Source: Chrysoporthe austroafricana (lineage: Eukaryota > Ascomycota > Sordariomycetes > Diaporthales > Cryphonectriaceae). Taken from it: a DNA stretch of 64,000 nucleotides. Where the stretch lies: positions 1,054,001 through 1,118,000 of the forward strand of contig JYIP02000005.1 of the NCBI GenBank assembly GCA_001051155.2. Reading direction: 5' to 3'. The notes under the pieces are model-generated. The model did not search any database and was not told the DNA's origin. It saw nothing but the letters and a program-made list of their open reading frames with translations. This document shows, piece by piece, positions 1 through 64,000 of this stretch. The position numbers and the translations under genes were made by a program. Positions within the stretch are counted from its first letter, which is position 1; each line of letters opens with the position of its first letter.

Positions 1-1576
1 CGGTGTGGGCAAGGCGCGACCTTTTTCTTCGTCCTGGACGGACTACCATGGCACGGCGGCCGGGCCTCTGAGATCATCACTGCCGAGAGGCTATGATGCC
101 TCGATATTTCTCCCAACAGAGCGAGGGAGGAGGCGGACCGTTCGTGAACGGCGTAGCGCGCGCACTTGTTGGGGCGCGATCCCTCGTGGGCCACTCAGAC
201 CTTGGCATGCCGGACGACCATTCCATCCTTGACGGCCGGTGTGTGGTGTTGTCGGTATAGTAATGTTGATGGTGGTCTGGAAGGAGAAGCTCACATGGCC
301 GGCGTCAAGACATTCCGCACCCCATCCAGTGCCTATGGATCGACAGGAGACCAGAGGCAGGACGTTAGGCAGATGAACCGCAAGGATGATGGAGGGGCGC
401 AACCGACGATCCGCAACAAAAATTTGCCCCTTGAGACTTGATGCGGAAACTGACAGAGCTGTCATGATGCTAGTTGGCCCCGGCGGCGCGTGCAAGGCCG
501 GTTTTGGCAGCTAGTGTGAAGCCCAGTGCCGGTAATGGTCAGGAACGCGTCAGTAGACATCGTCGATCCAACATCTTCTTAGCCTCGTCAGCAAACACAT
601 GCTCGACGTGAAGACGGTAGGGGCAACTGAAGTGGAAGATCTCACGATGACGTCTCCCGCAGTTCAGGGGCCCATGTTGTATTTGTGCCTTTTGCAACAA
701 CACAATGGACAATGCGGGGTTCTCGTAAGAGGTAATGTCAAGACCTCCTCCGCCACGGGTGCACCGTCTTAATATCTGTGCGCTGATGTGCTGCTTCTCG
801 ACGTGCAGATCATCCGCATAGCCTATGCACCAAGAACGGCGGCAATAGCGCCGTCGTCGCTCCAGGTTAACAGCAAGCTATGCAAAAGGGGTCAGGAGAG
901 GGGCGGAGGGGGGCGCCGTCATCTGCAAACGCTCCTGGCTGAACTGTGGTATACGAGGCCTCGTTGAGCGGACGGGCTCTGTTGTGATGATCTTGGTTGT
1001 CCGTCTGAATTCATTGCGTCTCTGGATAGTAGTACAAAATAGGCCAGCCAGTGAGACATTTGTCTTGCCAGGACGTCAGGGCACCCGGCCACACTCCATT
1101 TCTGCAGCATCGACCGCGCAGAATCGCTGCTCCCAACTAACATGTGAAACTAGGTTCACATGAGGCGAGCTATGGAGCTATGATCCCGTAGTTGGTAGCG
1201 GCCTTGTGGCCCTAAGACGCCACGCCTTTTATCCGGCAGAGCTTCAACAGCAAAAATACGTCCGCGCTTGTGAAAGACCTTGTTGAAAAGGCACTTCTTT
1301 ACGCAAACAAGCCGGAGCCCGCCGACAGGTATGAGCACAGTCAGCACCTCGATGAGCCAGCCGTCTTGTTGTTCTGGCTCCCTGATGGTGGCAGGACTAG
1401 ACGTAGGTGATAGATAGTATTTTTGTCACCGCACAGGAGCGAAGTTAATGATGTCATGCCACAATATGTCCATTTTATTTCTTCTGAAGGCCCAATTTAC
1501 AAGCCGGCCTGTATCTCTAACCCGATCTTTGAGGGGGATTTCCTTTTTTTTTGGGGGGGGGGCGCTGAGGTTTTCT
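1..1576. other. No supportable gene; left-edge intergenic
   Basis: I see no open frame here with recognisable protein features or paired splice signals. The stretch ends in a T9-G10 homopolymer junction (1544-1562) that sits just downstream of the GH131 stop codon. It could contain the 3' UTR of that gene or the end of a gene lying outside the window. Confidence 0.5.
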
Positions 1577-2515
1577 TTATAGAGATATACAACCGCCTGT
1601 GCTGTCCTCCACAAATAAACCGCCGTAGATCTGACCCTCCTCGAACGGAGCCTCCTGGTACCCCGAGTTGACGACATCGGCGCTCCCAGTGGGCTTCTTT
1701 AGTATGCCGATCTGGAACTCGCCGTCACCGGACAGGTCGGCCGAAGTAACGTTGGTTACAGCCACCAGGGGATCAGTGCCCAGAGAGTAGTAGATTTGGA
1801 CGGTACTTTGAAAAAGAAAACTCTAGTCAGCATGTAGGGCAAAGGTTCTGTCCAGCGGAGCCAGGCCATACTTAGCAGTGATGTCCAGCGTGACGGCGAA
1901 GTTCTGCCAGTCCGCCGAGTCGATCGGCGTGCTCCACAGCAGCGTCGAGTCGCGGTCGAAGATCTTGAACGTGTCGGGCGCCAGGTCCGGCAGGTTGATC
2001 ATCTGCCCGGCCTGGAACATGATCTGGTCCGCGCTGTAGTCGGCGCTCTCGTGCCACACGTTGAGGTACTCGTGGCTGAGGTTCAGCGCGCGCGCCGGGT
2101 CCTGCCGCACGCTCCAGTGCAGCGTCTTGACCCCGGCGTACCCGGGGCTGCCGGTGTTGGTGTCGGCGGCGAACTGCAGGCCGGCGCGGCGGAAGCCATA
2201 CTGCGCCTGGAAGATGGAGGCGTTGTTGATGGTGACCTCGACGGGCTTGTAGCTGCCGCCGGCGCTGTCGAAGCGCGAGGCGCCCGCCGACGGGAAGAGC
2301 AGGATGTCGCTCCACGAGAGGTTGTTGCCCTTGACGTAGTCCGGGTTGAAGATGCCGTTGGTCGTGTCGAACTCGTCGAGCGTCGCGTTGGCGGGCACGC
2401 GGCCCTCGAGCACGATCGGGCACTGGATCGCCGCCGGGGCGCTGGCGTTGGGCGCGGCGGGCAGCGCCGACACCGCGAGGGCACCGAAGGCGAGGAGGAG
2501 GGCAGAGGCACACAT
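1577..2515 (-). CDS. Secreted glycoside hydrolase family 131 (beta-glucanase-like)
   Basis: Two exons, 2515..1872 and 1805..1577, give 290 residues. The intron of 66 nt has a GTATGG donor, a CTGAC branch site and an AAAG acceptor, and splicing restores a continuous strand reading ...TANTVQIYYS.... Residues 1-18 form a hydrophobic signal peptide ending in SALP. The mature start carries the family hallmark CPIVLEGRVP, followed by FDTTNGIFNPDYVKGNN and SWSDILLFP, all typical of the GH131 catalytic N-terminal domain. Known GH131 enzymes of ascomycetes act on beta-1,3, beta-1,6 and beta-1,4 glucans outside the cell and are often induced on plant biomass. No carbohydrate-binding module follows. The start is the first ATG and directly precedes the signal peptide. 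Family assignment is by remembered motif, not alignment. Confidence 0.85.
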
Positions 2516-3333
2516 CTTTGGGGGGTGGGGAAGAGAACTATTATGATGGCCGGCTCGGATGACAGAATGGCCAGGCAGCGACGGAGGCCCGGAGAACAGC
2601 AGCAGGAGGAGGAGGCGGTGGAGGAGACTGGTCTAGAGGGCCTACGACATCCTCGAGGCGCACCACGACAGAGGGCGAACTGGCCATTTTGTATCGCGCG
2701 GCGTACTATCTTGATGCCATCGCGGCGGAGATTAAGTACTGCCGGCTGAATTTGGAAGAATTTATACGAACAAGGGTGATATCGCTGCTCTTGGCAGGGG
2801 CTCGAGGGAGCCGCACCCTCCGAGGCCATGGAAAGGGGAATGCGTGCGTCCCGGCCCCGAGCCTGAGCGTTTCGAAACGAGGATGGGGAGAGGCAAGAGT
2901 CGGGCCCAGGGGGCGGTTGCGTGAAGGCCACCGGCATCATTTCCGTGGGACGTGCATAGGGAGCGCGACTCCTGGATATCTCGCGAAGTCCTTCAATTTG
3001 TTAAGTCTCGCTGAGGCAGGGTTAGCCCGTCCCAGGTGGTCGGCATGGCATGTCAAATAAGGTTTGCTATCAGGTTCTCTGGCACTCCCGAAAGCCAAAA
3101 CGCATTGGCCTGAACATAGGATGTTTTTTTTGGGCTATCCCACGAAACCCGCTGCATAAGCCGATATACATGTGTATTTATGTAACATCACCGGCTTCCT
3201 GCGCGGGAATTCGGCAACGAAGGTTGCTAGAGCCAAACAATATTAGATAGAGTTGATGCCAGCCGAACGCCATGTCAATGCTATCCATGAAAACACCCAA
3301 ACGCCAGTGGCGAGACACGCCAGTCCCGCAGCC
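2516..3333. other. Intergenic, promoter side of GH131 gene
   Basis: This 818-base stretch lies upstream of the GH131 gene and downstream of the dipeptidyl aminopeptidase gene, both on the minus strand. It should hold the GH131 promoter and the dapB 3' UTR. I see no additional coding frame that looks real; the longer frames across its left part are antisense to or shifted from GH131. Confidence 0.45.
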
Positions 3334-6197
3334 TCATGCTTTTGGGTCCGCAACCTTAGCGGGGATGCCTCTCTTCTTGTCGATGGGTACCGCATGGCCG
3401 ACCTTCAGCCACTCGCCGTTGAAGGCATTGATGATCCAGTTCTGCAGCTCTGCAAGCTTGTTAGCGGCCACGAATTCGATAGGGAGAGCTGGGGCTGTTT
3501 TGACCTACTTTCGTACACGATCTTATTGGCGTTGTGAAAGTAAATACTGTGATCGCTGTCCGGGAACACGTGCACATCATAGTTCTCCACGCTGGCCAGG
3601 TCCAGCTTGTCGAGGAGCGTTAGCGTGTTTTGCACATGGACGTTGTCGTCCCCTGTGCCGTGCATGACCAGGAAGCGCTTGTTCTGCCCGAGCGCTGTGG
3701 CGTTGGTGATGGCCGTCTCCTCGTACCCCGCCTCGTTCTCCTGCGGCGTCTTCATGTACCGCTCCGTGTAGATCGAGTCGTAGTACCGCCAGTCCGTCAC
3801 GGGGGCCACCGCCATGCCGTAGCTGAACGTCTGCCCGGCGTCCTGCTCCAGCGTCTTGAGCGTGTTGAAACCGCCGTACGACCATCCCCAGATGGCGAGC
3901 CGTGCCGGGTCGACGTAGGGCAGCGACGCCCAGTGCTTCGCCGCGGCGATCTGGTCGTGCGACTCCCAGTAGCCCAGGTGCTCGCGGACGAGCACGCGGT
4001 TCTTGCGCCCGATGAAGCCGGTACCGCGGCCATCGACCGTGACGCAGAGATATCCCAGGCTGGCGATGTTCGACTGAAAATCCACGGCGAACTTCTTGGT
4101 GACCGACTGCGAGCCTGGGCCGCTGTACTGGAAGAACAGAACTGGATACTTCTTCTTGGGGTTGAAGTGCGGAGGACGCCGCTCGACGTAGTTCAGCTCG
4201 ACCCCTTCGTCCACTTTCAGGGTGCCATAGAGCTTGATCGGCAGTTCGTACTTCTTGGCACGATCCGCGAGGTCGTCATTCCTCTCGATCACGTGCTCGT
4301 ACTTTTCAGAGTTGCTCGGGGTGCTGATCACCTTCTGCCACGGGATGCTGGGCCCCTGATAGTTCACCAAGGCATATCCGGCACCGGAGGAGAAGGACAA
4401 GGCGTAGTACCCATCCGTGCTGATATCCGTCACAGACTCGAGCCCGGTGCCATCAAGCTTAACACTGTAGGCGTGTCGCTGGATCGAGGATTCCTTGGTC
4501 GCGATGAAATAAACGAGGTTCTTGTTCAGGTCCACGGCGGAGGGGGCCTGTTCAACCTCCCATTTGCCCTTCGTCAGCATGATCGGGTCTGGGTTGTCGA
4601 GCGGTGTGAAGTAGGCGAGATGGTCACCGTCCTCATACACCACGGTATCAATGTAGCCGTCGAACGGCCGCTGCTTGGTGGCATCGGCCGGGATGTAGCG
4701 CGTCTTCTGTGATATCTCGAACCAGCCGCCGTCGAGCTTGCCAACATCATCGGTGCGGACGGTCTTGCCCGTGCGGGAAGCCACGTCTACGAGGACGACG
4801 CGCATGACGTCTGACACGCGGTTCGTCTCCTTGATGATCACATTCTGACCGGCCCAGACGACTTCCGTGATCAGACGGTCGTCGTCCGCAAAGCCGCCGT
4901 CAATATTGACCTCGAACTGGTCGCCGCGGTCGACGTCGTAGAAGAGCAGGTCGACGACTGGGTTCGGCGCGCCGGCCTTGGGGTACTTCATGTTCATCTC
5001 TTGCGGGTAGCTGTCGGAGCTCTCGGTCTGGCTGCCCTTGGGTTTCGAGATGAAGTATTGCACCGGGTATTCCGGGACCGCAGTGTCGTTCGTCCGGAAG
5101 AAGGCAAGGTACTTGCCGTCCTGGGACCACCAGGTGGCAGTATCGCCGCCGAGGACCTCCTCCTCGTAGACCCAGTCGGGGCGGCCGTAGAAGTAATTCT
5201 CGCCGCCGTCGTTCGTGACCTGCCGCAGCTCCTGCGACCCGACGACGCGCACGTACAGGTTGTTGTCCCTGACGAATGCCACCGCGTTGCTCGCCGGGCT
5301 CCACTTGGCCAGCTGGATGATGGCGCCGGGGTCACCAGGGACCAGGGGCTCCGCGCTCTGCGACGCCACGTCGAAGAGCCAGTACCGGGCCGTGGAGGAA
5401 TGCCTGAAGACGCGCTCGTCGTCGCTGCTCACGAGCACCTTGGTCATGTCGGCGGAGGGTGTCGCCGTGCTTGCCTGGTGCTGGTACCCGCCGTAGGCGA
5501 ACCAGCCGTCCTTCATCAGGACCTTGGTCTCTGCGGTGCCCACGGTGGGCGCCAGCTCTGGGTTCTTGTTCCTGACGTCCTCTACCACCAGGTACCCCTC
5601 CGCCGAGTCGCCCTGCCCCAACAGCAGCCCGTCTTCTCCGTTTGGGCCCGCGACCCACGCGAGGGTATGTGTGTTGGCCAACCATGAGCCCGACATTATG
5701 CTGTCCAGGGTGAGCTTCTTACCACTCCCCCGCGAGACGGTAGCTTGTGGGTCGTGTTCGAAGTTCGAAGGATGCTTATAGGATTCCGACGATATGAACA
5801 TGACGAGCGCGACGACCCAGAACGCAACGAAAGCGCCGGCGAAGAAGAGAATCCCGCGCCTCAGCGACTTGTCCATCCGCTTGGGTCCCGTGACTGCTGC
5901 GCCATTCCCGAGGAAGGGGCCGGTCTCCAGATCGCTGGAGGTCTCCTCCTTGAGAGGGTCGTCCTCGTTGAAGTCGGAGAGGTTCTCATCGTCGGCATAC
6001 GGCGCGGCGCGGCCCCGGCGAGGGCTGGGGGAGGTGCGGCGCTTGGAAGAGGCGCGGTTCTGGCTCGACAGGCGCTCGCTGATGCGATCGAAGACGATGC
6101 TCGTGGTCGAGACGGACGAGCCGGAGTCGTGGGACATCCTGGGGCTGTCGATGCCATCGACAGGATCGATGAGAGGTTCCTTGTCGGAGGGAGCCAT
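3334..6197 (-). CDS. dapB: Dipeptidyl aminopeptidase B, type II vacuolar membrane protease
   Basis: Two exons, 6197..3509 and 3449..3334, encode 934 residues. The 59-nt intron (GTAGGT donor, CTAAC branch, CAG acceptor) lies after the catalytic histidine, and splicing restores the conserved tail ...[17 protein letters not shown]. This is an S9B (DPPIV) serine peptidase: a cytosolic Ser-rich tail of about 114 residues, one membrane anchor at about 115-136, a beta-propeller, then an alpha/beta hydrolase. The triad is visible: Ser773 in GWSYGG, Asp in [11 protein letters not shown] and His in DSDHSIYF. The propeller carries the DPP-type EEEV stretch after the YGRPDWV motif. In yeast and aspergilli this enzyme is vacuolar and removes X-Pro/X-Ala dipeptides. 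Length and topology match the family. A Ste13-like Golgi role is the alternative, but the filamentous-fungal DapB class fits best. Confidence 0.93.
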
Positions 6198-8285
6198 GAT
6201 CGCGAGCGGTTGGGGTTCGGATCAGATAGATATGAGACGAGTCACGTAGGAAGGAGTCTGTGCCGGAGCGACTAAGCCAGATCGACGGACAAGAGCGTCC
6301 TCGCCAAGCGAATGCGCCCAGGCGGATCGGAGAAGCAAGCAGTCGGTCCCAGGTGCGCCGGCAGCGCAGGCTCGCATCGTGGCCTAGCGGTCAAAAGCTT
6401 AACTACTCGGCCAAGCTGGCAATCACAGCAGAACGGCAGGCTCGCTTGTGGCGATCAGGGCGAGGGCAGACGCTCGGGCAGACGAGCGCGTTCAAGTGCC
6501 CTCGTGATCGAGACTCGAGTGGACGCTGCAAGGCCCAGGGTAGGAGAAAGCGACAGGTCGGTGATGGGTCGGATCCGGGCAGCCAGCGCCTGCTATTGAG
6601 GACCCGAATTGGAATCGATGCTGGAGGGTTATCTTTGTTGGTTCCAAAAGGTCCCGAGGACGGGAGACGGGACGATAGACGATAGAAGCTCCATCTGACC
6701 TCGGCGCCTTGTCGCAGCTTATCATCCCTGCCCCAGCCACGCAGACATACTAAGTAGCATAAGTAGATATGTGCTGAGTCAGCATGACCCTGCCTCCACA
6801 ACGACAACGTCTTGCTCACGGCCCACGAATAAGTCTCTCCACTGTGGCTTATGTTCACGTCTAAAAATGACAAGGTGGTGACAGAGGCAGCTGTTCATAC
6901 CGACCGAATCAATTGATCATTCATGCCCCTCTGACACCTCCCCAGTGAGCCTTGAATCCTCCTGCATACGTGTCTGTAGGCCACGGTGGCCTAGACGATA
7001 GGATCGGCGGGCGGACACGCGCCACTGAGACGATGCCGTCGTTATTTCTCTTTGATCTGCCAAACGGCCTGGACGAGCCGTCACAGAAGTAAGGCTGGAT
7101 TTTTGTCGTGATAAGGGAGGCTGACATCAAATCGTCGCGTCTGGTCGTCGGCTTGGAGCGAGACCAAATCCACGAACGCCCCCTTCCCTCAAAGGCCCCA
7201 CAACAAAAAGAAACACACATCCTGTAGCCTTTGCAGCCTTTTTTTTCTCCTGGTTTGAGGGCCTACTATTACTCATAATCCTAACTAAATATTATTGAAG
7301 GAGAAGAGAAAAAAGGGCGGTGAGACAAAAACAAAAACCAAAACATACAACACCGGGTATTCGCTAATGGTCACCCACTTAACTACTAGCCCGGCGGTTA
7401 GTGGCTTATTTAGGGGGAGAGCAGACGGGATCCCAAGCTTTCCACTACCTATGGTCGTATGTGCCAGAGAGGGCACGTTGTGGCCCTATAATGCTGGTTC
7501 AAATGCCCCACGGCGAGCAGGGACCCTCCTCCGCCTCGTGTTCGCGCTGTACAGATTGCATGGCAGTACTACGTCCAGCCTCCCACGACCCCAGCTCTCC
7601 TGCACCTGGCGAGGTTGGTTATACAGAACAGGTCGGCCGACCAGCTGAAGGCACTCACTCAGTCAACAGCAGCCCTCTGCGTTATCAATTGCCGTAGGGC
7701 CCCAGCGCCCACAGGTCTTATCAGCGTCACAAACGACTAGAGAGACAGGAGACATCTTTGGGTCATGATCATTTCATTGATTGCTCGCTAAGGAAGACGG
7801 AATAACGTCTCCGACCAACCATTCGTCGTATCGTCCATCTCTCGGGAAAAAGGACTCGAGAGGATAAGATACGTGGGGGAGATGCCCCATCCCTCGGAGG
7901 GGCGGCACAGCTGTGTCTCGGCAAGCCGGCACGGCTGTGCGCCGGTCGAGGGTGGGTGGGTGGTCACCCGGCGGCGGTGATCTTCATGCCTCGTCATGAG
8001 ACCCCGACCCGACGCCCTCGTCCACACAAGCTTCCCTCGTCGCCCTGTCGCGCCGACGGCTGCTTGGTGTCGTCGTGCCGGGGGGGCCGCGCGGGCGGGA
8101 GCGCCCGCCGCTCCCTCACTCCTCGCCGCCCCTCCTCCCTGGGCTTCGACCGCAGAAGCCCCATCATCGTACACATAATCCAAACACACACACTTGTTCG
8201 ATCTCCCAACCCATGCTAATGAGTTCTGTTCATCAGGCCCCCGAGGGGGGGGGGATGACGGTATCCTGCGTCGTCGCGGCAGCCC
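6198..8285. other. Intergenic, no supportable gene
   Basis: About 2.1 kb separate the dapB start from the end of the next minus-strand gene. It should include the dapB promoter and the 3' UTR of the gene at 8286. A segment near 6378 resembles a tRNA D-arm (tggcctagcggt), but no T-arm or matching acceptor stem follows, so no tRNA is called. No coding frame with recognisable features is present. Confidence 0.45.
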
Positions 8286-10295
8286 TCACCCGCTCGCCCG
8301 CCTCGCCTCCTGCGCGGCCTCCCACCGCCGTCTCTCCACGTGGAAGTCCAGGATCAGCTCCACGAGCGCCCCGGCCTCCTTCTCGAGCGCGTCCAGCTCC
8401 GCCGCGCTGCTGTTCACCGAGCCGCCCGGGCCGCGGGGCCGGCGGTACGCCACGAAGACGAGGCCGCGGTTGGCCCTCCTGGCCCGCGCGGCCTCGGCGT
8501 TCTTGTTGCCGTCGTCTTTCGTATCTGCTACTGTAGCTACTGCAGCTGTCGGCGGCGGCGGCACCGCGCCCGCGGCGAAGGAGGCCCGCACGGACACGTC
8601 GGACGTCGACGGGCGGCCCGGCGCGGAGGACGGCGCGGCAAGTGTCGAGCCGGTGTAGAACGACCGCGCGTACCCCCGCGCGAACTCGTTCTCCTTGGCG
8701 CGGCTGTTGCGGTGCTCGATCCAGCCGTCCGTGCGCAGGATCTTCTTGTGGACCCGCGTGCTGAGCTTGAACGGCGCCGCGATGGTCTCCAGGCCGTAGC
8801 CCGCCAGGAGGCACCCGCGCATCGGGCCCGCGTTGCGTACAGGCCGGCCTGAGTTAGGGCAGCAGTCAGGTATGGGGGCCGCCGGGGGCTGGGCGAAGAG
8901 CTCGGAGGGCGCGTGGGCGTAGGCGGCGGCGGCGGCGCCCGGGAGGGAGTCGCGCGGGGTGGAGCTGCGGCGCGATGCCGTGGTGGGCCGGTCCGAGGTA
9001 GGTGAGGAGAGCAGCGAGGCGGGGAGGGAGCGGGAGAAGGAGCTGTTGGCGGACGAGGCCGCCGAGGTAGGCGACGGGGCGGCGATGGCCGCGGCGGCGG
9101 CCGGCCTGCGCGGGTCGTGGAGGTGGTCCATCCTGCTGGGCCAGAAGTTGGCGACGTAGACGACGTCGAAGTCAAACTTCTTGGCGATGCGCGCGGCCTC
9201 CCAGGCGGCCACCTGGCTGGACGCGAGGGCGGGCGACGAGGGCATCGGGCTGCGGGCCGAGGGCGACAGCGGCGAGCGGGCGCTGGGCGGCAGGATCGGT
9301 GGGGGAGGTGCGCGTAGCGAGGGTGGTTCTGATGGGTATGTCGGCTTGACCTCAGCAAGGTCTTCGTCGGTCATGGCGAGGAAGTCCCCGACCGGCGGGT
9401 CGCGGAAGACGACCTTCGTCTTCGGGCTGGGGCCACTGTCCTGAGGTTCGTGGACGTAGGAGTCCCGCCAGTCGTCGCACAGCAGCGGCACGCTCGCAAC
9501 TGTGGCACGTCTGGACGCTGGTGCCGATGCCGTCTCCCTCTTGATGTCGGTGCTCGACTTGGGCTCGCTAAGCGGCGAGCCACGCTGGGGGACCATCTCA
9601 GGTGACGGCTCGGGCGTGAGCTGCAGCTGGGGTGCTGTCGAGGGTTTGCGTCCGCGTCGGGGTGGTGAGGGAAAGCTGACCTCATCCTGATCTGAGGGCG
9701 GCGGGGTCTCGACGCGCGTTGCTGCTGGGTAGATGGGCAGGGCGTCCAGCAGGCCTCTCTGGGCGGGCGGCTTCTCGCTCCTGCGGGCCCGTGTCCTGGC
9801 CTCTGGCGACAGAGCGGGTTGTTGTGTAGAACCATCGGCGGAGGCGGTTTCACGAGGGAGATGCAGTTGGACCAGCCCGCCCGGGCACCTGTCGTGTCTC
9901 CTCGACAGGAGCGAGGAGGTCCTGCTGGGGATGTGGAAGGAGGCCGTCGTGGAGTAGCTGTTGGGCCGGCGCTTATCGGTGGCCATGGTGTCCCTGGAGC
10001 TGTCGGCGGCCGAGGACGTGCTGCTGCTGAACCTGCGCGATCTGGACGAGTCGGTGCGGGCGACCGAGCGAGGCGACCTGCGCATGAGCTCGTTGCGCGG
10101 CTGCATCACGTTGGCCTTGGGTCTTATGAAGGGGGACTGGGGGAAATGGCACGGCAAGGTATCCGGCTCCTGCAGCAGGGCGTGGTGACGGCTGGGAGCA
10201 CTGCCGTATATGTTGGACTCGGACGTGTGACGGCTGGGTGCATATCTCTTTTTGGCGGAGAACAGCCGCTCCAGCTTGTCCAACCCATTGGCCAT
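8286..10295 (-). CDS. Uncharacterised, largely disordered fungal protein
   Basis: A single open frame of 669 codons starts at ATG 10295. I do not recognise a named family. Residues 1 to about 350 are rich in Ser, Pro and Arg, with many SP/TP sites and no predicted fold, which suggests a phosphorylated, disordered region. Three denser blocks look folded: about 360-395 (AWEAARIAKKFDFDVVYVAN), about 490-547 (MRGCLLAGYGLETIAAPFKL, then a Lys/Arg-rich helix and ARGYARSFYTGS) and about 602-618 (RGLVFVAYRR), followed by a final acidic/basic helix. Together they recall the split catalytic- or sensor-like halves of unknown ascomycete proteins; GAF-like is only a guess. An intron with a CCTAACTCAG acceptor near 8845 is possible, in which case the boundary of the second block would change. 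No transmembrane segment is seen. Confidence 0.7.
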   Translation of the reverse strand: MANGLDKLERLFSAKKRYAPSRHTSESNIYGSAPSRHHALLQEPDTLPCHFPQSPFIRPKANVMQPRNELMRRSPRSVARTDSSRSRRFSSSTSSAADSSRDTMATDKRRPNSYSTTASFHIPSRTSSLLSRRHDRCPGGLVQLHLPRETASADGSTQQPALSPEARTRARRSEKPPAQRGLLDALPIYPAATRVETPPPSDQDEVSFPSPPRRGRKPSTAPQLQLTPEPSPEMVPQRGSPLSEPKSSTDIKRETASAPASRRATVASVPLLCDDWRDSYVHEPQDSGPSPKTKVVFRDPPVGDFLAMTDEDLAEVKPTYPSEPPSLRAPPPPILPPSARSPLSPSARSPMPSSPALASSQVAAWEAARIAKKFDFDVVYVANFWPSRMDHLHDPRRPAAAAAIAAPSPTSAASSANSSFSRSLPASLLSSPTSDRPTTASRRSSTPRDSLPGAAAAAYAHAPSELFAQPPAAPIPDCCPNSGRPVRNAGPMRGCLLAGYGLETIAAPFKLSTRVHKKILRTDGWIEHRNSRAKENEFARGYARSFYTGSTLAAPSSAPGRPSTSDVSVRASFAAGAVPPPPTAAVATVADTKDDGNKNAEAARARRANRGLVFVAYRRPRGPGGSVNSSAAELDALEKEAGALVELILDFHVERRRWEAAQEARRASG

Positions 10296-11361
10296 GGTGC
10301 CAGGGTTCGAGTGAATGGTGGTGGTGAGTGGGTGTGTGTGGGGGGGGGGTGGCTGCGTGCGTAGTCAGTCTATAGTGTCAGCTGCATCCAATATCCGCAC
10401 CGCATCTGCCGTGCGGTGCGCGTGCAGAGAGGGACCAGGGCGCTGTGTGAGAGGCAGCTGGAAGGGGTCACGCGCAGTACGTACGTACGAAGCAAGAGAC
10501 GCTGTGGCTGATGGGGACAGGTAGGTAGAAGTGGAAGCGTCGCCGTATAAAGGTTCAATATCCTTGCGCGGTCACCAGGGCCGCCCAGCACGGGGGCGCA
10601 GCTGAGGACTGGTGGAAATCTTCTCCCGCGGTCTGACAGCAGCGAGGGGCGGGTATTGGCTGTCGGGAGAGATTTGTCTCTGGGGCTCGTGGTCAAGGGT
10701 TCGACAATAGCAGATGTCTTAGACGAGGGTATCGCGCGATCTCTGTGGTAAGGTTGTCTCGGAGCGGTGTGTAAGCGGTTCGGCTGGGGGTGCACAGGTG
10801 GCCGCCAGGAGAGGAAGCAGTGTGTGTACCTCGCGGCCCCGTCTGGACGGACGGCTCAATTAAAGGCCAGGGCAGGTGCAATCGGAATTTTTCCAAAGAG
10901 GAAGAAAAGACGGATCGGCGTGTTGCGTGACGCCCAAGGTGGACCGTGTCAGGGTCTGTGAGGACGGCGGGCAGCCTTGGGACGTGACGACGGGTGGTGA
11001 TCGCAGAGGGTCAGCCGTGGCACACCACACGATGGGGAATCATGTCCCTGTGCCAGGTGCCAGGTGGGTTTCTGTGTCTCCCGAGGGCTGCCTGTGGCCT
11101 CGCCTGGGCTTGCTCTAGCAGAAGAAGTCCGTCAGCGCTGGTTATCGTCTGGGAGCACGGCGAGATACAACACCACCAGTAAGTACAAGGGCAGACTCAG
11201 ACTCACCCGGGGCGACTGGAGGTCTGTCTGTCTCCACGGCCCGCTTGCCCGCCCGCTCGCGCCTCGCTCGTCTATCCAGTGGGCTTCGCGGGGACGTACA
11301 CGGCCAGAGCTGAGCTCTCCCTCACCCCCCCCCTTTTTTTTTCCTCTTTCTTCCTCGTCAA

Positions 11362-11394
11362 GGCCGGCCGGCCGGCTGGCTGGCTGGCTGGCTG
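11362..11394. repeat. Tetranucleotide repeat (ggcc/ggct)n
   Basis: A run of ggcc units changes into a run of ggct units, about eight 4-bp units in total. It is preceded by a C10-T10 homopolymer junction at about 11325-11342. It lies in non-coding DNA upstream of the disordered-protein gene. Confidence 0.85.
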
Positions 11395-11918
11395 GTAGAG
11401 ATCTCGGGTGGCCCAGGAGTCGAAATGAGACTCGAATGAACGGCTTGGGCTTTCTAGAAGCCCCAGATGGGGACGCAGAGACGCAGCCATTGGAATGTTA
11501 TATGCCCTTACCGCGCGGGAGTGGGTCACGCCAGCCACGCAGCAGAACGTCCCCGGGCAGCGGTGGCCTATCGCGATGGCGACGGCTGGGTCCCCATCAT
11601 CCTGTATCCAGCGAGGGCACTGGGGGGGCAGGTAAGGGTAAGGTCCTGTCGCGCGCGCGGGCGCATGTAGATCGCTCCTCAAGAGCCGATGCGGCTCGGC
11701 CTGCCAGAGTCAAGGTCGCGCATCCGTGCCATCCACACTGTCAGGTCAGTCCCAGTGCCGTCGATCGATGCCAGGGTTTCCGTCCGGCTCGTCCGTCCCG
11801 ACCTGCTTTAGTGCATGCAAGCCCGTCGTCGCCCGGCCCCCCCATGCGCGTACCGCATATGCAGAGCGGCTGGCGCACGCACCGCGTCGTCGAGGAGGTA
11901 GGCAGACGAGGGCCTCAC

Positions 11919-11953
11919 GCGCACACACGCACGCACGCACACGCAAACACACG
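11919..11953. repeat. (CA/CG)n imperfect microsatellite
   Basis: An imperfect cacg/caca tract of about 35 bases, alternating purine and pyrimidine. Such sequence can adopt Z-DNA in principle; here it sits in non-coding DNA with no gene call nearby. Confidence 0.8.
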
Positions 11954-12420
11954 GGTGCTCTGCTGTGCCGTGGGGCCCCAGCCCAGCCCGCCAGCCAGCA
12001 TGGGCCGGCGGGCGGTGGAAGCGCCCAGGCAGACCCGTGCAGGATGGGGGTCCACGCACAAGCAGTTGGCCACGACGGGCCAACAACGGTGGGCGGCTAC
12101 CAGCTAGTCGCAGGTAGTCGTGTCCACCGGGGCACTAAACCGCCGAGCACTGTGTCGCCCTGTCCCAGGCGATGGATGACTGGCGAGATGAGGACCACCA
12201 CCCCCATTTCCCTCCCCCTTCCACCACCACTGCAGCCCGTCATTCATCTTCTCTCCGCCAGTGCGTACGGTCTGGGGGGGCTCGCACAGGGACATGACAT
12301 GTATCTGTCGCGCCGGGCAGACAGCGCAAGGGAAAGGGACGGTGTTTCGAGATGGACACAGGAGACGAGGACGGGCTGTCTCCTCGTGCCTCCATGACAT
12401 GACGGAACGCAACGCAGGGA

Positions 12421-12452
12421 GACACAGCGGCAGACACAGCGGCAGACACACA
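12421..12452. repeat. Short tandem repeat, 12-bp unit
   Basis: The unit agacacagcggc is repeated in tandem about two and a half times, with the last copy diverged. It lies in the gene-free region. Confidence 0.75.
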
Positions 12453-15160
12453 GGTCGAGGCAAGGAGGGTGGGCAGCTCATACTTAGTAGTGCATAGTAC
12501 TTGGGACAGAGTACAGAGTACATTCCCAGCAGTACGTGATCAGTAGTATACTCAGTAGACCGTACCTGTATCAAGCAGTACTTTTCGCATCCTGGCAGCA
12601 CGGGCGGGCCGCTGGGGCGAACCGGCGTCATCCCTGCGCATCCCGCAAAAGCAAACCTCACAGCTCGATCGATCTCTTCACCTTGCAGACATCGTCACAT
12701 CGCTCGCCCAGAGCAGCGCGGCCAGGACCACAAAAAATTAAAAACACGAACCAGGAAAAATAAGAACAAGAGAGAGAAAAAAACCAAAAAACCAGCAGAG
12801 GCCCTGCCTTGACACACATCATTTGTTTCTGCCGGGGCCCTGCTTTTTTTCTTTTTCTTTCCTCTGGCGCGGCTTGATGCGATTGGAGGATTCTCTCGTT
12901 CACTCGTGAGACCCCCAGCGGGCCATCACGACGACTCTCTCCCCACGGACCCGACCCGGCCTGGGGTGGCGCCACTGGCGTCGCTGACATCAGGTGCCGG
13001 CCCCGCGAGGCGCATCTACGGTCCAGCCCGTCATGCGACCCTCCATCGACGTGCCAGACCTGCCTGCATGCCTGCTCCGCGAGCTTGAGTCCGACGACAC
13101 CGCCCGAGCTGAACTGTGGAGTGCTGCTCCAGCAGGACGCGTTCAGGACGTCAACGTCAGCTGGCCTCGCTCGCTGCGAGATCTGCAGACAACGGCCTGC
13201 TGCCCATCAAGGAGAGCACAAGGGAGGGAAGGGGTCCCGTGGATTTCCTGCACACAGCTCCCAAGCAGACGGGATGGTCCACTCCCGTCGACTTCTCCGT
13301 CCAACACGCACGAGACCCCCCTCCAGGTGCTCACAGAGCCCCCGCCACGACATGTCTCAGCCGCGGTATCCGGAAGAGGAGGAGCGCCTTAGATACGAAG
13401 GGACAATGGGGCAGTCAGTCCTATATGCCAACCACGCCACCGCGGAGGTCGACCCTCCAGTTGAGACACCTTTTGGGATCCGCCGCTGGGCGCTTCCCAA
13501 CCCCGCCCTCCCCCTCGGGCCCGGCCAGCGCAGCCAATGGGTTACCCCCCGAAGCGAGGGCTTTCCGAGGCTGTGGTTCAGGAGCGTCGTACTGCATGCG
13601 GTGTATATGCGCCGCACCACACCGCGGGCCCCGTCGGCTTGCCACCGAGCTCGACCCGCGGCCTGGAGGGAGGGAGGGAGGGCACCACGGCAAACCCGTC
13701 TCCCCTGCTTCCCAAGGGTCCGACTTGGGTCTTTTCTTCTTCTTCTCTTCCCTCCCCCATGTCGTCCCGTGGTGTCAGCGGGGGTGTTCTGGGCCCCTCG
13801 TCCCCCCGGCGAGACATGTTCCACCCGCAGGCAGCGAGACCCGCGGATCACTTTGCTTCTTCTCCTGCCGTGACGACAAGTCAGTCAATTTAGGCAAGGG
13901 GAGACCCCATCTGGGCCCGTTCTCAGACCCCCGCTCTCTCTCTCGCCCATTGTTCTCCTCTCCTCCCTCGCGGGGCCCGGGTCCATGCTATCGTGAACAT
14001 CCGCCCGCGACAGCCTCCTCCTCCTCCTACTGGCACAGAGGGCCGTCATAACCCGCTCGCCACCAGAGAATGAATGGGACTAGAGACCGTACCCTCCAGG
14101 TGGCGAGGGCTGGATGGGGTAGTCTTGGCCTCCCCCCCCCTTCGCGGAGGACAAGATCAATATAAAACAAGCGCCACTCGCTTGTGCGCACCCTCCTTCC
14201 CCGATCCCGCATGAGAATGGGCCGTGCGACATGCAGTCCCAGGACCTGGCCGTGCTGGCGTCCGCGATCTCGACTCGATCGGGCGGCTCTGCCCGTGGAT
14301 CGGGTCGAGGCCGGAGGGGAACAGATGCATGCCATGCTCTTTCGGTGACGAGGAGTGAGTGGTGGCTTGGTTTTGGTCTGGAACAGCTAGCTCTCTCTCT
14401 TTCTCCTTCTCTGTGTGTGTGTGCCTCGTTCGTAGTGACCTCTCCCTCTCTTCGTGACTCGCTCCCACCCTCCCTCCTGGCGAGGCAGCCGTCCTCTATC
14501 ACGGAACGGCCCCCTCTCCCTCTTCTTACCTTTCTTTTCTGGCTGCCCATCCCGTCTCGAGATAACAGACGCTCACAAAAAGAAGTGTCCTCAACGTCGC
14601 GGCGCCCTCCCAACTTGTGTGTCTCAGCCTCCCGGTCCGTCGACTTCCCGCCCCGCAGCAGCTCCGGGCCTCAGCGCGCAACGTCTTCTCTGCCGCTAAT
14701 AACCCATACTTGCTTCTCCTTGCGTGCTTAGTTCTGCGTCGTCTCGGCACGGCTCAGACGCTACGCGCATGCGAGGGCGGCTCCTCCGCCCGTGGCAGGA
14801 GAGCCGGTGGTAGCCAGACACCGGGTTATCTTTTTTTTTCTTTCGAAGTCGTAGGTTCTTTTTCCGGTGGGGGCACTGCGTAGACATCTCAACGCCTACA
14901 CACACACATGATACGGCAACAAACCGGAGAAGCATGGTCAAGTACTCAATCAGATATTGGTGAAATGACAATCCGCTCTTACTGACCATCTCTGCGGATC
15001 TTACCCGGCGCGGCAACCCCTGACCCAGCAGCATCTATGTAGGCCTCTATGCAGGGCACTACTTTTGCAGCACAAATAGCAACAGGGCCCGTTCCTGCGA
15101 TCGTAGTACCGCCGACCGGAGGACATCCGGCAGGTTGGGCGGGCCAGAACGACCCCTCGC

Positions 15161-16835
15161 CTACAGCTTCAAGCTACCCGCGTCCGGCTCGTCCTCCCCG
15201 AAGAGCCTGAGGAAGGCGATGTGGACCTCGTCCGTGAGGTCGCTCGCCTGCAGGCTGCGGCCCTTCTTCTCGAAGGCCTGACGGGAGCATTCCTGTTGTG
15301 ATCGTGCAGGTCAGCTTCACGTTCTCAAGGCCCATAGTCCCCAGCAGCTCCGACATGCAACGTGCGGTGGTAAGGGCTCTCCTGAGAACTCTTACGTTCC
15401 TGTGACGTTCGTCGAGGGCGACCGCGGAGGAACAGCACCTCTCTCGTCTTCATGAGCAAGGGTGGAAAAGGAGGCGAAGGGAAAAAAGAAAGGAAAAAAG
15501 AAAAAAAAGAAAAAGACGAAAAAAGGGAGGAAGGGAAGAAAGAAGAAACGAAAGAAAGAAGAAGGGAAAGAAGGAAAGAAAGAAGGAGGGAAAGAAAGAA
15601 AGAGGGAAGGAAAGAAGAAAAGAAAGAAGGAAGAAAAGAAGGAAAGAAGGAAGGAAGAAAAGGAGGAAAGGAGGAAAGAAGGAAAGAAGGAAAGGAAGAA
15701 AGAAAAAAACGTACCCTCGTAAGAGCACAACCCCCAAAGGCCGCGAGCCGCACCAGCTCCCCCTCGTCCAGCCTCCCCCCGTGGTCCCATAGCCCATCCA
15801 GATACGCCTTCCGCCAGCCCAGGAACGTCGCGATCGAGCCCGTCAGCGTGTCCCCCTGCCCGCCGCTCCTCTTCTTCCCGCCCTCGACGTCGACGACCAG
15901 CGTCGTCTCCCCGTCGCTGATGAGGTCGCGGAAGCCCTTCTGCACGACCGTCACGCCGCCCAGGGCGCGCGCGAGCGCCTCGACCCTGGCCGTCTCTTTC
16001 CCACCCGGACCCCCAGGCTGCTCCTCCTCGACGCCCAGCGCCCTGCACAGCCGCGCGAACTCGACCACGTTCGGCGTCAGCACCGCCAGCCGGTACCCCC
16101 TCACGACCTCGGGCCGCGCCTGCACGACCAGCAGCGCGTCGGCGTCCAGCACCACGGGCGTCCCGCGCTCCCGCGCCGCGCCGACGACCCGCGCCACGGT
16201 GTCCTGCATCAGCGGGTCGCGGCCCAGCCCGGGCCCCGCGACGAGCACGTGCAGCCGGGACAGCATGTCGATGATGGGCGACGCGACGGCGTCCGCGGGG
16301 GCGGTGGAGGTGGACGCGTCCGAGGTCCCCCGGGAGGGTGACTGCCGCATGAGGGGGTGGACCATCAGGTTCGGGGAGTAGGTCTTGATCACGGAGGCCG
16401 CGCCGGGGGTACAGATGACGTGGGACTGGAGGAGAGGGCATCGTCAACTCGCTTGTCCTTCCAATTGAGCAGGCAGGTAGATAGGTCGTATACACAGACG
16501 TGGAGGCACAGGAGCAGCTCGGGAAGATAGGGAAGGAGGGAGGGGGGCCGCGCACCATATCGCACCCCAATCTTGCGCTCGCCATGGCCGAGAAATACGG
16601 CGCGCCTGTGTAGTCCTCGCTGCCACCAATCACTGCTATGCGCCCCTGCTGGCCTGTATCACGCCCAACGTATCATCAGCACGCTGTCCATCGAGTCGCA
16701 GGAACCTGGCCGGAGGAGGAGCCCCTCCGGGTCGCGGGCGGACGGACCTTTGTGGAACTTGTCCAGCATGGGCGGCACCAGCTGCCGCGCGCGGCCCAGG
16801 AGCTCTCTGGTGGCGGGAGACATGTCCGATGCCAT
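15161..16835 (-). CDS. ATP-dependent (S)-NAD(P)H-hydrate dehydratase
   Basis: Four exons, 16835..16748, 16653..16556, 16425..15715 and 15292..15161, give 342 residues. The enzyme repairs hydrated NADH/NADPH (NAD(P)HX) using ATP; it belongs to the ribokinase-like YjeF C-terminal/CARKD family. Splicing reconstructs the family's N-terminal run [20 protein letters not shown], then SARLGCDM joined to SHVICTP, then [12 protein letters not shown]. Also visible are GPGLGRD, LDADAL, the aspartate motif [10 protein letters not shown] near residue 250, and FGGCALTR joined across the last intron to [19 protein letters not shown]. Intron 3 is 422 nt, largely a pyrimidine tract on the coding strand. The chosen start gives [13 protein letters not shown], as in cytosolic homologues. 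An in-frame ATG at 17084 would add 83 residues and could encode a mitochondrial form, as known for this family. Confidence 0.9.
15460..15709. repeat. Near-pure polypurine tract (about 250 bp) inside an intron
   Basis: The plus strand is almost exclusively A and G for about 250 bases, built from irregular gaaag/aagga units. Read on the coding (minus) strand it is a polypyrimidine tract and occupies most of intron 3 of the NAD(P)HX dehydratase gene, starting just after the GTACGT donor. Such tracts can form triplex (H-DNA) structures; here that is only a possibility. Confidence 0.9.
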
Positions 16836-17457
16836 CTGGAAGGGCTCGGCTTTCTCCAATGGGCGCGAACGGAGCTTCTCTGTGCGCGGTCGGCTCCCCA
16901 CCAGGGCCGTTGTCGTAGAGGGTGGTCGGATTCGCGGGGCTGCTCTGGGTGCTTGCTTGTAAGGGCAGTCGATGCCGCGATAGAGAACGCTCGGGCAGGC
17001 GATGCTTCCGAGAGCAGAAGAAGCAATGGGGAAGGTAAGAGAGGGCAAGTATAGAGTGGGGAGAGAAATGTGGTGATGGTGCATGTCGTGCGTCTGATGT
17101 GTGCCGCGGGAATACGTGGAGCGGGAATGATGTCACTCCTCGTCCTCACATTGCCTTACCTAATGACCACCAGACTTGCGCAGCAGGATAACAAGGAGCA
17201 GAATGCCTTCGCAGACAAAAGAAATCGAGTGCTATTTGGTTGACGACTCTATTTTTACAATGGTGCAACCGACATCACCCTCTCACTCATGCCATCTTCC
17301 CGCCACCGGCACCTGATCATGAAAGCCGCTCCTGTCTAAGTCAGGAGACGAACTATACGCAGTATAGACGTCTTTTTTTAGTGTCTACTCCCACGTACCC
17401 CCGAAGATCGCCCCTTCCCAAGATCATTTTCCCGTCCATCCAAGATCATACAGCCGT
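16836..17457. other. Upstream region of NAD(P)HX dehydratase; possible N-terminal extension
   Basis: About 620 bases separate the dehydratase start from the ATP synthase alpha stop. The dehydratase frame stays open to an ATG at 17084, predicting a basic, Ser/Pro-rich extension without acidic residues in its first part. That would suit a mitochondrial targeting peptide, but it could equally be 5' UTR. The rest should hold the dehydratase promoter and the ATP1 3' UTR. Confidence 0.4.
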
Positions 17458-20400
17458 TTAGGAGGTGAAGCTCTTGGTGAAGCTGGTGATGACATCCTTC
17501 AGCTTCGCCTCGAGCTCCTTGCTGAGGGCACCCTCCTTGTCGATGGTGGCCATCAGCTCGGACTCGTTGGTCTTCAGGTGGGCCAGGAAGTCAGCCTCCC
17601 ACTGGAGGATCCTGGCGACAGGGACGGAGTCGAGGTGACCGTTGACACCGGCGAAGATGAGGGGCACCATCTCGTTGACGGCCATGGGAGAGTACTGCTT
17701 CTGCTTCAGGAGCTCGGTCAACTGCAGAGAATCGTGTGGTCAGCCATAGGTCCGCAGGGGCGGGGGACATGGAACGAGACGTGGCATCTCGGGGCTCGCA
17801 GATACTTACACGCTCACCACGGTTCAGGGTCTGCTTGGTGGCGGCATCCAGGTCAGAACCGAACTGGGCGAAGGCGGCGACCTCACGGTACTGGGCCAAG
17901 AAGAGCTTCAGGGATCCAGCGACCTGCTTCATGGCCTTGAGCTGGGCAGCGGAGCCGACACGAGACACGGACAGACCGACGTTGATGGCAGGCCGGACAC
18001 CCTTGTAGAACAGCTCAGACTCCAGGAAGATCTGGCCGTCGGTGATGGAAATGACGTTGGTGGGAATGTAGGCGGACACATCACCACCCTGGGTCTCGAT
18101 GACGGGCAGCGCGGTCATGGAGCCACCGCCGTGCTTGTCGCTCATCTTGGCGGCACGCTCGAGCAGGCGCGAGTGGAGGTAGAAAACGTCACCGGGGTAG
18201 GCCTCACGTCCGGGGGGACGACGCAGCAGCAGAGACATCTGACGGTAGGCCACGGCCTGCTTGGACAGATCGTCGTAGATGACCAGCGAGTGCTTTCCTG
18301 AATCGCGAAAAAATTCGCCCACAGTCGCGCCTTGTAAAAGTGAAGTGTTAGCATGGTAAGCAAGTGGTTGTGAGCATATTGTAAGCGTAGATGAGGTGAT
18401 AGCTTGAGGTGGTAGCTCGATGATGAACCCGCCACTGGCAGATCCGGGTGCTACTCGGTTGCAGTCGCAGCGGCTTCAGCGGCGACTTTGGCCTTGTGCT
18501 TCTTGGATGCATTGTGCTTGTCGAGGTGTGCTTTGAGGCCGAAATCCTTGACACAGGTGACACATGAGAAAGTCTTGTTCTTCCTCCTGGTCTCAAGCAA
18601 CTTTCTCATCCGACGAGCATTGGCTGAGAGCGGCTTCAAGACACCACCGGCGGCGAGTCTGACTTGCTCCTTGTGAGCATTGGTGGTAAGATGCTTGCGT
18701 AGAGCATGAGCAGATTGCAATGACAACTTGCATGTCTGACAGACATGTTTTCTTGATGCTTTGGCGCGAGCTCGAACACCGGCGGCGATCTCGAGGACCT
18801 TGTCCTTGTTCCGGTGTGACCAGTCCAACTTTTCACGGCGCTTTCTCGCAAGATACGCCTGTAAATCATTGGAGCGCTCTCTGTCTTCTGCGAGCTTGCT
18901 GGCGATGGCCGCCCTCTCCTTGGCACGTCGCACGCGTGCTTCATTGTAGCTTCCAACTGTTCCTCGGTCATGTCTGTGTCACGAGCTCGCTCGATGAGGG
19001 GTGTATGAGTGCCCAATGGATCCCATTCCACTTGATCTCGCTTCCATGGCATGGACGACGTCCAAAGGGTGTCCATCACGGTCTCGACGGCAGCATGGAA
19101 GATGAAGGTGAAAAAGGCCTCAAGGGCGAGGAAGCGGGTGCGAGTCTTGGGGACATGACGAGGAGCAGGTATGGGACACCAGCAGGGAAGTCCATGATGA
19201 CTGATGGTGAATCCGTTGTCGACAGCATGCTTCACCAAGCGAGGCAGATGATGTTGCTTGTCATAGTCGCTGAGCCTGGACATGACACCGGACTGGAAGT
19301 TTGTACCGGAACCAATGTAGAGTCTGGCTCGGTGACCCGACTTTTCCATGAGGACAGCATAGATAGCCCAGACTTTCTCGTCATGAGGCGGCCCCGGTAA
19401 TGATTGAAAAAACCCAATGTTCGGAGGTGTCGGTGACTGCAGAACATCAAGTAGGTTTGGGGGAAAGCTGAGCGGCGACCGGGAGCAGATCATGTCGTTC
19501 GCCTCTTCTTCACCGAGCACGATTCTAAAAATCGGGCAGACATACCAGTCTGAAGCATCCACGGTGACAGTGGACCAGACATAGGCATCGACAAGTTCTC
19601 GGGTTGTCTCAAGGGGAGTTGTCTCAAGGGGAGTTGTCTCAAGGGGAGTCGTCATCTTCAAGACGTAAGGGAATCGACACAATGAAAATGAGGGGATGAT
19701 GATCTTGGTATCCGGACACGCTCACCGAGGAGCAGGAATTGACACAATGAAAATGACAATGAGGGGATGATGTTCTTGGGATCTGGACACGCTCGCTAAG
19801 GAGCAAGAAGAGAAAGATTGAAAATGAAGAGAAAATTGTGATGGGGGGACAAGAAAATGGGGTTCATGACGGGAGTGTGTCGTTCCTTCCCAGAGTTGTC
19901 ATGACATGAAGAAGGTGCAACTCACCAGTGAAAGGAGCGAGGTATTGCAGAGGAGCGGCCTCGGAGGCGGTGGCGGCGACGACGATGGAGTACTTCATGG
20001 CGTCGTTCTCCTCGAGAGTCTTGACGAGCTGGGCGACGGTGGACCGCTTCTGGCCGACGGCGACGTAGACGCAGTACAACTTCTTGGTCTCGTCGGTGGT
20101 GTTGTTCCACCGCTTCTGGTTGAGCATCGCGTCCAGGGCGACGGCGGTCTTTCCAGTCTGACGGTCACCGATGATCAGCTCACGCTGGCCACGGCCGATG
20201 GGGACCATGGCATCGATAGACTTGAGACCGGTCTGCACGGGCTGGTTGACGGAGCGGCGAGGCAGGATGCCGGGGGCCTTGAGCTGGGCACGGCGCTTCT
20301 CCTTGGCGTTGAGAGGGCCCTTGCCGTCGATAGGGTTGCCGAGGGCGTCGACGACACGGCCGAGCAGCTCGAGGCCGACGGGGACATCGACCTGGCGGTT

Positions 20401-21520
20401 GTTTGTCAGCAGCTCGAAACAGGCAGGCGCGAAGAGACAGGCGCGCAGAGGCAGGCGCGATCGGGACCACTCACAATCTCTCCGGTACGCTTGACGGTCT
20501 CGCCTTCCTTGACGAGACGGTCAGAACCGAAAAGCACGACACCGACCTGGCCAGCCTCAAGGTTCATGCACATGCCCTTGACACCAGAGGCAAACCTGGA
20601 CACCTGTCAGTCTCACCGATCTCGGCGGCGCGGATGGACTCTGGGGGAAGGGAAGACCTACTCGACCAGCTCCTCGGCCTGGACGTTGGCCATGCCGTGC
20701 ACACGGGCGATACCATCACTGTAGGGCCAGCTGTCAGCCACACGATTCCTTTCCACCACCCTGACTGACCGGCCGGCGCTCCCGCGGTGCTCGCGTCTCC
20801 AGGTGCTGCCAACCGGCAGATCTTGATGAAGGGGGGCGATGATCCCGCGCTCTTTATGCAGACGTACCCGACAGACAGGACGCGGCCAGTCTCGGCGAGG
20901 TTGGACTCCTCCTGGACGCCACGGATGCGCTGCTCGAGGATGGAGGAGACCTCGGTGGGGGTGGCCTTGTCGGCATAGGTGCGAGCTTGTATCGAGGCGA
21001 CGGCAGGGGCGGCAGAGCGGACCTGTACCGGGGGGAAAGAGAAGGTGCGTCAGCTCGGTGCAACAGTTTTAACAGAACTTGGTGCGGTGCAGTGCGGCAG
21101 GGCGTGGTGTGCTGGCTGTGCGTGCGTGCTGGCCGCGTGCCCGTCCTCGCCCGTGCCACGCCGACGGCCCCGGTCGGGTCGAAACAGCTCCAGCTCGGCC
21201 GCCCGGAAAACCTCGCACGCCCCCGGTTGGGGAGCTCAGGCAGGCCCTCGCGCCGCGCTGACGGACCCGCGGGGGGGCCAATTGAGCGTGGCAGGTGCTT
21301 CCGGGCATTATCGAGGCCGGCTGGAGGTGGTCCTAGACGGGATTGAGGCCGGGTCGGCGCGGCGGAAAAGGGTTGTGGGCGGGTGTGGGTGTGGGTGTGG
21401 GTGTGGGTGTGGGTGGTGATGTCGTCAAGCCCTCGCAGCAAAACTTACGGCGGCAGCTCTGCTCGACGCAGAGAGGGCGCCGACGGCGCGGGTGCTCTGG
21501 CGGAGGGCGGTTCGGAACAT
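17458..21520 (-). CDS. atp1: Mitochondrial F1 ATP synthase subunit alpha
   Basis: Seven exons (21520..21449, 21022..20868, 20718..20662, 20595..20475, 20391..19926, 18330..17810, 17721..17458) give 551 residues, the usual fungal length. It is the nucleotide-binding, non-catalytic subunit of the F1 hexamer in the mitochondrial matrix. Visible features: a Ser/Arg/Ala-rich mitochondrial presequence (about residues 1-40), [10 protein letters not shown], the Walker A motif GDRQTGKT near residue 208, [36 protein letters not shown] and [20 protein letters not shown]. All junctions have GT donors (GTAAGT, GTACGT, GTAGGT, GTGAGT twice, GTAAGT) and clear AG acceptors, with phases that join correctly. 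Introns 2-4 and 6 are 66-149 nt. Intron 1 is 426 nt with a GT-rich repeat. Intron 5 is 1,595 nt, splits the Gly291 codon after its first base and carries a GIY-YIG nuclease frame. Despite that insert, no coding damage to atp1 is seen. Confidence 0.97.
18451..19655 (-). pseudogene. GIY-YIG nuclease with two C2H2-like zinc fingers, frameshifted
   Basis: The frame opens at ATG 19655 (another in-frame ATG lies at 19682) with three TPLET repeats. The nuclease part (about 19372-19080) has the GIY-YIG signature in the form WAIYAV ... LYIGSGT, the conserved Arg in SRLSDYD and the metal-binding Glu in FLALEAFF, with [11 protein letters not shown] between. After [10 protein letters not shown] the frame shifts by one base near 18947. 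The continuation, open to the stop at 18451, starts [18 protein letters not shown], is basic and helical, then has two finger modules: [18 protein letters not shown] with a following His, and [18 protein letters not shown] with a following His. The span is 1,205 nt, one short of a multiple of three, consistent with a single-base loss. Without correction, translation reads 104 or so off-frame residues to a stop at 18636. Fingers next to a GIY-YIG core suggest site-specific DNA binding, as in homing nucleases. Whether this is decay, sequencing error or recoding is unknown. Confidence 0.75.
19603..19650 (-). repeat. 15-bp tandem triplication encoding TPLET repeats
   Basis: Three copies of gttgtctcaagggga lie head to tail at the 5' end of the intron-encoded frame. 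Because the unit is a multiple of three, it adds the pentapeptide TPLET per copy without breaking the frame. Confidence 0.9.
19676..19807. repeat. Imperfect direct repeat of about 65 bp, two copies
   Basis: Copy 1 (19676-19740) and copy 2 (19741-19807) both begin gacacaatgaaaatga, share ggggatgatg and ggacacgctc and end near gaggagca. Copy 2 has a 6-base insertion near its start. They lie between the atp1 donor site and the nuclease start codon, so they may belong to the leader or promoter of the intron gene. Confidence 0.85.
21381..21416. repeat. (GGGTGT)n repeat in atp1 intron 1
   Basis: About six copies of the hexamer gggtgt lie inside the 426-nt first intron of atp1, near its donor. The unit resembles G-rich telomere-like DNA in composition but is not the fungal TTAGGG repeat. 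Confidence 0.85.
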
Positions 21521-22364
21521 ATTGGCGGGGGTTCTCTATGTGCCTAGAGAGAGGAGGAAGACAATTGCAATTGACTTGCAACTGTGTGGAGAGGAGATTC
21601 GATGGGCAGGAAAGCGGTTGCGGTGTTTAGGAATTGGGACCTTGGAACGAGGACGAGAGCAAAAACTGCGCTGGCCCGCAGTTGGCCACGGCACAGGGCA
21701 GAGGACCTAGGACCTCCTCGGGAAGGTTGGGGGGCCCAGGCGCTAGCTGCGCCCGCCGCCCAATCACGACGCCGCCCCAGCCTGCCTCCGAGTTGGCCCG
21801 AGGAGGAGCACGGGCCACCCTCCCATTTATTTCCTCAACCACTTCTTCACGACAGCCAGGCCTGCCTGACGACGGCGATGCCAGCAGGCGATGTCTGTGT
21901 GGTGATGACTGTTCTTGATCCTCGACCTCAGGTCGCCGCCAGCTGGGGCAGGACTACATGTCACCACGCTCAATGGATGACATACATATATACATACATA
22001 CATACACACATGCCTACCCGGGCATGTCGGAGAGAGCCTCTCCTGCGTGTCTCACTCTTGCTGCATATACATATGTGTATATACTTTGTCAATTTAGCCT
22101 GGGCTGGCTACCACAGCCAGCTAGCCCTCAGCTCATGACGGCACGCCGTCGTTTACTCACGAGGACATCGTGACGAACCAGCCGTCAGCGCCCTGTTCTC
22201 TGGCAGAACACAGTACAGACAGTATTTAGACATAAATTGCATCCTGCCTCGCTAGATCCAGTCCTCCTCCCAGCTGCCCCAACCTTAGTAGCCCATCCAC
22301 CGTTCAGGGATCTCAGCGCAGACCCAACAGGCAGAACAACCACCACCACCACCGACCCCTCGAG
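21521..22364. promoter_or_regulatory. Divergent intergenic region upstream of atp1 and the polyQ ORF
   Basis: This 844-base stretch separates the atp1 start (-) from a plus-strand small ORF. It holds a CCAAT pentamer at 21760-21764, about 240 bp upstream of the atp1 start. CCAAT boxes are targets of the HAP/CBC complex, which activates respiratory genes in fungi, so a role in atp1 expression is plausible but is inference from a short motif. A (TACA)n-like run lies at about 21984-22010. Confidence 0.4.
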
Positions 22365-22769
22365 ATGACCGACAACATCATCTACACCCGCCCGTACACC
22401 GGCGGGCCCTACTACAGCGTCCTCGTCTCCGGCACCTATCCTCCCCAGAACGCCCGCCTGCCCGTCAACGGCACCTCCGTCGCCGCCATGCCCACCTACC
22501 ACCAGCAGCAGCAGCAGCAGCAGCAGCCGCCACAGCAGTACTACACAGCCGTATGCCACCCGGCCAGCGCCGCCCCCGTCATCTACTACCCCGGCACCGC
22601 CTCGTGCAGCTTCCCCTATCCAAGTATCTACTACCATGCCGTGCGTCACCCCGTAGCCGAGACCATGCACACCCGCAGAGTGCAGAGAACTGCTTTTACT
22701 AACCGGGAACGAGAGGGAGCAGACGATCATGTAGGCGGCGAGCGAGGTGGTGGCAGAGGGAAGACCTAG
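22365..22769 (+). CDS. Small hypothetical protein with polyglutamine tract
   Basis: An ATG-initiated frame of 134 codons is rich in Tyr, Pro and Gln. It begins MTDNIIYTRPYTGGPYYSVL, carries an eight-Gln run followed by PPQQYY, and has Tyr/Pro-rich repeats such as VIYYPGTASC. The last 35 residues are charged and low-complexity, so the true C-terminus may be changed by splicing. I do not recognise a family. A similarly long frame lies on the opposite strand (22185-22886), so coding status is uncertain. The ATG context (cgagatgacc) is acceptable but not strong evidence. Confidence 0.4.
   Translation: MTDNIIYTRPYTGGPYYSVLVSGTYPPQNARLPVNGTSVAAMPTYHQQQQQQQQPPQQYYTAVCHPASAAPVIYYPGTASCSFPYPSIYYHAVRHPVAETMHTRRVQRTAFTNREREGADDHVGGERGGGRGKT
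22503..22526 (+). repeat. (CAG)8 trinucleotide repeat
   Basis: Eight perfect CAG units encode the glutamine run in the small ORF at 22365-22769. Pure CAG without CAA interruptions is expected to be length-variable between strains. Confidence 0.9.
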
Positions 22770-23331
22770 GTAGCGGATCCGGGAAGTCGCACGACGTGGG
22801 ATGAGCCTCGGATCATGCGGCCGCGCTCCCCTCTGTGGTAGGGATTCTGGTTCGAAAACACACAAGATCTGCTCGTCCCACCTCACGTCTGAGAGGACAC
22901 CAGCGTGTTAGTCATCACAAGGACAGGAGAGGATACAAGAGCTCATCCGGAAATCATTTTGGTTCATCTAGCCACATTCCTCGCCAGACCTATGCGAGGA
23001 GCACTAGTAATGCCCAGTGCAGCTGCTGTGAAGCCCGCCCACCGGTCCCACCCGTCCAGATGAGGCCGACCACATTCATCCTCGAGATGCCCGTCGTCGC
23101 AAAAAAGTGACAAAGTCATCGTTCCGTGCCTATGCTTTCTTTTCGCAATGCGCAGCAAGTGACTACCCCGGCCGACCATGCATCATGCTTTGTTCCAATC
23201 GAAAAGACCAGACGCCTCGCCTCGTTTCGTTCATCTAAAAGCATAAGATCATGCGTCAAATATACAAGGGGTTTCTCCCGTCGCTCACGCTGAGGTAACG
23301 CGAGGAAGACCCGGTGATAATGGAGTGAGCA
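22770..23331. other. Intergenic, downstream of cullin-3
   Basis: About 560 bases lie between the polyQ ORF and the cullin-3 stop. It should hold the cullin-3 3' UTR. Nothing else can be supported here. Confidence 0.45.
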
Positions 23332-26189
23332 TCAAGCCAGGTATCGGTAAACCTGCTGTGTAGCGTCACTGTTCTCGGAACGCTCGAGGTACTCTCGCGC
23401 TATGAGATCCTCAATGCGCTTCTTGACAAGAGAGACGTCAGGCTTGAAGCGCCCGGTAAGAACGGTGATGACTTCCGTGATGAGGCGGTTATGCGCGAGT
23501 TCCTTCCGCGCTCTGTAGCGAGGGTTAGCCACGTATCTCTAGAAAGCATCCAAGCTGAGACGTACTTCATGATCCGGACGACAGCCGCATCCACAATGTG
23601 GGCTCGGCTCTCGTCATTCTTCTTCTCCGTCTCCTTTCGCTCATCCAAGTCCTCGACCTTGGACTGCGCACTCACTATCGGCGCCCGAATCTTCACGGTC
23701 TTGCTGGTGAAGGAGCTATTGTAGGAGAACTTGTCGCCGGACTTGATCGTCTTGTTCATCGGATCCTTCAACAAGACCCGCGACTTGGGGGCGAGGGACA
23801 GAGACGCTAGCGTACGGTTCAACTCGGCCGTATGGATATTGGTCATGGCCTGGATGTCCTCGTAGCTGAGCCATTTGCCCTCAGGCAAGTCATTGAACAC
23901 CATCAGGACCACCATGCCGTGGGTAGACACGGTGAGCTCGTAGCGCCGCTCCTTGCTCAAGGGACCGCTGTCTTTACCCGGGACCTTGGGAAAGACGCAC
24001 TTGATGTCGGCAGTACCCTGGGTGCCCATCCATGTGAGGACCCGACCATTACGCTCGCTGAGGTAATACTTAAGAAAGCTCTCCTGCAGGCGCTTGATCT
24101 CGGGGGGCCAAGTGCACTCCACCCTCGGACCATCACCAGACTTGGGAGCCATGCCATCCGGGGGCCAGTTGTTGCTCGTGAGTACGCTGATATTGAGTTC
24201 GATGTTCTTACGGTCCACGTCTCCTAAGGCACGGATGTGATCGCGGTATCCAGAGGTGAGATCATGCGAGGTATCCATATCCTTGAACATGCCCTCAAAC
24301 TTGGAAGTAAAGTGGCTGCCGATCTCCTGCTTCATCCGTGAGATCAACTGCTTCTCTGCTTCCTGGCTCTCGGACTTGCCATGCAGCAGGCGCCGCCCCA
24401 GATGTTTCTGGTAGTAGCGCTGGAACATGTCGCGATCCTGCAGGTAGCGGATGAGAGTGATCGCCTTATCCATAGTCACATCGACCTCCGTCTCAGTCTT
24501 GCCCCTTATGCCGTTCTTGAGATTGTCGTCGATGAACAAGGATACGACCTCTGCGCTGCGGTTGAAGAGGTTGATAAAGTCGGCGAAGCTCCTGGTCAGG
24601 GCCGACTCGAGTATCTTATCGTCATTAAAGCACTCCGACAAGAACTTGTCGAACTTGTCCTTCAGCTGCAGAACGTCGTCCACCCACTTGACGGCGGCAG
24701 CCGTCTGCCGGGCCGTGCCGGTCAACGCTTTCGTCTTCTCAGCCCCATCGTTCGGCGCATCCTCTTCAGCTTTTGCAGACGCTGCGTGTGGACCAGAGAG
24801 GTTGACCTCGTTCAAGCCCTTCTCGATCTCGACGCCGAGCTCCACGACCCGCACGGAGATGATCTTTTTCAACTTTTCGATGCCATTCTTCACTCCAGGC
24901 CTGGAGACCAACCGGTAGAGGATCGAGAGGTCTTCGAGGCGGTCATTATCAATCATAGGGCGGAGGCCAGTAACCTCCAGCACCAGAAACTTGTCAAGAT
25001 GCCTCGAGATGAGCTCATCCTCGACGACAGCAAGGATCTTGGCCTGGCTCAGCTTAGAAACTGTCGTCTGGCATCGAGCCACCTCCTCCTGCAGACGGCG
25101 GTTTGTCTGACGGATCCAGGCACTCGCGTCGCCATCCTGCAGTAGCTGGTCGGCCTCCTGTGCGTAGAACCGCCGGCTGTCCGTCAGGTAGGCAGGCTCG
25201 AATGTGGTAATGTAGAGGCGGTTGTCGTCAGCTGTCTCGTCCGTCTCAGCCAGCTGCTCGTACATGACCAGGACCCTCTTGACGAGGTTGCGGTCGATGA
25301 TTTCTCCCCTCCTGTCCATGTTGATCAGGTCGAGCACGACCGCGTTTATGACATTGGTCAGGGGACCTTCGATGGAGGGGAACTCGAAGCGCAGGATATT
25401 GTCGCGGTAAAGGCCGAGGACGGTCATGTAAAGGGGCGGTCGGTCTGCGTCGTGGTCGGCGGGTGCGACCTGGCCTCTGTCGAGGTACATCATGATGTCC
25501 GTGACCATGCCCATAGCACTAACATGGCGCTCCCACGAATCACGCATACCCTTGAGGAACTTCTCTCCCATCTCGCGCCTCTCGTTGGTGGAGGTGCCGG
25601 GCAGGTCGCCCAGGGCCAGGCTGACCAGGTTCCCAGACACCAACTCGAAGATGGGGGGCATGACCTCATCACGGAACCACTTCTCCTCGAACGCGCCGAC
25701 CTTCTCGTAGAGCTCAAGGCCTCGTCTTCTTATGACTATCTTGTAAGATGCGCGGTATAGCTGCTCGAAAGAGAGTTTACCGGCATCGCGTCTGTGGATA
25801 TCGGCAAGGGCGTCGTAGATCATGGACCAGCAGGCGTCGAATTCCTGCTCCTCGGTAAGCTGGCCATTGAGACGGCGGCCCACGGGCTGTTTGGGATTCA
25901 TGTCAGTTTCGTTTCTAAGAGTAAGGGAGGAGAGGGAAGTCTGATGCAGGCCATCTCTAGAAGCCTGCCAGAACAGATGTTTGAGATCTGGAAGGAAAGA
26001 GAGGCGGGACGAGGAAGGGACGAGAAGACTGAAGCAGGCCGGAGGGATATGAGTGGGAGGCTGGCTGTGTGAATAGGCTGTAGGTGAGGGTGAATCTTGC
26101 TGGCCAGGAGGGATGATGTGAGAGCGATAGGAATAAAGCAGTACCTTCCGAGGAGCCCTGATCTTGTTGGTTGGTCTATGCATTATCAT
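23332..26189 (-). CDS. cul3: Cullin-3, scaffold of CRL3 ubiquitin ligase
   Basis: Three exons, 26189..26145, 25886..23566 and 23512..23332, give 848 residues. Exon 1 encodes MIMHRPTNKIRAPRK; the KIRAPRK run is typical of Cul3 N-termini. The first intron (258 nt, GTACTG donor, ACTGAC branch, ACAG acceptor) joins it in phase to PVGRRLNGQL. Then follow the cullin repeats with DIHRRDAGKLSFEQLYRASY, the cullin homology region (FQRYYQKHLGRRLLHGK, KFEGMFKDMDTS) and the C-terminal Nedd8 domain. The neddylation lysine, in VVRIMK-ARKELAHN, is Lys789, and its codon is split by the 53-nt last intron. Cul3 binds BTB-domain substrate adaptors and Rbx1. The ATG at 25901 lies inside the first intron, so intron retention would yield a shorter N-terminus beginning MNPKQPVG. 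Confidence 0.93.
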
Positions 26190-26843
26190 GCGCCCATCTG
26201 GCCAGGCAGATGGAAGCTCCAAAGGCAAGAGAAAAGAGTCAGGGAGATAGACCAGTAGAGGGCATAGAAAGAATTCTTTGGGCTGGTCTCCTGTGCTGTA
26301 TCCGGTCGAGGGTCTTATCCAGTGGAGAGGTTTGTCCTATCTATGGCAGATGTGATGTTAAGGAGGAGGAAGGAGGAGACAGCAGAAGGCGGAGGGTTTC
26401 GGATCAATGCGGTGCTCCCTGGTCTTCCAGATTGCAGCCTCTTCGATCACAAATGTGCGTGTCGGGTCTCATGGCAAAAGAAATAAAAAAGAAAGGGCCA
26501 TGTCAGAGGACCATGTTGAATAGTTGATGATATTGCTTCCGCGTTCTGGAAGGTGGAGGATGCTGGCCCCACGCACGCCGACTATACAAAGTTAGGCACC
26601 ACGCGTGTAAGCCTTCGACCCCTCCAGGTACCTGAGGCCGGCTGTACCCGATTCATACTTGATTGGTCGAGAGATCACAATTCCCCATTTCTTCGGACTG
26701 GTGTTTCTCCAGTGCCGTTATTTGCCTGCCGCGATGTCCCCTAAAAAGTGAACGTCATAGAGTACATAGTACCTATACGATTTTGAAGATCTGCGCTTCG
26801 GCATACAAATCCAACTCAATCTCTTCAGTACGATCAGTCAACC
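26190..26843. promoter_or_regulatory. Divergent intergenic region, cul3 and zim17
   Basis: About 650 bases lie between two divergent starts and must contain both promoters. I see no convincing TATA box or additional gene. The ORF that begins near 26171 has no recognisable features and overlaps the cul3 first exon in antisense. Confidence 0.4.
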
Positions 26844-27479
26844 ATGGCCTCAACGGTGCTCCCATCAAGCATGCGTCCGCTTGCCGGTGGTGCGAGGTTG
26901 TTAGCTCGCCAGGTAACCACCCAGAGGCACTTCTACGGCCCAAGACAGTTGTCCCTTATCTCGGCCTCGACACCACGCCTCGCAACACCGCCACCATCAC
27001 GTCTCGTACTCTTCGCGACATCCCGCCGCCACGCGCACTCCATTCCGCGCCCCTCCTCCTCCTCCTCCGCCCCGAAGCCCAACACGTCCAAGCAGCCTTC
27101 CTACGAGCTCACCTTCACCTGCGTCCCCTGCGGCACCCGCTCCGCCCACAACGTTTCCAAGCAGGGCTACCACTACGGCTCTGTGCTCATCACCTGTCCG
27201 TCCTGTCGGAACCGGCACGTCATCAGCGACCACCTCAACATCTTTGGCAACCGCAGAATCACGGTCGAGGAGCTGATGAAGGAGCGCGGGCGGCTTGTGA
27301 AGCGGGGCACCCTGGGCGAAGATGGCGACTTGGAATTCTGGGAGGATGGGAGTACCACGAGTAGGGAGGAGAGGACGGGCGAGGGCGAGGGGAAGGATCC
27401 GGTACCCGCCGCTAGGAATGAGACCAGAGACGTCGAGGGAGAAGACGAGGCGCCTGGGTCGACCTTTGGGAAGGCCTAA
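26844..27479 (+). CDS. zim17: DNL-type zinc finger protein, mitochondrial Hsp70 escort protein
   Basis: A single exon of 211 residues. The first 85 residues are Arg/Ser-rich with few acidic residues, as in a matrix targeting sequence. The zinc finger has two CxxC pairs, Cys93/96 in FTCVPCGTRSAHNVSKQGYH and Cys118/121 in ITCPSCRNRHVISDHLNIFG; the DHL tripeptide replaces the DNL that names the family, as also in yeast Tim15. It ends with the conserved RRITVEELMKERG helix and a poorly conserved acidic tail. Zim17/Hep1 keeps mitochondrial Hsp70 soluble and supports protein import. The ATG context is good (accatggc). Confidence 0.95.
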   Translation: MASTVLPSSMRPLAGGARLLARQVTTQRHFYGPRQLSLISASTPRLATPPPSRLVLFATSRRHAHSIPRPSSSSSAPKPNTSKQPSYELTFTCVPCGTRSAHNVSKQGYHYGSVLITCPSCRNRHVISDHLNIFGNRRITVEELMKERGRLVKRGTLGEDGDLEFWEDGSTTSREERTGEGEGKDPVPAARNETRDVEGEDEAPGSTFGKA

Positions 27480-27874
27480 GGGGTTTGAGGCTCAGGGGAT
27501 GCAGGCAATCGCGTCCCGCGTCTCGGGCTGACAGGCAGGGGAGGATTTTCAAGGAGTCACGCTCGCGGCCCGTCGAGCGTCGGTACCCAGCCGATATTGT
27601 TCATCATCTTTGACAGATGGACACCTAGAGAAAAGGGGGCTCAAAGAGTAGGACGGAGGTGCCAAGTAGCTGGGGCAAAGGTCAGGGCGATGTATATCAG
27701 CATACAAGGCATGTGTCGGCGTTTCGGAATACCCCAGGACAATTTAGATTTCATTGTGCGAGTATAGAGAACACTCACGACTCCAACCTTGAACAACGGA
27801 ACAAAATTTATTTAGCATATATGTATTCATCTTTCGACCAATCATTCTTGTGGTATCTTTAACCTCCCAATAGG
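27480..27874. other. Convergent intergenic region
   Basis: Nearly 400 bases between the stop codons of zim17 (+) and utp20 (-) should hold both 3' UTRs. No gene seen. An AT-rich patch at about 27775-27850 would suit polyadenylation signals. Confidence 0.5.
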
Positions 27875-30800
27875 TCAATATCCTCTCCTAGCATTCCGGT
27901 GCTCCATTCCCCTCTCCTTCCTGCGATCTTTCTTCCTATCCATCTTTCTCTTCTTCTCCCGCCCCCACTTCTCCGGTGCCGTGACAGCCTCCACCTTCCT
28001 TTTACTCGACCTCGCCATCCTCCTCTCGCGAATGTCCTCGCCAACCGCCAACAGATGCTTCGTATACTCCGCAGTGCCCAGCTTCGTCTGCAGCGCGTCC
28101 ATAATCTCCTGCGCTTTGGTCTTGAGCGTTTCGTAGCGTGTCTTGAACACCTGGTCTGTCGAGAATGGAGCGGGTATAGAGGCATCTGTGAGGTTGCGGA
28201 GGGGTTGGAGGATGGTACGTGCGGATGCAGTGAGGATGGCCGCATCGGATTGGGTGGTCAGAGCTCCGAGAGCTTCGATCGCGGCAAGCTTGCTCACGAG
28301 TGCGGGGGCGCGCGGTGGGACCTCACGGCGAATGATGGCTGCGAGGCGAGAGAAGACGTAACGCATGCTCATGTTCGCGGGCTGCGTGTCTTGGGCGTCT
28401 TCCCCGTCGATCTCTTTGAAGAAGTCATCTTCGCCATCGCCCTCCTCATCAGAAGCGTCGCTGTCGTCTTCAACCGGTGCGGTGTCCAGGAAGTGAGAGA
28501 GGAAGACCAAGATTTGTATACTCTCCTGGGCCAATGCCTCGTCAACTTCAAGACCTCTCAAGGCCCCCAGCAGCAGACGGATGACCTGCGCAATCTGGTC
28601 CTGATCCAGCTTCTGTCCATGAGAGCCAGTGACCGGTTGCCCTTTGGTTGCTCCAGATGCGTTGCCAGCGAAGTCGGCTAGATACCTCGACAGCAGTTTG
28701 ACAGCATTGAGCTTCACAACCGGATGCTCATGAGACATGCAGCCGAAGACGCCGATCCATAGTCCAGTGGTGTCCTTGGACAGTAGCCTCGCAGGATGCT
28801 GGTCGACTAGGGTGTGCATCAGGTTGAGGGCCGTGTTGACCAGCCCCCACTCTGCCTTGTCCTCGTCATCTAGAACATTGGTGATCTTGCCAATGAGCAG
28901 CTTGAGGTCCTTTTTATCCTTCTCGTTGGGCTCTCTGGCTTCAAAGTAGTACCCGAAGATCTGGAAGGCAAGCTTCAACACCGCCAGGTTCCCATCCTGC
29001 TCGACCCAGGATCTCAGCCGCGCCAGGAACTCGTGCAACCGATCAATATCGGCCTTGCGGAAGATCTCTTTGATAAGCTCGCCGGCAGCAAGCTTACATC
29101 GTTCACTATCATCGTTGCCGAGCAATAAGACAAGTGGGAAGAAGCACGTCGCCGCGATTTCCTTCACAAAGTCATCTGCAGATTTCATCAGAAGCAGATG
29201 TACGATCTCCATAACAGACAGACGACCTCCTTCGCGAGAATACTTGAGATTCGCAAGTATAAATTCAATCTGCTTGGCCCATCTGCTCTTCTTCTGCGGG
29301 TATTCCCGCAGGAACTGAAAGAAGGCGCCTCTTGCTAGATCACGCGTGTCCTTGTCGTCGTTGGTGATCATGACGGTGCCGACGTAGTCCAGCGTGTCGT
29401 AGACGACGGCTGTCTCGATCTTACGATCCAAGACTGAGCGCAAGAAGTTGAACGTGACGTGCCGGTACAGCGGCTCGGTGAGGTCGTCCTTGAGCCTGCC
29501 AAGGAGAGTATCGATGGCCGCATCCTTGACCACAACCTCGCGACGTTCTCGGAGGATGACGGCTAGGAGCTTGAGAGCAGTCTGGGACAAATCGGTGGTC
29601 GTCGAGATTGACTGAGCAACACACTTGATGGCATCCTTGGAGGCCACCTTGTACAAGTCATTTAGTTCGTGCGTCTTGGATGGCACTCGCACCAAGACCG
29701 TTAGCAGCTTAAAGGCTGCTATCTTGACTTCTTCCTCTCCCGCGACAATGGCGTCACCAAGTATCGGCAGGAACCCGCTGATATTGCTTGCAGTTCGCAA
29801 CTTCTCGTGCTTCCGCAGCACAGACCTGAGAATATCGATTGCAAAGCGCATGAGCTTGTGAGTGTGCTTGCTCGCCGCGCCTCGATCTTCCCTCTTTGCT
29901 CCCCTCTGGACGAGGTATCGCTTCAGTCTTGGGTCAATTTTGGCCTCCGCTCGGGGCTTTCTGCTGTTGTACACCTCTTGCACAACCTCATAGCAGAACA
30001 CCATCGTGTCCCTACTCTCAGACGCGGGGTTCTTTTGCAGGCCGGACGCGATTCTGTTGAGCAATTCGTCGATCTTGCGGGCCATGCGAAGGTCGAGCTT
30101 TTCCAGGAGCAGGGCCTGCAGAGGCTTGACAAGCTCTACAAGCTGTGCAATTGATGCAGTCGAGGCGATGAGCTCCATACTGTCCTGGCTCTTGCTACTC
30201 TTGACCTCCTTCATCTTGCTCACGTAGCCCTCAGCGTCCTTCTCCTGTCCAGCCACACCGAAGACATCGTCCATAATGACTGCGACCATAGACTCCAAGC
30301 AGTAGTCAAGGTCACCTTGTTGGAATTCCGGTATCACTGCCAGCAGCAAAGTATGCATCGTGTAGGATAAGACGTGTAACTGCGTTCCCGATTTTAGGGC
30401 GCCGCGCAGCTCTTTTAGGATGAACCCGAAAGATGGAGCGCCCAGGATGCACGCAATCTTAGCCAGTGTGGTCCGCGACATCTCCCGAGACTCCCAGGCT
30501 TTGCTTCTCAGGATGTGACAGATGTCAGTGAGAACGCTGGGGAGCTGCTGGCTGAGTAAATAATCGGGAAGCAGTCGCAAAAGCTTGACCAGGATCACAG
30601 CAACTGGTACTCGTGCACTAACGGTCTCTTCGTCCTTGTCATGGAGGTGCTCCAATAGGGGAGGTGTGAAGTAGGCGGTGAACTCGTCTGCCATCTTCTC
30701 CTGAGCTGGCAGGGTCCGAGCAAGGCGGCGTTTGGAGACTGCGGCATCTGCAGCGTTGTCAATTTCCATTGGCGTCTCGTTGGCAACATCGACAGCTGAG

Positions 30801-33800
30801 ACAAGCGACTCGACGGCTTTGTCCAGTAAGCGGATCACCTGCTTGTGTAGTTCAGGTTTCGATGCTAGGTACGATATGTACCGTCGCAGCACTGCTCTAT
30901 ACTGTGACCACTCGAGGGAGCCAGCAAGGCTAGCAATCGTGGCCGCGGCCTGCGCGCCCAGGCCGTGATCATCACTGCCAGCACAACCCCATATGAAGTG
31001 CTCAAGAAGTGGCAGAAAGATGTGGCTGATATTTTTGCTGCTCAGCTCAACTCGCTCGTTGACTGATGAGAGGGTTTGGACGGCCTGGAGTTGTTTCGAG
31101 ACGGACGGAGTCAGGATGTTGGCAAAGAAGGCTTTACTGGAGTCTTCATCAGCTGTTGGTGCTAGGATGACTAGGTCGGCCACCGGCGCCCACTCCCCGA
31201 GCTTGGCCACCAGGTGACCGAGCAACCTTATAGTCTCGCGTCGGACGGTTTCTGAAGGTTCTCTGACCCCAGTGTGGATGGCTGGCATGATGACCTCGCC
31301 CAGAATATCAAGATAAGCGGCCTGCGACTCTTCAGCCCATGCGTCAGCCGCAGCATTGGCGAATTTGCACAGGCAGTCGACTGAGTTGGAGGAGAGGATG
31401 CCGAACTCTTCATCCTGGTTGAGGAAGAAGACCATGTTGTGGAGCAGCGGCATCCATTGATTGATTGTCAAAGGAGTCTGTCTCTGAGACACGGCATTGA
31501 AGGCGGTAAGACGTCGGTCATAGTCAGGCTCATCCAGCCTCTCTTCCACGTAGGAATTGAGATCCACACAAAGTCGAGCAACCTCCTCAACGGCGGGCTC
31601 CCGCGTCGAGTAGGCTGACAGCACTTTCGAAAGCGACTCTCTATTCCGTTTATCTTTGAAGAAACTGAAGAGTGATGCCAACGTCTTGTAGACACTGTCT
31701 TTCAGAGTTAAGTCGTTTTGAATGTCGTCGAGGGTGATATAGTGCTCAAGGACGAGAAGCAGCGAGCCCTTGACTTTGGGGCTGACGCGCCGCGCAGGTT
31801 GGTTCAGGAGATGTGTGGAAATGTCGACCAGATTTCGTGCATTCTGTGAGCCATCTACCACGCGAGACAGCTCGACAACTGTTTCAACGCAGGCTTCCAG
31901 CACTCTATTCTCAATTTCCTGTCGGGCTCGCAAATAGGCGCCAATCTCACTGAGAATCTTGTCTGCGTTGGGGTCAAGTAGCTCTGCCTTGACGAGGCCA
32001 TCGAATTCTGAGCCAGTTTCCGGTATTTGCGCAAGCTTGACCAGGTTTTTTATGATGCCAAGGGCGAATATTCTGACATCGGTCTTGCTCTTCTCAAATC
32101 CGACGCAGTCAGCAATCTTCGGCATGACATTGTCATCAATTGCAAGAATGGACGCTGTGCGTGGCAACAAAGACCACGTCTCGAGAAGTCTCCAGGTCCA
32201 CGAAATACCCTGAGCCATCTCTTCCGAAGGCAAGCTGACGACCGGAGACACAATCTCCGCGACTATCGAGCTCTGATACGGCGCCCAGTCGAAATTTTGG
32301 TTGTTTTTGATTAGGGCGCAGAGACACTTGAGAGCCGTCGTCCTGGCTACTTTAAACAAGGAGGCATTGCTCGTCTTTTCATCATCGACACTGCCGTCGT
32401 CTTCCTCCTCATCCAGTTGCTCTGCGTGACGCAAGTTCCGGGATGCTGAGAACAAACAGTAAAGCACAGCATTGACGAGGTCATCCATGTACTTCTCGAC
32501 GCTCGTTCCGAGTTCGTTAATGATTGACTGAATCATGTTGAGAAAGCCGACCTGCTTGCGAGGAGTGACCTTCTCTTCCTGGAAGACATCTTGCTTGAGA
32601 CCTGACGCATCAACGATGCGCATGCCCTTGAGATTACCATATGCTATATCGAGGAAGCCTCCAATGTCTTGGACCGACAAATTCCTGATAATCGCAAGCC
32701 TGGTCGCATGAAGCCCGTTTCGACCGCTGGCTGCGCCCTTTTTTGAGGTGGCTCTTCCGTACAGCACTCGCAACAGGACTGGCATCAACTCCGCCCGATG
32801 TTGTGGTTGTATGGTATTTTCCCCTTGCAGAAACACGGTCAACTCGTTCTTGAAACGTGATTCGTCAAGAAGAAACTCCAGATTCTCCTTGTAAGGCTTA
32901 ATGCCTTCTTGTTTCCATGTGAGAACGGCCTTCAAAGCCACCTTCTGGACTTCAATGTCACGATTCGCCAGAAGGCTGAGCAGTGTGTCATAGACCTCTT
33001 GGCTCTTGTAGAGCACCTTCGGATTGCCGAATTGAGCGAAGATCCCGAGCAGTGCTTTCCTGTCCGGCAGAGACCAGAAGTCATCTTCGGGAAGCATTTG
33101 ATCCTCATCTTCGTCGGCCAAAGAAGCGCTTTGAATGTCATCAAGCGAGAGTAGAAATGGCACGATCTTTCTCGAACGCTTCTCAGCCAGGGCTGGAATG
33201 GCGGAGAGAACTTTGAGCGCCTTGCCCCTTGCATTTGCGACGTGAGAAGGGACCACATCTTGTTGCTGCTCAAATTCGTTCAAAAGAACACTAGACGGTT
33301 CCTCGATGGTCTCACCGATTTTGTGCGCCTGTTCCTGCAATTCCAAAAGGTTCACGCACTCGAAATTAGAGCCTGCATAGCTTCTAGATTCGTTTGGACG
33401 TAGTTGCGGTGGGGTCCATCGGGGCGAGGGTATCCGAAGCCACTCAAATGCACGGTTGAAAATGAAGTCGCCAGCAGACTTTGCCTGCGCGATCTGTTTC
33501 AGGGCCTCCACAGCTTCGTCCCAGACAGGAGCCAATGAAATTGTCAACATTCCATAGAGATAGGCTGGAATGGCTTGGCGCAGCCACGATTTCTCGTCCA
33601 GATGTTCATAGGCTTGCGCGAGACGACGTAAATGGACTGCAATGGCTCGAGGGCTCTGGTGGTCAAGAGGCAACTGCTCCACCATTATCATCGTAGACAG
33701 GCATGAGTCCTGATCAGGCGTGAAAGGCAGAACCTCAAACATCCGCAGCGACGCCAACCGTAATGGTCGAGATGAGCTTGCCAAATTGTTGATGAGTGAT

Positions 33801-35845
33801 AATACGAACGGATCGTCCGCTGTCACGGGGCTTTCGCTGCCTCTGTCCCTGTTGTTCCGCGTCATTTCTTTCTCATAGACCACAAGAGCCTCGACGAAGG
33901 CTGTATTGCTAGAGAACCTAGGCGCGGCGGCTTGGAGTAGAGGGCTCAATGAGTTATACACAGACCCGGCTGCTTTGCTCATCCCCAGGTAGGCAAGAAA
34001 TCCTTGCGTGACAATGAATCGGGTCTCCTCGGTATCGAGTGATGAAGACGGCCGTAATGCGAGTTTTAGCTTCTTAAGCAACAACTCTGCGATTCTAGCA
34101 TTGGCAGATGGATGAATCTTGGTCGACTCAAGCACTCGAAGAGTTGCAGCATACTTTGGCAAGCACCGTTCTCTCCAAACATCCGCATTCTTGCCATGAG
34201 ATCCTTGCTCCGGAAACGACGTGTTTCCCAGCTCTTCGAACTTGCTGACGATCTGATCTTGCCATGACTGTGGCAAAGAGCAGCCCTCCTTCTGGTCGCC
34301 TGGAGGTAGCGCGCCGCATTTGACCAATCTCGGGAGAAGCACGCAAAGAAGGTCTTCGTTCCCGTCTTGTGACCAGTGCGCTGCGATGAACTTCTGAAAA
34401 GGCTTTTGGAATAGACTGCGGAACCTGGCTGCGTTCACCTCGGCGATATAAGCACAGAACGGGATGTACCATCTCATGAGTGGCTCTCCAGTCATGATCT
34501 TATTGAACTCGTTGAGAGAGGGAATAAGCGCATCCATTGGCGCTTGGTTCCAGCAGATAGCTGCATTGGCCACCACGCTTTCCCATATTAATGAGCCCGC
34601 CAGTCCGGAGATATCCTGGCCTCGTCTCGAGAGCACTTCGAGAGTTCTGATCAAGACCTTCATGAGAGTGGCCCAATCACTCACCCGAGAACCATCGCGC
34701 ACGCCTGCCAGTATCCCGAAAAGTCGGAGAAATAGTGTGAGGCGATATGGATTCTCCTGAATTTCTGGACCATCGAGGGTTTTGGACATGAGGTCGAGAA
34801 TATGGTCGATGAGGGTCTTGAATGATTCGGCAGTCGAATGGTGGACGATGTTGGTAAGCACGCCGCAACAGACAGAGGTCCAGAATAAGGAACTGCTAGG
34901 CTGGAGCTCGTCTGCCGAAACGGCTTTGAGAAGCGTCTCAAAAATATAGGGTGCTGTAGAATGCAGTGTGGTACCGGCGCTCTTCATGCCTTCGGAAAAC
35001 ATCGTCATCACTCCCTCCCGGTACATCTCGAAATGCTTAGACTTGAAAGCTGCTTCGAGTTCATAATCGGCGACATCGTATTCGGCACCCTGGTCCTTCC
35101 TTGCCAGTGACCTTGCCAAATCTTTCATATCATCCCTCACGTGTTCGACGATCCGGGGCAGTGCGATCTCACGGTGTGACGGTGCGGCAGCCTTTTTTAT
35201 CAAAAAGCTCATTGCCTCCGCAGCGAACCTGTTGATGTGGTGCGGATGCTTTGTCTTTCCCAGCAGGCCCGACAGCATGTCGTATGTGGGCCGCAAGTCC
35301 GGAACCAGCAGTCTCGAGAGATACTTGAACAACCATGCCAGCGCTGCAAATGTCCACTCGATCACATCCACATCCTGCGGCTTGCGGGCAATGGCCACAA
35401 GCAGTTCCAAGCTTCTCTGGTAGTATTTTTCAAACCTCAGACCGAGATCATGCGCGAAGGCCGTCAAGAGATCTAAGAGCGGCTCGAGCGCCTCCTTCTC
35501 CTGGGCGCTGATGTATGTGGCGAGGAGGTCCATGATCTTGTCCTGGAAGAGGACGATCTGTGGAAGGGTCTCGCACAGGGGGAGGGCCTCCCGCTTGAAG
35601 TTTGTGAAGTGCTTGGATATGTTGAGGTCTGCCCATTTTGTAACGCCGTTTCGGAAGTAGGAGGTGGTCGCGGAGAGGTCTTCCTCGTCAAGGTCGTGTC
35701 GGCGCACTTTGCGCAGAGGATCGAGGGAGTTGAGCTTGGAGATCTTGGTAGAGAAGGATTCCCATCTGTGGTTCTTCTGATGTGGTGTTGTGTTTTTGGA
35801 TTTCCGGACCTTTGAGATCCTTCCTGAAGCAACGGTGACTGGCAT
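27875..35845 (-). CDS. utp20: Utp20, U3 snoRNP / small-subunit processome component
   Basis: One uninterrupted frame of 2,656 codons, the largest gene here, with no intron. The start at 35845 gives MPVTVASGRISKVRKSKN, matching Utp20 N-termini; frame extension further upstream has no ATG. The next block, NHRWESFSTKISKLNSLDPL then RRHDLDEEDLSATTSYFRNG, is diagnostic of this family. The bulk is alpha-solenoid made of HEAT/ARM-like helices. Near the C-terminus is an acidic patch (EDDSDASDEEGDGEDD), and the protein ends in a Lys/Arg-rich tail suited to nucleolar localisation. Utp20 is needed for 18S pre-rRNA processing in the nucleolus. It is transcribed divergently from an RNA-processing gene 330 bp away. 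Confidence 0.95.
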   Translation of the reverse strand: MPVTVASGRISKVRKSKNTTPHQKNHRWESFSTKISKLNSLDPLRKVRRHDLDEEDLSATTSYFRNGVTKWADLNISKHFTNFKREALPLCETLPQIVLFQDKIMDLLATYISAQEKEALEPLLDLLTAFAHDLGLRFEKYYQRSLELLVAIARKPQDVDVIEWTFAALAWLFKYLSRLLVPDLRPTYDMLSGLLGKTKHPHHINRFAAEAMSFLIKKAAAPSHREIALPRIVEHVRDDMKDLARSLARKDQGAEYDVADYELEAAFKSKHFEMYREGVMTMFSEGMKSAGTTLHSTAPYIFETLLKAVSADELQPSSSLFWTSVCCGVLTNIVHHSTAESFKTLIDHILDLMSKTLDGPEIQENPYRLTLFLRLFGILAGVRDGSRVSDWATLMKVLIRTLEVLSRRGQDISGLAGSLIWESVVANAAICWNQAPMDALIPSLNEFNKIMTGEPLMRWYIPFCAYIAEVNAARFRSLFQKPFQKFIAAHWSQDGNEDLLCVLLPRLVKCGALPPGDQKEGCSLPQSWQDQIVSKFEELGNTSFPEQGSHGKNADVWRERCLPKYAATLRVLESTKIHPSANARIAELLLKKLKLALRPSSSLDTEETRFIVTQGFLAYLGMSKAAGSVYNSLSPLLQAAAPRFSSNTAFVEALVVYEKEMTRNNRDRGSESPVTADDPFVLSLINNLASSSRPLRLASLRMFEVLPFTPDQDSCLSTMIMVEQLPLDHQSPRAIAVHLRRLAQAYEHLDEKSWLRQAIPAYLYGMLTISLAPVWDEAVEALKQIAQAKSAGDFIFNRAFEWLRIPSPRWTPPQLRPNESRSYAGSNFECVNLLELQEQAHKIGETIEEPSSVLLNEFEQQQDVVPSHVANARGKALKVLSAIPALAEKRSRKIVPFLLSLDDIQSASLADEDEDQMLPEDDFWSLPDRKALLGIFAQFGNPKVLYKSQEVYDTLLSLLANRDIEVQKVALKAVLTWKQEGIKPYKENLEFLLDESRFKNELTVFLQGENTIQPQHRAELMPVLLRVLYGRATSKKGAASGRNGLHATRLAIIRNLSVQDIGGFLDIAYGNLKGMRIVDASGLKQDVFQEEKVTPRKQVGFLNMIQSIINELGTSVEKYMDDLVNAVLYCLFSASRNLRHAEQLDEEEDDGSVDDEKTSNASLFKVARTTALKCLCALIKNNQNFDWAPYQSSIVAEIVSPVVSLPSEEMAQGISWTWRLLETWSLLPRTASILAIDDNVMPKIADCVGFEKSKTDVRIFALGIIKNLVKLAQIPETGSEFDGLVKAELLDPNADKILSEIGAYLRARQEIENRVLEACVETVVELSRVVDGSQNARNLVDISTHLLNQPARRVSPKVKGSLLLVLEHYITLDDIQNDLTLKDSVYKTLASLFSFFKDKRNRESLSKVLSAYSTREPAVEEVARLCVDLNSYVEERLDEPDYDRRLTAFNAVSQRQTPLTINQWMPLLHNMVFFLNQDEEFGILSSNSVDCLCKFANAAADAWAEESQAAYLDILGEVIMPAIHTGVREPSETVRRETIRLLGHLVAKLGEWAPVADLVILAPTADEDSSKAFFANILTPSVSKQLQAVQTLSSVNERVELSSKNISHIFLPLLEHFIWGCAGSDDHGLGAQAAATIASLAGSLEWSQYRAVLRRYISYLASKPELHKQVIRLLDKAVESLVSAVDVANETPMEIDNAADAAVSKRRLARTLPAQEKMADEFTAYFTPPLLEHLHDKDEETVSARVPVAVILVKLLRLLPDYLLSQQLPSVLTDICHILRSKAWESREMSRTTLAKIACILGAPSFGFILKELRGALKSGTQLHVLSYTMHTLLLAVIPEFQQGDLDYCLESMVAVIMDDVFGVAGQEKDAEGYVSKMKEVKSSKSQDSMELIASTASIAQLVELVKPLQALLLEKLDLRMARKIDELLNRIASGLQKNPASESRDTMVFCYEVVQEVYNSRKPRAEAKIDPRLKRYLVQRGAKREDRGAASKHTHKLMRFAIDILRSVLRKHEKLRTASNISGFLPILGDAIVAGEEEVKIAAFKLLTVLVRVPSKTHELNDLYKVASKDAIKCVAQSISTTTDLSQTALKLLAVILRERREVVVKDAAIDTLLGRLKDDLTEPLYRHVTFNFLRSVLDRKIETAVVYDTLDYVGTVMITNDDKDTRDLARGAFFQFLREYPQKKSRWAKQIEFILANLKYSREGGRLSVMEIVHLLLMKSADDFVKEIAATCFFPLVLLLGNDDSERCKLAAGELIKEIFRKADIDRLHEFLARLRSWVEQDGNLAVLKLAFQIFGYYFEAREPNEKDKKDLKLLIGKITNVLDDEDKAEWGLVNTALNLMHTLVDQHPARLLSKDTTGLWIGVFGCMSHEHPVVKLNAVKLLSRYLADFAGNASGATKGQPVTGSHGQKLDQDQIAQVIRLLLGALRGLEVDEALAQESIQILVFLSHFLDTAPVEDDSDASDEEGDGEDDFFKEIDGEDAQDTQPANMSMRYVFSRLAAIIRREVPPRAPALVSKLAAIEALGALTTQSDAAILTASARTILQPLRNLTDASIPAPFSTDQVFKTRYETLKTKAQEIMDALQTKLGTAEYTKHLLAVGEDIRERRMARSSKRKVEAVTAPEKWGREKKRKMDRKKDRRKERGMEHRNARRGY

Positions 35846-36175
35846 CTTGGCTGCGTTGACGCGGTCGTCGCCGGATGCACACCTCAACTCGGGCCTTCAG
35901 ATGCTGATGAGAAATTATTCTATAGTCGAGTTGACGACGACGCTGAACTTTCTCGGGTCGAGGAGCCTGGAATTTTTTGGCAGGGATTAGGGGTGCATGT
36001 GGGGTCTCACCGCGAAGAGGCGCTAAGATAACCTTGATAAGAAAGTACTGAGGTACCTAGCGCGCCTTGCCTCTGACGTCCAAACTCGTACTATTTCTCT
36101 CTCGCCCTTCTCTCCCAAACATCAACAACCTCGCCCCTCCTCTATCTCGGTGGTCTGCTGGGAAGATAGGTCAGG
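35846..36175. promoter_or_regulatory. Short divergent promoter between utp20 and the CwfJ-domain gene
   Basis: Only 330 bases separate two divergent starts, so the two genes must share or abut promoter elements. No clear TATA box is visible. Pairing of a ribosome-biogenesis gene with an RNA-processing gene could allow coordinated control, which is inference. Confidence 0.5.
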
Positions 36176-37929
36176 ATGTCAGCTCCGAAGATGTTGGTGT
36201 TTCCTCTCGAAAATCCCCTCCTGCCCCTTCCAGTTCTTCTCTGGATCTGATGTTTCGCTCTCCCATCTGACAAGTGCACTACAGATTCGTCTTTGGAAGC
36301 GTCAATGGTCAGCTTCAGTCGGCCTTCAGCAAGCTTACAGCCCTCCACTCGAAGAACAACTTTTCCTTCGCGATCGTGGTAGGAAATCTATTTGGGCCCG
36401 AAGACGACGACTCCGTCACCGACCTGATCTCGGGCAAGATCGAAGTTCCCGTTACAACATACTTCACTGTCGGGACGCACCCTCTGCCCCAACGAATCGT
36501 CGAGAAGGTCACCAGTGATGATGGCGAGATCTGCCCGAACCTTCACTATATAAACAAACGGAGCGTCACCAAGACCTCAGAGGGGGTGCGCATTGTGACG
36601 CTTGCCGGCATTCTGGATACAGAGATCGTGGGTGGCCAGTCCAAGGAGCAACACCTGCCTTTCCATACTGCCGACGATGCCAAGGCTCTGCGCGGTGCCA
36701 ACTCGGCTGACATCCTCCTGACCACCATGTGGCCGTCCTCTATCTGGAACGGATCCTCTATTGCGCTCCCTTTCGATCGCACCAGCGTGGTCACCAGCGA
36801 CCCGATTGCAGACCTCTGCGCTACGCTTAAGCCTCGTTACCACTTCTGTCCTTCTCCCGACGTCTTCATCTATGAGCGCGAGCCATTCTTCTATCCTCCA
36901 AAAGACCCATCTTCAGACCCTGAATTCACTAGGTTCATCTCGTTGGCACCCTTTGGCAACACGCAGAAAGCTAAGGCTATGTACGCCTTCTCGCTCACAT
37001 CTTCTCCGGGTCCGCTCCCCCAGGGCAGCACCGTTTCCCCCTTCCTTGCGCGAAGTGACCTGTCAAAGAAACGATCCGTTCCAGATGAAGAGGGTTTTTC
37101 ACGATTCGCCAACGGCCACCATGACGATCACCGACCTCATCGCCGCCGCAAGGGCAACCGTGGCCAGAGGCTTCCGCCACCGGGTCCGGACCAATGTTTC
37201 TTTTGTCTGGCTAGCGAAAACGCGGAGAACCATATGGTGTGCTCGATCGGTGACGACACCTACCTTGCTACTGCCAAGGGGCCTTTAACCACTACTAGCA
37301 CATTCAGCAACTATGGTCTCAATTGTCCCTCCCACATGATCATCGTCCCTCAGGAACACGTACCCTCCATCAGCCGCGCCGCAATGGGTCAGGAGGGAGC
37401 TGATCGAACATTTGCGGAGATGTCGCGCTTCCGTGAGGCTCTGCAGGCTACGGTGTCGAAGAAGTCGAAGCACAAGCTAGGCGGTGTCACGTGGGAGATC
37501 AACCGGATTGCTAACATTCACGCGCACTGGCAGTTTATGCCAGTTCCGGCCGACCTGATCACGAAGGGCTTGGTGGAAGCTGCATTCAAGGTGGAGGCGG
37601 AGAATCTCCGCTTGCCGGGTCTGATCGTCAAGGACTTTGGGATCAGCGACGAGGTGCCGGGAGATTACATACGGGTCTGGATATGGTATGAAGATGAGGG
37701 CGAGGGAGACGAGGACGGTGGCAAGATAGTCAGCAAGTGTTTGCTGATGCGATTCGACGAGAACGTCCGCTTTGACTTACAATACCCGCGGAAGGTCATG
37801 GCGAAGCTGTTGGATCTGGAGAAACGGACCATCTGGCAGGAATGCACACAAACGGCAGACGAGGAGACACAGGATACCACCAAGTTTCGAGAGGCGTTCC
37901 AGGAATGGGATTTCACGCTGATGGGTTAG
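36176..37929 (+). CDS. CwfJ/Cwf19-like RNA-processing protein (Drn1/CWF19L1)
   Basis: Two exons, a 17-nt exon 36176..36192 and 36285..37929, give 553 residues. The short exon ends MSAPK plus two bases; splicing at an unusual GTTGGT donor to a CTGAC/ACTACAG acceptor gives MSAPKIFVFGSVNGQLQSAF, the expected N-terminus of the metallophosphatase-like domain of this family. C-terminal CwfJ domain 1 begins with DQCFFCLASENAENHMVCS (near residue 309) and includes NCPSHMIIVPQEHVPS; the HIT-like motif HAHWQFMPVP is near residue 418. CwfJ domain 2 follows (RVWIWYEDEGEG...FDLQYPRKVMAKLL). In yeast and fission yeast these proteins associate with the lariat debranching enzyme and late spliceosome. The exact first-exon join is inferred from family similarity. 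Confidence 0.88.
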
Positions 37930-39094
37930 GAGCCATCACGTTCCACTTCGGAATCGACCCCCAATGACGTCGTTATGGCCGATGCTATGCCCATCGCTCC
38001 AGAGCAAGTCGCGACACAGAATGAGCATCCTAAGAGCGATCCACCGCTGGCGACTCCTTCCATTGCGCGGGCTCATCAGGCCTCCATCGACCCTGCCAGT
38101 CAACGCTCCGGAGACACTGTGTACCCTGTGCACGGTTTTCAGAGGCTTTTGCGCCGATATTCTATCCCAAACTGATTCCACCAAGCGCCGTTATCGAATA
38201 ATCTTAGAATATGGGAGTTAGGACGGCGCCGGGGGGAGAAAAGGGATATTCCTGGGCCTATATCTATTACCTTGGCGATGATACCCATATTTTCTTTTTT
38301 TTTGGGGGGGGGGGAGGTTGAAATAGTATGGATGGCCAGATAGACCACTATCTCCTCAAATAGCAAGCCATCTTTGAAAGCATTATTAACTCAAAAACAC
38401 ACGTGTTTCCGATATTGCGGCATCTTCTTTCAGATCATGCTCATGGGATAACCTCCTTCCCACGGGGAAGTCCAGTCCGTTCTATCGCATAAACTCGTTT
38501 CTTCCGTGCGATGAGCCTCGATATGCAACAGTCTTCCAGTCACCTTCGCATCGTACGTACAGTCGTGAAGATACCCTGCCTGTGAGTGACCTCTGGAATT
38601 ATGTCTCCTGGATGCCCATCTCTGTGTGTTCCCTTTGAATTGACCTCATGGCGTTCTTCTCTGAATTCTCTGCTATGGGCATTACTAGTTATTGGCTGAC
38701 AACTCTGCCGTAGTGACCGTTCTTCTCCTAGGATCCTACAACGTTGAGTTGTCTCATCATGGGAGGCTGCCGATTACCATAGATTTCCAGCGGGATCAGG
38801 AACTGGTTGCTTTTGGGTATCAATAATGCTCAGTAGATGAACAATAGCGAGGGACTTATTCAAGCGCTTGGACGGAGCAGCCAAGGCGACCATCAACATT
38901 GAACACAGCCACAAGATCAACACAGATGCTTCTCTCAAAAGCGACGTCCTAATTACCAAGTAGCCCGGTGCCTTGTACATATTTCTCTGGACCATATCCA
39001 CAAACGGAACAACCACGAGACTCTATCGCCTCCAGGACTCACACGACACACCACACATCCTATCCCGGCTTACAACCACCTTCACACCAGATCC
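37930..39094. other. Intergenic, no supportable gene
   Basis: About 1.2 kb following the CwfJ gene. It contains a T9-G11 homopolymer junction at 38295-38314, resembling the one at 1544-1562. No coding frame with recognisable features is present, although the region just upstream of 39095 could hold a first exon or promoter of the next small gene. Confidence 0.45.
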
Positions 39095-39523
39095 ATGATG
39101 GCAATGCTGTCAAACTACCGCCGCCGCTGGCCCCGCGAGTCCTGGACCGACAAGTCCTGCCTACCACACGGCATGGTCCGGATCGGCTATGATGCCGATA
39201 CACGGTACTATAGGTTCCGCGACACGGGAGATGGGAGCACCTGGCAGGGTTCGCCAGGCTGCCTGTACGGTGGACACATGACCAGGATATCTCCCGGTTC
39301 ACAACGCCTGTCTACGTCGATTCCGAGAAGCAGAGGATATCCGGAGTACGCAAGCGTGAGAACTCTAGACCGGCCTCTCCTCCGCCGCCGCCAGTGTGGT
39401 CTGACCGATCAGGGGAGAACAGAAGCCAGCATCCCAACACCTTGGATTCCGCGCGGTCACATGCTACCTCCAGCCCCCTTCGAACTAGTGAGCCTTTTCG
39501 AAGCTACCAAGCCCATGGTCTAG
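39095..39523 (+). CDS. Small conserved-looking fungal protein of unknown function
   Basis: A 142-codon frame starting with ATG. The central stretch, KSCLPHGMVRIGYDADTRYY then RFRDTGDGSTWQGSPGCLYG, resembles a module I associate with many ascomycete hypothetical proteins (YDADT...Y.FRD...W.G..G..YG). It has no signal peptide or membrane segment. The C-terminal 60 residues are Arg- and Pro-rich and less structured. Function unknown; it might be part of a longer spliced gene with an upstream exon, but I could not place one. The ORF stands alone in a gene-poor stretch, so it may also be a remnant. Confidence 0.55.
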   Translation: MMAMLSNYRRRWPRESWTDKSCLPHGMVRIGYDADTRYYRFRDTGDGSTWQGSPGCLYGGHMTRISPGSQRLSTSIPRSRGYPEYASVRTLDRPLLRRRQCGLTDQGRTEASIPTPWIPRGHMLPPAPFELVSLFEATKPMV

Positions 39524-42500
39524 AGGCTGCTGGAATATGTATATACTACACTGGATTATCGCAAAATGAGAGTCCTGTGCTAAGACCCGCATTCAGGTGG
39601 GGACAAAGGGGGCCAGCCTGCTCGGGTGGTCGACGACTCTTAAAAGGAATTCCGCGGATGACGAAACAGAGCCGTGGTGAATCGGCGACAGGAGACGGAC
39701 ACGTCTGCGAGCCCTCAAGGGGGACGAGAGGAGGTGTGTTCTGACGATTGGGAGGCCCGTTCTTCAGCATCATTCAGTATGGACATAGCTATTGCGAAGA
39801 TATATCGCCTCCAGAGGGTCTTATTATCTATTATTTGCGCTTTTGGAATGCCGATAGTGATAGTTTTGGCTTTAGGGAAAATACGTCGTTGTGCCAAATA
39901 ATGTCCTCACACATTTGCCATGGCCCAAGGACGTAGGGAGCCATAACAATTACGATCTTCGTCTCATCAGAAGCGGTGTTAAGGTGCTGTTAAGTGGGTT
40001 ACGAACAGGATGCAATCACAAGACGTGAACGCTAAGCAAGAAACCAGAGAATTCCGATCCCGATCATCTGGAAATATGCGAGTCTGGCAGCTGAGTCAAG
40101 GAATCAAGACCTCAACAAATGTATACAATCTCCTACAAAATCCACAGATCAGTCTATCGTCTCAGAAGTCCATGATATCCTCTACTTAGCACAAGAAGCT
40201 TAAGCAAAACTACAGCATGGCTGTCTGCTCCTATCTGAGGTTTCTGAGTAGTCGTTGCATTTCCCCCCCCCCCCCATAATATTTGAGAGCCTCAGTGGAT
40301 GTGAGTGCTCAAAAATGGTATAGAATCTACTCGCTTCCATCATGACGTGAGGCCCAGATTGCTTGAGTCTTGAGCTTGAGGCTCGTACTACGTGACCTAA
40401 AATGACTCGTATAACGCACCGATTGTGGACTTGTGCTCGACAGCTGTCATTATCTGGAGATGGGGAGTCGAAGGAGAACGCATGTATTCCGCATCAGCAC
40501 AGACTGAGCTACTGGCTTCTATGAATCAATTAACCAAGGCGACGATGAGTTCGCAACTACGGGCGGTAGAGCATGAATAAAGAGATATACAATACGGAAC
40601 AGGCCAGCGCGACTCTTCATAGTAGAGACGTTCGACCTTGCTGGTATCTGGGAGATTCCGCAGGGTTTCGGCCCCTATGAGGTATCAGGTCGAGGTCTTC
40701 TGGAAACCGGCCCTGCCTCCGCCCGTACTCTCCGACATCGCCCTCACGCCCCCAGCATCAGATAATGAACTGTTGCCCCAGGGGGCGTGCGCGGACGCCC
40801 GATTCGGAAAGTCCTTGTGTCTCCAAGGGATATTACGGTGGCGTACCAGCGGGCAAAAACTAAAACAAGCACGTACTGTGGCAACGCGGCGTGGCCGAGT
40901 AACCTTGATGAAGACGCGGAGCAGGTATGTGGCCGGGAATAGACATCAGTCCGCCGCTCCGCCACCCAGGCAGTCAGCCGAGAAGTGGCGGAACAAATAT
41001 ACGCTTCATTGTATCCTCGGCTGCTCCGAACCTCGCCGTCCGGACCTCTTGGCCCAGGTGGAATGCAGGCAAGTCATCCCGGATCCCACCAAGCGTGCAA
41101 GACTAACTAATATCTCCCCTACTCCCCGGCGCTCCGCCCGAGCAAGCAACGCGAACGCCGTCATACATAGGTCTTCAACATTCCACGCAGCCCTTCGAGG
41201 CGAAAATCTCCTCCGGACTCCGAACTTGCGGAATGTTGTTGATCCGGAAGGGCAGTAAAAGGGGGACCAAAAAAGAAGAAAAAGGCGCCAATACGCCACA
41301 TGGCCAAGGGTCTGAACTAAAAGACAAGTCTCCTGGTATCGCGTTCCACGAAGGGCCGGCAACGGCTCTCTGACATGCAGTGCATACATTCCACGAGGTT
41401 AGCCCGGCACCCGGATTCGAGGCCGGATACGGATGATGTTTCGTGATGTGTGAAACTCACCTATGAATTTGTACGATGGCAACGACAAGCAGCAACATGC
41501 GCGCGCCGGCCTCGTGGGGTGTGCAACCTGATCCGCCGGGTAACGACGTGCAAGACATCACGAGGCGATTTGTGTTCCACTGTGACCTGTTGACCGGGGC
41601 GGCATAAATACTCAAGCCGGTCGTGGCAATAGCACTTGAGCACTGACTTCCATTAGTTTTTTTCCTGGTCTTAGTGGCACAGCGAGAAGGTTGTCACAAG
41701 CATGTGAAGGCACACAAGCAGGCACAGATTTTGAAGAATTTGTTTAGAATCTCTTTGTCCTTGGTCTTTCCTCTAATCTCTGTCGTTTGTTACATAAAGG
41801 GCGGAAAGAGCCAGTGAAGGCCTCGCCCTTCTATTCAGACATGTAGGAGGATCAGACGAATGGGTTTCCGTCATTTGCCGCTGCCCCTGAGCCCTGAGTT
41901 TTCCCCGAACTCCCTCCCTTTGGAAGGTATAGTAGAAAAATTCAAAAGTTGCGCAATGCCTCAACGGCAAGCAAGCGGCAATTGTGCGGTAGCGGCAGCA
42001 GATAGATCGCTAGTATAGCAGGATCAGGGGAGACGTTCCTCTGTCCTGACTCCGTCGTCACAAAGCAGGTGAATCCAGAATTGACCAAACACATTTTGTC
42101 AGGTCATATCTTTCGCTGCTCGCAATCTCCCATCCATCCACCCCTCCTTCGAGAACTCATACCGCCGTGTCCGTGAAAGTCACGGGATCCACTCACGTTT
42201 GTAGTTCACAAGGACATCACTTCGCTGAGTGATAGCGTATGCGCCGGAGGCTAAGAAAAGACAGAAATTCTCGTGCGACGATGACATGTCGACGTCGAAT
42301 TTAAAAGGAAACTGCGATTGTCCCAGTATGTGACGAACCAGGAATGTGATTGAACAAGGTCAGCGTGCACGGGCTCCAGGGTCGCGTGCTTGTCGGAAGT
42401 TTGAAGAAGCGACATCGTAACGACCTGCTGATGACGAAGCAGATCTGCCGCAAAGAGAAGTGGAAGTCATAAGAATCGTGTCATGGACATGGCCTTCGGA

Positions 42501-43022
42501 GTGTGAAGTACGAGGCCTGTGGAAGATAAACAGAAATGTTGTTGCGTGAGGGTGGAATGACCAAATGCAATGAGCCATTTTGGCATCGGATCCAAGAAGC
42601 TCCAGTAAAATGCCACACGTTGATGCGATGCGATTCTATGCCAATGCGTTTGATGCCGGAAACAATGAGGACTAGTTTTCCTCGGGCAGTTAGGAGATGA
42701 GCCGCGACGGCTAATCGCAGCGAAGATCTGTCGAGTCCGCGAGGTGAGCTTGGGATATTGCAATTAAAGATGTAGAATGGAGTAGCGGTGGGTGAACATG
42801 GTCCAAGTTGCCTGGTTGAGGAAGATCCAGGACTGCTGTGTTTGCAGTGGGTATCAAAGGTGAGAACACTCGAGGTCCGGGTATGTGATCTAGTGCGGGA
42901 GGTTCACGGTTGGAATAAATGCCTGTGTGATCTGGCTGGGCTCGGCTCCCAGCAGAGAAACTGCAACGCTGACCCAGAGCTTGACAGACTCTGTCTGGCC
43001 AGTCACACAGGGGAGAGCGGTG
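39524..43022. other. Gene-poor 3.5 kb block
   Basis: All frames are short, overlap in several readings and begin or end arbitrarily. A C14 run lies at about 40263-40276. A plus-strand frame at about 40638-41258 lacks an ATG at its start and shows no domain. The composition is more AT-rich than the coding parts. I cannot tell whether it is old transposon debris. Confidence 0.4.
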
Positions 43023-44867
43023 TCAATACGAAGCCATCCGTCTAGCATGGCCTCTGTCCTGGCCGAAGCTTGGCGACTCGCTGAGCTGCATAGGCGATTC
43101 GTCAAAACTGCCCCGGTAGGCAGCCGTAGGGGATTCATAGCCAACAGCAACCTTCTGACCAAAGGCATAAGTCTGAGCACGACCTAGGCCCTTGCGTGTC
43201 TGGCGGAGACGGTCCATCTCCTTCTCACAAGTCATCGCATGCTCGACAGCATCCATTTCCACGTACGCCTGCGGCTCACATCGTTCACGGTGCTCGGAGA
43301 AGAACCCGCTATACCCACCATCCAAGATGTACATCTCGGGGTAGGTCAGTCTGGGATAATATTCCGCGTTGAAGGCCCGATCCTCAGATCGGATGTGGCG
43401 GGCCATCAAAGGTGCACGGTGCGCTGAGTACTCGCAGTGGAAAACGATAAGAGTTCGGCCCTCCAGCTCAGGCGGACTCGGGAAAAGTTGGTTTGCGAGA
43501 GCCTCCTTGTCATTGAAGTTGATGGCACCACAGACGTGACCACCCGCAAACTCATACTCGAAGCGGCAATCAATGATCAGCTTGTTGTCGTAAAGATCGT
43601 TGTACTTGCCATCGAGTATCTCGAGGAATGTAGATCGTGAGAGGCGGGGAATGCTATCGTTCTGGCCCTCTGGGAAGAAATGTGGCAGCACGAGCTCCGC
43701 GGGCTCCTCCAGGTCCACAACAGACTGTAGCTTCTCCTTCGGTTTGATCACGTCACCAGAGCTCTCGAACATGCTCAAAGACCGCCTGTACTGCTTCCTA
43801 GGACGCATTGGGTTGGACCCACGTCGAGATTGAGATGTAATAGGAGAGCCGTTCCGGGTTGGCGCAGCACTCAGGCTTGCGAAATGAGGCTTGTTGGCCC
43901 TTCCGGCACCGGAGACGCCCGCGCATGGGCTGTACGCAGAGACGACCCGCCGCTCCTGAGGTGGTGAGTCCTCGAAGCACTCGCTCAGGGACAAGTTCGA
44001 GGACGATGAGCCCGGCCGACCGTCGCTGCCAAACTTGAAACCAGAGACCTGGCTCTCAGGATGTAGGCGGCTTGGTATGTTATTAGTCGAGTAGCCCTTG
44101 CCCCTGGTCAGAGATGGTCGACATAGGTTCAGCTTGCGGCGGCTACTCAAAGAGGTCAGCAACAACAGGTCGGGGCCCGGAGACTGCACGTGGACTCACT
44201 CTGCCACAGGTTTCTGTCCGTCTGCGGGGATCCGCCGCATTATGGGAGCAGGAGAATCCAACATCATCTCCTCGTCGTCACTAACGAGCGGAGTAGGCGA
44301 ATGTATCTCGATCTGGTCAACGTAGGCACCCTTATGCATGGGTAGAGGAGACACGTCCATGTCCATACCGCCAGGAGACGACGTGGCCGGCAGAGGAGGG
44401 GTGGTCTGGTATTCTGCAAGCCATCAATTCCACATGTTCCAGCCGGAATCCCTGTACCTTCCCTTACCTCGTCCATCGAAAGCAGTAATGATAGTGTTGG
44501 TCGTGAAGAGAGCCCGACGAGGAGTTGGAAAGCGGGGACTGCCACGCAACCAAGAGAGGTTAGCAAATCATCTGCACCCAAGGCGTGGTAGTAGCTGGAC
44601 TGGAGGTTCTACGTACCTTGCCTCGTTGTCGATGCGGAAGTTCTGGGAAAGGTCTGCTGCCAGGCTGGAGGTGGGGGAGGACCCGTGGACGCCCTTCACG
44701 TTGAAATAGTCAGGCTTGCTTTTGGGCATTATGCGGTCCCGAAAGAGCATGCTAGACCCTCTCGGCTCGCCATTGAAGGCACTGTGACCGGGGCGGAACA
44801 TGTCCGGATGGCCAAAGGAGGGCATGGCCGGAGGACGCATGGCAGCGAGGGGGGACGACGCCTCCAT
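43023..44867 (-). CDS. cdc25: Cdc25-type M-phase inducer phosphatase
   Basis: Four exons, 44867..44617, 44538..44468, 44413..44200 and 44142..43023, give 551 residues (nimT is the aspergillus name). The first three exons encode a Ser/Pro-rich regulatory N-terminus with SPLP, SPTP and SPAP motifs that look like CDK sites. The catalytic rhodanese-like domain follows: RLSRSTFLEILDGKYNDLYD, IIDCRFEYEFAGGHVCGAIN, then the signature HCEYSAHR with catalytic Cys415 and Arg421, and MYILDGGYSGFFSEH. The enzyme activates Cdk1 by removing inhibitory phosphate on Tyr/Thr at the G2/M transition. Introns of 57-78 nt have donors GTACGT, GTAAGG and GTGAGT. The domain order, the CX5R loop and the Cdc25-specific HCEYSxxR sequence make the assignment firm. 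Confidence 0.95.
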
Positions 44868-47800
44868 AGTCGAGGAAGGGTAGCAGGCAGAGAGCCCAGA
44901 CTCAAGAGGCGGGTCTGGAGGCAGGAACTGCCTGGGTTGGAGGAGGGCGTTCGGTCGAGAAGTCTCGGAGCCGCATACAAGACGGGAGCTTCGAGCTCGA
45001 CCTCGAGACTCCCAGTGAGGGTGATAAGTAGGTGGGTGGTTGTCAATGGCGTGTAGGGATGCCGGTCAAAGGGTAGGTAGACAGGCGGTTGGACACCCTA
45101 AAGCTGCAACTAGTTGGTGATGAATGGACGGGGAAGGCTGCTGCCGTCAAGCTGTTGGACGTCGTGAACCTCTCTAGTCGAGGACAATCCGAGGCCAGAG
45201 GAGGGCTGGAAACTCGAGGTCGAGTTCGAATTAAAAGGGAGGCTCCCCAGCTCTCGTCGCCCAGTGCAACGGACCCGGTCCACGTCGTGCATTAATTTTT
45301 GGTGGTTGATGTGCAAAGACCCTTCCCCCAACCCCGGACACAGTGAACTGGTGTGGGTCCCCGACTGAGGGTCTCTGATGGACTGAACGTGAAGCACAGG
45401 GCGAGGCTCGCCGCGTGCGAGGTTTCGACTAGGGTACTGGACTAGGAAGTAAAGAAGGTTGGAGGGTTCGAGAGAGGTGGATATAGAGAGGATCCAGTGC
45501 AACGACATGGGCTGAAATATCGGCAAAGCAGGGTCGGACAGCTGCAAAGCACACACAAATCGCTGGAACCAGGACTGCTGAACTGAAGGACTGTAAGGGA
45601 GATAGGATCGTACGAGTCCTAATCTGATACTGGCTTCTTTAGGTCCAGGTGCAGTCGACACCGCTCGTTGGTCGTGAGACGCAGGAGTACGGGGACGTTC
45701 TTCTCGGGGTCCTCTGGGAGATGGGCAGAGGGACGAGGAAGAGAGGGAAGTCGATCCGGCCGTGCTCGTCCGGGGTCGATGAAGGCACAACTCGAGTGGA
45801 GGAGAAGTGCAGCAGCGAGAGAAGGAGTGGAGTCCTTGCTGTTGGCACTGCTGCTGCTGCTGCTGCCGCTCGAACCGGGGCTAGCTAGCAGTGACAGCTC
45901 GCTCCCGGACGGACGTCGCAGGCGGAGTCGAGATGATGTCGTCGACGAGCGGCCCGGCGGACGGAGGGAGGAAAGTAGGAGGAGGCGGAGGAGGAGGAGG
46001 AGGAGCAGGCCGGGCCGGAGGAGCGTACGAAGGGAAACCACAAACCGCAGCTAGATCTCGACGGTCGAACTTGTGGAAGGGGGGGCGGAGGAGGAGGGCG
46101 TGAGAAGATGCCAAGGCAAGGGCGGCCCTATACCTTTATCCAGAGGCAGAAGCGCAACGAGTGCGTCGTTCCAAGGCCGTGAGGAGGAGAGGAGGAGAGG
46201 AGCAGGCCCGATAACCCTGGAACCTCGCAGGTCAACCAGAGCAGGATGTCCAGTACGTACTAGGTAGGTAACCGCAACCGCTACAGAGGCCTAGTCTTGC
46301 CTGGGTGGGTACACCCAGGGTCGGGTGTCAGGGGTGCCTAGTCACTCGACAGGGACCGCCGGTAGCTATCGCAGGGGTGTGATAGCTCTGTTGCTTGGGC
46401 GACTCTCTACTGGGGTGCATGGCACCACAGGTGCTGGGCCCCGCTGGCTTACCCCAGCACCGCCGCCTCAGCAGCAGCTCCAGGCAAGGGATGCAGGGCA
46501 GAACCCCACCCATCCGCATGGTTGCTGGGCGAACTGCGCGATGGAAGGCGCAATGGCGACGCAGGCGGTGGATTGCACTGCCAAGAACTTCCAAGGTGCA
46601 AGGCTCATGACACATGAGCACTGTGGGAGCAGGAAACCGACTTCCAGGGTCTGTCAGACCACAACACCACAGGAAACGCCGTGAGCCTCGCCCATCAATC
46701 AATCCATACCCACAGCTCGTCACAGGGTGGCTCGGCGGAGAGGGGAGGGGTCTGCGCGGACGGGCGCTGGCCGTTTCCGGCACCACGGCATCTTGCAGGA
46801 GGGTAATGACAGGTATGCGTATTCCTATCCATGATCTTGAATTCTTTACGCGCAGTTAGCCCTCTCGACAACCTCACCGCTGCTCCGCGGGCCCTGCTAC
46901 TTTCACATCCCAGAGACAGAGGGGCAATTGACCGTCATTCCTTTCTCGCGGCTCAGGACCTGCACATGAAAGCGAGACAAACGCCGGTCTGGGAGCCGCA
47001 GTAGAGAAGAGAAAAAATAAAATCAAAATTCGATAAGCTGTGGAGCTCACCTTCGCCACTCGGGATGCATCATCTCTCAACTAAGCAGAAAGTAAGAGGC
47101 TTATTACGGCTGGCGGTCCACATCAAACAATTCTTTCATCGCATCTATGCACTGTCCAAACCACCAAAGCTTAGACGGCAGTAAAGTCCTGATCCGGCCC
47201 ACGGCCGGAGCGAGCCTCCCCAGACTCGACAGTGCGGTCCTTTTGGGGCTCTTCCTTCTTATGCGGCCGAAGAACAGATGGCTGGAATGATTACCGGGTA
47301 GACGGCCCCTTCATGGTATACTACGGCTATAGTGTCACGGTCATTAGGACCGTCTACTCCGGAGTATCTGGACACAACCTGCTGCCCCGTTTTGCCCCGT
47401 TTTGTTCTAGAAACACCCGAGCTTGTTTCTGCAGCAACAGCTTGCACGGTCCACATGAGCACTGACTCCCCCGATCTTAACCTGGTCATGGCAGTCAACT
47501 GCGGCCAAGTGTCGTAACTCGGAATCAGCTCAGGCGAGCGCTTCATCGCTTCGTAACCACCGGGGCGGCAGCACAGGAAGCAATTGTCGGGTGGCCTAAA
47601 ATGCAGATACCACACACGGCCTGTCGTGTTGAATCGGGACTGAGACATCGGCAACCAGGACCTCCCAGATGGAATTGGAAGTCTAGTTGGCTCTGCAGTG
47701 CCTGGACCTGGCTCTTCGGAAATTGGGCAAATAAGCCTCTGTCGAGGCCGCCCAAACCTCACCGTCAGATGAGTCCCTGGTTCAACCGCGCTCTAGCGCT

Positions 47801-50800
47801 GATGTGTCCCCAGACGCATCTCTGCAGGGCAGGGGAGAGCTCCATGTTGCTGTCCCACGAAAGTCGCAATCTCATGGCCTTGAAGGGTGGTACAAAGCGA
47901 TCGCGGTGAATGCTGCGCGCCAGATTGTGGTGCAGGTTCCAAGTTTCTGGAGCCGTCAGTCTCAAACTCATCTCAAACCGGCACGTTAAGACGAGAAAGA
48001 ATCTGGCCGTCATGAAGCATGCCTCATGAAGCTCAACCCGGACTGGCCCGACCGGCTCGTTCGCTGCAGACCCCAGCTACTCAGTAAGATCCAGCTTCAA
48101 TCCCGGAAGACCTGATATCGTTTCGCTGCGCACCGCTCCTTTGCCGAGCCAGCCCTCTTACGACGGCCTCGCAAGCAGATGCAGCAAGGCTCCATTCATG
48201 ACGCTGGCAATCTCCATATCTACCGGCCTAGCTGTTTCCACGACGACAATCCTTACGCTCCAGACAAGACCAGCAACCGCTGCTGGGTGACTCGGGCAAC
48301 CTCTGTCCAAGTGCAACCCGGTTTCGGTGTGTCTGAGTAGCGAGACCCTGAGCCGAAGTGCTCGAGGGGCGTGGATACAATGATGCCGATCCATACTTCG
48401 GGGCAGCATTCTCGAAATAAGCAGGGTCATGCACCGCTCATTGCGTCACTGCGATTCCCTGCCCAACAGCAGGGTCGCCAGGCCTGGTCAGGAAAGCCAG
48501 AATGAGTGCCTGGTTCTTGTCTGGCGTTTTCCCCCGATACGCCAAACATCCGAGACGCCAATGACGGATTCAGCGAGCGCGGTTCCTGAGCTAGGATCGT
48601 AAGAGATCTAAACTCTCGCTTGAGCGGCCGATCGAAGCGCTGCACTGGTCAATCGGGCCTCTGACAACGTGGAGGAACATCGATGCCGGTTGATCTCGTA
48701 TGAGGTCACTAGGCCTCCCGGAAGAGCAACGATATAGATTGGGATTGGTGCTCCACATTCAAACAGTCGCGTCCCGGAGGGATTCAGTGGTACGATTGTA
48801 CATCCTCACAACACGAAGTGCTGAGGTCCGAATTGGTCAAGAAATCCAAGTGCGGCTATGGCTTTCCCGCATTAGGAGACAACCCTGACATTCACGCGCC
48901 TATCCGTCTTGGCTCCGGAGTATTCATGGATTCTTGAGCCGGAGTGGACAGGGACGACTTAGCTCAGATCGGATTGGAGGCTATTGAGTCCCTCAAATGT
49001 TCGATCCCTCGCTCAGTCGGTGATCTGTTGGGCCAGGCCGACGTCATCCGGGCGGTCAGCCGGTGGCGATCATGTCCGAAGATTCGCAAGGCGCGTCGAC
49101 GCGCCCGGCACCATAACTTTTTTTTTTTAATATTATTATGCGTTACCTAACCCACCAGAACTCGATAATTTGATGTCCAAGATCTCGATGAATATGGGTT
49201 TCCTTCCGCGGAACTAATCACGTCTCTTGTGGTGGCGATCCTTGGTTACAGGTTTCGCGTATCAACATCATCATACTTGCGGGCCTCGGCTGGTTTGTTT
49301 ACTTCACATCCGCATCCGGATTCTGAAAACGCGCTCATGCTAGCTGACCGCGTCCGCTTTCAGCCCTCTCGGACATCCAGCCAGTGAGCATCTAGATCAG
49401 CCGCCACATAGAGCTTGATTAGCGCCACACCAAAGCACTGGGTAAGCAAGCGCCTGCGATCCATCATCGTGACGATCCAATGGCGTGCATCAATTGGGGT
49501 GGTATGGGAGGGTGTCACCGGCTGCGCAGTGTTCCTAGACGCCCGCGTGGTTGCAATTTAGCCTCGAGCAAGCAGGGAACGTTGACCAGAATTGCCAGAG
49601 CAAAGCTAAACCCCCTCCTTGCCATCACGCCTCGGCTGAAACATCAGGGAGCTTGGGCCTGAAAGCTCTTCGGCGCGCGGACATCCCTCCGTCTGGAGCA
49701 TTTTGCCCTCCTGGTTCCCGGCTATTGGTTCTATTTGAAGCGCCCAGCATCTGATAGGCGTCCCTGGATCCTACTGATTACGATGCCTGAGGATCGCGGG
49801 AATCGACTCGTAAAATTCCCGACAGAGCTGGTGGAGGGCGCATACCGCAGCAGGCTCCCCCTTCGCGGCCAACGGCTGACCCCTTAGTCAGTCAATCCAC
49901 ACATGACAGGCTGACAGCTCCCGAGAAGCTATCGGTCAATGCACATCACAATGCGGTGACAGATGGTACCACTCGTGGCACCCTGTCGCCAGCGCCGCAA
50001 TCCACGGGCGCTCAATTCCCGGGTGGGGTGGGGGCCTATCGTCCACACGTAACCCGTGTGATGCCGCCCTGCATGAGAAGCGTGTTTGGGGATTGCATGC
50101 AGGCTCGGCAGGTTCATCTTTCCAAGCCCGAATAGTGGGGTGTTCTCTCGTGATGGGTGCACGGGCAGACGGGGGAGGGCGGTGGAGCTTGCATTCTGAC
50201 TGTCTGCCGCACAACCAGGGCGGCGGAAAGTAAACAAACGAGGGGCAGCCAGACGCGCCTGCTCACGTAAATATGCTCAACCCTAGCATGCTTATCCCCG
50301 TCGGGTCTGGTCTTATCAGCGCCTGGTCATGTGATCAGGCTGGATACGCCCTCCTCCAAAACTCGCCTTCATCACCGGCGTCTTCTTTCCCATTACGGAT
50401 AACAAGACGAGACTACAGAGGCTCTGAGTACTTGAGATTGCATTCTCCTCCGACTGGATTATATCCATTCCGCACATCCGGCCTGAGCTTTGTCTGCCGC
50501 GGTTGTGATCGGTCTGCTGGACAGCCGCTCGGCGTGCCTACCATGGGCTGACCAAGTATCTGCAAACTACCGCTGAGCGGGTGCTGAGCTCGAGCCGGCC
50601 GGTCTCGAACCACGGCGAGCGTCATAATATGGACAGCAGGTGGTTCGGACCATGTGCAGAGCATCTTTCGCCATCGCAAGGCTGAAGGTGAAACCCCGCT
50701 ACCTGCTCACGCCCGTAGAGGCCCGATACCTGGGCCGCTTCGTGCGGGCAAAATATATTCAGGCAAGATCAACGACGATTATGGTCGTTTCATGGATTCT

Positions 50801-52762
50801 AGGTCGTATCCGATCATGGGTTCCAGTGATGAATGGTTTGAGTCACTATTGGATCGTGCCAAAGGACGATCGCAGCTGAGATTCATATTGTCAGCGAGGT
50901 TGTCCGAGCCGGGATTGCCATTAAGCACTTGCTGAATACTCTGCTCAGTCCGATTCCTTGATCAATGATTTCTATCCACAATGTTCGTTCTAGCCATACC
51001 ACCAACCGCCTGTCTGATCTGAGTAAGTGTCGGATTAGCAGGAACTCCTTTGATCCTAGCATTCCGGTTTGCTTGCTTCAATGCCCGATATCTAGCTTCA
51101 TTCGCAACCATTGAACAGGCTCAAATCACCAAACACCCGTGTATTTTTGTTATTGGGCTTCCTATTCGCTCTGCTGACTCCGTCTAGCAGATCCAGAAGC
51201 AGATCCGGATGCTGATCCGGACGGCGTAACCAGCACTAGACGAGCCTCAATAACATTCCGTCCGCCACTTTCTGTCCAAGCCTGTTTATCACTCGTACGT
51301 ACAAGGGCACGAATTGACGTATTTCCGTCTTCGCAACGTCCCTGACAAGCGTTACGAGACCAGGCAGGGTACTGTCCGAGTTTGCTGGTGAGGGTGAATG
51401 CTCCAGCCGAGGCGTTCGGTTCCAGCGCGGATGTAGCAGTCCTTCTAGGTCTCAAATACAGGGCTGACTGGATTCGATCAATGGGGGAGCTGGCCTCGAG
51501 GGGTGGGACCGCGTCCTCGAAATCCTGTACTGGTCGTGACAAAATGGTAGGGGAAGTAAGTCTAAAAGTATCCAAGCAAGAACTGAACAGAGACAAGTCT
51601 GTTTTGAGCCGTGTCTGGAGATAGTGAAGCTTGCTTTGGGCTATTAGGAACAGACGTGAATGGCGAGGAGTCTTGAAAAGGCAGTGGAGAAGTCAAAGCA
51701 GGGACCGATTATTCAAGTCGTCCCTTTTATGAGCTTACAATTTGTCGTAAGTAGATATAGTGTTCTTCGTAATTCTTGTTATTGGGTTGCTCTAATTTCT
51801 TGTTCTCTTTTGCCCCTCAGAGAGGGGAGGTTAGGGATTTTGTAAGAAAATTCCAATATTGACAGGTTCTTTTCCTTGATGTAAGGAGGGCGGAGAATAT
51901 CCGCTCAGAAGACGAAATTTGAGGTAGGGACGATGTTTTGTGCATTGCTGTCGGCTACGGGGAAGAGAACTAGAGCGGATGTTTTGCCCCTTCAAAATTG
52001 TCCAAAAGCTTCATTGTCTAATGAGCTGGTATGCTAGTGTCAGTATTCTTTGTAATTGACAAGTGGTTCGAAGTCATAGTACTGGCACTTTTAAATCGGA
52101 TTTTGGCCCAGATCTGAGGATCTAGTAGGTTTCGCAAATGATTATAGACAAATGTCTGGGTCGTGAGACTTGGTAACTATCAATCTGTCCCGCCCAGCCT
52201 GTCAATGGTGGCTTAGGGCACCCTGGAGCCAGATTGTAGGTGGATTGACAGCCAAATATCGAGGCTCTGGGACTCGGCGATTTCAGAGCTCTCAACAGCG
52301 CCGAGACCTCGGTTCGTATAGTCTTTCCGGAGGTCGGTCAAGATACCGCCCGCATATCACTCACACGAAGATCTATCCCACCCATTAGCCATGATATCAT
52401 AGAAAATGCTTATCAAAGGGGCTGATTGGCCATCCTAGAGGATGGGTAATGGTCTGTGGTCTATTGAAGGCTGCGATACAGAGATCGGCCTCGCACACAT
52501 CGTAGGGGCATCTGCACGGCGTGACGGCATCGAGCTGACTAGATAATTTGTGGATTATCCTAGGCAACACCATAGAACATGCCGATAGTTTCCGCAGTTG
52601 GATTGGTGGGTTTGACTAGGGCGGTCAGCACCAACCGCATAATTAGTATTTATAAGCCGGGACCGCATTCGAGCACATCTTTTTCATGGCAGAGGAGAGA
52701 CTATAGATGGTCTATTCAAAGCTCGCAAGCCAATACGGCCTACCCTGAGGCCTGATGTGAAC
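44868..52762. other. Almost 8 kb without a supportable gene
   Basis: The first 1.4 kb upstream of cdc25 contains long frames on both strands made of Arg/Ser/Gly/Leu low-complexity (for example the gga-rich stretch near 45960-46020); these look like random frames in biased DNA and may be promoter or 5' UTR of cdc25. From about 46.2 kb to 52.7 kb all frames are short, and none resembles a known family, transposase or reverse transcriptase. A repeat of the form agatccggatgc lies near 51190-51225. Degenerate transposon DNA is possible but cannot be shown here. Confidence 0.4.
52647..52655 (+). promoter_or_regulatory. TATA-like box of the P450 gene
   Basis: The sequence tatttataa lies 108 bp upstream of the chosen P450 start codon, at a plausible distance for a TATA element. 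It is inside an AT-rich interval (cataattagtatttataa). Confidence 0.45.
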
Positions 52763-54585
52763 ATGATAGATGATATCTCAAACAGTTTGTGGACCGGTGG
52801 CCACAGGGTCATGAGCTGGTCCTCATCCGTTGCCGTTGCGGTAGCCTTGACGGTGAGTTTTCAAGACGAATCACCTTGAGGAGGAAGCTGACGAGGGCGC
52901 ACTTAGTTCCTCTTGTACAGAATCGGAGTTACCCTGTATAACCTCTACTTTCATCCACTGAGCAAGATACCCGGGCCGAAGGCACGGGCAGTATCATATC
53001 TGCCCAATGCCATCTCTGTTGCGTCCGGAAACGACTTTATAGCTATCAAAGTCCTGCATGACAGGTACGGGCCAGTTGTCAGGATAGCGCCGAACATTCT
53101 GAGCTTCAACACTGCGGCAGCATTTCAAGGCACGTCTTTTCCCATGTCGGCCCGGATGATGAGCTGACCGAAGATGCAGACATATACGGCTTCCAGAAAG
53201 GAAGGAGGCAAATTCCAAAGGACATCGAGTTTTATCTACCCGGTGAGCCCTTAAGTTGCTCACCTGGTGGGACGTCCCGCTGACATGTATCAGAAAATGT
53301 GCACGCGCAGAGATCCCTCATCAATGCGGATGATGCTGATCACTCTCGCATCCGCCGGCTCGTCGCGCACGCCTTCTCGAACAGTGCACTGCAAAGCCAG
53401 GAGGACATCCTCAAGACATATTTTGACATGCTCATAGATCGCTTGAAGATAATTTCGCACGCACGAGGGACTGCGGATATGGCCGATTTCTTCAGCTTCC
53501 TGACCTGGGACATCATTGGTGACCTATCTTTGGGACAGCCCTTCGGCATGCTGGAACTACCAACACCTCCAAGCTTCATGAGACGGGTGATGGGAGCTGG
53601 CAACGCAATTGTGCTATACTGGATCGGTAATTGGGTACCAATTTTTGGATTCGGTTTGCGTCTCTTCTCGAAGCTCCTGGGCGGATCAGACGCTCGAGTC
53701 AGGTTCAAGGCATTCGCCTACGAGCAAGTGAGCAGGCGTCTCGCAGACAAGTCCGAGAGACCAGACTTCATCAGTCATATACTCCGTCACAACGACGAGC
53801 GGGGCATGTCAAGTGGGGAGATCATTATGACTGCGAGGACATTTCTGAATGCCGGATCTGAAACCACAGCCTCTTCGTTAGCGTGGTGTTTATGGGAGGT
53901 TCTGCACGATCCGAAGATCCAGGACCGGCTGCAGAAGGAGATCCGCGGACATTTTCGAGATGCTAAAGAGATCACGATCCAGTCAACATCTAGGGACAAC
54001 CTTCCATTCCTCTTCGCCGTGATCGAGGAAACGCTCCGCAAGGACCCGCCTGCTGTAGGGCCTGCATTTGCGAGAAAGACGGCGGAGCCAACAATGATAG
54101 ACGGCAACCTCGTGCCTCCGGGCGTGAGGGTCGGAGTACATCACTACGCAACTTTTTGTAGCGAGAAAAACTTTCGCGATCCTGACAAATTCGTTCCGGA
54201 GCGATGGCTTGGTGGTTCTAGGTACGAGGATGACCGGACCGAGGCCTTCCATCCTTTCCAACTAGGCCCTCGTGTCTGTTTGGGCAAGAAGTATGATGCC
54301 ACAATCCCACTCAATAGCTGATATCAAGGAGACTGATTAATATGGCACAGCCTTGCTTATGCGGAGATGACCTCCATACTCGCTCGACTTTTCTACTACT
54401 TCGACATGAGCTTTAGGGAAGACTCAGCTCAGTGGGGGGTGGCCATGAGTGCGTACATGTTCTGGGTCAAGCCACCGCTCATAGTGAACTTCAAGTTAGC
54501 GAGTCATCTCAAAAAAGATGAGAAGGCTCTGGCAAGACTTTCGGCAGATGAACGAGACTATATATCAGCATACGAGAAAGAGTGA
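52763..54585 (+). CDS. Cytochrome P450 monooxygenase (class E, microsomal type)
   Basis: Five exons, 52763..52852, 52907..53129, 53180..53242, 53294..54290 and 54351..54585, give 535 residues. The N-terminus has a membrane anchor (SSSVAVAVALTFLLYRIGV) followed by NLYFHPLSKIPGPK, typical of fungal P450s that act in secondary metabolism. The I-helix motif AGSETTAS, ExxR in EETLR, and the heme-binding loop FQLGPRVCLGK with the proximal Cys454 are all present; the last intron sits inside that motif and joins it to NLAYAEMTS. The second intron has a GC donor (CAAG|GCACGT). Substrate unknown; the ensemble is reminiscent of CYP65/isotrichodermin hydroxylase-like enzymes. No synthase, reductase or regulator lies next to it. 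Confidence 0.9.
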
Positions 54586-54979
54586 AGGAGTCTTGTTAGG
54601 GTCACCCCGATTGAGGTCAGGTAAAGTCTTGATGATACCATAACGAACAATAGTTTGTAGCCAAGTAAAGATTGTGTATGTGAAGATCTCCAAAAGTTCG
54701 TCTTCCTGGAGACATCCTGGGTTGGCACAATTATGCGAGTCAAAAAGCAAGCGGAGACACCATCTGGGGGAGGGGGGGGGGTTGTGGTGGGACGGCGCGC
54801 GCTGAAAGCGGAACCAAGCTTGCTTAGGTAATTCATTGTAGCCGATTTGCGCCCGAGGCCCGAGATCCAACTTTTTTTCTCAGATCCGACAACTTCCAAA
54901 CCACCACTCGCGCTCTTCTGGGCAGCACCCTCCCTGGCAGTCCCTCAATTAAATCGAGTCCCGAGGTGACGCGTCCAAC
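54586..54979. other. Intergenic between P450 and pol5
   Basis: About 390 bases containing the P450 3' UTR and the pol5 promoter, with a G-rich run (about 54760-54785). No gene is seen. Confidence 0.45.
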
Positions 54980-57900
54980 ATGGCTCGCCAGAAGAGGAAA
55001 CATCAAAAGGAGAACCCCAACTCCATCGAACCCTCCAAGAAACGCATCAAGACCAACGCCAATGCCTCAGACATCGAAGCACATACGCCTAAGCCACCGA
55101 GTCTTCAACCAAAGAAGAAGGTGAACGGCGCGCCAGCTAAGCCGCCATCGAAGAAGCAGCTCCTTTCCGACAAGTCCACGTTCGCAGACGAGCAAGACCG
55201 CACGATAGAGGCTCCTCTTTATGAGTACCTGGGCAGCGAGGACAGCGATGAACGGCTTCAGGCCGCCGATGTCATCATCTCGAAGCTCCTCGACGGCGAT
55301 GGCGTGTCCGAGTCCACCCTCGACAGGCATCTCGAGAAGCGTCTGTTCAGAGGCTTGGCGAGCAGCAGGAAGGCCTCCCGGCTGGGTTTCAGCGTGGTTC
55401 TGACCGAGATACTTCAACAACTATGGGGCGAGAAGGACCTCTGCGGTCAGAGGTATAGGGGCTTGACTTTCGACTTTGTCCTTGAGACGCTGACAGAGAG
55501 GACGAAGCCTGTGGGTAACATCGCTGGCCAGGAAGAGAGGGATCATTACTTTGGCCAACTGTTTGGAATCGAGTGTTTCGTCCGGGCTAAGGTCCTGTTC
55601 GACGACGTGACGTGGTGGCATACGATTCTGGATCTGCTGTTGAGGCTTTCGAAGAAGAAGATCTGGTTGAAGCCACAATGCGCCTGGATCATTGTACAGA
55701 CGGTACCACAAATGGACCAGGTCATTGCCGAGGAGACCCTACAGAAGCTCGACGGAGCGGGGTGGGCTAAGAGCCCAGAGGCTGTTGCGCTGACGGTGGT
55801 CTTCACGGAAAGATTTCCCAAGATTAAGCTACCCTCGAAGTCATGGCGAGACTTCTTGTCATCGAAGTACCTGGGCGAACTGCCTGCTGTCCTGAAGGAT
55901 AGCAGCAGGCAGGAAATGCAGGGTCAAGACTCCTCCGAGAAGCAGAAGCAGGCCGGTTGGACTGCGCAGCTACATTTTGTCTGGGATATAATACTTGCAC
56001 ACTACGTCAAACTGGCAGCTGCAAAGTCCAACAATGCCTCTGACCAGTTCAAGCAATTCTGGACTCGGGTCGTGGACCAGGGGTTCTTCTCTAAGACTGC
56101 CAGCGAGCCGCAAAAATTTACAGGGTTCATGATCTTTCAGAAATTCCTCGAGACCGGGCTTTCACATCCTCACATTATTCAAAACCTCTTTTCACAAAAC
56201 CTCACCATTTGTCTCATCAACCAAGCTGCGATCAAGGACCGCTATTTGCATCGCGCCGCTACAAAGGCCCTCAAGGCGATCGAGCGTGCTGCCGAAACAG
56301 ATCCGGGAGTCGTGCCCGTGGTCTTACCGTCACTTCTTGGCAAGCATGGAGTTTACAACTTCGACCAAAAAACAAACAGCAAAACCGTTGACAGGCTGTT
56401 GCATTGTTTGAGACCGGAACATGCTGCAGAGGTTATCAAGACCTTGAGGCGGCTTGTCCTGGCCTCTGATGGGTAATTCATTCTATCACCACCCTTCTCT
56501 GGGTGACCACTTTACTAAACATATACACAGAGAAAACGCCGAGAATCATGTCCTAGTCTACGCAGACTATCTTTTCCGCCTGGCAACCATCGTGCCACCA
56601 GAAACAGCCGCAAAGAGTACCGCAAACACATCTATTGGTGGCGCAGCGCTGCAGGAATTCTCCAAACTCGCGTATCCCAAAGCTGGCGAAGCTGTGGCAG
56701 GTTTCAGTGACAAGACGAAGGTCATTCTCAAGCAGCGACTCAACGCCGCGTTGGCGAAGTTCGTCAAGCGGCCAGAGGATTTCGGCGAGTTTTGCAGCGC
56801 CATCATGTCGATCGACTCGAGCAGCGTCGAGATGGACGACGAGCTACAGACGGAGTTGCTTGAGGCACTCGAGAAATTGCAGGAGCTGACCAACCCGAAG
56901 AAGACGAAAGACGACAAGAGCGGTGCATACCAGGGTCTCGCTCTGCTGTACGCTGTGGCGGTACTACAGCTTTATAACGAGGAGCCTGATGCCGTGGAGA
57001 TCTTGAATGATTTGGCACAATGCTATGAGAAGCTGTTCAGCAAGCAACATGACAATGACGCTGACGTTTCGGTGCTGCTTGTTGAGGTTCTGCTCGCCAT
57101 GGTTGCGCGTCCGTCGTCATTATTGAGACAGACCGCGGAACGTGTGTTCGAGGGCTTTACGGGCCTCATGACAATCGAAGCACTTGCACTTTTGACGGAC
57201 ACCTTGGCAGCGAACGAGAACGCCGAGGGCCTGCGAGCCCTCTTTGACACGGATGCAGATATGGAGGATGCCGAAGAAGCAGGTGACTCGGATGGCGACG
57301 ACGACTCTGGAATTGCCTCCGATGTCGAGTTTGTCGACATGGAGGAAGCTGAGACCGACGGTGACTCTGGTAGCGAAGACGATGAGGACGATGAGGAAGT
57401 GAGCGATGACGAAGAAGTCGAGGAAGACGACGAAGAAGGCCATGACGAGCAGTATAAAAGCCTCGACGATGCCCTCGCCAATCTTCTCAACAGCCACCGC
57501 CTCGACAAAGACAAAGACGCCGAATCTTCAGACTCCGACTCTGACATGAGCGACTCCGAGATGATGGCTCTGGACGAGAAACTGTCAGCGACGTTCAAGA
57601 TGCGCATGCGAGACAGCAACAAGAAGAAAGAGAATCGGGATGCGAAGGAGACTGTCGTCAACTTCAAGCACCGCGCTCTGGACCTCCTTGCTATCTTTGC
57701 ACGGAAGGAGGCCACATCTCCGCTGGCTTATAAAATCTTGATACCACTGCTGCAGCTGATGCGCACGACGAAGACGAAGGATCTGGGCAAGAAGGCCGGA
57801 AGTATCATCGCAGAGCTGCCGAAGGCGCAGAAAAAGATCAGGGGCAACGAGGACGAGGAAGGACAGGCAATTGAAGTTGATCTGGATGAGCTGGCGGAGT

Positions 57901-58190
57901 TGCTCGAGGAGATCCATGATGAGATGACCAAGGACGACTCGCATGCGCACGCGAAGACGGCGTCAACGGCGAGCCTGCTAGTAGTGAACAGCATCCTCAC
58001 CAAGGATGTGGGCCAGTTCCAGCTCATCTGGGATCAGTACGGTGGGCTTGCGATGCAGTGGGCTATGCGTGGCGGCTTCCAGTTCTCGACGATCCTCTCG
58101 GATTGGACGCAGTGGATACAGACACACCCGACGCTGGTGGCTCGGCGCATGCCGGAGGAGTCCAATGAGTCGTCAAAAAAGGCAGAGTGA
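54980..58190 (+). CDS. pol5: Pol5, rDNA transcription / ribosome biogenesis protein (DNA polymerase phi family)
   Basis: Two exons, 54980..56472 and 56531..58190, give 1,050 residues. The 58-nt intron (GTAATT donor, TACTAAC-like branch, ACAG acceptor) joins SDG to ENAENHVLVYADYLFRL in phase. A Lys-rich N-terminus with several basic clusters suits nuclear/nucleolar targeting. Next comes a region typical of the Pol5/MYBBP1A family: RLQAADVIISKLLDGD, KRLFRGLASSRKASRLGFSV and FDFVLETL. Residues about 735-840 form a long acidic Asp/Glu tract, typical of this family. Despite the name, Pol5 does not act as a DNA polymerase; in yeast it is nucleolar and needed for rRNA synthesis and processing. Confidence 0.93.
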
Positions 58191-58556
58191 GGTCGCTCTG
58201 AATAATAGCAGTTGCTCAGTTAGCCTCAAATTTTTGGAAAAGCCTTGTTGCTGCACCCAGTGATTTTCGACACATTTTGAGATCCCAAGTCAGCATGTAT
58301 GTAGTTTTGTCATTACTCTATCATGCCTGGATTCGTCGACTTTAATTCATGCTGGTGATACAAGCGCTGATGAAGACGCATTGCCTGCGTACCTATCAAC
58401 CGTGAGACTGAGACAGGATGCTCCAGAGAATCGCATTTCGTGTGCAGACCTTAGAGCTCCGAGCCTGACTTGTCAGCCTTGAGGAGGCCGCAGCGGTGAA
58501 TCCCTCGTCTCAGCTGAGCTACCTGCCCCCTCGCCCCGCCTCCGTTCGGAGAGAAA
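58191..58556. other. Convergent intergenic region
   Basis: About 370 bases between the stops of pol5 (+) and the proteasome gene (-), likely both 3' UTRs. No gene. Confidence 0.5.
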
Positions 58557-59619
58557 CTAATCCTCCTCCATCTTGTCGTCGTCCTTCTTCTCCTCGTCAT
58601 CGTCCTCGTCATCGTTCTCCTTTGCTAACCGTAGGGCCTCCTCGATCAGCTTCTTGGGGACCTCCTCATGCCGACCCTTGGTGGGACCATCCTGCCCACT
58701 GATCCAGCTCATCTCCAGCTCATACTCCTTGTCCTTGTTGTCATCGTGCGCTGTATGGATGATGCGGGCGGCCTCCTTGACGGCCTGCTCCAGTGTGATG
58801 CCCTCGCCGCCGAGGTCCAGCTTCTCCAGCTCCGCCTTGGCGGCCTGGCGGCCCTTGCCCGTCGCCGCGCCGTAGTAGCCCCAGTACATACCCGAGGGCT
58901 CGATCATGTAGAGGAAGGGCCCGCCGTGCTTCTTGTCCTTGGCCTTGCCGCCGGCACCGCACGCGGGGCCCGAGCCCACCTGGCCATCCACGGGCAGCTC
59001 GAGCTCGCTGTCGAAGCCGCCGACGATGGCGGTGATGCCGAAAGGGCGCACCGACTGGTACAGCGTGTAGGCCTGCAGGTAGCCGCCCATGCGCGAGGCA
59101 AGGTCGGCGGTTGTGATGGGCGCCTTGAAGTTGTCACGCCAGGAGCGCGCCTCGTCGCGTGCGCGGTCGATGAAGTGTCTGCCGTCGGGGACCATGCCGG
59201 AGTAGACCTGAGGAAGAAGGTAAGAACTGTCAGCCTCCTGCCGCCTCACAGACGAGGTAGTCCTTGGACTTCCCTAGGAGTTGAGAGGGGGTCGGGGCAG
59301 AAGATTTTCGTGTGGAATCAACGTACGACGCCCAGATGTCTGTCAATAGTTGCGATCCTCTTGTTTGCGCCGGCCTTTAGCAGCTTGGATGTGATGACCT
59401 TCTCGACCGCCAGGACGACGCCGTCTTTGCACCGGATGCCGATCGATGTGCCGCCATTCTCGACTGCCTTGACGGCGTACTCGACCTGAAAGTTTCGGCC
59501 GTCGGGAGAGAAGATGGAGTTGGCGAGATCGTAGCCAGTTCCTATCGACGTCTGCGGGTCCAACCAGTAAGCCTGTGACACTGGAGGCGGGGCGACGGGT
59601 GCTCTGTATAGCTTACCAT
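58557..59619 (-). CDS. 20S proteasome subunit alpha (alpha-7 / Pre10, PSMA3 type)
   Basis: Three exons, 59619..59617, 59551..59327 and 59207..58557, give 292 residues. The first exon is only the ATG, followed at once by a GTAAGC donor; splicing joins it to ACG and gives [20 protein letters not shown], the standard start of this subunit. Also present: [40 protein letters not shown] joined by a 119-nt intron to [32 protein letters not shown] and the [20 protein letters not shown] block. The tail of Glu/Asp is long, as in Pre10 orthologues. Alpha subunits form the outer ring of the 20S proteasome gate and are not catalytic. Confidence 0.93.
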
Positions 59620-61506
59620 TGTGATGGTCGGTTTGTGTCTGAAAGATGAGGAGCGGTCAAAGGGAGCGGATCGGTATGGTACTTGGGTAAAGGAGGTGTG
59701 AAGGTCGTGTGTTGTCTGTAGAGAGAGGAGGGGAGCTTGGGTGATGACGGTTGGGAGCTTCGTAACGCGCAGCTCCCAGCTGCCTTGAAGTGTGGCGGTG
59801 CTGGCGCCCAAGACGAGGTGCATCATGTGGCTTGAACGTGGAGGCTTGGCTAGGGTTGGGGTTTGGGCGACTTCATGCCTGGACTTCAATTCGCACGCTA
59901 CAGGGAGACTTTCTTTTCCCTGCTTCAGCAGACATGGCTTCATGGGACATGTTTTTGAAACGATGCGTTCCCTGGTCTAATCTAGGCACTCAGCACTGTC
60001 GCCGGCTGTCGTATCTACACCGTGCGTGAAGTTGAGCCTGGGGACGACCCCTAATAGTTCTCAGAGGCGGGACTGGCTCACATCCTCGGTATACTGGAGA
60101 GAATTTAATCTCTTGACGAGCTAGGAGAATTAATACGATCTGCTAATACACAGTCTTTATTCCAAGTTATCAGTCTCGTTGGGGATGTCCCTCGTCACAC
60201 CCGTCTCTTCCCAGAGCCCGAGTGCTTAACTCAGTCATTTCCAAAGCCGGGTTACTCTCCAGACGACTAACTGTCTCTCGAAGCCCTCACAGTACGCGTG
60301 TGCCCAATAGTCCGTTTCTGTCAACCCAGTTCTCTCTTGCTGCCACGGTCTTCACATCCCATGCTGCGTATAGATGATCAAAGTGGGCCAGTCGGCACAG
60401 ACACATTCATCGTTGCTCTTCCGCGCTTCCTGAACTTTCCCCTCCGCCACTTGAGACCTCGAAACCGACCAAAAGACAGACTCAAGGGTCCCTTGCGCGC
60501 ACCATGCTCCCTCGCGCTGACACTTCCTGGTGCTGAGTGGCGTCCGCCGAAGTGCCTGCTGAACAAGCCCATGTTTCGTCCTGGAATCTGTAGTTGGCCG
60601 TCGAATGTGGTCTTCGGATGGGGCGAAAGAAGAGGCTAAGGATTCCTGCTGAGACTCTTGGATTGTGGCTGCAACTGAGGTTGTTCGCTGCAGAGACGAA
60701 GTGGTATATTAGCTGGTGATGGTCCTTCCAGCCACAAGAGCCAAAACAGGAGCCCTCTGTCAATTGTCGGTTACTAACTTGTCACGCAATGCTTTGGTGA
60801 AAAATGTGGCTGAGAAGCTCTAGGAAGTTTACAAGTTATGATGGCAATATCGACTCTGATCGACGATATTTCCTACTGATGAGGTTGTATTGTGTTGTAA
60901 GAGAAGGCTATCCGTCTGTGAAACGTCCTCGCTGCATTTTAGAGTAGACTCTGCAGTGAACTGCTCTTTACTTTGCGCCCTGGTGAGAGAAGTGTTGCTT
61001 AGAGCTGGGGTAAGCGCTATTCAAGCTGTTCCAGGATTACGAAGTTCGACCACATGCAATCATAATACCGCTATCCTCCCGCAATTATGACTGTTGGCTC
61101 AATCTCATGGGCATTTCAATTTGATTTCTTCTCTGAGCCATGTGGCTGTCTTTTACCTATTATGAACATCTGAATTTGAACTCTATAAATATGTCGTGGC
61201 TTCGCCTACTTATGTCCCTTCTCTCTGCTCATACATAGACAATGCCCCTTAATGTACCGATGTATCAGCTCGGAGGACTTCGTTGATATCACTTTGTAAG
61301 GCAAGCCAGTATAAACATATGTAAGTACAGCGTAATGCATTCTCATGTCTTTGTAGAAATTTTGTCCAATCTCGTTTCCAGTCTTTTCCAAGCAGTGTGG
61401 CTTAGATTAAAGCCCAGAAATCACTATTAATGTCCCGAACTCGAAAGATGCACCCGGCATTGACACCCATTAACTTATTCATACTTGATGCCTGTGTTTC
61501 CTCATG
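59620..61506. other. Intergenic, no supportable gene
   Basis: Nearly 1.9 kb upstream of the proteasome gene and downstream of the F-box gene. Frames are short and unrecognisable. The region around 60100-60230 is rich in AT and CT; from 60780 to 61500 it is AT-rich and probably includes the F-box gene 3' UTR. Confidence 0.45.
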
Positions 61507-62977
61507 TTACTGGTTGATTTCCACTATGATTTCTCTTTCCTGCTCACCTCCTCTCCGCCGCTCTTCCGAGGTTGAAGACCTTGGTGCGACCTCCAACCTC
61601 GCTCCTCCAGGTGACAGAGCTGTTAAGGAAGGTAGCCAAGTTCCGTTGACGAGTCCCAGATAGCGGGCCTTGTATACCTGGTCGAGGAACACACCCGTAA
61701 TGGTAGCTTCGTGTCGCTGGATAAAAGCTTGCAGATCTCCCGCTGACTCGGAGAAGTAAAAGTTGCGCAGATAGACTTCTTTTAGGTTGCTGTGGACGGT
61801 CTCGGGCCCGAAGACGCTGGCGAAAGGGACTGGAGTCCGCGGTGCGCCCAGGCCTTGAATCCTATCAATGCTGATATCGTTCTCCTGCAGTAGGACCAGC
61901 CTCTCCAGGTGCGGCATCTGCTCGAGGATATCGGGAATCTTGCGGTATGCCGAGAGTGCAGGGCTCTTGGTCGTGTTGCTGACTGCGTCTCTCCAGGGGC
62001 TGTCCGAGTCTCCCCGCTGCCACAGCTTGAGATGGAGCTCGGTCAGTCCGCTGAAATCTGGAGCGCCGTATCCATATCTACGGCCCGAAAGCAGGTGCAG
62101 GATGTAGTTGTCCACATTCTGGATCCTGAGGCTCCGGATGCGGAACGGACATCCCCTCATCGCCCGCAGGAGGCTCGCAATGCTCCTCTCTGGATTTCTC
62201 TCGGGGTGGGAGTGACCGTACGAAGGTGTAGTGAAGCGAATACACCGACAACGCGAAACTCGGAAGAGCAAACCCATATGCACGTACTGCCTCTCAGCAC
62301 GCTGCCGAAAGTGCTCGAATGGTCCGTCATGGGGCATAGTCTCGCGGTTGTGCCCAGCCGGGCCGAGCGTGAGCCTCCTTAGGTTGTACAGCTTCGGGAG
62401 GCACGAGTTGAACAGTTGGTAGTCGCGGCCTTCGCGCACGATCTCGGCTTGCTCTCTGGCAAGACGGAAAAATTCATCGCAGCCGCTGCACGGTGTGATT
62501 CCCTCTCCCATTGGGCGATCTGGTATCCCGCTGGGTCTATCATCCTCCTGGATGTAGCTCGGCCCAGAGTGCTCAGCCGAGGCGATTTGTATCGCACGGG
62601 TGTCGAAGACTAGGGACCGGACGTAACCCGCAAAGTCCTCGTGATTGCATAGGCTTTCGAACTTTTCAAAGCTCTTGCCGTTGGCGTACAGCTTGATTTC
62701 TATGGGAGGTACAAATCAGCATTCTTTCCTAGATGATATTTGCTATGAATAGTGGTCAAGACGAACCTTGAAACACCGCGCGAGCGCCGACATCGACGAA
62801 TTTCCTTGTTACCAGACGGAAGGACCGCAGGTCTTGGATGGGCAAGTAGTAGCAAATGTGCTCCAAGGTCTCGATAGGCAGGCTGAGCAGTGTTGTCTTT
62901 GCGAGCTCTGGCGCCTTGTACGAGTTTCCCTCTCTTTGGAGCGAGGGAGTGGGGATGGCTGTGGTGATACTGTCCAT
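61507..62977 (-). CDS. F-box domain protein with leucine-rich/variable C-terminus
   Basis: Two exons, 62977..62767 and 62699..61507, give 467 residues. The 67-nt intron has a GTTCGT donor and a CATAG acceptor and joins AVFQ to EIKLYANGKS. The F-box is at about residues 30-69 (LLSLPIETLEHICYYLPIQD, then LRSFRLVTRKF), so it should bind Skp1 and select a substrate for SCF ubiquitin ligase. The remainder shows Leu-rich stretches (NLRRLTLGP, LTELHLKLW, MPHLERLVLL, NLKEVYLRNF) like fungal F-box/LRR-type receptors, a fast-evolving group. The substrate is unknown. The chosen start precedes the domain by 29 residues; an upstream frame to 63169 lacks support. Confidence 0.85.
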
Positions 62978-63526
62978 ATTGATACGTTCGACTGTTTGGA
63001 GTGTCGAAGATGGTGTGTTGAAGGATGGATGTGCCAGGAGAATGGCGTTTGGATAGGCTCGAATGTGAGAACCTGTAGATAAAGAATTTGTAGGCGAATA
63101 AGGTTTGGTGAAACAAAGTCTCAAGAGTACGGCTTTTGAAGGGCCAGAGACATGGAATATTAAATACAATTTTCTGAAATAATCTCAACTTTTCTAACGC
63201 TAGGTCGAGACGGTCTGGTCCCGTGAGCCTTTCTGGACGATAGCGGCGGCTGATCTATACCTACAAGAACATAAGTCGTGAAGATCATAGGTAGAAGCGC
63301 CGGCGGGTGCTAGGTATTAATAGTCGGTGGCTGGTCAGCACGTCCACTCCCCGCACCAAAACTCATCTGCGACCGAGATATCTTCGTACAAGTGCGTCAC
63401 ACCCTTGGAGCCTGAGGGCTGTCACCAGGACACCCTAGTCGACACCCACCGAGCCTTCTATGTTTTGTTTCAGAGATGCGAGGCCGGTGGCCTCCTCTCA
63501 GTGCTGCCCCAGACAGCCAGCCGGCC
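62978..63526. other. Intergenic between F-box gene and membrane-protein gene
   Basis: About 550 bases containing the F-box gene promoter and the 3' UTR of the gene cut by the window edge. No coding frame can be supported. Confidence 0.45.
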
Positions 63527-64000
63527 TCATTGGAGCTCCTGCCTGGCCCTGGTGGGAAGCTCCTGAGGCGGCATATACACTTCGGAATACTGGAGCGGCT
63601 TCGAATAGTACACAGGAGCCTGGGCCGGCGGGTATGGATCCTGTTGCGCGGCGCCCTTCCTCCGCATGAGCACGAAGGCTAGCGCCCCGAGCGACGCGAG
63701 GAGGCTGGCCCCGAGCGCGCCGCCGACCGCACCGCCCACCACCGCCGACTTGTCCGCCGGGCAGGTTGCGGCCCCGGCCGTCGCGTTCTGGCACGTCCCC
63801 GTCGTCGCCGTCGCCTCCCCCGCGACCTCTGTGATCGTCGCCGTCGAGGCCGCGGTGCCGGTGCCCACCGTCGTGGTGGCGGTCGCGAGCAGGAGGGTTC
63901 CGATGTCCGTCGTCACTACGGCCGAGCTGTTGCCGCAGCAGTTTGTTGTGTCGGATGATGGGCGGCAGCAGTATACGCCCTGTTCGCACTGGAGGACATT
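63527..64000 (-). CDS. Cysteine-rich single-pass membrane protein, 5' part beyond window
   Basis: The frame is open to the right edge, so only the C-terminal part, about 157 residues, is seen. From the edge it reads a Cys-rich stretch with VYCCRPSSDTTNCCGNSSAV, a Thr/Ala-rich stalk (TATATTTVGTGTAASTATIT) with further Cys, one transmembrane helix (GGAVGGALGASLLASLGALA then FVLMRRK) and a short cytosolic tail rich in Pro, Gln and Tyr. Such layout is common in fungal cell-surface proteins with Mid2/SKG6-like transmembrane ends. Function unknown. Start and any signal peptide lie outside the window. Confidence 0.7.
   Translation of the reverse strand, partial: NVLQCEQGVYCCRPSSDTTNCCGNSSAVVTTDIGTLLLATATTTVGTGTAASTATITEVAGEATATTGTCQNATAGAATCPADKSAVVGGAVGGALGASLLASLGALAFVLMRRKGAAQQDPYPPAQAPVYYSKPLQYSEVYMPPQELPTRARQELQ

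Follow-up and report, generated by a model that had tools for sequence, protein, structure and literature searches.

It has long been an open question how new spliceosomal introns arise. Spliceosomal homing introns ("shintrons") were described in 2025 from mirusviruses (PMC12768974); according to that report, they arose in a mirusvirus, an association of nucleases with spliceosomal introns had not been observed before, and equivalents in eukaryotic genomes appeared to be lacking. Among open-licence PubMed Central papers this is the sole report of nucleases in spliceosomal introns that we found, and the term shintron had no other relevant use there. We analyzed a 64,000-nucleotide window of the Chrysoporthe austroafricana genome (contig JYIP02000005.1, positions 1,054,001 to 1,118,000) in which intron 5 of nuclear atp1, the gene for ATP synthase subunit alpha, carries a GIY-YIG nuclease gene. 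The original prediction, made from the letters of this window, had called such an arrangement unusual, which holds for cells, but an element of this kind had already been described from mirusviruses (PMC12768974). We consider it probable that atp1 intron 5 is, or once was, a spliceosomal homing intron in a cellular nuclear gene, a reading based on the intron anatomy, the GIY-YIG fold, the catalytic residues and the occurrence at the same atp1 point in four fungi.

The intron coordinates, the length of 1,595 nt, the donor, branch and acceptor signals and the phase had been predicted exactly, and the seven exons join into 551 sense codons without a stop (Table 1). Pfam ATP-synt_ab matches the exon 3' of intron 5, and a genome search with that exon as query (48.15 Mb, 22 contigs) found no second alpha gene, the next-best matches having 37% and 28% identity. 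If atp1 is functional, the long intron would have to be spliced. It is inserted after codon 290, in a highly conserved stretch (APFT|G). The remaining five introns measure 66 to 426 nt and all end in CAG; the AAG of intron 5 is an uncommon acceptor, its position being fixed by the demands of the ATP1 reading frame. Group I or group II intron identity was rejected, as none of 4227 Rfam families revealed a ribozyme core of either group in 17800-20500, the search giving no more than two snoRNA matches, both sub-threshold, at E ≤ 10. Folding of the intron 5 leader showed nothing special with regard to structured RNA (z 0.22), and a scan for bacterial-type promoters within the intron gave mere consensus matches.

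Table 1. Positions, within the window, of atp1, its nuclease-carrying intron and the flanking codons.
Feature	Position	Strand	Details
Nuclear atp1 (ATP synthase subunit alpha)	17458..21520	-	7 exons, 6 introns
atp1 exons	21520-21449, 21022-20868, 20718-20662, 20595-20475, 20391-19926, 18330-17810, 17721-17458	-	
Intron 5, carrier of the nuclease gene	18331..19925	-	1,595 nt, phase 1
5' splice site of intron 5, GTGAGT (G^GTGAGT)	19920..19925	-	from sequence
Branch-site-like GCTAAC of intron 5	18347..18352	-	16 nt before intron end
3' splice site of intron 5, AAG (ACAAG), non-CAG	18331..18333	-	from sequence
Two 71-nt tandem copies, 82% alike	19681..19822	-	leader, donor to nuclease ATG
15-nt tandem repeat, 3.4 copies	19603..19653	-	start of frame A
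Frame A, nuclease gene	18636..19655	-	ATG at 19655
GIY-YIG domain	18990..19376	-	model residues 94-222
Frame B, linker and C2H2 zinc fingers, same gene	18451..18950	-	PF12171; stop at 18451
Codons 281-290 (10) and the first base of 291, in the exon 5' of intron 5, mildly rare	19926..19956	-	
12 exon codons (292-303), 3' of intron 5, rare for atp1	18293..18328	-	z -6.61

Elsewhere in the window, a long purine-rich repeat (15481..15709; GAAA-like, 57 copies of 4 nt) adjoins an NAD(P)H-hydrate dehydratase gene, and a DNA polymerase phi gene (Pfam PF04931) extends over two overlapping frames (54980..58190), the split being probably an intron or a frameshift.

The structure of the domain encoded in frame A was modelled with a pLDDT of 92.6 and a pTM of 0.87. 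Its best structural match is I-TevI, with a Foldseek E-value of just 0.35. The domain contains residues Y99, Y113, G115, R127, Y131, E179 and H217, and the catalytic Tyr, Tyr, Arg, Tyr/His and Glu are nearly invariant in the family (43-46 of 46 aligned rows per position), a pattern shared with I-TevI. The I-TevI residue E75 appears in the title of PDB entry 1mk0. Frame A matched no Pfam family at E ≤ 10, PF01541 included, and for six scanned family members PF01541 was absent among the 25 of 33 families listed. Searched against PDB sequences, the family profile returned two chance antibody rows and nothing else. In a library of viral folds nothing matched at E ≤ 0.001; its weak top-ranked rows included proteins named as GIY-YIG. 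Because Pfam is silent and the Foldseek value is weak, the case for GIY-YIG rests on the aligned fold together with residue conservation, which indicate that the resemblance is not due to chance. A spurious resemblance had been named beforehand as a possible refutation; the model, the I-TevI match, the 65 relatives described below and the invariant residues all speak for a genuine one, and with the splice signals they bear out the prediction of a GIY-YIG nuclease gene within a spliceosomal-type intron of nuclear atp1. Pfam GIY-YIG (PF01541) has a single match in this genome, at G000:C19:4308919-4309125, which is unrelated to the intron nuclease.

Frame A is in register with its relatives down to ~18950 and out of register below. 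Frame B encodes C2H2 fingers matching PF12171 (E 6.7e-5) and, compared by eye, resembles the C-terminal half of relative P0006. In relatives such as P0001 and P0006, GIY-YIG domain and C2H2 fingers lie in one frame, and a frameshift near 18950 thus appears to split the nuclease part of the gene from its finger part. Owing to this separation the copy in atp1 intron 5 may be inactive now, and the full enzyme is perhaps not made.

Three successive searches retrieved 65 related proteins (5 in the first, 52 more in the second and 8 more in the third); the last was seeded with an atp1-fused protein and is biased towards atp1-borne relatives. Nine of the 65 carry an organism name and all nine are fungal (V. 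albo-atrum, three Colletotrichum species, Elasticomyces, Aureobasidium, Hortaea, Zarea and a Chaetothyriales species), the five hosts whose taxonomy was checked being Ascomycota. IMG/VR contigs, one-per-species prokaryote genomes and phage records yielded no relatives, two of these scans being limited to a few peptide patterns, and a viral or prokaryotic source of the nuclease was discarded on this ground. Pfam gave no convincing host-gene domain in the N-terminal extensions of P0017, P0024, P0029, P0042, P0056, P0060 and P0058. The gene model of P0058 (Colletotrichum chrysophilum) combines two degenerate copies of the nuclease in a single protein. P0036 (Elasticomyces elasticus) is named carbamoyl-phosphate synthase cpa2 but consists entirely of nuclease-family sequence; that it is nested within cpa2 is a guess.

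The original prediction had proposed looking for the same intron position in other fungi, and relatives were found at the same ATP1 residue in three. P0002 (V. albo-atrum, 486 aa), P0062 (Chaetothyriales sp. CBS 134920, 673 aa) and P0065 (C. tanaceti, 498 aa, annotated as ATP synthase subunit alpha) all start out as ATP1 but switch to nuclease at the residue of intron 5, directly after APFT or APFTG. Two of these hosts are Glomerellales (Sordariomycetes) and one is a Eurotiomycete. The apparent insertion at one atp1 position in four fungi, which span at least two classes, as read from the window and these three annotated protein models, is the strongest new evidence; for 61 of the 65 relatives the genomic context is at most hinted at by a name (P0036, 'cpa2').

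Taken literally, the annotations of P0002, P0062 and P0065 would mean that alternative splicing yields an ATP1-nuclease fusion protein. We find this very improbable: such a protein would be without half of ATP1, frame 1 read from the intron 5 donor stays open for eight codons before a stop, and the three models enter the nuclease by different joins (DVLQ, DEKVW and GDYATMTST), as expected of gene-prediction artefacts and as gene predictors would draw an unrecognized intron. That the whole arrangement is an artefact of assembly or gene modelling, as the frameshift and the three truncated ATP1 models might suggest, is the least credible reading, since independent assemblies of three other species share the junction, the window is situated 1 Mb within a contig of 5.06 Mb, and splice signals and reading frame agree.

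Penelope-like elements carry GIY-YIG nucleases, and intron 5 might accordingly be the remnant of such a transposon, or of an introner-type DNA element, in which a GIY-YIG domain occurs by chance. The 1,595 nt hold two nuclease frames and short ones and no long reverse-transcriptase frame. No terminal inverted repeats were found in the stretch searched, and the intron is single-copy at the DNA level, its one genome match being itself. A second protein copy is likewise absent from the genome save for a weak match to the finger region. We therefore rejected an introner or transposon, an origin to which we attach very little credence.

Under the preferred reading, a spliceosomal homing intron, the intron interrupting atp1 would encode a GIY-YIG nuclease with DNA-binding C2H2 fingers that recognizes intron-free atp1 and cuts it across APFT|G. 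Repair off the intron-bearing copy would install the intron plus some adjoining exon sequence, and the spliceosome would excise the intron from the pre-mRNA, so that the host gene keeps working. Splicing, expression, cleavage and homing are steps that we infer for this element. The shared atp1 position is expected from a site-specific homing element, and also from an old shared position: an ordinary atp1 intron could have been invaded once by a GIY-YIG gene in an ancestor and inherited vertically since, the intron being immobile and the nuclease perhaps a free-standing homing gene or one serving the host. This we regard as unlikely, although one position in two fungal classes fits shared ancestry too, the nucleases are 41-55% identical between hosts whose ATP1 is 86-92% identical, and P0032, P0039 and P0051, judged from annotations, look like ordinary stand-alone gene models. 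Against it, 46 divergent sequences retain the catalytic residues, which a neutral passenger would lose, and the element in atp1 intron 5 is single-copy with a single frameshift.

Trees bear on the same alternative. In a 63-sequence tree the four atp1-borne copies fall within a group of 16 whose other members have no assigned location; the node uniting all 16 has a support of 39, and the node without C. tanaceti one of 99. A 19-sequence tree places the C. tanaceti copy elsewhere with low support. Among the atp1-borne copies, the Verticillium nuclease is nearest to that of the Eurotiomycete (Verticillium-Chaetothyriales, 55.4%) and not to that of its Glomerellales fellow (Verticillium-Colletotrichum, 48.4%), for which ATP1 identity is 90.5%; these identities seem at odds with host kinship, which is suggestive but not significant and speaks, within that limit, against an old immobile intron. 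The AU test rejected the four atp1-borne copies as an exclusive clade (p 0.002) and did not reject host-like constraints (p 0.30 and 0.15), which fits that alternative. The comparison of nuclease and host trees proposed at the outset therefore leaves a host-like topology standing, and because the trees disagree on C. tanaceti and the AU test keeps the host-like constraints, we dropped the claim of horizontal transfer.

The exon flanks of intron 5 are unusual in codon usage. When 540 twelve-codon windows of atp1 were ranked by codon preference, all of the bottom 12 overlapped the point of insertion. Random synonymous recoding of codons 292-302 never scored that low in 200,000 draws, and that of codons 281-290 did so in 121 of 200,000. 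At the other five atp1 introns codon usage in the flanks is ordinary (z -2.0 to 1.4, versus -6.61 after intron 5). Such flanks argue against an old immobile intron, but they carry less weight than they might. In a control of 22 pieces of other conserved genes, which omitted six pieces of fewer than 150 codons and 12 of 40 loci (two atp1 loci, stop-containing and short ones, and L025, for no good reason), 15 of 7,892 windows were as low, in 3 of the 22 pieces. With windows as extreme in three control pieces, the rare-codon evidence is weakened, and we downgraded recoded flanks as a proof of homing. Other genes, too, have rare-codon patches; what matters here is that the patch coincides exactly with the insertion. 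It is possible that the flanks are exon sequence imported with the intron, a target rewritten to resist cutting, or chance.

The low control windows lie in L014, where they include four intron codons, in L015, which is plain exon, and in L017, which resembles a variable acidic stretch. In L014 (~1440-1560; an HSP70-family gene of the same genome, C12) an intron of ~70 nt precedes GARTTPSVVAFA, with rare codons downstream as at the atp1 intron; this patch could be the footprint of a similar element whose gene was lost, or chance. In L015 (HSP70-family, same genome, C16) match codons 217-228 form a rare-codon patch in a conserved, intron-free exon, VNEFKRKHKKDLSS.

More broadly, spliceosomal homing introns may exist as an active class of elements in fungal nuclear genomes. 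In this scenario, which we put forward tentatively and hold to be somewhat less probable than its converse, GIY-YIG/C2H2 nucleases would insert introns at fixed positions in conserved housekeeping genes, among them atp1 and perhaps also cpa2 and others, move between fungal classes, leave exon flanks recoded with rare synonymous codons that may shield converted alleles, and supply intron gain at the DNA level. If true, a nuclease-bearing spliceosomal intron at a fixed site of an essential gene would offer a DNA-level route of intron gain and spread that is open to testing in culturable fungi, and would add an uncharacterized nuclease family (65 proteins) that Pfam fails to recognize as GIY-YIG. 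The atp1 element also bears directly on the published claim that spliceosomal homing introns apparently lack equivalents in eukaryotic genomes and arose in a mirusvirus (PMC12768974).

The GIY-YIG nucleases of group I introns of the I-TevI type share the catalytic fold and the pattern of catalytic residues with the atp1 nuclease; unlike them, the latter lies in a spliceosomal intron, has a C2H2-finger DNA-binding part and gives no Pfam GIY-YIG match. UMAG_11064 of Ustilago maydis is likewise a nuclear GIY-YIG homing gene of a fungus and is degenerating, but stems from a single recent mitochondrial transfer that truncated a helicase gene, and is neither intron-borne nor found at a recurrent site (PMC7593156). 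Group I introns of nuclear rDNA that carry His-Cys nucleases also represent homing genes in fungal nuclear DNA; they are self-splicing, and spliceosomal introns are reported to interrupt the nuclease gene there, whereas the atp1 intron carries it (PMC9548176). PRP8 inteins are homing elements at a conserved site of a fungal nuclear housekeeping gene, but are removed by protein splicing and not by the spliceosome (PMC1508164). Closest are the mirusvirus shintrons, compared here by intron and nuclease organization. These have a nuclease gene (GIY-YIG among others) in an intron with spliceosomal splice sites, no group I/II signature and a preference for particular conserved genes, and their homing, like that of the atp1 intron, is proposed and not demonstrated; they differ in being viral and lying in virion genes, the atp1 element being in a fungal nucleus and encoding C2H2 fingers (PMC12768974). 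By this analogy we file the atp1 element as a putative cellular, fungal, atp1-specific shintron with a finger-bearing GIY-YIG nuclease.
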